This document shows, one piece after another, positions 1 to 50,738 of a stretch of 50,738 nt of DNA. The stretch covers positions 1 to 50,738 of the forward strand of contig CAMAYU010000025.1 of assembly GCA_945862235.1 (NCBI GenBank), given 5' to 3'. The notes beneath the pieces were generated by a model, which did not search any database, was not told where the DNA came from, and saw nothing but the letters and a program-made list of their open reading frames with translations. Made by a program: the position numbers and the translations under genes. Origin of the DNA: Schlesneria paludicola DSM 18645 (lineage in GTDB: Bacteria; Planctomycetota; Planctomycetia; Planctomycetales; Planctomycetaceae). Numbering within the stretch: the first letter of the stretch is position 1; the number at the start of each line of letters is the position of its first letter.

Positions 1-197
1 CCCTTGCGCTCGTCATGACGGACGACCCGGACCTGAGGAAACCGCTGCTGCGTCTCCTCAACTGAACCATCCCACGACGCATCGTCGCCGACGACGATTT
101 CGCAATCGAGTCCCGCCGAGGTCTCGACACAACTCGCGACCGTCCGCCAGAGACGGTCCCCTTCGTTATGGGCCGCGATGATGATGCTGGCTCGCAT
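1..197 (-). CDS. Glycosyltransferase family 2, N-terminal part (cut by window edge)
   Basis: The 65 visible residues start MRASIIIAAHNEGDRLWRT and continue with EIVVGDDASWDGS. This is the GT-A nucleotide-binding start of family 2 glycosyltransferases: a beta strand, the AAHNEG loop, and the DDASxDGS segment that contacts the nucleotide sugar. The catalytic and acceptor parts lie beyond base 1. The gene is divergent from the GT4 gene to its right, so the two probably share the 170-bp spacer as promoter region. Acceptor and sugar cannot be told; a role in surface polysaccharide synthesis is inferred from the neighbouring glycosyltransferase. Confidence 0.85.
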   Translation of the reverse strand, partial: MRASIIIAAHNEGDRLWRTVASCVETSAGLDCEIVVGDDASWDGSVEETQQRFPQVRVVRHDERK

Positions 198-369
198 GAC
201 TCAATTCTCCGCCTCAAGATTTGGACAGATTCGCAAAGCGGGCGTATTGTGTCGTGCGACGTGAAATTGTCCAGCACATGTTTCTCCAGCAGAAAGAAGC
301 GACGTGAACAGGAATCTTGACACTGCTGCCTCAGTATTGCCTCGTCTCGCGCCACCGGAGTTTGTCGCG

Positions 370-1440
370 ATGGAATCTCGTTCGGTTTCGGAACGGTTCA
401 AAAGTGCGATTCCACCGCGCCTCGCTCCGGTGTTGAGAGTCGGATTCCTCATGCCGAACCTGCTCATGGGAGGCGTCGAACACTGGCTGCTCGGCCTCTT
501 GAAACACAACGACCGTCGGTTGAGTTGGTCCGTGTGTGTGACGAATCCCTTCGCGATTGAGCCGGAGATGCGGCGTGAAGCCGAACCGTTTGCCGAGGTC
601 GTCACGGGGGAAGCGGCCTTGGCGGCATTGGTCGCGAATGCCGACGTCATGGTCGCGTGGGGCGTGTACGGACTGGACGAGATGTTGAAAGATTTCACTG
701 GTCCTGTCGTGCAGGTGTCGCACGGTTGCGGTGCGTGGACCGAACATTTTCTAGCGGCGAATCGGGCCGTCACCACGCACTGCGTCGCGGTCTCGCGCGC
801 TGCGGCGACCGCCTTCGGGCATGCCCGAGTGACAATCATTCCCAACGGCGTCGATCCGCGCCGCTGTGAACCGCTTCGCCCGCGCGATGTCGTCCGGCGT
901 GAATGGGGATTGTTGCCGCACGAGATCGCCGTGGGCTTCGTCGGTCGCCTCTCACCCGAGAAGAACTCGCTCGCGACGTCTCACGCCGTGCGTGCGTTGG
1001 GGCCGGGATATCGCGCCGTCTACGTCGGCAAAGGCTATGGCGAAGACATGCGTCCCGCCGCGCGAGACCTCACTCCCGACGCGATCTTCGTCCCGCCGAT
1101 GCAGCAGGTCGGCGACGCACTCCACGCCCTTGATTGCCTCATCATGGCCAGCCCCGCCGAAGGTTTTTCGCTGGTGTTGATTGAAAGCCTGATGGCCGGA
1201 CTCCCCGTCGTGGCCACTCCCGTCGGTGTTGTCCCGGACTTGCAGCAAGATCACGGACTGTCACTGACAACCGTGCCCGTTTACCCCACCTCAAGCCAGT
1301 TGGCAACTGCGGTGCGACAGGCGATCAGTCCCGCGCAGCGATTCAACGTCAATCACGCGCGCACGGTCGCCCGCCATCACTACTCGGCCGAAACCATGAC
1401 GCGGCGATGGGCTTCTTATCTGTACGAGGTTTCTCGCTAA
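370..1440 (+). CDS. Glycosyltransferase family 4 (GT-B fold)
   Basis: A protein of about 356 residues. Near the N-terminus is VGFLMPNLLMGGVEHW, the Gly-rich acceptor-side loop of GT4 enzymes. In the second half come PNGVDPRR, VGFVGRLSPEKN, and SPAEGFSLVLIESLMAGLPV, which carries the E-x7-E motif that binds the nucleotide sugar diphosphate in GT4 retaining transferases. The ATG at 370 has a GGAG nine bases upstream and is preferred; an in-frame GTG at 304 would add 22 residues but lacks a clear ribosome binding site. It is divergent from a GT2 gene, which suggests a polysaccharide or glycoprotein locus continuing to the left. Substrate unknown. Confidence 0.85.
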   Translation: MESRSVSERFKSAIPPRLAPVLRVGFLMPNLLMGGVEHWLLGLLKHNDRRLSWSVCVTNPFAIEPEMRREAEPFAEVVTGEAALAALVANADVMVAWGVYGLDEMLKDFTGPVVQVSHGCGAWTEHFLAANRAVTTHCVAVSRAAATAFGHARVTIIPNGVDPRRCEPLRPRDVVRREWGLLPHEIAVGFVGRLSPEKNSLATSHAVRALGPGYRAVYVGKGYGEDMRPAARDLTPDAIFVPPMQQVGDALHALDCLIMASPAEGFSLVLIESLMAGLPVVATPVGVVPDLQQDHGLSLTTVPVYPTSSQLATAVRQAISPAQRFNVNHARTVARHHYSAETMTRRWASYLYEVSR

Positions 1441-1684
1441 TCCGCACTCGATTTGCGGTATGTCGAACACGGTAGGACGGATGCCTTCGTACGTCCAAAA
1501 CCAAGCCGAAGCCAGGGACGAGAGCGTCCGTGCCACGAGTTTTTCAACAGACAGCTTGCCGCCTTCTTGACGCGAGCTTTACTGTTGTGGAAGCCTTCGA
1601 TTGCAATTCCGAACTCAACGATCAGAATGTGCCGCCACTGCTGGCTTGGATTTGGTTCAGTCGGGGCAGAGAAATCGAACGAAT

Positions 1685-1758
1685 GTAGGGTGCGTGGAGT
1701 CTTCGAAACGCACCTGTCGAGCGAACACGGTGCGTTCCGAAGACTCCACGCACCCTAC
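1685..1758. repeat. Inverted repeat, 30-bp arms, in 1441-1804 gap
   Basis: Arms at 1685-1714 and 1729-1758 are inverse copies with one mismatch, separated by 14 bases. The outer end reads GTAGGGTGCGTGGAG. No T tract follows on the + strand, so it looks like a dispersed palindromic repeat more than a terminator. It occupies the middle of the 364-bp gap between the GT4 and cupin genes; the rest of that gap shows only a short hairpin (GGACG-AGAG-CGTCC near 1516) and no gene. Confidence 0.75.
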
Positions 1759-1804
1759 GGCATGATCCAACTCACTCCAAAAACTCATCTGGGGATTCTA
1801 GACA

Positions 1805-3070
1805 ATGGCCAACGTGGCGAAGCTGACGACGGATGCTCTTCAAGCTGGAAACGGCCTTCTTCGACTTGCACCAACTTGGGTGCCTCGTTCGTTCCTGCAA
1901 CCGGGCAAGCGGCTGAAGCTGCATCCGGCCGACTATTACGCCTTGGGGACTCATCGCGGCGGGATTGATGAGCGTTGGTTTGGATCGACCACGTTCGCGA
2001 TGAATGACAACCGCGCGGAGGACGAAGGGCTGAGCTACGTTGTGCTCGGGAAAAACCGTTTCACGTTGAAGGAGGCCGTCGAGGAATGCGGTGCGGACAT
2101 TGTCGGCCCTTCGATTTGGAAGAAGTACAAGCGCTGGCCGGTCTACTCGAAGTTCTTCGACAACATGGGGCCGATCCCTCACCACATGCACCAGAACGAC
2201 AAGCAGGCCAAGCTGGTCGGCCAGGAAGGGAAGCCTGAGTCGTACTACTTCCCGCCCCAGATGAACCAGATCGGGAACAATTTTCCGTACACGTTCATGG
2301 GGCTGGAGCCGGGGACGACGAAGCAGAACGTGATCGACAGCCTCGCCCGCTGGAACGACGGCGACAACGGGATCCTCGATCTGTCGAAGGCGTACCGTTT
2401 GCAACCGGGAACCGGCTGGTTGATTCCGCCATGCGTGCTGCATGCGCCGGGAAGTCTCGTCACGTATGAGCCTCAATGGGGTTCGGATGTGTTCGGGATG
2501 TATCAGTCGATGGTCGAAGGCCGCGCCGTTCCGCGAGCCTTGCTGACGAAAGACTTCCCCAAGAACAAGCACGATGACTTGAACCACTTGGTGGACGCGC
2601 TCGACTGGGACAAGAACGTCGATCCGAATTTCAAGGACAACAACTACCTCGAACCGATCAACATCGGTGAGACCAGCGGCGAAGGCTATCAGGATCGCTG
2701 GGTCGTCTACGGTCGAGTCGATGGCAAGCAGTTGTTCTCGGCGAAGGAACTGACCGTCATGCCGGGAGCGAAATGCGTTATCAAGGATGGAGCGGCCTCA
2801 AGCTGGATCACCGTCCAGGGCAGCGGCCGCATCGGCAACATGAACCTGCAATCGCCGGTCATGATCCGCTTCGGGGCGATGACGGAAGACGAAGTCTTCA
2901 TCACTCACAAGGCGGCGTCAGCGGGCATCGAAGTCGAGAACACCGGAACCGAACCGCTAGTCGGTTTGAGGTACTTCGGCCCGGATGCCTTCGCTGATTC
3001 GGTCCTGCCCAACGTCGGCGACCACAAGAAAATCGCAGCGGCTTCGGCTGGCAAGAAAAAGAAGAAGTAA
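1805..3070 (+). CDS. Cupin-domain protein, mannose-6-phosphate-isomerase-like
   Basis: 421 residues. The central part has GPIPHHMHQNDKQAK, the histidine cluster of a cupin metal site, and later GTGWLIPPCVLHAPGSL, which supplies the second cupin motif (PxxxxH). A second beta-rich half (RVDGKQLFSAKELTVMPGA onward) looks like another cupin barrel. The C-terminus is a Lys-rich tail (AGKKKKK). Bicupins of this type are usually sugar or sugar-phosphate isomerases or epimerases; the exact reaction is not readable. It precedes a TIM-barrel isomerase and a Gfo/Idh dehydrogenase, so a sugar or polyol pathway is likely. A strong hairpin plus T tract directly follows the stop codon. Confidence 0.8.
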   Translation: MANVAKLTTDALQAGNGLLRLAPTWVPRSFLQPGKRLKLHPADYYALGTHRGGIDERWFGSTTFAMNDNRAEDEGLSYVVLGKNRFTLKEAVEECGADIVGPSIWKKYKRWPVYSKFFDNMGPIPHHMHQNDKQAKLVGQEGKPESYYFPPQMNQIGNNFPYTFMGLEPGTTKQNVIDSLARWNDGDNGILDLSKAYRLQPGTGWLIPPCVLHAPGSLVTYEPQWGSDVFGMYQSMVEGRAVPRALLTKDFPKNKHDDLNHLVDALDWDKNVDPNFKDNNYLEPINIGETSGEGYQDRWVVYGRVDGKQLFSAKELTVMPGAKCVIKDGAASSWITVQGSGRIGNMNLQSPVMIRFGAMTEDEVFITHKAASAGIEVENTGTEPLVGLRYFGPDAFADSVLPNVGDHKKIAAASAGKKKKK

Positions 3071-3084
3071 GACCGCTCGAATCC

Positions 3085-3127
3085 ACGTTGGCATCGCAGG
3101 GCCTGTGACCGCGATGCCAACGTTTTT
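3085..3127 (+). terminator. Rho-independent terminator after the cupin gene
   Basis: Perfect 13-bp stem (ACGTTGGCATCGC at 3085-3097 with its complement at 3111-3123), 13-base loop, then TTTTCC. It lies 15 bases after the cupin stop and 57 bases before the next gene. The downstream isomerase and dehydrogenase must therefore rely on read-through or on their own promoter. Confidence 0.85.
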
Positions 3128-3183
3128 CCTCCCCTTCGCATCACGTCTCAACCGGCTCTGCTCCGCACCAAGGAACCTCACCG

Positions 3184-4212
<1,029 letters not shown>

Positions 4213-4289
4213 CAAATACGGCACACGACATCGGTTGGTGAACAGGCTCAACAACTCAAGCTCTTCAAATTTGGAAAGGCATCTCGTTC

Positions 4290-5426
<1,137 letters not shown>

Positions 5427-5469
5427 CGTTTGCTTGTGCGGACGCTATAATCCGGCCGAAATCTGAAGC

Positions 5470-5506
5470 ACACGGGCGACCACTTGCGTCGCCCGTGTTT
5501 CATTTT
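5470..5506 (+). terminator. Rho-independent terminator after Gfo/Idh gene
   Basis: Perfect 11-bp stem (ACACGGGCGAC at 5470-5480 with its complement at 5488-5498), 7-base loop CACTTGC, then TTCATTTT. It separates the sugar module from greA. Confidence 0.85.
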
Positions 5507-5570
5507 GATGACTTAATCAGCTCAGCCTAATGGCCTGCATGTGTCCGCAGTGGGGACAGAGGAGTCCAAC

Positions 5571-6053
5571 ATGGACCGCCAACCGATTTCTCGCGAAGGT
5601 TACGACAAAATCAAGGAGGAGGTTCGCCTCTTGGAAGATGTCGAAATCCCGAAGATCACGCAGGCGATCGCGGATGCGCGTGCCGAGGGTGACTTGCGTG
5701 AGAACGCCGAATATCACGCCCAGCGCGAAGCACAGGGCATGACGCAAGCGAAAATCAATCAGCTCAAGAGCAAGCTCAACGAGTGCTACATCGTCGATCG
5801 CGCGACCCTTCCCAAAGGCGTGGTGACGTTTGGATCTCGGGTCACAGTAAAGGATCTCAGTGACGGAACGGTTGAGACCTACGAATTCGTTGGCCCTGGT
5901 GAAGAGGACTATTCCGGTGACGTGATGAAGATTCTTACGACCAGCCCGTTGGCAACCGGAATGATGAACAAGAAGATCGGCGATAAGGTCGAGGTTTCCG
6001 TCCCTCGCGGAAAACTGAGTTACGAGGTCACGGGGATCAATGACGGAAGCTAA
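5571..6053 (+). CDS. greA: Transcription elongation factor GreA
   Basis: 160 residues, the normal GreA length. The N-terminal coiled coil carries the signature [19 protein letters not shown], whose acidic tip (D, E) reaches into the RNA polymerase secondary channel and triggers cleavage of backtracked RNA. The C-terminal FKBP-like domain follows (GSRVTVKDL to [14 protein letters not shown]). The ATG at 5571 is chosen because AGAGGAG lies 6 bases upstream; an in-frame GTG at 5541 would add 10 residues. The gene is monocistronic by appearance, with a terminator before it and a palindromic repeat after it. Confidence 0.97.
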
Positions 6054-6065
6054 CCGCTGGTTAAA

Positions 6066-6139
6066 GACGTAGAGTAAGCGTCTCGCTTGCCCTTTTCCCC
6101 AACTGCAATCGCGGGCAACCGAGACGCTTTCGCTACGCT
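6066..6139. repeat. Imperfect palindromic repeat (CGTAG...CTACG type)
   Basis: CGTAGAGTAAGCGTCTCG near 6068-6085 is mirrored by CGAGACGC then GCTACG near 6120-6138, with CTTGCCC/GGGCAA pairing inside. A second member of the same family lies at 42241-42335. It sits between greA and proA. The gap 6054-6340 holds nothing else recognised. Confidence 0.65.
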
Positions 6140-6340
6140 ATTCACAGGCCGCTCAGAATGGACCGCAGGCGTAAATGCTGCGACCATCCTCCATCCGGCC
6201 GGGACCATGTGTAGACTCGCCGTCTCCGGCTTGAACAGCGACCTGCGAAGCTGGAATCTTGGCGTGTGAGCCGTGCTGGGGGTGATTGCCCTCTCTCGTG
6301 ACTGCGGCCATAAACGAGTCTTCTTGAAGAGAATCAAGCC

Positions 6341-7597
6341 ATGTCTTGGGCCGCTTATGCCAGCCAACTTGCAGGACGAGCGAAGCTCGCTTCACGACAA
6401 TTGGCGATGGCAACCAGCGATCAGAAGAATGACTGGCTGCGACGCTTGGCCGAACTCTTGATCGAACGATCCACAGAGGTCTTGTCCGAGAACACTGTGG
6501 ATCTCAACAAGGCCTCGGAGTTTGGACTCAACGAAGCGGCCGTTGATCGCCTTCGCTTGACGCCGTCACGACTGTCGAAAATGGCAGCGGACTTGCGGGA
6601 CGTGACTCTGCTGCCGGATCCCGTTGGAGAAGTGATCGAATCTTCGATCCGCCCGAACGGGTTACAAATCCGCCGCGTGCGAGTTCCGTTGGGGGTCGTC
6701 TTCTTCATTTTTGAATCTCGTCCTAACGTGACGGTCGATGCCGCGTCGCTCTGTATCAAAAGTGGAAATGCCGTGATCCTGCGCGGTGGCAAAGAGGCGT
6801 TGCACAGCAATCTCGCGCTGCATCGCGTTGTCCGTGACTCGCTCATCGAGAGCGGCCTTCCCGAGCATGCTGCTCAATTGGTGGAGTCCACTGAACGAGA
6901 CATCGTGGGCGAGTTGCTCAAGCTGAACGGCCTGATCGATGTCACGATTCCGCGCGGGGGCAAGTCCTTGATCGAGCGGGTTGCTAGAGAAGCAACGATG
7001 CCCGTCATCAAGCATTTCGATGGAATCTGCCATGTCTATGTGGATCGTTCGGCAGACCCCGAAATGGCCGTACGAATCCTAAAAAACAGCAAGTGTCAGC
7101 GGCCGGGCGTCTGCAATGCCGCCGAGTGCGTGCTGATTCATGAGGAGATCGCGGCGAAGTTTCTACCATTGATGGAACGAATGCTCGTGGCCGAACGAGT
7201 TGAGTTGCGTGGTTGCGATCGAACACGGGAGTTCATTCCAACCGCGAAAGTCGCGAGTGAGTTGGACTATCACACCGAATACCTTGACCTGATTCTCTCT
7301 TCAAAGGTCGTTGAGAGTATCGATGCTGCGATCGACCACATTGACCGGTACGGCTCGCACCACACCGAAACAATCGTGACGGCGGACGATGCCGCCGCGA
7401 ATCGATTCACTGCGGAAATCGACTCCGCAGCGGTGTTCGTCAACGCCAGCACTCGATTCAACGACGGTGGCGAACTGGGGCTTGGAGCTGAGATCGGAAT
7501 CAGTACCGATAAGTTTCACGCGCGCGGGCCTTGTGGACTTCGCGAGTTGACTTCATACAAATGGGTGGCTCTCGGTTCTGGACAGATTCGCGAATGA
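6341..7597 (+). CDS. proA: Gamma-glutamyl phosphate reductase (proline biosynthesis)
   Basis: 418 residues, full family length. It reduces L-glutamyl-5-phosphate with NADPH to the semialdehyde, the second step of proline synthesis. Seen features: [20 protein letters not shown], the family signature; [17 protein letters not shown], the cofactor-binding loop; and [16 protein letters not shown], which contains the catalytic Cys. The end ([18 protein letters not shown]) is also typical of ProA. proB is not in the window. A fliM-like gene begins about 100 bp downstream on the same strand, so the two may be co-transcribed. Confidence 0.97.
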
Positions 7598-7695
7598 GGC
7601 GTGCCATTGGGAGTGGCCATTCTGCTGGAACTCATCGCACCGCCTACCAATCGCCACAGCGAAGTCATTTTCTTGAAACGCGAATGAGGTCAAGG

Positions 7696-8691
7696 ATGAG
7701 CGGACTCCTCAGTCACTCCGAGTGCGAAGCGTTGCTTTTGACGGCCAAGTCAACGCCATCCCGTTCGCGAGAGCCCCTGCACTCGAATGTGACGCAAGAA
7801 GCATCCGCCGGCTGGATGCCGCTCAACTTTATCGAGCCTGCTCCACTGTCCTCCACAGCAGTTGAACTCTTAGTTGCGATTCAAGCAGGGCTGTGCCAAC
7901 AACTGGAGAAACTCTTTCAATTATCGCTGGGCACGGCGATCCGCTTTCGTCCGGTCGGTTTGAATACAGTGCGCTTCGACACACCTGACTTGAATGACTC
8001 ATCGCTAGCGTGCCAGTTTTCAAATCCGGCGGAACCGCTGCCGTGGCGTGTCTCATGGCAACCGGAGTTGGCGCACACTCTCATCGCACTCTTGTTGGGC
8101 GGCGACCAGACGGAGCCAATTGGATCAACAAGCGGGTCTCTTTCGGAAATCGAGAATCGACTCCTAATTCGATTGTGCAAAACCTTCCTAGAAGCGTTCG
8201 ACAACACCAATTCGATCGCTAGCCTGAATCATCCATGGGTGACGACGACGGAACGTGATTCAAGGGTCGCCCCCCCCGAAATTGGAGCGGATTCGTTTCT
8301 GCGTGCCAGTTTTGAAGTATCGTGCAATGGCCGCAATGGTCTCGTTGATTGCTGGTTGCCTTCGGCAAGCGTAATCGAGCGGCGGCCACTCAAGACGCCG
8401 ATGCCAGAACCCGAACTACTGCCGGGACCCACCCCGGCTCTCGCGAATTCCCTCGAACAGCTTCGCTGCTCGCCCAAGGTCAAGATTGCAGCAGAACTTG
8501 ACTGCATCAAACTTCGAGCAACCCAAGTCGCAGAACTCTCAATCGGAGACATCCTGATGACGGATGTCTCGCAGCTCGACGACGTATCACTCCGGCTCGA
8601 TGGCCGAAAGCTCTTTGGATGCACTGCGGGCGCATTGGATGGGAAAAAATCGGTTCGACTTTCAACATTCGCTCACTCAGATGTCGATTGA
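7696..8691 (+). CDS. fliM: FliM-like flagellar motor switch protein
   Basis: 331 residues. The start MSGLLSHSECEALLL resembles the CheY-binding N-terminus of FliM (LSQxEIDALL). The middle is a CheC-like domain with weak similarity. The last 75 residues (VKIAAELDCIKLRATQVAELSIGDILMTD... onward) are a SpoA/FliN-like C-terminal domain, the part that forms the C-ring with FliN. The ATG at 7696 has GAGG six bases upstream; an earlier in-frame start at 7531 would overlap proA and is unlikely. No other flagellar gene is present in the window, so this is an orphan motor-switch gene inside a housekeeping region. It could be a diverged paralogue; the N-terminal motif and SpoA domain make FliM the best call. 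Confidence 0.72.
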   Translation: MSGLLSHSECEALLLTAKSTPSRSREPLHSNVTQEASAGWMPLNFIEPAPLSSTAVELLVAIQAGLCQQLEKLFQLSLGTAIRFRPVGLNTVRFDTPDLNDSSLACQFSNPAEPLPWRVSWQPELAHTLIALLLGGDQTEPIGSTSGSLSEIENRLLIRLCKTFLEAFDNTNSIASLNHPWVTTTERDSRVAPPEIGADSFLRASFEVSCNGRNGLVDCWLPSASVIERRPLKTPMPEPELLPGPTPALANSLEQLRCSPKVKIAAELDCIKLRATQVAELSIGDILMTDVSQLDDVSLRLDGRKLFGCTAGALDGKKSVRLSTFAHSDVD

Positions 8692-8869
8692 ATCTAAAAG
8701 CTGCTCGACCGCTGAGAATCATTCCGACAGGCCCGCCTTGAACTCATGACGGCCCATATCCCGGCCAAGACTTCATCCACGCAATGACGATTGCCCAAGT
8801 TGCGATTATTCTGGTCGTACTCAATTGCGCCGCCGACAGGCTCGGTTGATCCGTTGTTTCACCAACTCC

Positions 8870-8898
8870 TTGACGGAGCGCAAGTTCCGGGCTAATAC
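8870..8898 (+). promoter_or_regulatory. Sigma-70-type promoter for the infC operon
   Basis: TTGACG at 8870-8875 and TAATAC at 8893-8898 are separated by exactly 17 bases. This is close to the consensus for the housekeeping sigma factor. Transcription would begin near 8905 and leave a leader of about 100 bases before infC. The rest of the 8692-9003 gap shows no gene. Confidence 0.7.
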
Positions 8899-9003
8899 TA
8901 TCCGCCTCATTCTGCATTGAACTCGCGCCGTCTGTGGATCATTCGAGTATGAACTCGGCTGGTTCAGGCCGCATAGATTTTGTCTTTCGGGGAGTTGCCA
9001 GCA

Positions 9004-9513
9004 ATCGAAACCACGCATCGAATCAACGAGCAAATCAGACTTTCGCCGATCCGCGTCGTCGATCACGAGGGAAAGATGCTTGGCGTCATCCCCACTTCGG
9101 AAGCTCAGCGGCTCGCCGCCGACGTTGGCCTCGATCTGGTTGAAGTGGCTCCAAACGAACGCCCGCCCGTCTGCAGAATCATGGACTATGGCAAGTTCAA
9201 GTACGAGCAGAAGCGGAAGGCGGCCGTTTCGGCAAAGCAACATCAAGTGCAGTTGAAAGAAATTCGGTTGCGCCCCAAGACGGGTGAACACGACATCGAT
9301 TTCAAGGTCAAGCAGGCTCGTGATTTCCTCGTTGGCAAGGACAAGGTCAAGTTCAACGTTCAGTTCAAGGGTCGCGAGAACGCACATCATGAGCGCGGTC
9401 GAGAGATTCTGTTGGCCATCATCGAAAGTCTGCAAGATGTTGCCAAAATCGAAAAATCCCCTTCCATGGAGGGCGGCCGCAACATGACCGCAGTGTTATC
9501 TCCCAAGGCGTGA
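9004..9513 (+). CDS. infC: Translation initiation factor IF-3
   Basis: About 169 residues. [19 protein letters not shown] is the classic IF-3 N-terminal start; the linker [15 protein letters not shown] and the C-terminal domain ([19 protein letters not shown], then [18 protein letters not shown]) complete both domains. IF-3 binds the 30S subunit and checks initiator tRNA and start codon. There is no ATG or GTG near the expected N-terminus. The best ribosome binding site, GGGGAG at 8989-8994, is 9 bases before an ATC at 9004, so an AUC start is proposed; TTG at 8980 or 8995 are alternatives with poorer spacing. A rare start codon would allow self-repression of IF-3, as known for AUU in Escherichia coli. 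First gene of infC-rpmI-rplT-pheS. Confidence 0.95.
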
Positions 9514-9770
9514 CCGTTGGGCACAATCGGGGATATGTTGATCCTAGATTAACTATCCTCGCCACGCAGTTCGCACATCCGCAATGTGACCAATGACAGC
9601 CTCCAGGCAGTCTGGTCGCTTTTTCAGTCAGTGAGCCAGCCTCAGTTTTTCGCGGTCACGGACTGGAACAGCCTGTCTTCGATGCTTATACTCCCGCCCC
9701 CTCTGGCATGGCTTGAGGCTGGGTCGCTGTTAAAACGATGCTTTGAGACCAAGAGTTCGGAAAGATCACG

Positions 9771-9971
9771 ATGCCCAAGCAGAAGACCCATAAGGGAATC
9801 AAGAAGCGATTCACCGTCACGGCCAATGGCAAAGCCAAATGCCGCAGCCCGTTTCGTGGCCACCTTTTGAGCCATAAATCCGGCAAGCGAAAACGCCAAA
9901 ACCGCTGCGATACCGTGCTGATCGGCGCCAACGCTCGCGTGGTGGTCGATGCTCTTCGGCCGTGTTCCTGA
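9771..9971 (+). CDS. rpmI: Ribosomal protein L35
   Basis: 66 residues, the standard length. MPKQKTHKGIKKRFTVTANG and the central GHLLSHKSGKRKRQNR are the family signature. Highly basic, a 50S subunit component. It follows infC by about 257 bp and precedes rplT, the conserved gene order. The long infC-rpmI spacer could hold the L20-type autoregulatory structure known in other bacteria, but no such fold was recognised by eye. Confidence 0.97.
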   Translation: MPKQKTHKGIKKRFTVTANGKAKCRSPFRGHLLSHKSGKRKRQNRCDTVLIGANARVVVDALRPCS

Positions 9972-10103
9972 ACTTGCCGTGAGCTGCCTGTCCGTGAATT
10001 TTGTCATGCGGATCGTTCGTTAGCCGTTAGCTGTTGAGCTGTTTCGGGTTCGGCCTTTCGGTGTTCTTGTTTGATTTCGTCTACTTGTTGAGCGCCTTTC
10101 AAA

Positions 10104-10475
10104 ATGAGAATTAGCTACAGCGTCGCTCGCCACAGAGCGCACAAACGACTTTTTCGTGAAGCCAAGGGAAGCTACGGCGGCCGAAAGAATTTGCTCCGAA
10201 CGGTCAAAGAGACCGTGGTTCGCAATCGTTGCTTTGCCTATCGCGACCGCAGAAATCGTAAGCGAGAGTTTCGCGCTCTGTGGATCATACGCATCAAAGC
10301 GGCCGCTGAAATGCGAGGTCTTTCGTACTCTCGATTCATTCACGGTTTGCATTTGGCGAACCTCGGTTTGAATCGCAAGACTTTGAGCGAGTTGGCGATT
10401 CACGAGCCGCAGGTGTTCGACGAAGTTACAGCATCGGTGCGAGCTGCTCTGGCTACCATTGCCAGCAAGAGTTGA
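10104..10475 (+). CDS. rplT: Ribosomal protein L20
   Basis: 123 residues, near the usual 115-120. The N-terminal arm contains [19 protein letters not shown] and the globular part carries [18 protein letters not shown] and [11 protein letters not shown], all L20 hallmarks. It binds 23S rRNA early in 50S assembly and in other bacteria represses its own operon. It lies between rpmI and pheS; a hairpin with a T-rich tail follows the gene. Confidence 0.97.
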
Positions 10476-10508
10476 TCGCTGAGCGACTGTTCTGCTTCAG
10501 ACATATTT

Positions 10509-10546
10509 CACCGCCACGGGCAACCGCTTGGCGGTGTTTGTGTTTC
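10509..10546 (+). terminator. Hairpin with T-rich tail between rplT and pheS
   Basis: An 8-bp perfect stem (CACCGCCA at 10509-10516, TGGCGGTG at 10529-10536) is capped by CGG-GCAA-CCG, a GNRA-type tetraloop, and followed by TTTGTGTTT. It is either a terminator separating the ribosomal genes from pheS or an attenuator letting part of transcription through. pheS lies 70 bp further on. Confidence 0.7.
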
Positions 10547-10613
10547 TGAAGAGCATTCTCCAGCCTGATTTCTGTTTATCTGTCTTCGATTCCGCGTTCC
10601 GGCGACCTCACAC

Positions 10614-11615
10614 ATGGACCACAATCAGTCCTTTGCCGACTACGAAGCCTCCGCGTTGCTCGCAATCGCGGGAGCGTTGAGCGCCGGTGATTTGGAAGAA
10701 GTTCGGATTGAATATCTGGGCAAGAAGCAAGGGCGGCTGAAAGACCTTCAAGCCGTTCTTGGTCAGGTTCCGCCTGATCAACGCCCTGCTGTGGGCATGA
10801 AATTCAACGCGATAAAGGATCGAGTAACCTCCGCATGGGAGAGCCGAAAAGAGCAGCTCGCGAAGCCAAAACAATCCGAGTCATGGATCGATGTCACTTT
10901 GCCGGGAAGCCGTCGCGAAATCGGCAGTCGGCACCCGCTGTCTCAGACGATCGGCGAGTTCAAGGGAATCATGGCTCGGTTCGGCTTCGATGTTGAGGAG
11001 GGGCCTGAGGTGGAGGACGAGTGGCACAACTTTGTGGCCCTCAACATCCCCGATGACCACCCCGCCCGTAATCCTTTGGATAACTTCTACCTGTCCGTGG
11101 CTTCATCCACGAATCCAGAGGCACGATTGCTGAGGAGTCAGACTTCGACCGTACAGATTCGGACGATGGAACACCGGCCGCCACCAGTTCGCATCGTTTC
11201 GGTCGGCCGTGTTTACCGCCCTGACCCTGTCGATGCGACTCACCATTTGATGTTTCATCAGATGGAGGGCTTGATGATCGGACCGGATGTCACGATGTCC
11301 TCTCTCAAGACGGTGTTGAGACTCTTCGCCGCATCGTACTTGGGGGAAGGAACCGTCGTCCGTTTTCGACCGTCGTTCTTTCCGTTCACCGAACCGAGTG
11401 TCGAGTTCGATGCGCGGCGCGGCACAGGCTGGTTGGAACTAGGCGGCGCAGGGATGGTCGATCCGAACGTTCTGCGTGCTTGCGGTTATGACCCGGAGCA
11501 AGTGAGCGGATTCGCGTTCGGCTTGGGGATCGCCCGCTTCTGCATGATGCGTCACGGAATCACCGACATCCGGCACTTCTACGACAACGAACTGCGATTT
11601 CTGAAGCAGTTTTGA
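10614..11615 (+). CDS. pheS: Phenylalanyl-tRNA synthetase alpha subunit
   Basis: 333 residues, full length. An N-terminal coiled-coil region ([25 protein letters not shown]) is followed by the class II catalytic core: [17 protein letters not shown], then [11 protein letters not shown] (motif 2 area) and [15 protein letters not shown], and the closing [18 protein letters not shown] is motif 3 with its ATP-binding Arg. It charges tRNA-Phe with PheT. pheT, usually adjacent, is absent: the next gene is an unrelated one on the opposite strand. Confidence 0.97.
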
Positions 11616-11721
11616 GCTGTCAGCGCATGCCCTCATTCGTCATTTCGACTCTGACCATTTAAGCATGAGGAATGAGCCTTGATCGAGAGCGTGCGGACCT
11701 CGCAACGCCGACCGCAAAGGA

Positions 11722-13119
11722 TCATTCCTCCACCAAGTTGTCGCTCAGTTTGACGTGCTCGGGCACTTGCAGACCACAATTCGCGCGGCAGTGGGCGATG
11801 GCATTGGCCTTGCCTGCGCCGGTCCACTTCACGCTGGCTTGGGTCTGTTTGTTCTCGCGGGTGTCGAGGATCGAGCAGCCCGTCAGCATCGTCTCGGAGC
11901 AGTCTTCGAGGTACAGGCCGAAGGGGGAGCCTTCTAGGATTTGGATTCCGGTCAAAGTCATCTGGCGACAGCGGACCAGTTCGACGAGGCCTTGTCTCTT
12001 GATCGGGACGACTCCGGCGACGGTGTGTTCGCCCGCCTGAGCGTCCTGGATTTGTAGACCGGTCAGCGTGCAGTTCTTGCAATCGACGAGGCGGATGCCG
12101 GTGCAGAGTTCTTTCTCTTTGTAGTCGGGATTGTGTCCGAAGCAATTCGCGCCGATCACGATGTTCTGACAGTTGTCGCATACCAAATTACGGTGGTGGC
12201 CGCTGTAGACGTAGTTCCCCTCGAACGTGATCCCGCGCGTCAGCGTCAGGTGGACGTTGGTCTCTTGGCTGCCGATCAGGTTGCCGCTGATGCACCACAT
12301 CCCGGCGAGATGACTGTGTTCCGACGCCCCGCCGATGATGCGGATGTTCGCGCCGTTGGGACTGTACGTCGCCTGAATCGTATTGCTGGAGATGGTCCCC
12401 TCGCGGACGGTCCCGCCCTTCGAGCAGTCGATGTAAATCTCGGCGGTCGGCACGTCGGCCGCCTCGGGCATGTTGAAGGCGCGGTAGTTGTTGTACTCGA
12501 TGTCGTTGCCGGTGATTTGCAGGTTGCGAATCTCACTGTTCTCGATGCGGATGCCGCCGAGTCGGCAGTAGCTGATGTGATTGCCGATGATGTTCGTTTG
12601 GTGCAGGTTGATCCTGTCCATCCAGATGCCGATGCCGGTGTTGTGATAGAGGTGGCAGTGACTGATGAGGACGTTGCGGCAGCGTTCGGTGAGATGAATG
12701 GCGTTTCGTACGCGACGAATCAGGACGCCAGTTAGCGTCGGTTCCATGACGCCGATGAAGCGGAGGCCGTCCGCTTCGGGATGCTTTCCCTCGATCTCGA
12801 TCTGGCTGACGGTTGGCATCCGTTCGCGGACCCACACCTCGGGCTTGAAGCTCAGAGGATCGGCCGAGCCGCCGTGATGGCCCAAGAATTCGAAGGCCGG
12901 TCCCGCGCCGTGCATCAACACGCGTGCGGTTCCTCCCGAACCGTGTATGGCCAGCGCCTTTGTTTTCGCGAGGTCGAACGAGATCGTCCGCGTGATGCGG
13001 TACTCGCCGCGAGGAAACTCCAAGACGCCATCGCCACCATCGCGCAAGGCATGTTCGATGGCCCCCGTATCGTCCGTCAATCCGTCACCCATCGCTCCAA
13101 AATCTCTGACGTTGGTCAT
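11722..13119 (-). CDS. Right-handed parallel beta-helix protein (pectate lyase superfamily)
   Basis: 465 residues. The start MTNVRDFGAMGDGLTDDTGAI is the conserved entry of the pectate-lyase-3/polygalacturonase-like superfamily. It is followed by many coils of about 22-25 residues with repeated short turns such as NVLISHCHLYHNTGIGIW and NLQITGNDIEYNN, the pattern of a right-handed beta helix. No signal peptide is obvious, so either secretion uses another route or the start lies elsewhere. The family binds or cleaves polysaccharides; no catalytic motif was recognised, so no specific activity is claimed. It is convergent with pheS and divergent from the small membrane-protein operon. Confidence 0.75.
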   Translation of the reverse strand: MTNVRDFGAMGDGLTDDTGAIEHALRDGGDGVLEFPRGEYRITRTISFDLAKTKALAIHGSGGTARVLMHGAGPAFEFLGHHGGSADPLSFKPEVWVRERMPTVSQIEIEGKHPEADGLRFIGVMEPTLTGVLIRRVRNAIHLTERCRNVLISHCHLYHNTGIGIWMDRINLHQTNIIGNHISYCRLGGIRIENSEIRNLQITGNDIEYNNYRAFNMPEAADVPTAEIYIDCSKGGTVREGTISSNTIQATYSPNGANIRIIGGASEHSHLAGMWCISGNLIGSQETNVHLTLTRGITFEGNYVYSGHHRNLVCDNCQNIVIGANCFGHNPDYKEKELCTGIRLVDCKNCTLTGLQIQDAQAGEHTVAGVVPIKRQGLVELVRCRQMTLTGIQILEGSPFGLYLEDCSETMLTGCSILDTRENKQTQASVKWTGAGKANAIAHCRANCGLQVPEHVKLSDNLVEE

Positions 13120-13469
13120 GGCGAGCGTGTCCTATTTGTCGATTGTTTGCGCCGCGAAAGCTCATGCTTCGCTCAATGCGAAAGCGGGACACAGGATGCC
13201 ACGGAGAATCCACGAAGTGAAGGACAACGGACGTGAGCGATCATGCTGGAATCCGTCACGACCGCACGGAACCAACCTAACGACAAATTCAGACGAGTTC
13301 GCAATGAACGCCGGCCTCAGCGGCTTAACCGGCCTCAACGGCCACGACTCTTGCGGGTTTGTAAGCCCGATGCTCATCGACCTTCCGCATCGCACGCGCA
13401 GAGGGGCTGTCACGCTGAATTCCAGCTAAACACGCAGAACTTACTCGTCCAGTTCTGGGTTGATTCAGG

Positions 13470-13496
13470 CTGCTCAACTAAGATCGGTTTGAGCAG
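13470..13496. promoter_or_regulatory. Short inverted repeat upstream of the 13.5-kb operon
   Basis: CTGCTCAA at 13470-13477 is mirrored by TTGAGCAG at 13489-13496 with an 11-base loop, about 50 bp before the first gene. It could be an operator or a leader hairpin. The rest of the 13120-13547 gap, between divergent genes, contains two near-copies of CGGCCTCA(g/a)CGGC around 13310-13340 and no recognisable gene. Confidence 0.35.
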
Positions 13497-13547
13497 ACCA
13501 GCGGCACGGCTGATGGTTGAACACAACTCAAGGAATGAAACAGACAC

Positions 13548-13739
13548 ATGGACAGCGTGACCTCAGTCTTGGCGTACTTCGATCCGAGTGCCGGAAGTTT
13601 GCTCCTGCAAGCGTTGGTCGGCGGATTTGGTGGTTTGGTCGTGCTGGGGCGTTACACATGGATGCAGATCACCAACAGCCGACGAGCACGTTCGACGACA
13701 TCGAAACCAACGTCGGCTTGTCCCTCCAACCAAGCATGA
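13548..13739 (+). CDS. Small membrane protein, first gene of coupled operon
   Basis: 63 residues. The first 45 contain YFDPSAGSLLLQALVGG followed by FGGLVVLGRYTWMQI, one transmembrane helix with a short polar tail. Small proteins with a YFDPGxGSLLLQ-type start are, from memory, common beside methyltransferase and sulfatase-like genes in planctomycetes; their function is not known. Its stop codon overlaps the next start as ATGA (13736-13739), so translation is probably coupled. A partner or anchor role for the downstream membrane enzyme is inference. Confidence 0.7.
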   Translation: MDSVTSVLAYFDPSAGSLLLQALVGGFGGLVVLGRYTWMQITNSRRARSTTSKPTSACPSNQA

Positions 13740-15169
13740 GTGAATTTGAAGGCGGTTCCTTCCGTGATCGTTCAGCGCGGGTGCTGGTCCACAACGACCG
13801 CGTGTTCCGGCTGCTCACAACAGATGCTCAAACAGCTTGGGAACAGGCTTCGCGCACGCCGTTCTTTCAGGCGTTGATGACCGCAGGACGGATTGTCTCG
13901 ACGCACGAATTGCCTCGCGACGAGATCGCGGCGATGCGGCTCCCCTGCGAATCGTCCGCCGTGTTGGCACACGCGCGAGTTCCCTTCGTCAGTTATCCCT
14001 ACGAGTGGTCGTTCGGGATGCTCCAGCGTGCGGCCTTGTTGCACTTGGAAATTCTGACGGAGGCGCTCGGGGCCGGTCTCATTTTGAAGGATGCGTCTCC
14101 CTACAACGTGATGTTCTGCGGAGCGAATCCGGTGTTCATCGACGTGGGTTCGTTCGTGCCGCACGCACCCGGAGAACCTTGGGCCGCGTACCGCCAGTTC
14201 TGTGAGTTGATGTTGTTTCCGTTGCTGCTTCAGGCGCACCGGCATGTCGATCTTCAGCCCATACTGCGAGGCGAACTGGAAGGAATCTCGGCCCGGCAGT
14301 TTTTGAAGTGGCTGTCGTGGCGAGACCTCTTCCGACCGGGCGTCTTCACGCATGGTTGGTTGCAGGTCGCACTCGACCGCCCATCGCAATCGGCGACGAC
14401 AAGCACCGTGAGTGACCTGCAAGCGAGCGGCTTCGGCACAGAGCTGATTCTTCGCAATCTCTCCGGATTGAAGCGGCTCATCGAACGGCTCAAGTGGAAG
14501 CCGGCGGAGACACGGTGGACCGATTACCGAACCGCGCTGCCGCATGTTGTCGAGGACACTGCCGCCAAAACCGAGTTCGTTCGGAGTGTTTCGAGTTCGC
14601 GCCGCTGGTCGCTCGTGTGGGACTTGGGTTGCAACGACGGTGCATTCGCGCGCATTGCCGCGGAATACGCCGAGACCGTCGTGGCGATGGACAGCGACCA
14701 CGGCTGCATCGAACGACTGTATCGTTCGCTGAGTGACGTTGACGACCGCACGACGGCACCGTCCGCGATTCTGCCGCTGTGTGTGAACGTCGCGAATTTG
14801 TCGCCCGCAATGGGGTGGCGCGGCCGCGAACGAAAACGACTCGAAGAGAGGGGCCGACCGGAACTCGTGCTGTGCCTCGGACTGATCCATCACCTCGTCA
14901 TCGGCCACAACATTCCGCTGCCCGAGGTGGTGGACTGGCTGGCCAGTCTGGGTGGCGAAGTCGTGATCGAGTTTCCGTCCAAGCAAGACGCGATGGTGCA
15001 GCGGCTCCTGCGCAACAAGCGCGACCAGTACGAAGACTATTCGCTGGAACAACTCGAAGCGTCGTTGATGCCGTGCTTCGAAATTCGACAGCGGGCCTCG
15101 CTCCCCTCGGGACAGCGCACGCTGCTGCACGCGGTCCCCAAGTTCGCCGCGAGGGGAACGGAACGATGA
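13736..15169 (+). CDS. SAM-dependent methyltransferase with kinase-like N-terminal part
   Basis: 477 residues. Around residue 298 is VWDLGCNDGAFARIA, the class I methyltransferase SAM-binding loop, followed by VVAMDSDHGCIERLY, whose acidic residue would hold the ribose. The N-terminal 230 residues are separate: LILKDASPYNVMF and PVFIDVGSF place Asp119, Asn124 and Asp136 with the spacing of the kinase catalytic loop (D-x4-N) and the metal-binding Asp-x-Gly. That half may be an active or relic phosphotransferase fold; this is inference. The start at 13736 is chosen for the ATGA overlap with the previous gene; an upstream in-frame ATG at 13658 would overlap it more deeply. Its stop again overlaps the next ATG. 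Confidence 0.75.
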   Translation: MSEFEGGSFRDRSARVLVHNDRVFRLLTTDAQTAWEQASRTPFFQALMTAGRIVSTHELPRDEIAAMRLPCESSAVLAHARVPFVSYPYEWSFGMLQRAALLHLEILTEALGAGLILKDASPYNVMFCGANPVFIDVGSFVPHAPGEPWAAYRQFCELMLFPLLLQAHRHVDLQPILRGELEGISARQFLKWLSWRDLFRPGVFTHGWLQVALDRPSQSATTSTVSDLQASGFGTELILRNLSGLKRLIERLKWKPAETRWTDYRTALPHVVEDTAAKTEFVRSVSSSRRWSLVWDLGCNDGAFARIAAEYAETVVAMDSDHGCIERLYRSLSDVDDRTTAPSAILPLCVNVANLSPAMGWRGRERKRLEERGRPELVLCLGLIHHLVIGHNIPLPEVVDWLASLGGEVVIEFPSKQDAMVQRLLRNKRDQYEDYSLEQLEASLMPCFEIRQRASLPSGQRTLLHAVPKFAARGTER

Positions 15170-17346
15170 CCGACCCCAATGTCCGTAGACCCGCCTCGCA
15201 ATCATTCCCGCGTCAGCGAACGCTGCACCTGTTCGCCTTGTGTGCCTTCGCGTTCACGGAGCCATTGTTGGGTGCCTTGTCCCGGCAAACCGTCTACTTG
15301 CACGACGAACAATTCGGGGCCGTTGAGTTTGGTGCCGTGCTGTTCATGCTCGCGATTGTCATTCCCGCAGCGTGGCTGCTGGTGGATGTCATCACACGGC
15401 GGATCGCGGCTCGGAACGCGGGCCGAGGCCGCAATACGGTCTTGTTTCTTCTGAGCTTTCTCGTCGCCCTGTCTTTACTACGTCCCACAGCGCAATGGAA
15501 TTTTTTGGCGGAGCACTATTTCGCGTGGATGTTCTCCTTGGCCGTGGCCCTCCCTGGCGCGTGGTTCTTCACGCGCGCTTATGACCGCTATGACGGACTG
15601 CGAAGCTGGTTGACGGTCTCCGCGATCGGCATTGTCGCTTTTCCCGTGTCGTTCGTGTGGCAGATGCAGAACATCCAGCGTCAGCATTCGAAGGATGAAT
15701 CGCGCTGCCACGCGGAGACTCCGGCCCCCGTTGTCATGGTGGTTTTTGACGAGTTCAGCGGCACGACTCTGATGGACGAGCATCATCAGGTCGATGCCGT
15801 TCGCCACCCCAATTTAGCCCGATTGGCCAACAGTTCCACTTGGTATCGGCAGGCGACATCCGTACATGCTCGCACCGAGTTTGCCGTTCCCGCGATCTTA
15901 TCGGGACGACTTCCCTCAATCGGGAGCAGTCCCGTTTTGGCCGATCATCCTGGCAACCTGCTGGACATCATTCACCGCTCCGGCGAGTTTGACATGTCGG
16001 TATTCGAGCCAATCACGCGGCTTTGTCCTGAAGGTCTGGGGCACGACGTACTGCGGATTCAGCAACACCCCGTTCGGCAGGCGGCCGATTTGCTGTCAAC
16101 GCTCGCGCGGGTCTACCCTCATCTCATTTTCCCGACCGACATCCCCATCGAGTTTCCTGAGATCCCCAAGCCGTGGTTTGGAATATCGAAGACTCTGCTC
16201 GTCGATTGGCGGCCACTCACATCTGGACTGTTTCATTACATCTACAGCCGTAAACGCGACGTGCAATTGGATCACTTCTTAGACTGCATCCACCGGACGA
16301 AGCGGCCACCGTTCGCCTTCCTCCACGTCGTGCTGCCTCATTACCCTTGGACCTATTACCCCTCCGGTCAAAGCTACACTGACAGCAATGATATGGCGTG
16401 GAAGCCCGACGGCGGGCTGGGCGAACTGGGTGAAGACTGGCCCAACGACGAAGCCTTGGTCCGGCGCTGCGAGCATCGTTATCTGATGCAGGTCGCCGCG
16501 ACCGATCGGTTTGTGGGACGGTTGCTCGACAAGCTTCAAGAGACCGACCTGTTCGACCGTTGCCTGCTGATCGTGATGGCCGATCACGGTGTCTCGTTCC
16601 TGCCGACGCGATCACGCCGACTCCCCGATGGCGACAACGTGACAGACCTGATGAGCGTCCCACTGTTCATCAAACGTCCCGGCCAGAAGGTCGCCCGGAT
16701 CGACGACAGCAATGTTGAGACCATCGACGTGTTCCCGACCGTCGCCGAAGAACTCGGGATCACGCTGCCTGAACCGATCGATGGACTCCCCGTCTCAAAC
16801 CCCATCCGCCGCGCTCGCAAGACGTTCTACTTTGAAAACGGCATGACCGTCCTCGAACCCCATCTCCCGAACCTCGACGCTTCGGTGCAACGACGGCTGG
16901 AGGCTTTCCAAGACGTTTCGCTGGATCGACCGCCCCGCGCCGCGATCAGCCAGCCCGAGTGGATCGGCCGCCCCTTGACCGCCTTCACCGTGGAAGAGCC
17001 TCCCTCGTCGAGTACACCTGCCATCACGCTGTCGCGCGAAGCTTACGAGCCTGTGATGACAGCTCTCAAAGAGAAACGGATGACCCGATTGCTTTCGGGA
17101 GAACTGGCTGCGCACGTTGTCACAGAATCGCCGGCCGAAGTCCTGCTCGCTGTCGGTGGTGTTGTCTACGATGTGTCACGAACCTTCTCCTCCGCCTCCA
17201 CACACACGGCCTTCTCGTTCGTGATTCCAGAGTCTGCCGGAGCAACGGAACCAACCCCGATCGAACTCTTTCTCGTGAAGCCAACCTCCATTAGCAGCCC
17301 GACTCTCATTCGTCTTCATCACTGGATGATCGGACCGAACAAGTGA
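15166..17346 (+). CDS. Membrane-anchored alkaline-phosphatase-superfamily enzyme (sulfatase-like)
   Basis: 726 residues. Residues 18-160 contain four or five hydrophobic segments, then an extracytoplasmic alkaline-phosphatase/sulfatase-fold domain. VVMVVFDEFSG supplies the first metal Asp (about residue 195), TEFAVPAILSG the nucleophile loop, and LLIVMADHGVSF the Asp-His pair of the second metal site. The nucleophile position holds Thr (about 237), not the Cys or Ser of C/S-x-P-x-R that becomes formylglycine, so this is more likely a phospho- or phosphoglycerol-type transferase or hydrolase than a true sulfatase. The ATG at 15166 overlaps the previous stop (ATGA). It ends the three-gene operon, which probably modifies an envelope lipid or glycan. 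Confidence 0.78.
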   Translation: MTDPNVRRPASQSFPRQRTLHLFALCAFAFTEPLLGALSRQTVYLHDEQFGAVEFGAVLFMLAIVIPAAWLLVDVITRRIAARNAGRGRNTVLFLLSFLVALSLLRPTAQWNFLAEHYFAWMFSLAVALPGAWFFTRAYDRYDGLRSWLTVSAIGIVAFPVSFVWQMQNIQRQHSKDESRCHAETPAPVVMVVFDEFSGTTLMDEHHQVDAVRHPNLARLANSSTWYRQATSVHARTEFAVPAILSGRLPSIGSSPVLADHPGNLLDIIHRSGEFDMSVFEPITRLCPEGLGHDVLRIQQHPVRQAADLLSTLARVYPHLIFPTDIPIEFPEIPKPWFGISKTLLVDWRPLTSGLFHYIYSRKRDVQLDHFLDCIHRTKRPPFAFLHVVLPHYPWTYYPSGQSYTDSNDMAWKPDGGLGELGEDWPNDEALVRRCEHRYLMQVAATDRFVGRLLDKLQETDLFDRCLLIVMADHGVSFLPTRSRRLPDGDNVTDLMSVPLFIKRPGQKVARIDDSNVETIDVFPTVAEELGITLPEPIDGLPVSNPIRRARKTFYFENGMTVLEPHLPNLDASVQRRLEAFQDVSLDRPPRAAISQPEWIGRPLTAFTVEEPPSSSTPAITLSREAYEPVMTALKEKRMTRLLSGELAAHVVTESPAEVLLAVGGVVYDVSRTFSSASTHTAFSFVIPESAGATEPTPIELFLVKPTSISSPTLIRLHHWMIGPNK

Positions 17347-17534
17347 CCTAGACTCGGCTCGTTCTAATCCCTCACGCGGCACATGAAGAGAGGTTTTAGG
17401 CGAGCGGGGATGTGAATCCCCCGAGTCTTCCGATCATTGAAAATCGCTCCTTTTGCAGCGCAACCCCACGCAAGAGGTACGTTGAGGCCGCTCGACGATT
17501 GCAGGTCTCGGTCTTTCCAGTATTCTCACCGACC

Positions 17535-18836
17535 ATGAATCCCCCTCGTGAGCCGACACGTTGCGCGACCGCTGCCGGACCCTCGCACCGATGGTCGTGG
17601 AGCCGGATCGGCGCGCTCGCGGTGTTACTCGCGGTTTGTCTGTTCGCGAGCGGCCTGTTCGCCGAATTGGCACTGTGGCGAGCGCAGGTTTGCCTCGCCG
17701 AGCGGAACCATGCCGGTGCGCTGACCTGGCTTAACAGCGCGGCGTGGTCGCGACCCCACAGCGCGGAACTGCACTATCTGCTGGCCAAAACGAATCGGCG
17801 ACTGGAGCGGTTCTCCGAAGTTCAGCGGCATCTCCAACGTGCGACGGAATTGGGTTGGAACGGCGCTGACCTTGAGCGAGAGATTTGGCTCGCACAGGCT
17901 CAGACTGGCCAGTTCGCTGCAGTTCGCGAGCACTGGAATGAGTTGTTTCTCGACGCGCAAAGTGACGGGCCGGAGATCAGCCGAGCGTTTGTGCTGGCTG
18001 CGCTGAAACAATTCCGCGTCGCCGACGCGATGCGGGTGATCGCCAGTTGGAAGACCGACTTTCCGCAAGAGGCGGAACCCTACTTTCAGGAAGCGCGGAT
18101 TGCCGGTGTGGCTCTGCGTTGGCAGGATGCAGAACAGGCGTTTCGCGCAGCGTTACAGCGTGCTTCCAAACGCGAGGACATCCGCGCGGGGTTAGTCGAA
18201 GCCTGCCTGAAGCAGCTCAAATTTGCCGAAGCCGAACTGGAATTGCGGCCCTTGCTGAAACGCGATCCGCACAACGTTGCTGCACAAGTTCAGCGTGCCG
18301 AGTGCCTCGTCCGACTCGGCACGCTGGACGAAGCACGTGAATTGCTCCAAGCGATCCTGGCGCGCAGCCCCGATCATTGCCCCGCCCTCGTACTGCTCGG
18401 GCAACTCGAGTCGGGAGCCAGCCGACCCCGCGAAGCGGTTGAGGCCCTCGGTCGAGCGGTCGCCCTCCATTCGGAAGATGCCGAAATTCGATACCAATAC
18501 GCGAGGGCGTTGCGTGCGGCCGGCCGCGACGCGGAGGCTGCCGAGCACTTTCGTTTTCGCGAAGAGGGCCGAGAGCCGTTGCTGCGATTGTCGAAGGCCA
18601 CCACGGAATTGGTCGTCGCGCCGCGGAATCTCGCGCTGCGCTACGAGGTCGGCGAACTGACGTGGCGTTGGAAGTCGCATGACGAGGGCGCGGTGTGGCT
18701 ACTCACCCTGCTCGAATTGAACCCGTCTCACCAGCCCACGCACGCCCTGTTGGCCGAACACTACGAATTGCTGGGCAACCACGACAAAGCCGCGCGGCAT
18801 CGCCAATCGGCTGGACTTGCGGAGCGTCGGGAATGA
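17535..18836 (+). CDS. TPR-repeat protein with N-terminal membrane anchor
   Basis: About 433 residues. Residues 20-45 (RIGALAVLLAVCLFASGLFAELAL) form one hydrophobic segment, after which the protein is a run of tetratricopeptide repeats, for example ALTWLNSAAWSRPHSAELHY and VEALGRAVALHSEDAEIRYQ. TPR arrays bind other proteins; the anchor suggests they face the periplasm. The ATG at 17535 is preferred because it places the anchor at the N-terminus; a GTG at 17412 is in frame. Its stop overlaps the ATG of the ASPIC protein (ATGA at 18833), implying coupled translation and joint work. A second, inverted pair lies at 22616-25862. Confidence 0.8.
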   Translation: MNPPREPTRCATAAGPSHRWSWSRIGALAVLLAVCLFASGLFAELALWRAQVCLAERNHAGALTWLNSAAWSRPHSAELHYLLAKTNRRLERFSEVQRHLQRATELGWNGADLEREIWLAQAQTGQFAAVREHWNELFLDAQSDGPEISRAFVLAALKQFRVADAMRVIASWKTDFPQEAEPYFQEARIAGVALRWQDAEQAFRAALQRASKREDIRAGLVEACLKQLKFAEAELELRPLLKRDPHNVAAQVQRAECLVRLGTLDEARELLQAILARSPDHCPALVLLGQLESGASRPREAVEALGRAVALHSEDAEIRYQYARALRAAGRDAEAAEHFRFREEGREPLLRLSKATTELVVAPRNLALRYEVGELTWRWKSHDEGAVWLLTLLELNPSHQPTHALLAEHYELLGNHDKAARHRQSAGLAERRE

Positions 18837-20554
18837 GGTCCTTGCCGCACCGGTCAGTCTGTTCGCAAATCCTGCTTGGCTACGGCATCGTCTTCACGAT
18901 CGTGTCGGGATGCGAGTCTCGACCTGCGGGCCGCGGCGCGCCGGATCAAAGGGCAGACTCCGGGGCAGCATCGATCGTTTCGACGGCGGCCCAGTTTCGA
19001 GACGTGGCTGAGGATGCCGGGATCCACTTCGTTCCGCGAAACGGTCAAGCGGCCGGTCACCTCACAATTTTGGAGAGCCTCGGCACCGGCGCGGCCCTGC
19101 TCGACTACGACCAAGACGGATTGCTCGATGTCTTCCTACCCGGAGGCGGCGAGTTCACACAGACACCGGAACCGATCGGACTTCCCGCCGCTCTGTTTCG
19201 GAACACGGGTGAACTGAAGTTCAGCGCCGTTGCGGCAGCAGCCGGAGTCGATTCCTGTGCGTTCTACTCGCACGGAGCTTGCGTGGGTGATGTCGATTCG
19301 GACGGCTTTCCGGATTTGCTCGTGACCGGATATCGCGGGTTGCTGCTGTATCGGAATCGCGGAGACGGAACGTTCGTCGATGAGACGAACGCGTCGGGTT
19401 TGACACTCCGTTCGTGGAGCACCAGTTCCGCGTGGGGCGATGCCAACGGCGATGGCGTACTCGATCTCTATCTCGCGAACTACGTCGATTGGAGTTTCGA
19501 GAAGCACCCCGTATGTCACATGCAGGGCCACCGCGACATCTGTGCGCCGAAAGTGTTCGAGCCGCTGTCAGACAAGTTTTATCTGGGCCACGGCGACGGC
19601 ACGTTCCGCGATGCGACCGCTGAAGTTGGCTTGGTCGCGGGAGGCAAGGGACTCGGCGTGGTCGCGGCCGATCTCGATCTCGACGGAGACCTCGATTACT
19701 ACGTGACCAACGACACCACGCCCAACTTTCTGTATCGCAATGACGGACGCGGACGCTTCGCGGAGGTGGGCCTGCTCAGCGGCACAGCCTTCGGTGAAAC
19801 GGGCGAAGCCGAAGGGAGCATGGGGACCGACATCGGCGACTTCAATGGCGACGGATGGCCCGACCTGTGGGTGGCCAACTACGAGTACCAAAGCTTCGCG
19901 CTCTATCGCAACGAGAGAGACTGCCGATTCCAGCACGTCAGTGGAGTGACCGGCATCACAGCTGTCGGAGCCGTCTACGTCGGCTTCGGCACGACGTTCC
20001 TCGACTTCGATCTAGATGGAGACGAGGATCTGTTCGCGACCAACGGCCACGTGATGAACCACCCGGCGAACTCGGCTGTCCGGCAGCCGCCCCTGCTGTT
20101 CGAGAACCAAGCGGGGCGGCGTTTCGTCAATGTCGCCAACTCGGCCGGAGCCTATCTGGCGTCGCCGCATCTCGGTCGCGGCGTCGCCTGCGGAGACCTC
20201 GATCGCGATGGAGACCCCGATCTGGTCGTCTCTCACACCAACGAACCGGTGGCCGTGCTGAACAATGAGTCGAAGCGAGGCGGCTCGTGGCTGAAGGTTC
20301 GGTTGATCGGCACGACCACGCACCGCGACGCGGTCGGTGCCCGAGTTAACGTTGTCGCCGGTGGCCAATCATTCTCGAAGCAGCTCAAGGGAGGATCGAG
20401 CTATCTCTCCTCACCCGCCAATGAACTCCTGTTCGGCTTGGGACCGACGAAGGTGATCGAGTCCCTCGAAGTCGTTTGGCTGAGCGGACGAGTTCAACGA
20501 GAGCAGACTCCAATGATCAATACGGCCATCGCCATTCCAGAGACTGAACCCTGA
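18833..20554 (+). CDS. ASPIC/UnbV and FG-GAP repeat lipoprotein (CRTAC1-like)
   Basis: 573 residues. A signal peptide ends in the lipobox-like IVSGC (Cys about 27), so it is probably a lipoprotein. The body has several FG-GAP/VCBS repeats with calcium-binding DxDxDG loops: LLDYDQDGLLDVF, DVDSDGFPDLL, DANGDGVLDLY, DLDLDGDLDYY and DFDLDGDEDLF. These repeats build a beta-propeller. The end, LKVRLIGTTTHRDAVGARV to GLGPTKVIESLEVVW, is the ASPIC/UnbV domain. The family is extracellular and of unclear function. It is translationally coupled to the TPR gene before it. Confidence 0.88.
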   Translation: MRSLPHRSVCSQILLGYGIVFTIVSGCESRPAGRGAPDQRADSGAASIVSTAAQFRDVAEDAGIHFVPRNGQAAGHLTILESLGTGAALLDYDQDGLLDVFLPGGGEFTQTPEPIGLPAALFRNTGELKFSAVAAAAGVDSCAFYSHGACVGDVDSDGFPDLLVTGYRGLLLYRNRGDGTFVDETNASGLTLRSWSTSSAWGDANGDGVLDLYLANYVDWSFEKHPVCHMQGHRDICAPKVFEPLSDKFYLGHGDGTFRDATAEVGLVAGGKGLGVVAADLDLDGDLDYYVTNDTTPNFLYRNDGRGRFAEVGLLSGTAFGETGEAEGSMGTDIGDFNGDGWPDLWVANYEYQSFALYRNERDCRFQHVSGVTGITAVGAVYVGFGTTFLDFDLDGDEDLFATNGHVMNHPANSAVRQPPLLFENQAGRRFVNVANSAGAYLASPHLGRGVACGDLDRDGDPDLVVSHTNEPVAVLNNESKRGGSWLKVRLIGTTTHRDAVGARVNVVAGGQSFSKQLKGGSSYLSSPANELLFGLGPTKVIESLEVVWLSGRVQREQTPMINTAIAIPETEP

Positions 20555-20694
20555 ACTGAGACCCAATTAACCGCCACACCCCAATGATGCCTGACACAAC
20601 TATTATTGCCAGTGATATGACGAGCGGTTACGCTCAGCGTCCGATTTGAGACGAAGAGTCAGCCGTTGCAATCCGAACGGGCATCGTGTGAACC

Positions 20695-20726
20695 GTTCAT
20701 TGTCAATGCTCCGAGTGACAATGAAC
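20695..20726. promoter_or_regulatory. Perfect 11-bp inverted repeat upstream of lipoprotein gene
   Basis: GTTCATTGTCA at 20695-20705 is mirrored exactly at 20716-20726 with a 10-base loop. It is 125 bp before the lipoprotein ATG in a 297-bp gap that has no other gene. It could be an operator for the lipoprotein/DUF1559 pair, or a weak terminator of the ASPIC gene (GGTTTTG follows). Confidence 0.45.
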
Positions 20727-20851
20727 GTGTGCTGGTTTTGCCAGCCTTAAACAGGCAATTGTCTCTTCATCGCCATCGGCAAGTTGTCGTCTCCCCGCCC
20801 GGGATTCTGTTTTTTCGCGTTCCTAATTGCACTCTGTCGAAAGCCCGACTC

Positions 20852-21313
20852 ATGACAAGAATTGCCTGCTCACATTTTTTGGCCCTGACGTTGGTGCTTG
20901 CGCTAGGTTGCGGCGGCGGCAGTACGGGGCCGAAACTGATCCCGGCCTCAGGCAGTGTCATGATTGACGGTAAGCCTGCTGCTGCGGGCATTTTGATTAC
21001 GTTTGCGCCCAATGGGGGGAAGGGAACCAAGGGGCCGCAATCGTCGGCCGCAACGACTGCGGATGGCAAGTTTGCCCTGCGCGGTATCGACAACCAAATG
21101 GGAGCCGTCGTGGGACATCACAAGGTCACGGTGAATTGCCCGATGGGTGTGATGGAAGGTTCTTCTGCTACGGGTGCGACTCCCTCAGTTCCGGCGACCG
21201 CCTGCGAGATTGCTCAACTATTCCGTGATGGGGCCACAACCACTCTGATGGTTGAGATCAAAGAAAAGGCCGACGAAAATCAAAAGATTTTGATCGAGGT
21301 CACGAGTAAGTAG
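20852..21313 (+). CDS. Small lipoprotein with transthyretin-like fold, partner of DUF1559 gene
   Basis: 153 residues. A signal peptide ends in LVLALGCGGGSTG, a lipobox with the lipid-bearing Cys followed by glycines. The rest, ASGSVMIDGKPAAAGILITFAP to GKFALRGI, resembles carboxypeptidase-regulatory/transthyretin-like domains, a beta sandwich often found next to DUF1559 genes in planctomycetes. It is a non-catalytic envelope protein of unknown role. The start at 20852 places the signal peptide at the N-terminus; the reading frame is open further upstream but has no suitable start there. A DUF1559 gene follows after 132 bp. Confidence 0.82.
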   Translation: MTRIACSHFLALTLVLALGCGGGSTGPKLIPASGSVMIDGKPAAAGILITFAPNGGKGTKGPQSSAATTADGKFALRGIDNQMGAVVGHHKVTVNCPMGVMEGSSATGATPSVPATACEIAQLFRDGATTTLMVEIKEKADENQKILIEVTSK

Positions 21314-21445
21314 TCGTCGATAATCCTGTTGGCCTTGGGGCAATCGTCTCTTTTGCCACCTCGGTCGGGTGTGTTCCGATTCCGCTTCAGCGTAGTCATC
21401 GGCCAGTTCGGCCGGATTTTGTATTTCATTTTTGAGGAGTTTGAC

Positions 21446-22378
21446 ATGCAGGCTAGCCTTCGAAACCGGCGATTTCGCCTCGGTTTCACGCTGATCGAAT
21501 TACTGGTGGTGATCGCGATTATCGCGGTCCTCATCGCTCTGTTGCTGCCCGCCGTCCAGCAGGCTCGAGAGTCTGCTCGCCGGACTCAGTGCAAAAACAA
21601 TCTGAAACAAATCGGGTTGGCGCTGCACAACTATCACGACACCTTCAACACGTTTCCCCCGCTCGAGAATCACCTCAGAACATTTCTGGCTGGTACCGAC
21701 AACGAATGGGGTGATCGCCCGGGAACCTTCCTGCTCTTCCTACTGCCGTACATCGACAAGGCTCCGCTGTACAGCACTCTCAATTTTGATCAACGCTGGG
21801 ACTTTGCTCCCAACCTAGCGGCGATTCGGCGTCGGTTTCCGGCTTATGAATGCCCCAGCAATCCACAGGTTGGAAAGAATTCGGGAAACAACTTCGACGG
21901 GAATTTGGTGACTTACTTTGGTGTTTATGGGTCGGCCGAGCCCCCGGGCGGTCGAGCACGTCAGCAGTGGGCCATTGGCAATACCACGGATCTGAACCGT
22001 CGAGGGGTGATGTTTTTCAATGGCATGAGCCCGATCGCGGCGGTCACCGATGGAACCAGCAATACGATCGTCGTGGGTGAAGTGCGTGGCTACCGCCCCA
22101 ACAGTCTGACCGACATGAGTATTGCGCCGGACGGGGGGCGTGGAATGCGGTGGGAAATCGGTACCAGCACACAAATGCAGCCGATCAATGGAGTCGATGG
22201 GCCAGGAGGGAGCAATTGCCCGAGTTGCCGTTGGGAAGGGATGTCCAGCTTCCATACCGGAGGAACCCACGCACTGCTGACTGACGGAGCGGTTCGATTT
22301 ATCAACCAGAACATCGACTCCAACACGTTCCTCTTTCTGGGTTCCAAGTCGGATGGCGTTCAAATCGGCGAATTCTGA
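21446..22378 (+). CDS. DUF1559 pilin-like protein
   Basis: 310 residues. The N-terminus is a type IV prepilin signal: a basic leader, then [20 protein letters not shown], with Gly-Phe as the prepilin peptidase site and Glu+5. [20 protein letters not shown] and the C-terminal [17 protein letters not shown] are the DUF1559 hallmarks. Planctomycetes carry many copies; they are thought to be secreted pseudopilin-like surface proteins. GAGGAG six bases upstream fixes the start. Its neighbour is the small lipoprotein; a strong terminator follows. A paralogue sits at 47912-48874. Confidence 0.92.
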
Positions 22379-22441
22379 CGGTCTGACACCGACGTCGGTG
22401 TGTCTCGAAGGAATTGACTGACTCCACTTTGAAAAGCTTTG

Positions 22442-22483
22442 ACAGGCGGCCGGGACGATCGTCCTGGCCGCCTGTTCGTTTTC
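22442..22483 (+). terminator. Strong terminator after DUF1559 gene
   Basis: ACAGGCGGCC at 22442-22451 pairs with GGCCGCCTGT at 22466-22475, and the centre GGACGATCGTCC is itself palindromic, with one G-T pair joining the two. TCGTTTTC follows. The stem may work in both directions between this gene and the convergent TPR gene. Confidence 0.85.
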
Positions 22484-22529
22484 ACCCGGATGATTCACGA
22501 TCCATGAATTGAGGAAGTGCGGCGTCACC

Positions 22530-22595
22530 CACCCACCCGAACCGTCAGTGAGGGCGGATGGGTGACAACGTCCTCGCTGACGGTTCGGGTGGGTG
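22530..22595. repeat. Inverted repeat with 24-bp arms (CACCCACCCGA type)
   Basis: Arms at 22530-22553 and 22572-22595 differ at one position. The outer end reads CACCCACCCGAACCGTCAG. A single arm of the same family (CACCCACCCGAGGCGTCAGC) is found at 45201-45220 after another gene. It lies at a convergent junction. Confidence 0.75.
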
Positions 22596-22615
22596 TGGGA
22601 CCATGGTCTCCGGCT

Positions 22616-23992
22616 TCAGGGGTTGGCTGTGGCTTGATCGAGAATCGCGCGCGCCTCGGTGTGGTCCGGGTTCGTCCTCAACAGGACCGACACGACATCC
22701 CGCGCGGCGTTCGGATCGCCCAGGTCGAGGAGCAGTTTGGCGAATTGCAATCGGGCACTGTCGAGACCGGCATTCAGACGCAGGGCATCAATGAATTCAC
22801 GCTTCGCACTCGCACGATCTCCAATCTGTTGCAAGCAAAACCCAAGATCGGCGTGCGAGGCGGCATCGTCGGCCTTCAACGCAAGCGCCTGCTGGAAGTC
22901 GCGCACCGCTTCGTCCCACTGTTCGCGCAGTAACCACATCGAGCCGCGCAATCGAAACAAGTCAAACACGCGAGGAAACTGCTCGACCGCCCGGTTCAGC
23001 TGCCGTTCGGCGGCGTCGAGCCGGTTGGCCATGAGATAGGCGCGGGCCAGTTTGGCAGAGAGTGTCCAATCCGTGGGAGCCTCAGACGCGGCCTGCTCCA
23101 GTTCTGCCAGCCCTTGCTGGATTTTTCCGTCTTCAATGAGTTGCAGCGCCTGCGACGCGCGCCAGTAGCCGTCTCGTCGCAATCGCCGAACTTCTTCAAG
23201 CATCGGATCAGGCCATCCGGTCGCACTCGCTTCGGATTCGTTGCGTGTCTGTTTGTCGGCTACTTCAGTTTCAACACGTCGTGTCGCGTGACGAATTTGA
23301 GCTCGCAGTTCGGCCACGGCGCGCTGGTGCGGTGCGGCGACGTGAGCCGCTTCTACGTGTCGCAGGGCTGCTTCCGACCGACCGCGTCGAACCAGAAGTT
23401 GGGCCATGCGGAAGTGGATGCGAGCATCATTCGCCTGGGTGTTGATGAGGGCACTTAACAACACTTCGGCCTCATCCAATTCACCGAGGTGCAACCACAA
23501 CTCGGCGAGGCGCAATCTCGGCAATACGAGTGCGCCGCCACACCAGATCGCCTCGCGATAGGCCATCAAGCTGGCCGGGGGATCGTTGATCTCCAACGCG
23601 ATGGCGAGCAGGTACGGCCACCGGACATCCGACCGGTCGCGGCGCTGAGCTTCACGGAAGCAGGCGACCGATTCGGACGAATACTCATGCGCAGAGAACA
23701 CCATTCCCAGCCGCCCCCAGACGAGACCCGACTGTGGATCGTCCTTGACCGCTCGTTGAGCGGATTCGATTGCACGTCTCACGGCAGACTGAGCTTCCGT
23801 GAGATCCACGGCTGGAATGACAACGTCGTGCGGCCCGAACAGCCTCCACGTTCCCAGTGCCACGAGCAGCGCAAGACTGCACGTCGCGGCCAGCATTCCA
23901 ACGACTCGCCGACCTCGCACGGACGTGGCCCGTCGGGCGACCGCAACTGGCGGAGCACCTGGTCGATCAGTCGGGTTTTCGTGCGAGGACAT
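22616..23992 (-). CDS. TPR-repeat membrane-anchored protein (second pair)
   Basis: 458 residues. Residues 31-50 (GMLAATCSLALLVALGTWRL) are a single membrane segment. About a dozen TPR-like helices follow, such as DEAEVLLSALINTQANDARI and DEAVRDFQQALALKADDAAS, with a linker of low similarity around residues 225-260. It shares this layout with the TPR protein at 17535-18836. It overlaps the 3' end of the ASPIC gene by 26 bp, so the two are one transcription unit, here in ASPIC-then-TPR order. Function unknown; a protein-binding partner of the ASPIC protein is inferred. Confidence 0.8.
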   Translation of the reverse strand: MSSHENPTDRPGAPPVAVARRATSVRGRRVVGMLAATCSLALLVALGTWRLFGPHDVVIPAVDLTEAQSAVRRAIESAQRAVKDDPQSGLVWGRLGMVFSAHEYSSESVACFREAQRRDRSDVRWPYLLAIALEINDPPASLMAYREAIWCGGALVLPRLRLAELWLHLGELDEAEVLLSALINTQANDARIHFRMAQLLVRRGRSEAALRHVEAAHVAAPHQRAVAELRAQIRHATRRVETEVADKQTRNESEASATGWPDPMLEEVRRLRRDGYWRASQALQLIEDGKIQQGLAELEQAASEAPTDWTLSAKLARAYLMANRLDAAERQLNRAVEQFPRVFDLFRLRGSMWLLREQWDEAVRDFQQALALKADDAASHADLGFCLQQIGDRASAKREFIDALRLNAGLDSARLQFAKLLLDLGDPNAARDVVSVLLRTNPDHTEARAILDQATANP

Positions 23993-25862
23993 GTTCGCGA
24001 TCGACCTCAGTGACGTGAAACTCAGTCTGCGTTCCTTCCGGCCATTTCACTTCGATGCGTTCAATTCGATCAATCGTACCGAGGCCCACATGGATTCGTG
24101 AGTCGTGAGACGACAGGTAACTCGTCCCCGGTTGAAGGCATCGTATCCAGCGGCGTTCCCCGGCGACGACCGTGACCATCGCACCGTAAACAGTACGACC
24201 ACCGAGTTGGGGATCGACGACCTTAATCGACAACCAGTGTCCACGACGCGGAATTTCGTTCATGAAAACGGCGGCTCGTGCACCAATCCGGTTCACAACG
24301 AGGTCCAGATCACCGTCGTTGTCAATGTCGCCAACCGCCAACCCGCGCGACAAATGCTCAGTGGTCAGTAAGTCGTCGCCTTCCGCGATCAGTTCATTGA
24401 ACTTCGCTTCACCGTCGTTCAACAAGATCTGCCCGCGCTGTCGATAGGGCGACCAGAAGTCTGGTGTGAAGGGGGACTTCGTGCTGCGACTCGCACCTGC
24501 GCCGATCCTTGGTGACTCGGTTCGCTTCGCCGCGTCAGGACGTTTTACATGACCGTTGGCGATGACCAGGTCCTCGTCGCCGTCCAGATCGATATCGAGA
24601 AAAGCGGTTCCGAAACCCGTGAAGGGCTGGCTCACCGAACCGAGTCCGGCGGCGATGGTCGCATCCTCAAATGATCCATTGGGCTGGCTTAGGTACAGCG
24701 TGTTGCGTTCGCCGTCGAGGTGCGTGAGGAAGATGTCGAGATCGGCGTCGTTGTCGAGATCGCCTAATGCCACGCCCATGCTGGCCTGAGCATTGCCCTG
24801 CGCGTCGTAAGCACAGCCACGCAGAATCGCTTCTTCGACGAACGTGCCGTTGTGCTGATTGATCCAGAGGAAGTTTGCGGTTTGATCATTCGCCACATAC
24901 AGATCAGGCCAGCCGTCCGCGTTAAAGTCTGCTGCCGCCACGCCCAATCCGGGTCCGCGTTGGCTGGCGATGCCCGATTCCATACTGACATCTTGAAAGC
25001 GAGCGGCCCGGTTTGGTGTGTCGCCGGACGTGAGCGTCACGTCGGTTGGTGCCCGCGCATTAGTCAATGTCATCTCACCGGTCACGTTGCGGAATAATTT
25101 CGCCGCCGTACCCGAAAAGAGGTGCGGGCCGCAGTAGTCTCGCCCACCACCGCCGACGCGAGTGCAGACTCGGTCGTGATAATCGACGTAATTCGCCACG
25201 AACAGGTCCAGCCAGCCGTCCCGATCGAAGTCCACGAAGCACGCGCTTGCCCCCCAATGACGGTTGTCGATGCCAGCCGCCGCCGTGACATCGTCGAATC
25301 GGCCACCTTGGCGATTTAAAAAGAGCTGGTCGGGCCCGTAGCTCGTGAAATAGACATCCGGCCAGCCATCGTTGTTGACATCTCCGATGGCCACTCCCAT
25401 GCCTAGGCTCTGCGAGACAAAACCTGCTCGCTCCGAGACATCGATGAACCGACCGCTCGCGACCTGCTCGAACAACCGATGGGTTACGGCCCGAGACATG
25501 CCTCCCGCCGAGTAACCGGTTCCCAGATTGACGATTAAGACATCGAGATCTTCGTCGCGGTCGAAGTCAAACAAGGCACAACCCGATCCCATAATTTCGG
25601 GCAGAAAGTACGAACCGGGCGGATCGGTCTCGTGTTGAAAATCGATGCCGACTTCTGCCGCCCGATCTACAAAAAAAACCGGACCTGCCGTTTGCGAAGC
25701 ACTCGTTGCCGCGCCGCGCCGCGGTTCAATCGCCCGCGGTCGGCAGGACGCAATCAAACAACAGGCAATCCCGACTCCCAGCAAATACCGCAACCCGCCG
25801 CGCGATGAATTCGACAGCCGGGTGATCCGAAGCCGCTCTCGACGATTCGAGTCCGGACACAT
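23967..25862 (-). CDS. ASPIC/UnbV and FG-GAP repeat lipoprotein (second pair)
   Basis: 631 residues. The signal peptide ends in GIACCLIASCRP, a lipobox. FG-GAP/VCBS calcium loops follow: FDFDRDEDLDVLI, DVNNDGWPDVYF, DFDRDGWLDLFV, DFNADGWPDLYV, DLDNDADLDIFL and DIDLDGDEDLVI. The C-terminal LSIKVVDPQLGGRTVYGAMV to VKWPEGTQTEF is the ASPIC/UnbV domain. The ATG at 25862 is preferred for its AAAGGA site and because it puts the signal at the N-terminus. It is the larger paralogue of 18833-20554. The gap on its left-hand upstream side (25863-26093) holds only GTGGGCATAGCCCACCC, a short palindrome. Confidence 0.88.
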   Translation of the reverse strand: MCPDSNRRERLRITRLSNSSRGGLRYLLGVGIACCLIASCRPRAIEPRRGAATSASQTAGPVFFVDRAAEVGIDFQHETDPPGSYFLPEIMGSGCALFDFDRDEDLDVLIVNLGTGYSAGGMSRAVTHRLFEQVASGRFIDVSERAGFVSQSLGMGVAIGDVNNDGWPDVYFTSYGPDQLFLNRQGGRFDDVTAAAGIDNRHWGASACFVDFDRDGWLDLFVANYVDYHDRVCTRVGGGGRDYCGPHLFSGTAAKLFRNVTGEMTLTNARAPTDVTLTSGDTPNRAARFQDVSMESGIASQRGPGLGVAAADFNADGWPDLYVANDQTANFLWINQHNGTFVEEAILRGCAYDAQGNAQASMGVALGDLDNDADLDIFLTHLDGERNTLYLSQPNGSFEDATIAAGLGSVSQPFTGFGTAFLDIDLDGDEDLVIANGHVKRPDAAKRTESPRIGAGASRSTKSPFTPDFWSPYRQRGQILLNDGEAKFNELIAEGDDLLTTEHLSRGLAVGDIDNDGDLDLVVNRIGARAAVFMNEIPRRGHWLSIKVVDPQLGGRTVYGAMVTVVAGERRWIRCLQPGTSYLSSHDSRIHVGLGTIDRIERIEVKWPEGTQTEFHVTEVDREHVLARKPD

Positions 25863-26093
25863 CGTCGATTCCTTTTGTTGGTTCGACTCTCTGACTTTCA
25901 GTAGCCCACTACCCGCGATTGCGGATTGGTGGGCATAGCCCACCCTACATTTGGCGAACTCAGTCAGTCAAATTAGTCAGCCATTCCGAAACGAAATCTT
26001 GCACGGTTGCTTGGCCATTCAAACTCGAGGGAAAGCTCGCCAGTGGACATTCATGGAGACCGAAGAATCAATCTAACCAAGGCTCTTACAACC

Positions 26094-27206
26094 TCAATTC
26101 CCTTTCACCGGCAGCGGCAGCGCTGACTTCGGACTCGCCGCGTTGAAGTCTTCGCCGACAGCGGTCGCCAGCGTGGCGGCGATCTGACTGAGCGAGGTCT
26201 CGACATCGCTGCGCACTCCGAGCGGCGGCGTGTCAGGGCCGAGGATCGCCGACCAGATGAACTCGGCTCCTTCGATCCTCGCGCCGTGATCGGTCCAGTC
26301 GCGGATCGTGCTGCCGCGACCGTGATCGGGCCCGATCACGATCGTCGTCTGGTCCTTGTATTCGGGCATTGACTGCACCAGTTCCCAGACGCGCCGCACG
26401 AAGGCGTCCGCGCGGTGTGCCGCATACAAATAGCGGTCATAGCGTCGGCCGTGCCCCCATTCGTCGGTCTCACCCAAACCGATGAAGAAGACACGCGGCT
26501 TCTTTCGCTGGAGGTACTCGGTCGCCACTTGAAACGTGATCGAATCAATCTGGTTGTTCGGCCACAAAACGACCGTGTCGTCGATCAACTCGTTGAGCAT
26601 CCGTTCGCGCGTCGTGAGATCATGACCGGGGATCGGCGTGATTCCGGCGTACACGTACACGCCGCTGCGTTCCTGATTGATGATCGACGGAAACACATCC
26701 CAGGTCGCGACGGCGGCGACGCGCCCTTCAAATCCGGGTCGTCGGTTAAGGAACTCCAGCACCGTGACGTTCGGGTTCGGGAACTTGTTGTTCGACGTGA
26801 TTCGTTCGTCATCGGGATAGCCGACGAACATCTCGCTGTAACCGGGATACGAGAACTTCATCGTGTTCGCGATCTTGGCCGGAGCCTGCTTGGTCGCGTC
26901 ACCAAAAATCTGGCCCTGCTTCGCCATCACGGTCCAGACAAACGGCATCAAGACTTCGCGTCGAGCCACTTCGTCGTCGCGATGGAAGCGTGCCTTGACG
27001 CCCTCGACATCCGCGACCCCCGCATCCTTGCTGATGAATAGTTGCTGTGCCCCGCCGAAGAACTCCTGCCAGCGAAAGCCATCCCACGTGATGTAGATCA
27101 CGTGGCGACTCTTATGCTGTGCCGCTGACTGCGCCACTGCAGGCTCAATGGCCGAGAACAGCAACCCGATCAGCACCAGCACACACAAGACACGAACTCG
27201 CGACAT
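26094..27206 (-). CDS. Secreted alkaline-phosphatase-family enzyme (phosphodiesterase-like)
   Basis: 370 residues with an N-terminal signal peptide ending near AVAQ. The alkaline phosphatase superfamily core is complete: HVIYITWDGFRW gives the first metal Asp, FSYPGYSEMFVG the nucleophile loop, FFIGLGETDEWGHG the Asp/His of the second site and TIVIGPDHGRGS the Asp-His pair. SYPGYSE is typical of the bacterial branch annotated as alkaline phosphatase or phosphodiesterase. The ATG at 27206 is preferred because AGGAG lies 9 bases upstream. It is followed at its 5' side by lnt on the same strand, with a small hairpin between. Substrate unknown. Confidence 0.82.
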   Translation of the reverse strand: MSRVRVLCVLVLIGLLFSAIEPAVAQSAAQHKSRHVIYITWDGFRWQEFFGGAQQLFISKDAGVADVEGVKARFHRDDEVARREVLMPFVWTVMAKQGQIFGDATKQAPAKIANTMKFSYPGYSEMFVGYPDDERITSNNKFPNPNVTVLEFLNRRPGFEGRVAAVATWDVFPSIINQERSGVYVYAGITPIPGHDLTTRERMLNELIDDTVVLWPNNQIDSITFQVATEYLQRKKPRVFFIGLGETDEWGHGRRYDRYLYAAHRADAFVRRVWELVQSMPEYKDQTTIVIGPDHGRGSTIRDWTDHGARIEGAEFIWSAILGPDTPPLGVRSDVETSLSQIAATLATAVGEDFNAASPKSALPLPVKGN

Positions 27207-27246
27207 TAAGGCGTCTCCTAGCAAAGCGACTTATGAACGCTCGAAA

Positions 27247-27270
27247 TCCGGCTAACGAAGCTAAGCCGGA
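27247..27270 (-). terminator. Weak hairpin at the lnt 3' end
   Basis: TCCGGCT/AGCCGGA (7-bp stem, 10-base loop) overlaps the lnt stop codon on the minus strand, followed by only three T residues. It may slow or partly terminate transcription before the phosphatase gene. Confidence 0.35.
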
Positions 27271-29171
27271 CTTCGATCTCGCTTCGGCAGCAACACACTC
27301 AGCGCGACGAAGACCACACTCGCGCAGCAGAGCATCGCGAACCAGTCGCCAAATCGGACGTATAGGCTGCGTCGCGGATCGAGCGGCACGGTGTGAACGA
27401 GGGCCGCACTCAGTTGCCTATGCCACGCGCCCGTCTTCGGATCGCGAGCCGACGTGCGCGGTGCGAGCGGCGCATTCAGCCTCGCGTCACCATCAATAAA
27501 AACTTCGGGATCGAGGATCGCGCCGTCACCGTCGATGATCGCGCTGATCCCCGTGTTCACGGCGCGGACCAGCGGCGTTCGGCATTCGACCGCACGAAAC
27601 GCGGACGTGATGAGATGTTGATCGAGTTCGCTCGAACCGTGGAACCAGCCGTCGTTGGTGAGGTTCACGAGCAGGCTGAGCTCCGTTCCCGTGTCGTTGT
27701 TCGTCCCCGCTGCAACGATCCCGCGCACCAGATGCGGCACAGTGTCTTCAAAGCAAATCACGGGAGCCATCCGCCACTTGCCATATTCGAACACCGCCGC
27801 CCGCTCGCCCTTGTCCAAGCCACCCGCGTCGCGATACGGCGTGAGACCCATCAGCCACGGAAGCGACTCGCGCAGCGGCACGTACTCTCCGAACGGCACG
27901 CGGTGCAGCTTGTCATAGCGTCCCGCCAGACCGACATCGGGCCGCACGAAGGCGGCCGAGTTGAACTGCTTCAAGCGTTCGGGCGTCGCGACCGCCGTGT
28001 TCACTCCGAGAATCAGCGCGGCATTCGTGCGCAGGCTCTCGGTCGCCATCGTCTTGCGGACCCACTCGTCACGCCACACCTCCGGTTTGATGTACGGAGC
28101 CAACTCTTGAAGCTGCGCGTCCGTCATGTCGGCTGGCGCGTTGAACAGCGGAAACGGAAACATCGCTTCGGGCCAGACGATCACGTCGGGCTGTTCCTTG
28201 ACCGTCTGAGCCATCAGCCGCAAGTGCTTGAGAAACACTTCTTGCTCCGTCGGCTGAGTCGTTCGCAGCGACGCCGTGAAGTTACCTTGAATCAGCGCCA
28301 CACGCGGACCCGGAATGAACGCGGCCTGACTTCGCCGCACATAGCCGTACGTCAGCGTCGAACCGAACACCACGACGGCCACCGCAACTTGAATGAGCTG
28401 CCCAAGCGTCAGCCCCGCGGGCGTGACTGGTCCCGTCGAAGCATGAACCAGCCGGAATCGAATCAGCCACGCATGAGGCACCAGCAGCGTGAGTCCCGCT
28501 GAACTCATCGCGATCACAAAGCTGACGCCATACGCGCCAACGAGGTCGCTGATCTGAATGAACTCCAACCAGCGGTACTGCGAGTGACCGAGGAAGTACC
28601 ACGCGAAGCCCGTCATCAAATGAGCACGCAGGAACTCGAGCCCCGTCCAGACGACCGGCCCCGCCACGGCGAGCGGCAGCTTCCAACGATGGACCGCCAC
28701 GCGCGCGACCGCGACAAACGCGACCGCATACATCGCAACATAAACCGACAGCGCCGACCATGCGATGTACATCGTCGGATCGCCGAGTCGCATCCATTGC
28801 AACGTCGCCAGTTGCCCGAGCAAGCTGCCGCCATAAACGGCCGTGTACATCCAGCGCACGCGCTGCTCGATGCGCACCAGCAACAGCAGCGGAACCAGCG
28901 CGACCCACGCGAGCGGACTGGCGTTCACGGGAGTGAAGCAGGCCCACAGCAAAGCAGCGGACATCAGCGACATGCTCCACGCACCAATGCTCCCGGTTTG
29001 AAACCGACGCACTTCGCGAGTCCTCCGCGCCGACGCGATGATGTCCAGCACCGACCGGTTCACGTTGGCCTCACCCCTCGTCGCGTCTACGCTGAGCGAT
29101 TGCTGTCGCTCGCTAACAGACTGCTGTTCAGTGGCCATTTTCTCTTCAGGAACCATCGTCGCTCCGGACAT
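27261..29171 (-). CDS. lnt: Apolipoprotein N-acyltransferase
   Basis: 636 residues, longer than the usual 510 because of a 60-residue polar N-terminal extension. Eight or so membrane segments follow (residues 62-280), then a nitrilase-fold periplasmic domain from VALIQGNF. The catalytic triad is visible: Glu335 in VIVWPEAMFPF, Lys421 in YDKLHRVPFGEYVPLR and Cys473 in APVICFEDTVP. Lnt adds the third acyl chain to lipoproteins, which fits the many lipoproteins in this window. AAGGAG ten bases upstream supports the start. It lies between the phosphatase and moeA, same strand, separated from moeA by repeats. Confidence 0.95.
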   Translation of the reverse strand: MSGATMVPEEKMATEQQSVSERQQSLSVDATRGEANVNRSVLDIIASARRTREVRRFQTGSIGAWSMSLMSAALLWACFTPVNASPLAWVALVPLLLLVRIEQRVRWMYTAVYGGSLLGQLATLQWMRLGDPTMYIAWSALSVYVAMYAVAFVAVARVAVHRWKLPLAVAGPVVWTGLEFLRAHLMTGFAWYFLGHSQYRWLEFIQISDLVGAYGVSFVIAMSSAGLTLLVPHAWLIRFRLVHASTGPVTPAGLTLGQLIQVAVAVVVFGSTLTYGYVRRSQAAFIPGPRVALIQGNFTASLRTTQPTEQEVFLKHLRLMAQTVKEQPDVIVWPEAMFPFPLFNAPADMTDAQLQELAPYIKPEVWRDEWVRKTMATESLRTNAALILGVNTAVATPERLKQFNSAAFVRPDVGLAGRYDKLHRVPFGEYVPLRESLPWLMGLTPYRDAGGLDKGERAAVFEYGKWRMAPVICFEDTVPHLVRGIVAAGTNNDTGTELSLLVNLTNDGWFHGSSELDQHLITSAFRAVECRTPLVRAVNTGISAIIDGDGAILDPEVFIDGDARLNAPLAPRTSARDPKTGAWHRQLSAALVHTVPLDPRRSLYVRFGDWFAMLCCASVVFVALSVLLPKRDRSPA

Positions 29172-29273
29172 GAATCGCGTCTCCTTCCGTGGAGAGATTG
29201 CTTCGCGGTGAAAGTGGGCATTGCAGCGAGGACGGTTTCGATAGTGCTGCGGCCCTGTCTTGGCTGTTGCTTT

Positions 29274-29322
29274 GTCCCCTCGCCCCGGCTCTGCGGGGAG
29301 AGGGCTAGGGTGAGGGGTTCTT
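29274..29322. repeat. Repeat copy c (GAGAGGGCTAGGGTGAGGGG family)
   Basis: A 49-bp stretch whose inverse is nearly identical, about 47 of 49 positions, to 37372-37420 inside glpD; a second, more diverged copy sits at 37301-37348. It contains a hairpin of CCCCG/CGGGG type. It is located upstream of lnt. The rest of the 29172-29514 gap holds the palindrome at 29417-29479 and no gene. Confidence 0.8.
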
Positions 29323-29416
29323 AGCTTGTTTTCTCTTCCCCGTTTTCAGCAACAAGATTGAACGGCCGATGGTAGTTCAAGCCCGCCAACGTGGGAACGG
29401 CGCTTGGTGACGATCA

Positions 29417-29479
29417 GGGGTCAGGTGGTTCAAAGTTCAATTTTCGCTGCGAAAATTGAACTTTGAACCACCTGACCCC
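29417..29479. repeat. Perfect 63-bp palindrome, 31-bp arms
   Basis: Arms at 29417-29447 and 29449-29479 are exact inverse copies around a single central T. The outer end is GGGGTCAGGTGGTTCAAAG. A run of CCCTTTTT follows on the + strand. Part of one arm (ACTTTGAACCACC) recurs at about 31145-31157. It could act as a terminator between lnt and moeA, but the arm is longer than needed. Confidence 0.85.
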
Positions 29480-29514
29480 GCCCTTTTTGACTGTCACATG
29501 ACTGGCCACGCCAC

Positions 29515-30798
29515 TCACCACGGGATCACGTCCAACATCTCTCCCGCGCGGTACTCCTTCGCTTCGCCGGACAGGAACGCCATCCCGTTCGCCGCCACGG
29601 TGCCGCACAAGTCGGACGAGCCATGCCACGGAACGAGCTTCACCGTGGCTCCCTCGGGCGACCACATCAGCTTCGCCGGGTGATACGTCGGCCGATCCGC
29701 TCGCGCCGAGTAATCGTGTTCGAGACGCGCCGGAATCGGCCTCGGCATGGGAGGCTGTTCCCCCATCAACCGCCGGATCGCCGTCCGAACAAACAACTCG
29801 CAACAGACCAGACTGCTAACCGGATTGCCGGGGAGGCCGAAGACATACACGGACTCTCCGCGCGGGGGACGTGAGTCCCCTGGCTCTTCTGCAACTCGCG
29901 AGATCGAAGAACCGGGGGACTCACGTCCCCCGCTCGGAAAACCAGCGCGTACTCCAAACCAGACCGGCTTCCCCGGCTTCAACTCGACCTTGTGAAAGAC
30001 TTCGCGCACCCCCGCTTCGGCGAGTTCACTCGGAACGAGATCAAGCGTTCCGGCGGAAACGCCTCCCGACAGAACGAGCATGTCGCACTGAAGGCCCTCT
30101 TGAATCTTGGCCTTCAAATCGGCGCGGTTGTCGCGGGCGATACCGAGCGAGACGAGAACGGCTCCCGCCGCTTGCAGCAGTGCGACGAGCATCGCTTCGT
30201 TCGAATTCCTGATCTGCCCCGGTCCCGGTCTCTGGCCGATCGGGACCAGTTCGTCTCCCGTCGCCAGCACGGCGACCGTGGGGCGGCGATGGACACTCAC
30301 CACGGCGCGGCCGAGTTCCGCCAAGGCTCCGATCCGCGAGCCGTTCAGTTTCATTCCCGCCTTCAACACGACATCGCCCGCGCGGACTGAGGTCCCTCGA
30401 CGCACGATGTTGGTCCCCGGCGTGATCGACTTCGTCGTGACGTGAACGCTGTCGATGTCGGGCAGCGTTTCCTCGATCTTCACGACCAGATCGGCTCCGT
30501 CGGGGATCGGCGCTCCGGTCATGATCTGCGTCGCTTCGCCGGGACCGACCGCTTTCAAGGGAACTCGACCGGCCGTCACGATTTCGATGACTCGCAGCGA
30601 CGCGAAGCCGCCCGCCACGTCGTCAGCTCGCACCGCAAAACCATCCATCAGCGACTTGTCGAACGGCGGCGAATCCTCCGGTGCCGAAACATCCTCGGCC
30701 AACGTCATCCCCAACACGTCTGCGAGCGGCAGTGACACGGCCTCCAACGGCGAAACGGTGGCCAGCAGTTTGTCGAACGCTTGAGTCAGGCTGAGCAT
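29515..30798 (-). CDS. moeA: Molybdopterin molybdenumtransferase MoeA with in-frame insert
   Basis: 427 residues. MoeA inserts molybdate into adenylylated molybdopterin. Seen motifs are SPPFDKSLMDGFAVRADD, IMTGAPIPDGAD, SGGVSAGTLD (residues 244-253) and VFGLPGNPVSSL. Between KPVWFGV and VYVFGLPGNP, which are normally contiguous, is an insertion of about 33 residues (284-316, Gly/Ser/Pro/Arg-rich) encoded by a palindromic repeat at 29862-29933; no stop codon or frameshift results. The ATG at 30798 is chosen by family N-terminus; longer in-frame starts reach 30966. It is followed in the opposite direction by lnt. Expressed function is likely because every other motif is intact. Confidence 0.95.
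   Translation of the reverse strand: MLSLTQAFDKLLATVSPLEAVSLPLADVLGMTLAEDVSAPEDSPPFDKSLMDGFAVRADDVAGGFASLRVIEIVTAGRVPLKAVGPGEATQIMTGAPIPDGADLVVKIEETLPDIDSVHVTTKSITPGTNIVRRGTSVRAGDVVLKAGMKLNGSRIGALAELGRAVVSVHRRPTVAVLATGDELVPIGQRPGPGQIRNSNEAMLVALLQAAGAVLVSLGIARDNRADLKAKIQEGLQCDMLVLSGGVSAGTLDLVPSELAEAGVREVFHKVELKPGKPVWFGVRAGFPSGGRESPGSSISRVAEEPGDSRPPRGESVYVFGLPGNPVSSLVCCELFVRTAIRRLMGEQPPMPRPIPARLEHDYSARADRPTYHPAKLMWSPEGATVKLVPWHGSSDLCGTVAANGMAFLSGEAKEYRAGEMLDVIPW
29862..29933. repeat. Palindromic repeat inside moeA coding sequence
   Basis: Perfect 19-bp arms (GCGGGGGACGTGAGTCCCC at 29862-29880 and its inverse at 29915-29933). The inner ends read GGCTCTTC and GAAGAACC, like the other members of the CCCCGGnTCTT superfamily at 30921, 34688, 38520 and 44081. 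The length added to the protein is a multiple of three. Confidence 0.9.
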
Positions 30799-30920
30799 GA
30801 TCGAAGATGCCTCGTCCGTAAGAGTGGCCTCCGCACGAGGCCGGTCCAACACGGGCGGCGATGATATCGCTTCATCAAGCTGGAGGCAGGTTAAACTCCG
30901 CGCGGTCAGTAATGAGACAT

Positions 30921-31137
30921 CTGAGCGGGGCGGCGTAAGCCCAATGGCACTCATTTTGTCATTCACCCCGTGAGCGGCACGGCGCTAGCCGCCGGTTCTT
31001 TCCTTGGAAACACAACACCATCCACCGGCGGCTAGCGCCGTGCCGCTCAAAGTGAGTGCCATTGGGCGTAAGCCCCCCGGTTCTTGGGCGTAAGCCCTCT
31101 TTGGAAAAACCGGGGAGCTTACGCCGCCCCGCTCAGA
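30921..31137. repeat. Host palindrome interrupted by the 123-bp element (copy 1)
   Basis: The left end TGAGCGGGGCGGCGTAAGCC and the right end finishing in GCTTACGCCGCCCCGCTCAG are inverse copies. Without the inserted element the sequence matches the inverse of the intact palindrome at 38520-38607. The insertion point carries a 10-bp direct repeat, GGCGTAAGCC at 30932-30941 and 31065-31074. This fills most of the 30799-31175 gap between moeA and the lipoprotein gene. Confidence 0.9.
30942..31064. mobile_element. 123-bp MITE-like element, copy 1
   Basis: Ends are CAATGGCACTCA and its inverse; the 17-bp terminal repeat CAATGGCACTCATTTTG matches the other end with one mismatch. Inside lies another palindrome, GAGCGGCACGGCGCTAGCC with its inverse. 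Flanked by the direct repeat GGCGTAAGCC. It contains no gene, so movement would need an enzyme encoded elsewhere. Confidence 0.85.
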
Positions 31138-31175
31138 ATTTTTCACTTTGAACCACCAGCCCCCTCGACGAACCC

Positions 31176-32813
31176 TCACTTCACCAGAAACCGCAGCGAG
31201 TAACTCGCCTGCTTGCCGCTCAGGTCATCGACGACGGTCAGCTTGAGCGTGTGTGGGCCGAGGGGCAGGCGGTCGGGGATCGTGAACTGGTAGTTGTGGA
31301 AGTAGTCGCGGCGCGGGTTGCGGCAGCGGTCTTCGGTCGCGGCAAACGTCTTGTGCCAGCGAGTCTGGCCGTTCGCACCGATGATGTCGATGACCGAACG
31401 GAGCAGAGTCCGATGTTCGCCGTCGGGCGTTTGCTCGGTGTTGAAGTTCTCGATCTCGGCGTACAGCAGCACTTCCTGACCGGGAGTGAACTCATCTCGC
31501 GCGAACTTCTGGTAGTTGCCGAAGTACGAAATCTGTTCGCAGAAGGCGGTGTTCTTGATCGACAAGTCCGCCTGTTCGCGCAGCCGGCGCAAGGCCGTGT
31601 TGAGCGGTGCGATCGACTGTGTCGCGCGATCACGCGGGAGCGGGAACTGTTCGGCATCGAGTGAGTTCGACGCGGCCCAGCAGAGTTGCTGCCAATACTC
31701 CTGCTCGGACGCCTCCAAACCCGAGATCGCCGTCAGAGCTTGCTCGGGCCGTTGAGCGACCAAATACAACAACCTTAGATGGACCTGGCGGCGACGGTAC
31801 TCGGCCTGCGCCGCGACACTCGATCCCGGCGACATGTCCTTCAATTCACCTTCCACGCGCGCAATGAGCTGATTCACTTCCGACTGCCACGGACTGGGCG
31901 GAAGCGGCGGCGCAGCTTGAGAATTGACGGGCTGCACTCGCAACGCGGGACCACGTAGCGCTGGACCGTGCGTATCTCTCTTGGGCGTGGGAAGCACTTC
32001 ACCGAGCGGCACATTGTGAAATCCATCCGCCGTGTTGCTCGCCTCGCGACGGGGAAGTACTCCGCCGTATTCCATCGGCGAACGAAGAGGAACTGAGACT
32101 CCCGCAGACGGACGACTACTCCACATCGGCAGCTCGTTCGCGATCGTTGAAGATGCTGGCGGCGCGATCGCCTCGAACCCCTGCAACTCAACCGGGTTGT
32201 CGGAGGCATCCTGATCGGAGCGGTAATTCGCCGTGCGGAGGCCCGAATTGGCGGTCTGATCCGGCCGCTGTTCTTCCGTCCACGCCACCGCCTGAGTGAT
32301 GGGGGACCGCGCACCGTTTTCTAGCTCAACGGCCGGTTGATCGGTGGAGTGACCGCCGAACAGCAGTGTCGCGCCGGAGTCATCGCGTTGTGCCAGTGTG
32401 AGACGGCCCGGCTCAAGACCTCGCACGGACAGCTCGTCACTGCGTGTCGTCGTCGCATCGTCCGCCGTCACCCTGCTCTCGCGTCGCGGCAGCCCCGGAA
32501 CGATGGCCGGTTCGTGTTGCAAACCGCGATCATTTAGAGGCGATTCGTGGAGGGATGCTTCAACCGCTTTCTGTGATCGGTGCGTGACAAGACCGCGCGA
32601 CGCAGCCTCGCGCGGCGAACGAGTCTCCCGCACTTCCACCCCATCGCTCGTAGGCTTGCTCCGCGCGGACAGCATGCTTCGCGCTGCGGTCTCATCGCTC
32701 AATGAAACCTGTTTTCCGAGACCGCTCATGCGACTCGGCGCGGACAGAGCGCAGCCCGAGGCTGCACACAGCCCCAGTCCGAGCCACAGCAGCGGACCGA
32801 CACGGCGAATCAT
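31176..32813 (-). CDS. Lipoprotein of unknown function with C-terminal beta domain
   Basis: 545 residues. The signal peptide ends in LGLCAASGCALS, a lipobox (Cys about 21). Residues 30-300 are low-complexity and Ser/Arg/Pro-rich with no recognised domain. From about 310 come helices (ELKDMSPGSSVAAQAEYRRR, PEQALTAISGLEASEQEYW), and the last 120 residues (EVLLYAEIENFNTEQTPDGE to HTLKLTVVDDLSGKQASYSL) look like an Ig-type beta sandwich. I know such proteins only as conserved hypotheticals of planctomycetes. The ATG at 32813 puts the signal first; a GTG at 32828 is an alternative. Confidence 0.72.
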   Translation of the reverse strand: MIRRVGPLLWLGLGLCAASGCALSAPSRMSGLGKQVSLSDETAARSMLSARSKPTSDGVEVRETRSPREAASRGLVTHRSQKAVEASLHESPLNDRGLQHEPAIVPGLPRRESRVTADDATTTRSDELSVRGLEPGRLTLAQRDDSGATLLFGGHSTDQPAVELENGARSPITQAVAWTEEQRPDQTANSGLRTANYRSDQDASDNPVELQGFEAIAPPASSTIANELPMWSSRPSAGVSVPLRSPMEYGGVLPRREASNTADGFHNVPLGEVLPTPKRDTHGPALRGPALRVQPVNSQAAPPLPPSPWQSEVNQLIARVEGELKDMSPGSSVAAQAEYRRRQVHLRLLYLVAQRPEQALTAISGLEASEQEYWQQLCWAASNSLDAEQFPLPRDRATQSIAPLNTALRRLREQADLSIKNTAFCEQISYFGNYQKFARDEFTPGQEVLLYAEIENFNTEQTPDGEHRTLLRSVIDIIGANGQTRWHKTFAATEDRCRNPRRDYFHNYQFTIPDRLPLGPHTLKLTVVDDLSGKQASYSLRFLVK

Positions 32814-33031
32814 GAGCGAACTCAACACGGGAAGAACAGACTTTGACAGGGAGAGCGTTCGATACAGATGTGTTCACGGCGCGCGTCCCTTCAGAACGAC
32901 GGGACGCAGCCGCACGACGATGATCAAGTTGAAAAGGGAGGAACAGGGGCGGGAACCTAGTAAAACGGGCAAAACACGACAAGATCATCCGCCCGGTCAA
33001 CGAGGCCACCGCCCTGTTAAATTTGGGAAAC

Positions 33032-33131
33032 GGGTGCCACGGTCACGGAGTCCTCGACGTGGCCGTGTGAGAACTCCAAGCCGATTTCCCAATCTCACGG
33101 CCACGTCGAGGACTCCGTGACCGTGGCACCC
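33032..33131. repeat. Long inverted repeat (GGGTGCCACGGTCACGGAG type)
   Basis: Arms at 33032-33072 and 33093-33131 are inverse copies except for a 2-base difference at the inner end, with a 20-base loop. A second copy begins at 50664 and is cut by the window end. It lies in the 32814-33365 gap, where no gene is seen. Confidence 0.8.
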
Positions 33132-33365
33132 AAGTTGAAAAAGACGATGGCCTTGCGTGGGCGGTGACTCTGCTCTGATTGTGCGGCCGATACCTCGTAA
33201 GGCCATGAATGAAATGTTCGAGGCGAGCCGTGTACCGTCAGGCCACGGGTTTCCCGCGAACATGAAGAACCCGCAGCCTGACGGCATGCGGATCGCCAAT
33301 CTCTCAGTTTGGGCCGCGTGGAGTAGAAATCACCGGCCGCACTTTGCCCTCAACTGGACCGCTCC

Positions 33366-34655
33366 ATGAAACCCTGCTCAACCTGCGGCCAAGCGACTTC
33401 CGAAACGGCGCGGCTGTGCGAACACTGCGGCGCGCCCGTGATCAAGTCCCCCACGGATAACGTCGAGCTGGCGGATCGCGTTCGGAGACTGGCCGCCGAG
33501 GGACAAAAACTCGAAGCGATCAAACTGCTGCGCGAGGCCACTGGCGTCGGGTTGGCCGAAGCGAAGGCGGGCGTCGAGGCGATCGAACGCGGCAACCTCA
33601 TCACGTTCTCTGGAAGCGATGGCACTCCGGGTGGCTTGAGCCACGAAATCGAACAACAACTGCTCCGGCTCGTCCAAGAGGGCCAAAAGATTCAAGCGAT
33701 CAAGCTCTACCGCGAACACACGTCGAGCGGCCTGAAGGAGGCGAAGGAGTTCGTCGAATCATTGGCCGCACAACGAGGAATCGTCACCCCGCGCGGTGGG
33801 TGTCTGGGCGTACTGCTCGGCCTGATGATCGCGTTCATCTTCGCTGCCACCTGCGTCACGCGGGCGTTCGGCGAAGACGCCGCCTTGAAAACGACGATCT
33901 CACGCGGTGAGAAGTCAGTCGAAGGTTGGATCACACACACCGTTGAGTCCGAGTTCCAAGCCAAGCCGACCGAGATTCGCGTCCTGCTGCCGGACAAGTA
34001 TGACTCGGCAAAAATGTCGCGCGTCCTGTTCGTCCTCTCCGTCGAAGCGGGGCGAGAATCAAAGTACGGCGACGGGTTGGCCGAAGTGAAACGACTCGAC
34101 CTGCACAACAAACACGGCTTGATCTGCGTGGCCCCGACATTCGCCCACCTGCCGTGGTACGTGGACCATCCGACCGACAAGTCGATCCGGCAGGAGACCT
34201 ATTTCGTGCAGGTCGTCGTCCCATTCATCGACCGAACCTACCAAGTGAGAGCCACGCGCGAGGGGCGACTTCTCCTCGGCTTCAGCAAGTCAGGCTGGGG
34301 CGCGTGGAGCCTGCTCGCCCGGCATCCCGATCTCTTCGACAAAGCCGCCGCTTGGGACGCGCCACTCGACATGCCCCGTTTCGATCTCTATGGAGCAGCC
34401 CAAGTCTTCGGCACTCAGGAACACTTTGAATCGCGCCGCGTCCTCCCCGCGATTCTCAACTGCCCCGACCTCAAAGCGACTTCACCGCGTTTGGTCCTGA
34501 CCGGCTACGACAACTTCCGCACTCAACACGAGACCGCCCATCGACTCCTCGACGAAGCCAAGATCCCGCACGTCTATCGCGACGGCCCCAAGCTCAAGCA
34601 CCTCTGGAACAGCGGCTGGGTCGAGGAGGCGGTGGAACTGCTGTTGGCGGATTGA
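33366..34655 (+). CDS. Zinc ribbon - double L7/L12-C-like - TM - esterase fusion
   Basis: 429 residues. Cys4, Cys7, Cys18 and Cys21 form a zinc ribbon. Residues 33-77 and 93-138 are two repeats with the L7/L12 C-terminal pattern: EGQKLEAIKLLREATGVGLA-EAK and EGQKIQAIKLYREHTSSGLK-EAK. A membrane helix (about 147-163) follows. Residues 175-429 are an alpha/beta hydrolase of esterase type: GFSKSGWG near residue 305 carries the nucleophile Ser, and a His candidate is in PKLKHLWNSGW. The repeats would be cytoplasmic and the enzyme periplasmic. No stop or frameshift divides it, and both halves are intact. Each module is known; the combination I have not seen described. Flanked by repeats on both sides. 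Confidence 0.75.
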   Translation: MKPCSTCGQATSETARLCEHCGAPVIKSPTDNVELADRVRRLAAEGQKLEAIKLLREATGVGLAEAKAGVEAIERGNLITFSGSDGTPGGLSHEIEQQLLRLVQEGQKIQAIKLYREHTSSGLKEAKEFVESLAAQRGIVTPRGGCLGVLLGLMIAFIFAATCVTRAFGEDAALKTTISRGEKSVEGWITHTVESEFQAKPTEIRVLLPDKYDSAKMSRVLFVLSVEAGRESKYGDGLAEVKRLDLHNKHGLICVAPTFAHLPWYVDHPTDKSIRQETYFVQVVVPFIDRTYQVRATREGRLLLGFSKSGWGAWSLLARHPDLFDKAAAWDAPLDMPRFDLYGAAQVFGTQEHFESRRVLPAILNCPDLKATSPRLVLTGYDNFRTQHETAHRLLDEAKIPHVYRDGPKLKHLWNSGWVEEAVELLLAD

Positions 34656-34687
34656 GGACGTGGCGGATCAAGAACGGTCGTTTTTCA

Positions 34688-34914
34688 GAGTGAGCTTTGG
34701 TGAGCCGGGTGCCGTGAGGCCCCGGACTCTTTGTCGTACAAGTCCGGGGCCTCACGGCCAATGGCACTCACTTTGTCATTCACTCCGTGAGCGGCACGGC
34801 GCTAGCCACCGGTTCTTTGCTTGGAAACACAACTCCGTTTACCGGCGGCTAGCGCCCCGCCGCTCAAAGTGAGTGCCATTGGCCTCACGGCACCCGGCTC
34901 ACCAAAGCTCACTC
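34688..34914. repeat. Host palindrome (41-bp arms) interrupted by copy 2
   Basis: The left arm, 34688-34728, is a perfect inverse of the right arm, which begins at 34741 and ends at 34914 once the inserted element and its duplicated 10 bp are removed. Arm ends read GAGTGAGCTTTGGTGAGCC, and the inner part reads CCCCGGACTCTT. The insertion point carries GCCTCACGGC at 34749-34758 and 34882-34891. It fills the 34656-34962 gap; no gene is seen there. Confidence 0.9.
34759..34881. mobile_element. 123-bp MITE-like element, copy 2
   Basis: Perfect 17-bp terminal inverted repeat CAATGGCACTCACTTTG, same length as copies 1 and 3, with an internal palindrome that has several substitutions (GCCCCGCCGC instead of GCCGTGCCGC). 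Flanked by the direct repeat GCCTCACGGC. Confidence 0.85.
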
Positions 34915-34962
34915 GATTGTCGATGTGCCGACCCCAAGTTTGAACAACCACCAACGGGTGGG

Positions 34963-36363
34963 CTACTTCAGCTCAAACCCGACATCAGCGGGACGGCCTT
35001 GTTCGGATTCGATGGCTCCTTCGTTGTCGGTGCCGTCTTCGCCGACGCTCCAGACGAGGGCCTTGGTGGGTGAGTCGCGGCGGTAGAGGAGTCGCCCGCC
35101 GCTGCGATGACACGGGTCGAGTGGGACCGCTTCCAAATAGTCGGGGACCAGTGCGTCGAGGCTCGCGGGGAACTCGCCCTTGTCGCGGCGATAGGCCTGC
35201 GCGGCGAGCATCACTTCCAGCGCGGTTTGTCGTCCGCGAAAGCGTTGAACGCCATCGTCCACCTGCTTCGTGACGGGGAAGATCATCTTGCTGACGATCG
35301 ACAGCTTCGCTACGCGGTCGATCTGGGTGGGGTCGAGTTCACCGGGGGCACGGGCCACGGTGGGATCGGTGTCGAACAGCATCACGAGGCCAGAGCCGAC
35401 CAGCTTGCGACGCAAGGCCAGCGGCTGGTCGATCTCGCGAGTTTGGTTGGAGATGATGTGGCGGAACAGGCGGATGGTCAGCTCAGGTTCACCGACCATC
35501 CAAAAGAACCCACGTTGAACTCGCTCGGGAATATCACCCGGTTGTCCACCTACGGGACCAAGGTTAGCCATCCAACCGGGAATTCTCAGCGAGTTCCGCA
35601 GCGCGAGGTACTCGGTCCTGAGCATGTTCGATTGGGACTCGTACAGCGAGAAGTCGGCTTTGACTTGTGCGAGGCCCGCTCGCAATTGATCGGCCGTCAC
35701 GGCGGGATGCTCGGCCCATCGCTGCATTCCACCTGAAGACATGGCATGGAGCGCGGCGCCGAACAATCCGGAAATCATCGGTCCGCGATGCGACGCATGA
35801 CCGCCGCTGCGATAGCCCGCGCGGGCCAATTTCCACGCTTCATCGACATCCCCTTCGTGCAGACACCGCATCTGATCGATCAGCCCGATCCGGACAAAAC
35901 TGCGCAGCTCTTGAGCCGCCGCCAGATGCGTGGAAAACGTCATCGTGGCGGGAGACACATCGAGTGCCCGCTCCTTCTCAGACCCGCGCCGCCAGAGAGC
36001 CAGCGCCGGGCGATGGTCATCGATCCACGTCCGCATCGCTGCGTCGGCCGCCTCCCAACCTTGCTTGTAGACCTCGTCGTGATTGGCCGGTTCGGTCACT
36101 CCCTTGAGACGCATGCCTTCAATCAACTGCACTCGCATCGACTGTGCGGCGCGATACTCGGTGAAGGCGTTCTCCTCGGGAGGAATCACGTCGCCGACAA
36201 ACGCCTCCACGTCGAATGGCTCGCCCATATCAGGAACGTTCGCTAAGAAGCACGCTCGCACCGCAAACGGTGTCAGGGCGATCAGCACCACCACGAACAA
36301 GCCCCAGACCGACCAAGGCCAGTTCCAACACTTCCACCACGCCGCATGAGTTTCATCCGTCAT
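34963..36363 (-). CDS. Membrane protein with pseudopilin-like C-terminal segment
   Basis: 466 residues. One membrane segment near residues 17-38 (SVWGLFVVVLIALTPFAVRA), then a helical extracytoplasmic region. The end contains LAAQAYRRDKGEFPASLDAL followed by VPDYLEAVPLDPC and GGRLLYRRDS, which resembles the C-terminal part of type II secretion pseudopilins (GYPxxLxxLVPxYLxxxPxDP). The N-terminus is not a prepilin signal. Proteins with this tail are frequent in planctomycetes and of unknown function. It is convergent with the fusion gene and separated from glpD by a 119-bp divergent spacer. Confidence 0.7.
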   Translation of the reverse strand: MTDETHAAWWKCWNWPWSVWGLFVVVLIALTPFAVRACFLANVPDMGEPFDVEAFVGDVIPPEENAFTEYRAAQSMRVQLIEGMRLKGVTEPANHDEVYKQGWEAADAAMRTWIDDHRPALALWRRGSEKERALDVSPATMTFSTHLAAAQELRSFVRIGLIDQMRCLHEGDVDEAWKLARAGYRSGGHASHRGPMISGLFGAALHAMSSGGMQRWAEHPAVTADQLRAGLAQVKADFSLYESQSNMLRTEYLALRNSLRIPGWMANLGPVGGQPGDIPERVQRGFFWMVGEPELTIRLFRHIISNQTREIDQPLALRRKLVGSGLVMLFDTDPTVARAPGELDPTQIDRVAKLSIVSKMIFPVTKQVDDGVQRFRGRQTALEVMLAAQAYRRDKGEFPASLDALVPDYLEAVPLDPCHRSGGRLLYRRDSPTKALVWSVGEDGTDNEGAIESEQGRPADVGFELK

Positions 36364-36482
36364 CGCACGCCCCCCCTAAGGCAATTTGTCTTTCGCTGAT
36401 TTGCAGCATAATCGAGGAACATGTCCGTTTGCCATCCTAGCTCTTCCGCCGACTCTCATTCCCTTCACAACGGACTCTCGCC

Positions 36483-38471
36483 ATGACCTCACTTGGATCG
36501 ACAGACAGTTCGCCGGAACAAGCCGCTCGACCTGTGCTCGTCCTCGGTGGCGGGATTCATGGCGCGGCCGTCGCGCGCGAGTTGGCTCTGAACGGCGTAC
36601 CGGTGGTGCTGATCGACGCGAACGACCTCGCGGCCGGGGCGACGTCCAAATCGTCGCGGCTCATACATGGCGGGTTGAGGTATCTCGAATACGGCGACGT
36701 GCGGCTGGTGCGTGAGTCGCTGATCGAACGGCGGCGGTTACTCGAACTCGCGCCGCATCTGGTTCGTCCACTCAGGCTCTTCGTCCCGACGACGCAGCGT
36801 TGGTCGGGGCTGCTCCGATCGGTACTCGGGTTCTTCAAGTTGGCTCGGACGCGACTTGGCCGTTGGTTGCTGAGCCGTGCGGAACGACGCGCACCGCGCG
36901 GCTATTGGCCCGTGCGCATCGGCCTGTGGATGTATGACCTGTTCTCGTGGGGTGACGGGCTGCCGAAAAGTCGCGGGGGACGGCGAGGGGCAAGGGCTGA
37001 GGGGCAAGGGACGGAGCAGAACCTGGCAGCGGCGGATTCATCGGCTGTCCCTCGTCCCTCAGCCCTCGCCTCTCAGCCCCTTGTCGATCCTCAACGCTAC
37101 CGCTGGATGGCCGAGTACTCCGACGCGCAGATGGTCTACCCCGAACGGTGCGTCTTCGACCTATTGGCCGATGCAGAACAATCGGCGCGTGAACAAGGAA
37201 CGCTGTTTGAAGTCATCCCTCATGCCAAGTTGGAGTGGCACGGTTCAGCGATCCGCATCCTCGGGTCTGCTCTGAGTTCCAACTCGCCCGACTCACCAAG
37301 CCCCCCTCACCCTAACCCTCTCCCTCCAAAGTCGGGGGGCGACGGGACAAGGCCGGAAGCGAAGGCAGAAGAACCCCTCACCCTAGCCCTCTCCCCGCAG
37401 GGCCGGGGCGAGGGAACAAGAAGCGCCGCAACGAAATCGCTTGCTGACTTTCAACCATCAACTCTCCACTATCAACCCTCCTTCACCCCGTCCCTCATCA
37501 TCAACGTCAGCGGTGCGTGGGGCGACATCACGTTGAACGGGATCGACGCCGGGACGACGCCGTTGTTCGCCGGGACGAAAGGGAGTCATTTCATTACGAG
37601 GCACCCGCAACTCAAGGCGGCTCTCGGTGACGGCGGTGTCTATGCGGAGACGGCTGATCGACGACTTTGCTTCATCCTGCCGCTGGGTGACGCGGTGCTC
37701 GTTGGCACGACGGACGAACGTTGGTCGGGACCACCCGAGGACGCTGTCGCCAGCGATGCGGAACTCGACTACTTACTCAGCCTCGTGCAAACGGTGTTCG
37801 GTCTGACACTGAGTCGCTTCGATATCGTCGCCCACTACAGCGGCGTGCGGCCGCTTCCGCGCACGACCGACACCAACAACGCGGCCGTCTCGCGTGACCA
37901 CTCGCTCGTCGAGCATCGACTGCATGGAGTCCACATCGTCACGCTGGTCGGGGGCAAACTGACGACGTTCCGTTCGGTCGCGGAACAAATCGCAGATCGC
38001 GTGCTGCGGCAACTCGGGATCACACGACAAACGTCCACATGCGAGCGGTTGCTCGCTGGTTCAGACGACTTTCCGCGCGAGTCGTCTGAGTGGCCAAAGC
38101 TCTGGCAACAATGGGCGACCGATTATGGCACGACCGCTGAAGAGGCCAACGCCCTCTGGCCGCTGTACGGAATGAGAACGAGAGAGATCCTCGCCGCAGT
38201 CGCCCCGCAGCCGCTCATCGTTGTCGCCGACACACCGTTCACGACGCGCGTCGTCCGCGGGGTGATCGAACGCGAATGGGTCACGACGCTCGACGACTTG
38301 ATCGAACGCCGGCTGATGCTGGTCTTCGCACCCAACCTCACGCTCGGCACGTTGCAGGACTTGGCGGAGTGCCTCGTCGCGTCAGGCCGTCTGACTGCGG
38401 ATGCGGTTCCATCCGCGATCAGGTCCACGCGAGAGAGACTGCTCACGCATTACGGCCGCGCCGTGACTTAG
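36483..38471 (+). CDS. glpD: Glycerol-3-phosphate dehydrogenase GlpD with in-frame repeat inserts
   Basis: 662 residues, longer than the usual 500-550. FAD-dependent oxidation of sn-glycerol 3-phosphate at the membrane. Residues 17-40 (VLVLGGGIHGAAVARELALNG) are the FAD Rossmann motif; SKSSRLIHGGLRYLEYGDV is the family signature; VSGAWGDITLNG and LGDAVLVGTTDERW are later FAD/substrate parts. Two additions break the family pattern: residues about 163-198 (Arg/Gly/Ala-rich) and about 264-334 (containing PPHPNPLPP and LTLALSPQGRGEGTR). Both are encoded by repeat sequence and keep the frame. The sequence on either side continues the conserved fold, so the enzyme is probably functional with two extra loops. 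Confidence 0.93.
   Translation: MTSLGSTDSSPEQAARPVLVLGGGIHGAAVARELALNGVPVVLIDANDLAAGATSKSSRLIHGGLRYLEYGDVRLVRESLIERRRLLELAPHLVRPLRLFVPTTQRWSGLLRSVLGFFKLARTRLGRWLLSRAERRAPRGYWPVRIGLWMYDLFSWGDGLPKSRGGRRGARAEGQGTEQNLAAADSSAVPRPSALASQPLVDPQRYRWMAEYSDAQMVYPERCVFDLLADAEQSAREQGTLFEVIPHAKLEWHGSAIRILGSALSSNSPDSPSPPHPNPLPPKSGGDGTRPEAKAEEPLTLALSPQGRGEGTRSAATKSLADFQPSTLHYQPSFTPSLIINVSGAWGDITLNGIDAGTTPLFAGTKGSHFITRHPQLKAALGDGGVYAETADRRLCFILPLGDAVLVGTTDERWSGPPEDAVASDAELDYLLSLVQTVFGLTLSRFDIVAHYSGVRPLPRTTDTNNAAVSRDHSLVEHRLHGVHIVTLVGGKLTTFRSVAEQIADRVLRQLGITRQTSTCERLLAGSDDFPRESSEWPKLWQQWATDYGTTAEEANALWPLYGMRTREILAAVAPQPLIVVADTPFTTRVVRGVIEREWVTTLDDLIERRLMLVFAPNLTLGTLQDLAECLVASGRLTADAVPSAIRSTRERLLTHYGRAVT
36982..37080. 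repeat. Imperfect inverted repeat inside glpD (insert 1)
   Basis: GGCGAGGGGCAAGGGCTGAG starting at 36982 is mirrored by a sequence ending at 37070-37080, with several mismatches and about 35 bases between. It encodes the first extra loop of GlpD. Confidence 0.75.
37301..37420. repeat. Two tandem copies of the CCCTCACCCTA repeat inside glpD (insert 2)
   Basis: Copy a at 37301-37348 and copy b at 37372-37420 each run from CCCCTCACCCTAnCCCTCTC to a G-rich end. Copy b is nearly identical to the inverse of 29274-29322 upstream of lnt. Read in frame, copy b gives LTLALSPQGRGEGTR. Confidence 0.85.
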
Positions 38472-38519
38472 CACGGATTGCAGACCAAGGTTGACTAGCC
38501 CGATCACAAAAGTGAGAGG

Positions 38520-38607
38520 CCGCTGAGCGGGGCGGCATAAGCCCCCTGGCTCTTCCAAAGAGGACTTACGTCCCAAGAACCGGGGGGCTTACGCCGCCCC
38601 GCTCAGA
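38520..38607. repeat. Intact host palindrome (empty site matching 30921-31137)
   Basis: TGAGCGGGGCGGCATAAGCC at the left end and an inverse arm ending GCCGCCCCGCTCAG at the right, with inner GGCTCTTC and GAAGAACC. Its inverse aligns with the 30921 palindrome minus the inserted element. It sits in the 38472-38709 spacer downstream of glpD; a short GGGCAAGAGTGCCC hairpin lies near 38670. Confidence 0.85.
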
Positions 38608-38709
38608 GATCTCATCACGGACCAGGTGATGGCAAGTTGAAAGACACGTTGTTCCAGTCAGGTCGGGACGGGCAAGAGTGCCCATCCTACACAGGACCGA
38701 ACGTGTGAC

Positions 38710-39216
38710 TCAGAACTCGGGCGCGAGCTTGTTGCCTGCGGGGAGCAGGAGCGGGTTCGAGAGACCTTCTTGAACGACGCCGGGGGCGAACCGCGCGTCT
38801 GTCTCAAACAAGTTGCGACCGTCGGAAGGAGAAGACGGCGCGAGTCGCCACGTCAGCGGGGACGTTGTTCCGAATTCTCGCTGCACGGAGGAGATCGAAA
38901 CGGCGACCATCAGCAGCGCGGCGAGAGCCATCGCAGCGGCGGGGATCCAGCCGTTGAAGCGGTCTCGCCCACGCGGCCATTCCGGCAACGCAGCGGCGAC
39001 GAGCGGCCAGAGACTGGGGCGTGAGTGTGTCTCAAGCTCCATCGCCGAGGTCGAGATCGTTTGCAGGGCGTCGAGGCTGAGTTGCAGGCGACGCTGTTGC
39101 TCGCGGCATTTCGGGCACGCGGCCACATGAGCACGCAGAGCCTCGACTTCAGTCGTGTCCGAGAGATCGTTTCCGATCCACAACGGCAAGAGTCGGCGGG
39201 ATTGTTCGCAATTCAT
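38710..39216 (-). CDS. Anti-sigma factor, zinc-finger (zf-HC2) type
   Basis: About 168 residues. The N-terminal 45 contain CEQSRRLLPLWIGNDLS and HVAACPKCREQ, the His-x3-Cys-x2-Cys zinc anti-sigma motif. A membrane helix (GWIPAAAMALAALLMVAVSI) lies near the middle, and the C-terminal third faces the periplasm. It should hold the sigma factor encoded just upstream and release it on an envelope signal. The start at 39216 is preferred because GAGG sits 8 bases before it; an in-frame ATG at 39243 would overlap the sigma gene by 11 bp. Confidence 0.82.
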   Translation of the reverse strand: MNCEQSRRLLPLWIGNDLSDTTEVEALRAHVAACPKCREQQRRLQLSLDALQTISTSAMELETHSRPSLWPLVAAALPEWPRGRDRFNGWIPAAAMALAALLMVAVSISSVQREFGTTSPLTWRLAPSSPSDGRNLFETDARFAPGVVQEGLSNPLLLPAGNKLAPEF

Positions 39217-39232
39217 GGCGATGGCCTCGGCG

Positions 39233-39907
39233 TCATTGGTCATTGGTCATTGGGGTAGAGCTGTCAGGAGTTTGGTCAGATTCGTTGAGCAGCGAGGGAT
39301 CGGCATCACGTCGTCTGACCCAGACTTCTTCAAACATGCGGCGGGCTTCGGCCAGTCGCCAGCGAATCGTCGCCTCTTTGCGCCCGAGCATCGCCGCGAT
39401 CTCGGATGTGGAAAAGTTTTGCAGGTCTCGCAGCATCAGCACGATGCGATAGTTTTCGGGAATCTGATCGAGGACTTTCTCAACCTCTTGTTGCAGGTCG
39501 AGTGCTTGCCGCGGGTCGGCGGTGGCGGGATCGGGTTGTCTTTCCGTGCGGTGATCGGTGAACAGCAGCCACCAGCCGCGACGCTTTCGCCGCCGCAAGT
39601 GGTCCAAAGTTTGGTTGACCCCAATCCGAAACAGCCAGGGCCCGAATCGTCGTGCGGGGTCGAACTGTTCCAGCCGCTCGTAAGCTTTGATGAACGTTTC
39701 CTGGGCGAGGTCTTCGGCCTGCTCGACGCTCTTCACAAATTGCAGGATGACACGGATCAGCCGCCGTTCATAACGCACGACCAATTCGCCGAACGCCTGC
39801 TTGCTGCCATGACGTGCCTCGTCCACCAGCCGCGCCTCATTCGTCGCGCCGCCGAGGTCATCCGACTCGAAGGTTGTCAGGTCAGGAAGTGCCATTGTGC
39901 TGTGCAT
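39233..39907 (-). CDS. ECF RNA polymerase sigma factor
   Basis: About 224 residues. Region 2: FGELVVRYERRLIRVILQFV and EDLAQETFIKAYERL with RFGPWLFRIGVNQTLDHLRR, the -10 recognition part. Region 4: QIPENYRIVLMLRDLQNFST and SEIAAMLGRKEATIRWRLAE, the -35-binding helix-turn-helix. Linked by a variable loop. The ATG at 39907 is a best guess; GTG 39916 and ATG 39895 are in frame. Its last codons overlap or abut the anti-sigma gene, the usual pairing. Confidence 0.9.
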   Translation of the reverse strand: MHSTMALPDLTTFESDDLGGATNEARLVDEARHGSKQAFGELVVRYERRLIRVILQFVKSVEQAEDLAQETFIKAYERLEQFDPARRFGPWLFRIGVNQTLDHLRRRKRRGWWLLFTDHRTERQPDPATADPRQALDLQQEVEKVLDQIPENYRIVLMLRDLQNFSTSEIAAMLGRKEATIRWRLAEARRMFEEVWVRRRDADPSLLNESDQTPDSSTPMTNDQ

Positions 39908-40163
39908 GAGTGTCACCGACCGGAGAATACGCCGGTGGTGGCAACAGTGTTGGATGCGAGTTCGTCTGCGGATCGGATTGTAGCGGCGGGCCGGAACCGG
40001 TGTCTCGTCCCGGCGATTCTGCTAGCATCCCGCCCCGTTCACACGGTTTCGCTCGAGAGAGGTGTCTCGACGGATCCGTTTGATCGGACCTTGGCACGGA
40101 CGCCAAACGACCTCTCAGCGCGCGTTCCAGCGCGCCTCAACGCAAGACGCGGAATCACGAAGC

Positions 40164-40970
40164 GTGTGGAAGCAGCTAGCCAATCAATGGGCCTTGGTGA
40201 CCGGAGCCAGCACGGGACTCGGGGCCGAGTTCGCGCGCCAATTGGCTTCGCGCGGGATGCACTTCGTGTTGGTCGCCCGTCGTCGCGAATTGATGGAGGC
40301 GCTGGCTGCGGAGCTGCTCACGCAACACGGCACGCGCTGCATCGTCATCGTTTCCGACTTGTCTGAACCAGATGAGCCGCAACGAATCCTGAACGAGATC
40401 GCGGCGCAGGGCATCGTGATCGAACTATTGGTCAACAACGCGGGCTTCGGGATCGTGGGCGAGGCCGACGCCACCGATGTCGATCGCGTGCTGAACATGA
40501 TCCGGCTGAATATTTCGGCGACGGCGGAACTCACGCATCGCCTGCTTCCCGGCATGTTAGAGCGAGGACACGGGGCGATCTTGAACGTGTCTTCGCTCTC
40601 GGCGTTTCAGCCGGTCGCTTACATGGGAGCCTACGCCGCCAGCAAAGCGTTCGTGCTGCACTTCAGCGAGGCGCTGCACTGTGAACTGAAAGAGCGCGGC
40701 ATCACGGTGACCGCCGTCTGTCCCGGCGTGACTCGCACGGCTTTCTTCGATATCGCGGGAGCACCCGGCTGGCTTCAGAAGCACGCGGCGCTGGATGTCG
40801 ATTTCGTGGTGAAGCAGTCGCTGAAGGCGCTCGCTCGCCGCCGCCAGTGCTATGTCCCCGGCTGGCGCAATTTTTTGCTGACGCTGCTCGTCCGCTTCGC
40901 CACACGATCGCGCGTCGTCAAAGAGTCGATGCGATTCTTTAAGCCCAAGCGACCGCCGAAGTCGCCGTAG
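40164..40970 (+). CDS. Short-chain dehydrogenase/reductase
   Basis: About 268 residues. [20 protein letters not shown] is the TGxxxGxG cofactor loop; [13 protein letters not shown] the NNAG strand; [20 protein letters not shown] then KAFVLHFSE the catalytic Ser, Tyr and Lys (YxxSK as YAASK). It reduces or oxidises an alcohol/ketone with NAD(P)H; substrate unknown. The C-terminus is basic with a hydrophobic stretch ([15 protein letters not shown]), which could associate with membrane. The GTG at 40164 is a guess; a GTG at 40062 would add 34 residues of little family likeness. A perfect 8-bp inverted repeat (CCAATGTC, 40972-41002) follows, without a T tract. Confidence 0.88.
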
Positions 40971-41078
40971 CCCAATGTCATCCCGAGACCGGGCGACATT
41001 GGAAGAAACCCTCAAGCTCTGCGGCTGATGCTGCCGATGGAGTGCGGATGCTCTGCACTTCCTTTCGGTGATTCGATT

Positions 41079-42029
41079 ATGCCGCCACGCAAACGCCCGA
41101 CCGGTGCGATCACTGTTGATGTGGCTCGTCCCGCTGATCCTGCATTGCATTTGCCGAACTTCATCAACTATCTGCGAGCCGAATGCGGGCTGAGTGACAA
41201 CACCGTCTTGGCCTACGGGCGAGACCTAGCCCAATTCAACGGCTGGTTTCGCGAGCATGGTCCCGCTCGCCTTCAACAGGTCGAGTTACCGCTGTTCTCC
41301 GACTACATGGGATATCTCAACGAGCAAGACTACGCCGCGACTTCGATCGCCCGGCACTTGGTCTCGATTAAGATGTTTTTCCGGTACTTGGTCTTGGAAG
41401 GCGTGATCCCCGAGAGCATCGTGGAACTGGTGAACTCGCCGAAGTTGTGGCAACACCTGCCGAAAGTCCTCAGCCCCGACAACGTGGACCGGCTGCTGGC
41501 CTCACCCGCGCGGGCCGATCGTTACCCACTCCGTGACCGGGCGCTACTCTGTCTGCTCTATGCGACCGGCTGCCGGGCGTCCGAAGTCTGCACGATCACA
41601 CTGCGAGACATTCACCTCGACGAAGGCTATTGCCGGTGCATCGGGAAGGGGAACAAGGAGCGAATGGTCTCGCTGAACCCGGTCGCGCGTGCGGCAGTCG
41701 AAGCGTACTTGCAACACGAACGCCCCAAGTTGACTACGTCGAACGAGCAAAGTTCGCCGCTGTTGATTTCGCGCGGCGGGAAGTCGCTCTCGCGAATCAC
41801 AGTCTGGAAACTCGTGAAACGCTACGCGGGCCGGATCGGAGCGAGCCGCACGATCAGCCCGCACACGCTCAGACACAGCTTCGCGACGCATATGCTGGCG
41901 GGGGGGGCCGAGATTCGCGCTCTTCAAGAATTGCTCGGCCACGCCAGCATCCGCACGACTCAGATCTACACGCAGGTCGAACACAGTCGTCTGAAGGCGA
42001 TCCACGAGAAGTGCCATCCACGCGGGTGA
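41079..42029 (+). CDS. xerD: Tyrosine recombinase XerC/XerD
   Basis: 316 residues. The N-terminal SAM-like domain (ECGLSDNTVLAYGRDLAQF) precedes the catalytic domain with all active residues in order: Arg166 in GCRASEV, Lys in GKGNKER, His262 and Arg265 in HTLRHSFATHML, His288 in LLGHASI, Tyr297 in TTQIYTQVEH. It is a housekeeping-type XerC/D, resolving chromosome dimers at dif, rather than a phage integrase: normal length and no element genes nearby. XerD is favoured over XerC only weakly. The start at 41079 is preferred over 41028 by family N-terminus. Confidence 0.88.
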   Translation: MPPRKRPTGAITVDVARPADPALHLPNFINYLRAECGLSDNTVLAYGRDLAQFNGWFREHGPARLQQVELPLFSDYMGYLNEQDYAATSIARHLVSIKMFFRYLVLEGVIPESIVELVNSPKLWQHLPKVLSPDNVDRLLASPARADRYPLRDRALLCLLYATGCRASEVCTITLRDIHLDEGYCRCIGKGNKERMVSLNPVARAAVEAYLQHERPKLTTSNEQSSPLLISRGGKSLSRITVWKLVKRYAGRIGASRTISPHTLRHSFATHMLAGGAEIRALQELLGHASIRTTQIYTQVEHSRLKAIHEKCHPRG

Positions 42030-42147
42030 GACTGCGCGGGCCACGATCTGAATCCCGCCTGTGTCACGGTATGTCGGCCGTATTAGCCGGAGTCGTTTCA
42101 TCGCCTCGCTGTCGTCTATACCTCGCACGGCCAAGATTGACGCAGAG

Positions 42148-42241
42148 CCGTTTAACCGCGTGGGCAACGCTCCGCGCGTTCAGCGACGTGGAATTGTGTT
42201 TCGCCCTACGACGCGCGGAGCATTGCTCACACGGTTAACTG
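42148..42241. repeat. Imperfect inverted repeat downstream of the recombinase gene
   Basis: GTTTAACCGCGTGGGCAACG at the left is mirrored with a few mismatches by a sequence ending CACACGGTTAACT, with CGCGCGGAGC/GCTCCGCGCG inside. It directly abuts the next palindrome. Part of the 42030-42697 gap, which has no gene. Confidence 0.6.
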
Positions 42242-42335
42242 CCTGTGGAAAAACGTAGAGTAGGCGGCTCACCTGCTTGCTTTTCTAGGCGAAAAACAGA
42301 GGCGAGCCGCCAGTGCTACGACTTTTTCCACAGGC
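42241..42335. repeat. Palindromic repeat, GCCTGTGGAAAAA ends (CGTAG...CTACG family)
   Basis: GCCTGTGGAAAAA at 42241-42253 is mirrored at 42323-42335; CGTAG/CTACG and GGCGGCTC/GAGCCGCC lie inside. The core matches the type at 6066-6139. T-rich ends could make it double as a terminator. Confidence 0.7.
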
Positions 42336-42697
42336 GGTGAAACGACGCGACAACTGCCACGCGATTCTGGGCACGAACCGCTCAGATTCCTGCGATCTCG
42401 CTCCCGCCGATGAAACCGTTAGAACGCATTTTCTCGAAACAACCAGAATAGCTTGTGTAGCCGGACTTCCTTGGCCGATGAATACAAGGAGCGGGGACAC
42501 GGCGCGCCTCGCCGGTGGAGCATTTTGTTTCACTAGACGAACGGTGGCGGGCGGTTCGGGCGATGATTCATCGCACGAAGCGTCTACCGGCAAAAAACAC
42601 GAGGCGGACCGAAGCCATTCTCGGTTCAAGTTGTGGTCGGGTGCCCCGTCCCAACGGATTCGGAGACGGTCAGCGAGGAATTGAAGGAGAACATTCC

Positions 42698-43903
42698 ATG
42701 CGTAAGTACGGGAAGTGGGTGTTGACGCTGGGATTGCTGGCAGCAACTCCCGGGCTGACACTCGCCGCCGGGCCGAAGTCCAATACGGACGAGAAGCCTG
42801 CGGCAGGAGCCAGGAAGACCACCAAGACGGAAAACCAGAAGGTGGCCGAGGACATTGCCAAGGCGATGCGCGGCAAAGTTCAGGGCGATGTGAACATCGA
42901 GTACAAGGACGGAGTGGCCACTCTGTCGGGATCGGTCGCCGACCCCAAGATCAAGGAGAAGGCTTCAGCCCTCGTTTCCAAGGTCGATGGGGTGTCGCGA
43001 GTCGACAACCGCTTGGCCGTCACCGAGAAGAACCGACGCTTCACCGCGAAGATGTCGGAACAACCGGCGGAACGTGGCGGCGTGGTCTCGGCAGCCCATG
43101 AGGCAGGCGGACAACGTGGTCGCCAAGTCCAGCAGGTCAACGGCGAAGTCGCCGCTCCTGCTGCCGGTAGCAACCAGGAAGTGGCCGAGCAAATCGGTGC
43201 CGCTTTGACTTCGGCCAATCTCGACGGCTACGACATTCAGATCCGTTACTCGAACGGCACCGCGATGCTCGACGGCAGCGTCGGGACTCAGACCGAACGA
43301 GCCAACGCTTCGCGCGTCGTCTCGTCGATCCCCGGTGTTCGATCGGTCGCCAATCGACTGTCTTGCACGGAAGAGGCGGCTCGCCCCCAAGCTGGTCCTC
43401 GCGGACCAATGGGACCGGGCGGACCAATGGGACCGGGCGGACCGGGTGCTCAGTACGGCCAAAGTCCCTACGGACCCGGCCCACAAGGTGGCATTCAAGG
43501 TGCTGGCTATCGTCAACAGGGACCGGGACCGGGGCTAGGGCAGCCAATGCCAGGTCAACCGGGTCCGGGGATGATGCCCGCAGGTGCGATGCCAATGGGA
43601 CCAGGTGGACCTCCCGGCTATGGTCATCCGGGCGCGGGTGCTTCGCAGGCGGTCTACAACAACCCCAGCCTGCCAGACTATGCGTGGCCTTCCTACGCTC
43701 AGTACCCGAACTCGGCGGCTGTGAACTACCCAACGCAGTACAGCGCGAGTGCCTTCCCCTACATTGGTCCGTTCTACCCGTACCCACAGGTTCCGCTCGG
43801 CTGGCGCGACGCGACACTGCGATGGGATGACGGCCAATGGAACCTGATGTTCCGCTCACGCACTGACAAGTGGTGGTGGTTCATGAGTCCGAGCAATTGG
43901 TGA
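42698..43903 (+). CDS. BON-domain periplasmic protein with Gly/Pro-rich linker
   Basis: 401 residues. Signal peptide MRKYGKWVLTLGLLAATPGL ending near LAAG. Two BON domains follow: DVNIEYKDGVATLSGSVADP (about 70-110) and YDIQIRYSNGTAMLDGSVGT (about 175-215). After that come 120 residues rich in Gly, Pro and Met (GPMGPGGPMGPGGPG), then an aromatic C-terminus with WRDATLRWDDGQWNLMFRSR. BON domains bind membranes or other macromolecules in the periplasm. The ATG at 42698 follows an AAGGAG site. A strong terminator ends it; its function is otherwise unknown. Confidence 0.83.
   Translation: MRKYGKWVLTLGLLAATPGLTLAAGPKSNTDEKPAAGARKTTKTENQKVAEDIAKAMRGKVQGDVNIEYKDGVATLSGSVADPKIKEKASALVSKVDGVSRVDNRLAVTEKNRRFTAKMSEQPAERGGVVSAAHEAGGQRGRQVQQVNGEVAAPAAGSNQEVAEQIGAALTSANLDGYDIQIRYSNGTAMLDGSVGTQTERANASRVVSSIPGVRSVANRLSCTEEAARPQAGPRGPMGPGGPMGPGGPGAQYGQSPYGPGPQGGIQGAGYRQQGPGPGLGQPMPGQPGPGMMPAGAMPMGPGGPPGYGHPGAGASQAVYNNPSLPDYAWPSYAQYPNSAAVNYPTQYSASAFPYIGPFYPYPQVPLGWRDATLRWDDGQWNLMFRSRTDKWWWFMSPSNW
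43403..43438 (+). repeat. 18-bp tandem repeat in BON gene
   Basis: GGACCAATGGGACCGGGC twice in tandem, encoding GPMGPG repeats of the linker. It may vary in copy number between strains. Confidence 0.7.
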
Positions 43904-44010
43904 TCGTCGGTCGTTCCTGCGGATGAATTCCTTCCGCAGGAGCAGCCTCGCCGAATCCGCTTAGTGCTTGGGCGAGTGACGATCAACTCGCCCATCGGTT
44001 ACGAATGGCT

Positions 44011-44049
44011 CAGCGTCTGCGAGACCCCTCGCAGACGCTGCTTTCGTTT
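44011..44049 (+). terminator. Strong terminator after BON gene
   Basis: A 13-bp perfect stem (CAGCGTCTGCGAG at 44011-44023 and its inverse at 44028-44040) with the 4-base loop ACCC, followed by CTTTCGTTT. A smaller hairpin TCCTGCGGA/TCCGCAGGA precedes it at 43915-43941. Confidence 0.85.
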
Positions 44050-44080
44050 AGAGACGAAACCGAGAAAGCTGAGATGATTT

Positions 44081-44284
44081 GGTGAGCCATTGGCCGTCAG
44101 GCCCCGGATTCTTGACCAAGAATCCGGGGCCTGACGGCACCCGGCACTCACTTTGTCATTCACCGCGTGAGCGGCACGGCGCTAGCCGCCGGTTCTTTGC
44201 TTGGAAACACAACTCCATCCACCGGCGGCTAGCGCCGTGCCGCTCAAAGTGAGTGCCATTGGCCTGACGGCACCCGGCTCACCA
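44081..44284. repeat. Host palindrome with copy 3 and an internal inversion
   Basis: Outer ends are GGTGAGCC at 44081-44088 and GGCTCACC at 44277-44284. The core 44089-44142 (54 bp, ATTG at its left edge, ACCC at its right edge) reads correctly only if inverted: then both the host arm and the element end match the other copies. The insertion carries GCCTGACGGC at 44129-44138 and 44262-44271. Beyond 44284 the gap up to 44613 shows nothing recognisable. Confidence 0.85.
44139..44261. mobile_element. 123-bp MITE-like element, copy 3
   Basis: Same length and inner palindrome as copies 1 and 2. The right end is CAAAGTGAGTGCCATTG. The left end starts ACCC in place of CAAT, which the 54-bp inversion explains exactly. 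Flanked by the direct repeat GCCTGACGGC. Confidence 0.85.
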
Positions 44285-44613
44285 CGAAATTCAAGAACCT
44301 CCACAGTCATCAATACGCCGCTCCTCACCGCGCGGTCGTTCGGTGGCGAGAGACACGAGAGACATATGTCCCCTGCAATCGGCAAAGTCGGGGAAATCGC
44401 AAAAGTTATTAGCCAGAACATTCGATACAGATAGTACGGTCATTGATGTCGTTGGTGAGTGGGACGTTTCACAGTCCCGTTTCACCGCAGTTCGCCGAGT
44501 TCTGCAACCAACGACGGAGTTGACGGGTTGCCCTGAAGCCCGACAGCACGACATCTCATCCGGCCTGCAAATGCAGGCCATCGACACGAGCGAGTTCCTG
44601 GAGAGGAATGATG

Positions 44614-45198
44614 ATGAAGCCAAGTTCATTGATGAAACGTCTCTGCCTGTTGGGGGCACTCGGCGTAATGACGATGTCCAGCGGCGGCTGCACACTCGCG
44701 GGCGGCTTCCTCTACACCGCCTTCACGGGAGCGGGCTTCTACGCCACGACGCCGTTGATCCCCGTCAGCCCGTATTACAGCGAACTCATTGAGGACGCTT
44801 ACGCTCGCGAAGAGCGTTACGACAAGGTGCCGATCCTCGACCCGGTTGAAGGCGAACACGCTCCGCTGTTCTGCCAGGATCCGCCGAGTCCCGATGAAGT
44901 CATGAAGGCCATGCCCAATGAGACTTCGGGGGGGTGGGTGTTCCTCGCCGAAACCGCTCGCAACAACGTCAAGATGGTGGTCGAACCGATCGTCGATCGC
45001 ATGGACGACTGCCGCTTCTACCCACTCGTCGGTCCAGCTCGCCTGCACCACTGCCACTACAAATGCACGGTCTACTTCGACAAGATCATTCGCTCCGACT
45101 GGCCGGTCCCGTTCCGCCATGCCGACGAATCGTCGCAGGTCGTCTACATCGACCACGATCACCTGATCCGTTGTGCCGGACCCGCGACGCCTCAGTAA
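44614..45198 (+). CDS. Conserved lipoprotein of unknown function
   Basis: About 194 residues. The signal ends in MSSGGCTLAGG, a lipobox (Cys about 26). The remainder is rich in aromatic and acidic residues, with paired Cys/His stretches (DDCRFYPLVGPARLHHCHY) and no known domain; perhaps a metal site, but this is only a guess. I know it only as a planctomycete-type hypothetical. GAGAGG at 44601-44606 fits the ATG at 44614 (7-base spacing); ATGs at 44608 and 44611 are adjacent. It is followed by a terminator. Confidence 0.75.
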   Translation: MKPSSLMKRLCLLGALGVMTMSSGGCTLAGGFLYTAFTGAGFYATTPLIPVSPYYSELIEDAYAREERYDKVPILDPVEGEHAPLFCQDPPSPDEVMKAMPNETSGGWVFLAETARNNVKMVVEPIVDRMDDCRFYPLVGPARLHHCHYKCTVYFDKIIRSDWPVPFRHADESSQVVYIDHDHLIRCAGPATPQ

Positions 45199-45200
45199 CA

Positions 45201-45227
45201 CACCCACCCGAGGCGTCAGCGAGGACG
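45201..45227. repeat. Single arm of the CACCCACCCGA repeat
   Basis: CACCCACCCGAGGCGTCAGC followed by GAGGACG corresponds to one arm of the inverted repeat at 22530-22595. No second arm is found; a relic or half copy. Confidence 0.55.
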
Positions 45228-45263
45228 CGAGCGAAACAAGTTTTCGCCTCAGCACCAAACAAC

Positions 45264-45306
45264 AACACCCCGATGGCCATCGAGCCACCGGGGTGTTCTT
45301 CATTTG
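45264..45306 (+). terminator. Terminator before the M20 peptidase gene
   Basis: AACACCCCG at 45264-45272 pairs with CGGGGTGTT at 45289-45297; ATGGC/GCCAC extends the stem inside with one mismatch. CTTCATTT follows. It ends the lipoprotein transcript. Confidence 0.8.
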
Positions 45307-45381
45307 GATGGGGTTCAAATGCAATTGCAGATAAACTTCGCATGGTCAACACCCCACTCACCAGCATCCGAGTAACCCACC

Positions 45382-46560
45382 ATGACCGATCCCCTGCCCT
45401 TGCTTAAAGACTTGGTCGCCATTCCCAGCGTGAACCCGATGGGACGCGATGTCTCCGGTCCCGAGTTCTTTGAGGGGCGAGTCACCGAGTACCTCGTGGC
45501 GCATCTCGCGAGGATCGGCGTCCCCCACGAAGTCATTGAAACGGCACCCGGTCGCGCGAACGTGATCGCTCGACTAGATGCGGCCGGTGCGACGAAGACG
45601 ATCCTGCTGGATGCTCATCAAGACACGGTGCCGATTGACGGGATGACGATCCCACCATTCGAGCCAACCGAACGCGACGGGCGCGTCTACGGACGCGGCT
45701 CGTGTGACGTGAAGGGGGGCATGGCGGCAATGCTCGCGGCGTTCACGCGACTCGCGCATGACCGGCCGGCGGGAATGGCCAACGTGGTGCTGTCACTGAC
45801 GTGCGACGAAGAATCGACGAGCCTCGGCATCAACCATTTGGTCGGCAGCTGGCTCGGTCGCGCCCCGGCTTATCGTCTTTGCCCGCAGCGTCCCGACGTG
45901 GCCATCGTCGCGGAGCCGACAGAACTCGACATCGTCGTCGCACATCGAGGAGCCACACGCTGGAAGTTGCACACCGCCGGTCGAGCCTGTCACAGCTCGC
46001 GCCCCAACGAAGGAATCAACGCGATTTACCGGATGGCTCGGGTGCTGAAGTGCCTCGAAGAGTTCGCCGCTTGGCTACCGGGATCGCGGCCCGCCCATCG
46101 TCTCTGTGGACCGGCCACGCTGAGCGTCGGACTGATCTCGGGCGGCAGCAGCGTGAACGTCGTCCCCGATGCCTGCGTGATCGAGATCGACCGTCGCGCG
46201 ATCCCCGGTGAAGAGAGTCAGGTCGTGAAGGATGAGGTCGTGAACTACCTGAAGGAACGGCTCGACTTCGATCTCGTTCACGACGCTCCTTACTGCACCA
46301 GTCCTCCGCTCGGCGACGACCTCAACGGCGAGCTGGCGGCGCAACTCAGCCGCTCGATCACGACCGTTGTCGGCCCGCGTCAGACAGTCGGCGTCCCGTA
46401 TGGAACTCACGCCTCACGCATCGCCAAAGCCAACGTCCCCGCCGTCGTCTTCGGCCCCGGCAACATCGCTCAGGCCCACACCAAGGACGAGTGGATCGCC
46501 ATCGACCAACTGCGTCAAGCCGCCGACGTCTACTACCACTTCTGCACGACCGCAGGATGA
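45382..46560 (+). CDS. M20 family metallopeptidase (ArgE/DapE/CPG2-like)
   Basis: 392 residues. LLDAHQDTVPID gives the first metal His and the catalytic-helper Asp, GRGSCDVKGGMAAML the bridging Asp, and LTCDEESTSLG the catalytic Glu and metal Glu. AEPTEL follows, then the dimerisation domain (GATRWKLHTAGRACHSSRP), and AQAHTKDEWI gives the final His. It removes an acyl or amino-acid group from a small substrate such as N-acetylornithine or succinyl-diaminopimelate; which one is not decided by sequence. The gene is alone between a terminator and a small secreted-protein gene. Confidence 0.92.
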   Translation: MTDPLPLLKDLVAIPSVNPMGRDVSGPEFFEGRVTEYLVAHLARIGVPHEVIETAPGRANVIARLDAAGATKTILLDAHQDTVPIDGMTIPPFEPTERDGRVYGRGSCDVKGGMAAMLAAFTRLAHDRPAGMANVVLSLTCDEESTSLGINHLVGSWLGRAPAYRLCPQRPDVAIVAEPTELDIVVAHRGATRWKLHTAGRACHSSRPNEGINAIYRMARVLKCLEEFAAWLPGSRPAHRLCGPATLSVGLISGGSSVNVVPDACVIEIDRRAIPGEESQVVKDEVVNYLKERLDFDLVHDAPYCTSPPLGDDLNGELAAQLSRSITTVVGPRQTVGVPYGTHASRIAKANVPAVVFGPGNIAQAHTKDEWIAIDQLRQAADVYYHFCTTAG

Positions 46561-46713
46561 TCAGCAGGCCGTACGAGGCCTATCGTTTAGGAACGGGGCC
46601 GCATTCGATTTAGGCCCGCGAGAAGCTCGCTTCTTGACCTTCGCTCTACGAGTCAGCATGGTGTTCCAGCGGTTCGACCGCTGTTGTTCATCATTCATTC
46701 GTGGGAGAGAGTC

Positions 46714-47247
46714 ATGTTTCCAATTGCACGCCGTCGGATGCTGTCCTGTTGCTCGAACCAGCCCGTTCCACGAGTCTCTTCGATTCGAGGCCGCTGGCTC
46801 ACGGCTGTCGTCTCCACGCTGCCGGTGTTGTTCGCCATGATTGGCCCGGCCTCAGCGACCGCGCTGGCGGCGGGCAACGTGACGGCAGTCTATGCCGCGG
46901 GCAACCTGACTCTGACGGGCGACAACGCCGACAACCTCGTCACGATGTCCGTGACGGCGGGAGTCCTCACACTGACCGGCCAATCGGGAACGACAGTGAA
47001 TGGTCTCGCGTCGGTTTCGACTCCACTGGTCGGCCCGCTGACCGCCTCGATCAACATGGGGGGCGGCAACGACACGCTGACGATCAACAACGTGACGCTG
47101 GTCGCCCCGTCCGTCCTGATGGGTTCCGGCAACGACACCTTCGTCATCACCAACTCGAACCTCACGATCACCACGTACAGCGGCGGCACCGGCAGCAACC
47201 GCTTCCGCATGTCCAACAGTTCACTGAGGATCAAGAACTTCAGTTGA
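46714..47247 (+). CDS. Small secreted protein with RTX-like glycine repeats
   Basis: 177 residues. A long N-terminus with a hydrophobic signal (LTAVVSTLPVLFAMIGPASA) and a cleavage-like ALAAG. The mature part is Thr/Asn/Gly-rich: GNLTLTGDNADNLVTMSV, NMGGGNDTLTIN and MGSGNDTFVITN, which resemble GGxGxD-type calcium-binding beta-roll repeats but are few. Probably an exported adhesion or matrix protein; function unknown. GGGAGAGAG just before 46714 supports the start; an upstream in-frame ATG at 46684 is possible. Confidence 0.7.
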   Translation: MFPIARRRMLSCCSNQPVPRVSSIRGRWLTAVVSTLPVLFAMIGPASATALAAGNVTAVYAAGNLTLTGDNADNLVTMSVTAGVLTLTGQSGTTVNGLASVSTPLVGPLTASINMGGGNDTLTINNVTLVAPSVLMGSGNDTFVITNSNLTITTYSGGTGSNRFRMSNSSLRIKNFS

Positions 47248-47318
47248 AACCAAGTCTGCTCACCATGCGGCGCGTCACGTAATCGAGACCACTTTCACTG
47301 TGCTACTACGTAACAAAA

Positions 47319-47813
47319 CTACTTTGCCTCTAGTTTGAAGTCAGCAGTATTCTGCTTGGGACCAACCTTGAATTGCAACGTACTAGTGGTTGTTGACGAA
47401 TACTTAGAAGGGAAAGGTCCAGAATCCGTTATTCCGCCACCCTGTATTTTGCCGACATTCATTTTTGCGGCCATCATAGATGGATCAACGACCTCTTTTG
47501 ATCCGAGTACGACAGGGGCCGTAAGTTGCACCAAATAATCCCCGATCGGCAACCCGCCACCCTTACTATAATTGAGGGTATACTTGCCGCCACCATCAAC
47601 GGCCCCCCCGGCCGAATAGCCTCCTTTTTCGGCGAAAAACAAGACCTGGCATCCCTTTTTAAGTGGCTGGCCGTCAACTGTAATAGTTCCGCTCACCTGG
47701 CCGCGCTCGCCCTTGAATCCGTCCGCCGCAGCACCTCCTCCGCACCCTGTCGCCGCGAAGATCGCGACAAGAGTCAGAAGCAAAACGTTAAAGCGCAAAG
47801 CAATCCGAGCCAT
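47319..47813 (-). CDS. Small lipoprotein with transthyretin-like fold (second pair)
   Basis: 164 residues. The signal ends in LVAIFAATGCGGGAA, a lipobox. GQVSGTITVDGQPLKKGCQV then GGKYTLNYSKGGGLPIGDYL resembles carboxypeptidase-regulatory/transthyretin-like domains. It is the counterpart of 20852-21313 but here lies downstream of the DUF1559 gene. A hairpin with a T-rich tail lies between them. ATG at 47813 is preferred over 47819 because of family N-terminus. Confidence 0.82.
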   Translation of the reverse strand: MARIALRFNVLLLTLVAIFAATGCGGGAAADGFKGERGQVSGTITVDGQPLKKGCQVLFFAEKGGYSAGGAVDGGGKYTLNYSKGGGLPIGDYLVQLTAPVVLGSKEVVDPSMMAAKMNVGKIQGGGITDSGPFPSKYSSTTTSTLQFKVGPKQNTADFKLEAK

Positions 47814-47848
47814 AATCATCTATTCCAAAAAAAGCCTCAACACAAAAA

Positions 47849-47886
47849 CAAAGTCCTTGGAGGAAGAGGCATCCCCCCCAAGGACT
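47849..47886 (-). terminator. Hairpin and T-rich tail between DUF1559 and lipoprotein genes
   Basis: On the minus strand AGTCCTTGG pairs with CCAAGGACT (9 bp, 17-base loop with a G run), followed by TTGTTTTTG. It ends or attenuates the DUF1559 transcript before the lipoprotein gene, so the two genes would be expressed at different levels. Confidence 0.75.
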
Positions 47887-47911
47887 GATAAAGTCGCCGT
47901 CGCTAGATTAC

Positions 47912-48874
47912 TTAATATTCGCCAACTGCATTGCCGTCATTTCGAACAGACAACGATGTTAGCGTCTGCATGTCGATATTGTCTCCGACGAACCGAACCG
48001 AACCATCCGTCAACAGGACATGCACTCCACCCGTATGGAATGAAGCAAGGGGGGTGTTGCTCCCCGAAGCATCATCCCAAGCAGCCCAAACGAGTCCATT
48101 CGCCCCGAGTACTCGGGAATTTGGCGTATAACGGATCGTGACATTGGATGTGTGCAGAGTCGAATCCCGCCAGCCAGTCAAGCCACCCATCGACCAGCTC
48201 CAGTTTCGAGATGGCCGTCGATCATCCTTGCTGCCAGCCGCATTATAAATGTAGTTACTGATCTCGCCTTCAATGATCGTATTCGATGTGCCGTCCGAAC
48301 ATTGCTGGATTCCTACGCCACCAAAGTTAATGAGCATCCCTCGGCCGGAATTGTGCCCCCAGTTGCCAGAATTGTCATAAAAACCAGAAGTGTCAGTAAA
48401 CCTCCCAAAGGGGGAAGCGCCAGCAATCCCGAAATAATGTGAAGTTTGAAAGTTAGAGGGACTTTTCTCTGGAAGCGCAGAGGATGGGCAGGTGATAAAA
48501 TTGATTTTCAACTTCGTCCACTTCGAGGAATTCCCAACCCACCCCTCATCATTGACATCGAAATCCCACTGGGAATACAGCGGCGCGAGATCAACATAGG
48601 GAAGCAACGCAACCCATTGCGAATGTCCCCAACGCTCTCCCCCCGTGGAGTTCAAAGATGGAATGCCATGTCCATTTGGAAACCTCAAATAGGTGTCGTG
48701 ATAATTGTGAAGCGCAAGTCCAATCTGCTTGAAATTGTTCTTGCACTGGGTTCTTCTGGCGGATTCGCGTGCTTGCTGCACTGCTGGCAACAGCAATGCA
48801 ATTAAAACTGCAATGATCGCGATCACCACGAGTAGCTCAATTAACGTAAATGCTTTTCTACGGAAAAGTTTCAT
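47912..48874 (-). CDS. DUF1559 pilin-like protein (second copy)
   Basis: 320 residues. Prepilin-type start [19 protein letters not shown] with the same [20 protein letters not shown] as the copy at 21446, and a C-terminal [25 protein letters not shown] just before the ATG fixes the start. A palindrome TTGACttgcGTCAA lies about 55 bp upstream and may be a promoter or operator. Codon use and GC look lower than in the neighbours. A secreted, surface-linked role is inferred from the family. Gene order relative to the lipoprotein is reversed compared with the first pair. Confidence 0.92.
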
Positions 48875-49065
48875 AACGATCTCCTAAACACAGTTGAAAA
48901 AAATACGGCCCGGCACGTTAATAAGCGATTTGACTTGCGTCAAGGAGATCGGCAATAACACCTCCGCCTGTATCGATTTAGGAACTGCAAGCCTGGCCGA
49001 TTAAGCTGCGCGACTGAAATAGTAAGGCGCGAAAATGAGACAGTAGGCCGTGAAACTGAAACAGT

Positions 49066-50487
49066 TCACTTCCCCAGTCGGTCGAGGACGTTTTTGGTGA
49101 TGCGTTCCACTGCGGCATCTTTGCCTCGAAGGCCGTGAGACCAGTCGGTGGTGCCGACGGTGAAAACGGTTCCGCCTTGGGTGTAGAGGCCCATTGTGGC
49201 GGAGCCGACTCGGTCGGTGGGGAACTTGTCGTACCAGAGGCTGTCGCCCGGTGCCCACTTGGCGGGGCAGGTGCCGAGGATTGTGAAGTCTTTCGGGGTG
49301 CCGTCGCGGTGAGTCGGGACCGGCAAGCCGTCGCGTAGCTCGAACTCGCAGCCGTCGCACTCGTACCCAACGATGGTGTCCTTGCCACCGAATGAATCGC
49401 CGCGTTTGAGGCCGGTTCCTTCGAGAGCCCAATGTTCGGGGCGATGCACCGTGAAGGCGGATGCGCCGTCCATGAACTGGCCGTGGCTGCGGTGATAGCC
49501 GCCGAAGAGGAAGCCGACGCCGGTGAGTTGGTTCTCGGGGCGACCGATCAACTCGTGACTCCACGCCGTCGTCAGCAGTTTGATATTGCCGTCGCGATAG
49601 GCGGGGTCGAGGTTGTACCACTGCTTCCAACAGGTGAGAGCCTGTCCCTGATCTTCACTGCGCACTTGCCAACAGCAGGTGTTGCCACTGAAGAACGCGA
49701 CGTTGCCCCCCGCTTTGATGAACGCTTCCAAGTGGTCACGCATGAGCGACGACCAGTACTCATCGTGGCCGACGCTGAGGACCAGCTTGTACGCCTTGAG
49801 TTCTTCGGGATGGAACTCCAAGTCCGAGTTGGCGGCGTAATCGAAGACGTACCCGTTCGCTTCGGCCCACGCGACGAAGGGGAGTTCCCACTGACCGAAC
49901 TGCCCGGCGCTGGGGCGTTGGAACGAGACGCGATGCCCTTGGACGTTGGCTCGCCCGTGATAGCCGTACAGACTGAAGCCGCCCCAATTGTTGTAGGCAT
50001 TGTACGTGTTGGTCGAGAGCTGAATGAGCGTCTTCGTGCTGGCTCCCGGCTTCGCGGCGCGGACGATAAAAAACGCGGTTGCCTCAGCGGTACGACGACC
50101 TCGCTGGACGAACTTGCCGCCGCCATCGGCCGCTTTGAACGTCACTTGGTAGTAGCCGCTCTTCCACGTCTCGGGAATCGCCAGCTTGACGAGTGCTGGC
50201 CAACCGCAACCGTGCGTCGAAGCATTCTCGGGGATCGGCGATTCCACGCCGGGAACGTTTGCGGCCGCATGGACGACCTCGGTCTTCGCGCCCAAGCGAG
50301 CGATCTCAATCGAGAAGACGCTCGCGGTGGTGGAGACATGTAGTGCCAGTTCCTCACCCGGCTTGTAGCTCATCTGCCCGGCATAGCCTTCGACGAAGAG
50401 CGGCTTCGGATCAGAGGAGTCTCCCCACGCAACGGGACCGGCGACAGCCAGCAACAGGAATCCAACGGCGACACGGATGATGGTCAT
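49066..50487 (-). CDS. N,N-dimethylformamidase large-subunit-like secreted protein
   Basis: 473 residues. The signal peptide (IIRVAVGFLLLAVAGPVAWG) indicates export. The body matches the N,N-dimethylformamidase beta-subunit-like family: LIQLSTNTYNAYNNWGGFSL, then LVLSVGHDEYWSSLMRDHLE and GGNVAFFSGNTCCWQVRSED, then the Trp/Asp-rich end GTVFTVGTTDWSHGL. In dimethylformamidase the iron-binding Tyr/Glu residues lie in this domain; whether they are conserved here was not checked. Homologues in planctomycetes are common and mostly without assigned substrate. The ATG at 50487 follows GAGG by 8 bases and starts the signal peptide; a longer in-frame start at 50595 is less likely. Confidence 0.8.
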   Translation of the reverse strand: MTIIRVAVGFLLLAVAGPVAWGDSSDPKPLFVEGYAGQMSYKPGEELALHVSTTASVFSIEIARLGAKTEVVHAAANVPGVESPIPENASTHGCGWPALVKLAIPETWKSGYYQVTFKAADGGGKFVQRGRRTAEATAFFIVRAAKPGASTKTLIQLSTNTYNAYNNWGGFSLYGYHGRANVQGHRVSFQRPSAGQFGQWELPFVAWAEANGYVFDYAANSDLEFHPEELKAYKLVLSVGHDEYWSSLMRDHLEAFIKAGGNVAFFSGNTCCWQVRSEDQGQALTCWKQWYNLDPAYRDGNIKLLTTAWSHELIGRPENQLTGVGFLFGGYHRSHGQFMDGASAFTVHRPEHWALEGTGLKRGDSFGGKDTIVGYECDGCEFELRDGLPVPTHRDGTPKDFTILGTCPAKWAPGDSLWYDKFPTDRVGSATMGLYTQGGTVFTVGTTDWSHGLRGKDAAVERITKNVLDRLGK

Positions 50488-50663
50488 GATGTGGGCCTCA
50501 GTGGGGGAAGGGTTGAGAGTTGAGAGGAAAGCGAAGTCAGAGCTGCAGTGCATTGAGTATCTCGCCTCGATCAGAATGTTCGCGAAAGTATCCATCTCGC
50601 ACCGAGAGATGAAGCGAGGGGCGAGAGTGCGCAGGGCCTTCGCCTCATTGAATCTCGGGTGTT

Positions 50664-50738
50664 GGGCGCCACGGTCACGGAGCTTCGACGTGGCCGTGGG
50701 AAAGAGAAAGAGCCTTCACCTCCTCGCACGGCCACGTC
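50664..50738. repeat. Second copy of the GGTCACGGAG inverted repeat (cut by window end)
   Basis: GGGCGCCACGGTCACGGAG then CGACGTGGCCGTG at the left matches the repeat at 33032-33131; the right arm begins at about 50725 (CGCACGGCCACGTC) and runs off the window. Confidence 0.7.

Follow-up and report, generated by a model that had tools for sequence, protein, structure and literature searches.

We found that the three 123-bp elements in the window (the whole stretch of 50,738 nucleotides that was analyzed) are highly likely to be MITEs that a transposase of the IS4 family (DDE/YREK) mobilised in trans and inserted across a symmetric, duplicated 10-mer, mostly in resident palindromes. The first-pass annotation had placed the three elements exactly, and the near-identity it described amounts to 113, 115 and 111 shared bases of 123 in the pairwise comparisons. 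Each copy is flanked, as had also been claimed, by a perfect 10-bp direct repeat inside its host palindrome. The 17-bp terminal inverted repeats proposed for all of them are complete in copy 2, with 16 of 17 positions matching in copy 1 and 13 of 17 in copy 3, the latter because its left end reads ACCCGGCACTCA (ACCCGG) where the usual end is CAATGGCACTCA (CAATGG). The features of the window are as follows.

30920..31137, no strand: host palindrome 1, B type (TCTGAGCGGGGCGGCGTAAGCC...), element in left arm
30932..30941, + strand: 10-bp target duplication GGCGTAAGCC, left of copy 1
30942..31064, + strand: MITE copy 1, 123 bp, terminal repeats 16/17
30971..31049, no strand: core palindrome within copy 1 (TGAGCGGCACGGCGCTAGCCGCCGGT...; I24), from the palindrome list
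31065..31074, + strand: 10-bp target duplication GGCGTAAGCC, right of copy 1
34688..34914, no strand: host palindrome 2, A type (GGTGAGCCGGGTGCCGTGAGGCC...), element in right arm; I8, arms 100% complementary
34749..34758, + strand: 10-bp target duplication GCCTCACGGC, left of copy 2
34759..34881, + strand: MITE copy 2, 123 bp, terminal repeats 17/17
34882..34891, + strand: 10-bp target duplication GCCTCACGGC, right of copy 2
38516..38613, no strand: B-type host palindrome without element, for comparison; I10
44080..44284, no strand: host palindrome 3, A type, element in right arm
44089..44142, no strand: host hairpin segment, probably inverted after insertion, from sequence reversal
44129..44138, + strand: 10-bp target duplication GCCTGACGGC, left of copy 3
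44139..44261, + strand: MITE copy 3, 123 bp, terminal repeats 13/17, left end altered to ACCCGG
44262..44271, + strand: 10-bp target duplication GCCTGACGGC, right of copy 3

The end motif GAGTGCCATTG occurs eight times in the window with at most one mismatch, against 0.97 expected, a number reached in none of 100 shuffles, and an Rfam search of the window gave no match at gathering scores. The earlier statement that the window holds no transposase agrees with the protein searches, in which its contig (C25) was absent both from the 15 PF01609 matches of its own genome and from the four IS4-protein matches obtained when 9 of 18 own-genome candidates were scored.

The genome-wide search for the terminal repeat and listing of flanks that the annotation had recommended returned 50 two-ended copies in the same genome, up to 98% identical to one another. 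Exact copies of the 11-bp end number 149 there, compared with two for a mirrored control (individual places are known for the matches listed), and exact copies of the 17-bp end number 115. Pairs were called with at most four mismatches per end and six in sum; two-ended insertions, 109 in total, came from loci fetched for matching the ends, and the counts leave out short pairs more than 360 bases apart as well as any row in which either side had under 30 bases. A few pairs, probably due to chance (L064, L076, L175 and one of two at L083), were kept in all counts. In 35 of the 50 copies the flanks are standard, one matching the outer and the other the inner part of the arm; these copies occupy a single arm position within one family of palindromes, 21 in the right arm and 14 in the left. 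The remaining 15 have non-standard arm flanks; 12 of them carry host palindrome sequence on at least one flank, bringing the total to 47/50, and three (L044, L049 and L054) carry it on neither under the rule used. A target motif is present on at least one flank in 48/50, and the surrounding palindrome was scored as intact in 35/50. Copies at one position of a repeated palindrome are what is expected of a palindrome-targeting insertion sequence.

The flanking 10-bp repeats are exact in 24 of the 50 copies, have one mismatch in 17 and at least two in nine, so that an exact repeat is absent from 26. Across the genome there is good support for the annotation's proposal of transposition, with a 10-bp target duplication, into a repeated palindrome that is preferred, although the copies without an exact repeat and those with non-standard flanks weigh against it. 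An empty host palindrome contains the 10-mer once per arm, in inverted orientation, and the direct repeat therefore arises with insertion. The copies may not all be independent, because host palindromes are able to take their cargo along when they spread, which the genome G111 illustrates.

The full-length element with the same ends that was to be looked for was found in the genome of a relative. At L199 a 1493-bp insertion sequence, with a left end identical at 17/17 positions and a right end at 14/17, encodes a 472-aa transposase that scored 145 bits against the NCBIfam IS4 model NF033592 (cut-off 115; L199 was the one locus scanned). Its catalytic spacing, D-80-D-108-E, falls within the D(60-110)D(100-150)E range of the IS4 family, and its Y(2)R(3)E(6)K motif is YFQRNHIEIDIRNIK; the YREK motif was seen in 9 of 10 loci examined, with none in L251 within one stop-free frame. 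No PDB sequence matched the L199 transposase at E 0.1. The search for IS4 proteins covered 170 genomes, with up to nine candidates scored in each. Since the end is common to a full-length IS4 element, albeit in another genome, the window elements can be classed as MITEs, and their mover is very probably an IS4-family transposase, as judged from these sequence matches. The 10-mers flanking L199 itself are unequal (AGCGTACGCC and GGCTAATGCC), and a direct repeat of about one helix turn was found instead in other genomes: in the complete genome G032 all nine full-length end pairs (TAATGGCACTTACTT[TC]A), one with a broken transposase, lie between perfect 10-bp repeats, as do 3/3 full-length pairs in G033. 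Exact repeats flank 8/12 IS-length pairs passing the filter, some of which may be chance pairings. The target 10-mer of these full-length copies, which belong to other genera, is of the same kind. In nine genomes, the G032-type end pairs mainly at full-length spacing, with one pair 440 bases apart in G025; no MITE-sized pair was seen by eye among the matches listed.

A decayed IS4 relative is also present in the own genome of the MITEs. Its left end, which has two mismatches, adjoins GGCTAGCGCC, its protein is recognizable in three pieces with 38-48% identity, and no right end was found. An intact IS4 element with these ends was not found in the own assembly, from which a repeated intact source could be missing because it consists of 377 contigs; presumably this genome had, or has, an active source. 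The 15 PF01609 loci showed no pair of matching ends within the flanks examined. Among these loci, L134 (contig C97) holds an open DDE element whose ends are different.

Two further leads were dropped. At L142 an element end with one mismatch lies in a host palindrome near a DDE transposase, but this protein is closest to the IS701 model (180 bits, below the cut-off of 250), and its ends, when compared by eye with those of two G008 copies, point to a separate insertion into neighbouring DNA; L142 was rejected as partner for both reasons. A 30-base pattern joining the standard 17-bp end to the next L142 bases had no match in the genome contigs. G021 has three contigs that break off within an element bearing this end, and no interior was recovered.

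In the mechanism that we propose, the transposase would recognise the 17-bp end CAATGGCACTCACTTTG, and the element would then be inserted across a symmetric 10-bp target (GGC-N4-GCC, also GCC-N4-GGC), which would be duplicated. As this 10-mer is present in each arm of an abundant resident palindrome, most copies would land there. We infer both the binding of these ends and the choice of target by the transposase.

The full-length partner resembles the IS4 subgroup in DDE spacing, YREK motif, size, ends and direct repeats. According to a survey of the family, it has D(60-110)D(100-150)E spacing and a YREK motif, and members of the subgroup measure 1400-1650 bp, have ends of the form -AATR--------WTW and direct repeats of 10-13 bp, and in some cases show strong insertion specificity in the target arms (PMC2266710). 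The ends CAATGGCACTCACTTTG and TAATGGCACTTACTTTA fit this form in a by-eye comparison with the published table. Unlike the subgroup, the window elements have no transposase, and the full-length relatives found here are planctomycete. A precedent for insertion into repeated palindromes is ISRm22 in the REP sequences of Sinorhizobium meliloti: all nine genome copies of this IS4-family element are reported to occupy one position of the REP palindrome, whose consensus is highly palindromic and GC-rich, and three copies with imperfect repeats are ascribed to recombination between copies (PMC1525189). By that description the two systems share IS4-family insertion at one position of a repeated palindrome, but ISRm22 has 6-bp repeats and inserts at the axis of palindromy, compared with 10-bp repeats and arm insertion here; the word MITE is absent from the main text of that description (PMC1525189).

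Bacterial MITEs are short and noncoding, occur in many similar copies, and carry the terminal and target repeats of full-length insertion sequences (cf. PMC3733652). The window elements share all of these features but differ in that their core is a resident palindrome, which varies between genomes, and not a recognisable remnant of a parent insertion sequence. The core palindrome type of copy 1 (TGAGCGGCACGGCGCTAGCCGCCGGT...) also occurs free-standing elsewhere in its own genome. The exact target choice and the swapped middles of the elements are the unusual parts; one pair of ends with different resident palindromes as core in different genomes is new, as is the hairpin-directed rearrangement after insertion. 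We found no publication on planctomycete-palindrome MITEs or IS4 elements among the matches listed in the openly licensed literature.

The annotation had further suggested a large cruciform as a targeting rule, and as stated this is not supported. The transposase might be drawn to extruded cruciforms or hairpins, the 10-mer merely mirroring which palindromes abound, and insertion would then occur regardless of sequence. We examined a sample of 850,738 bases, made up of the window and the opening 40 kb of each of contigs C1-C20, and masked coding DNA by a crude rule that takes the longest ORF. Among hairpins whose arms measure 20 bases or more, 0/160 without the host site sequence were occupied, at least one of these (C5, 8690) being a palindrome that resembles the host but has an altered site, against 9/33 with it, the latter class being motif-based because it was assigned by short site sequences in the arms. 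Exact host 10-mers were not occupied significantly more often in intact palindromes (7/45) than elsewhere in noncoding DNA (3/26; p 0.74), and relatives have perfect 10-bp repeats where no palindrome was detected, for example GGCTGCTGCC at L170, AGCCAGCGCC at L113 and GTGTCGCGCT at L106. Two results lean the other way: over all noncoding motif sites, 8/85 were occupied in palindromes versus 3/239 outside (p 0.0014), the three being situated in palindrome fragments, and the 10-mer in the host palindrome loop, with 21 sites in the sample, was found on both flanks of 0/50 copies. Targeting by structure is thus improbable as the rule, and insertion is governed mainly by the symmetric 10-mer GGC-N4-GCC, mostly in a palindrome arm, where arm sequence or structure may contribute to the choice. 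Such sites provide a natural data set on target finding by the IS4 family, at one position of a repeated palindrome, with intact, broken and loop versions of one 10-mer as built-in controls. One and the same element has resident palindromes as its cargo and as its landing site, repeats made of repeats, and by targeting repeats that are dispensable a mobile element would be able to multiply while doing its host little harm.

It is also conceivable that palindrome and element form one composite mobile unit, with direct repeats inherited from few insertions. Seven loci of G111 indeed share a near-identical composite of host arm, element end, core and host arm, its right end lost, with flanks that differ from locus to locus, so an inserted element can travel with its palindrome. 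As a general account this is very unlikely, since the own-genome copies are found in both palindrome types (A 22, B 18, mixed 6, unclassified 4, by a loose motif rule) and in both arms, at different 10-mers, and full-length copies of other genera use the same kind of 10-mer. Far less credible still is an origin of the direct repeats by replication slippage or template switching, as parts of larger nested palindromes and not as target duplications: the 10-bp repeat is alike in MITEs and full-length insertion sequences, also outside the repeat family, and is bounded by constant ends. What such an origin would accommodate is a set of rearranged sites. Reversing 44089-44142 restores the usual form of the left arm and of the element end in copy 3, whose odd left end is thus attributable to inversion of this host hairpin. 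End bases of the element are found in the opposite host arm at L012 and L035, and the flank 10-mers are near reverse complements of each other in 8/109 two-ended sites.

In our preferred reading, of transposition across a duplicated 10-mer, these sites would have been reshaped after insertion by strand switching or recombination, giving one inversion, end bases copied to the opposite arm and flank repeats turned inverted; hairpin-directed changes of inserted sites do seem to occur. A bolder version, which we regard as possible but doubtful, would make the IS4 end pair an interchangeable shell that takes up different resident palindromes as core in each lineage and inserts into yet other palindromes, trading parts through hairpin-directed strand switching, with a target choice that reads the paired hairpin arm as well as the 10-mer. 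The rearranged sites preserve, in a natural genome, a record of inverted hairpins and of copying from a template.

The three 123-bp elements and the 10-bp direct repeats beside them lie exactly where the first-pass annotation had placed them:

30942-31064, element copy 1
34759-34881, element copy 2
44139-44261, element copy 3

These elements are very probably IS4-family MITEs with a strong preference for the arm of a resident, repeated palindrome (the host palindrome). The three copies are equal in length, with 111–115 of 123 bases shared pairwise, and the 17-bp terminal inverted repeats are perfect in copy 2 (17/17) but not in copy 1 (16/17) or copy 3 (13/17). The end motif occurs eight times in the window against 0.97 expected, a count reached in none of 100 shuffles. 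The left end of copy 3 reads ACCCGGCACTCA, where CAATGGCACTCA had been described, and the left arm of its host carries GGTGAGCCATTGG in place of the usual GGTGAGCCGGGTG. Because turning 44089-44142 round in silico restores the usual element end and the usual host arm together, the simplest account is a single inversion of this host hairpin after insertion. Element end bases were also found in the opposite host arm at two other loci (L012 and L035).

The window's own genome (6,834,489 bases, 377 contigs) holds 115 exact 17-bp ends (55 + 60) and 149 exact matches to GAGTGCCATTG, compared with two for the mirrored control. A search with the 123-bp query gave 189 candidates, of which 40 were scored and 30 returned as loci; judged by eye, each of the 30 is bordered on one or both sides by sequence of the host palindrome. 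Forty of the 50 two-ended copies in this genome measure 123 bp, the rest being 53, 62, 73, 112, 116, 124, 125 and 197 bp; a 112-bp copy (contig C2, 14327-14438) has an end sequence like that of genome G032, discussed below. It had been proposed that copies genome-wide would keep 10-bp flanking repeats and lie in palindromes. Exact repeats at 24 of the 50 copies and one-mismatch repeats at 17 agree with this, as do the 35 copies flanked by outer host arm at one end and by inner arm at the opposite end (right arm 21, left arm 14; called by 75% identity to standard arm sequences), whereas nine copies have two or more mismatches. A further 12 copies have host sequence on at least one flank and three (L044, L049 and L054) on neither, L049 lying within a host palindrome but off the arm site.

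Across all loci fetched to that point (109 non-redundant two-ended insertions), the 10-bp repeat was exact in 49, with the consensus, counting both strands, G(0.96) G(0.89) C(0.99) N4 G(0.99) C(0.89) C(0.96). The motif G[GC]CN4G[GC]C was present on at least one flank of 48/50 own copies and 96/109 insertions overall. In eight of the 109, the flanking 10-mers are approximately reverse complements of each other, as expected if left-arm and right-arm copies had recombined or an inner hairpin had been lost. For ISRm22, the original describers put imperfect repeats down to recombination between copies (PMC1525189).

The first-pass annotation had suggested that a cruciform-forming palindrome may itself be a targeting rule. 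In 850,738 bases of the genome containing 13 two-ended insertions, including copy 3, excising the elements left 193 hairpins whose arms measured 20 bases or more. Insertions occupied 9/33 hairpins with the host site sequence in their arms versus 0/160 without it (Fisher 4.6e-8); the other four insertions lay outside detected hairpins, adjoining or inside host palindrome remnants. Noncoding motif sites were filled more often in palindromes (8/85) than outside (3/239; p 0.0014), but exact host 10-mers were filled in 7/45 palindromic cases versus 3/26 elsewhere (p 0.74). Perfect repeats without a detected palindrome were present in relatives, for example GGCTGCTGCC (L170), AGCCAGCGCC (L113) and GTGTCGCGCT (L106). 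Since exact 10-mers are not filled significantly more often in palindromes than outside, relatives have sites with no detected palindrome and none of the 160 other hairpins is filled, we infer that the 10-mer is the main targeting rule and that a cruciform is not needed. Counting against this reading is the host loop, which often holds the same 10-mer as the arms (21 loop sites in the sample): loop sequence flanked none of the 50 own copies on both sides and a few on one. Because loop flanks differ in sequence, this result cannot tell arm sequence from pairing. In B-type host palindromes, for example 31080-31100, the loop 10-mer is GGGCGTAAGCCC, identical to that of the arm.

The palindrome inside the element, its core, looks like a resident palindrome picked up by a pair of ends rather than a shrunken IS, because the same ends enclose different palindromes elsewhere and cores also stand alone. 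The 17-bp ends enclose TAGCAGGCACATTCCATGTGCC in genomes G111, G112 and G114, CCGAAGCGTCAGCGAGG in G118, CCGGAACGCGCTAGCGTCCGG as a further core in G114, and TGAGCGGCA[AC]GGCGCTAGCC, near to the window's core, in G105 and G110. No adjacent element end accompanied the CCGAAGCGTCAGCGAGG core at 24/30 loci read, or the TAGCAGGCACATTCCATGTGCC core at 7/30, counts in which both arms of a palindrome may be included; palindromes resembling the window's core stand free on contigs C16 and C19 of the window's genome. Seven G111 loci (L098, L099, L101, L103-L105 and L111) carry almost the same composite between differing flanks: a host arm, then an element end, the core and again a host arm, the right end of the element having been lost. 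The G111 host palindrome thus seems mobile as a unit, and filled palindromes should not each be taken as a separate insertion.

As for the mover, a full-length element with the same ends and a transposase had been envisaged. One was found in a relative (L199; 1493 bp), with an exact left end and a right end three mismatches off; the counterpart in the window's genome (contig C26) is a broken IS4 relative with a left end two mismatches off, adjoining GGCTAGCGCC. L199 contains a single 472-aa ORF, its stop codon inside the left end, which scores 145 bits against the NCBIfam IS4 model (cut-off 115), also matches PF01609 and has D-80-D-108-E and YREK. In the complete genome G032, ends of the form TAATGGCACTTACTT[TC]A make up nine pairs spaced as in a full-length element. 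Each pair is bounded by a perfect repeat, either GGCTAACGCC or GGCGTTAGCC; eight have a full transposase match, and five of the eight scored are in a detected palindrome. Perfect repeats surround three copies in G033, and a G025 copy (L247) has inverted repeats. These features match the published definition of the IS4 family and IS4 subgroup (PMC2266710), and an IS4-family transposase is very probably the mover of the elements. The nearest precedent found is ISRm22 in REP sequences, which is reported to differ in its 6-bp repeats and insertion at the axis of palindromy (PMC1525189). We set aside L142 (contig C15, 917 to ~2100): here a host palindrome contains an element end with one mismatch, and next to it lies a broken IS701-like transposase that probably arrived in a second insertion.

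The exact 17-bp end is present in 16/170 genomes of the family, including 2/15 of the own genus (115 matches in the window's genome, one in G138) and 9/12 of genus g49, a patchy distribution which suggests that the element may have arrived horizontally. The L199 protein had hits at E 0.001 or better in 57/170 genomes, many of them weak. A scan of genome contigs, the source of L199, gave at least 73 stretches, mostly from planctomycete metagenome assemblies (by eye); among the matches listed, those scattered in other phyla look like chance.

Other palindromes were also noted. An abundant family, ACCCGAAGCGTNAGCGAGG, has 132 exact matches in the window's genome, 278 in G111, 36 in G118 and 14 in G134 (control 0). 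The palindrome at 29417-29479, which contains no element, pairs perfectly over arms of 31 bases around a 1-base loop and has a relative on contig C12; one with 39-base arms, 97% complementary (33032-33131), resembles others on C6 and C18. Inverted 51-base copies of the CCCTCACCCTAGCCCTCTCCC repeat (29272-29322 and 37369-37419) are 96% complementary. The ORF at 33366-34655 combines ribosomal L7/L12 C-terminal and esterase matches with a weak zinc-ribbon match, an odd mix.
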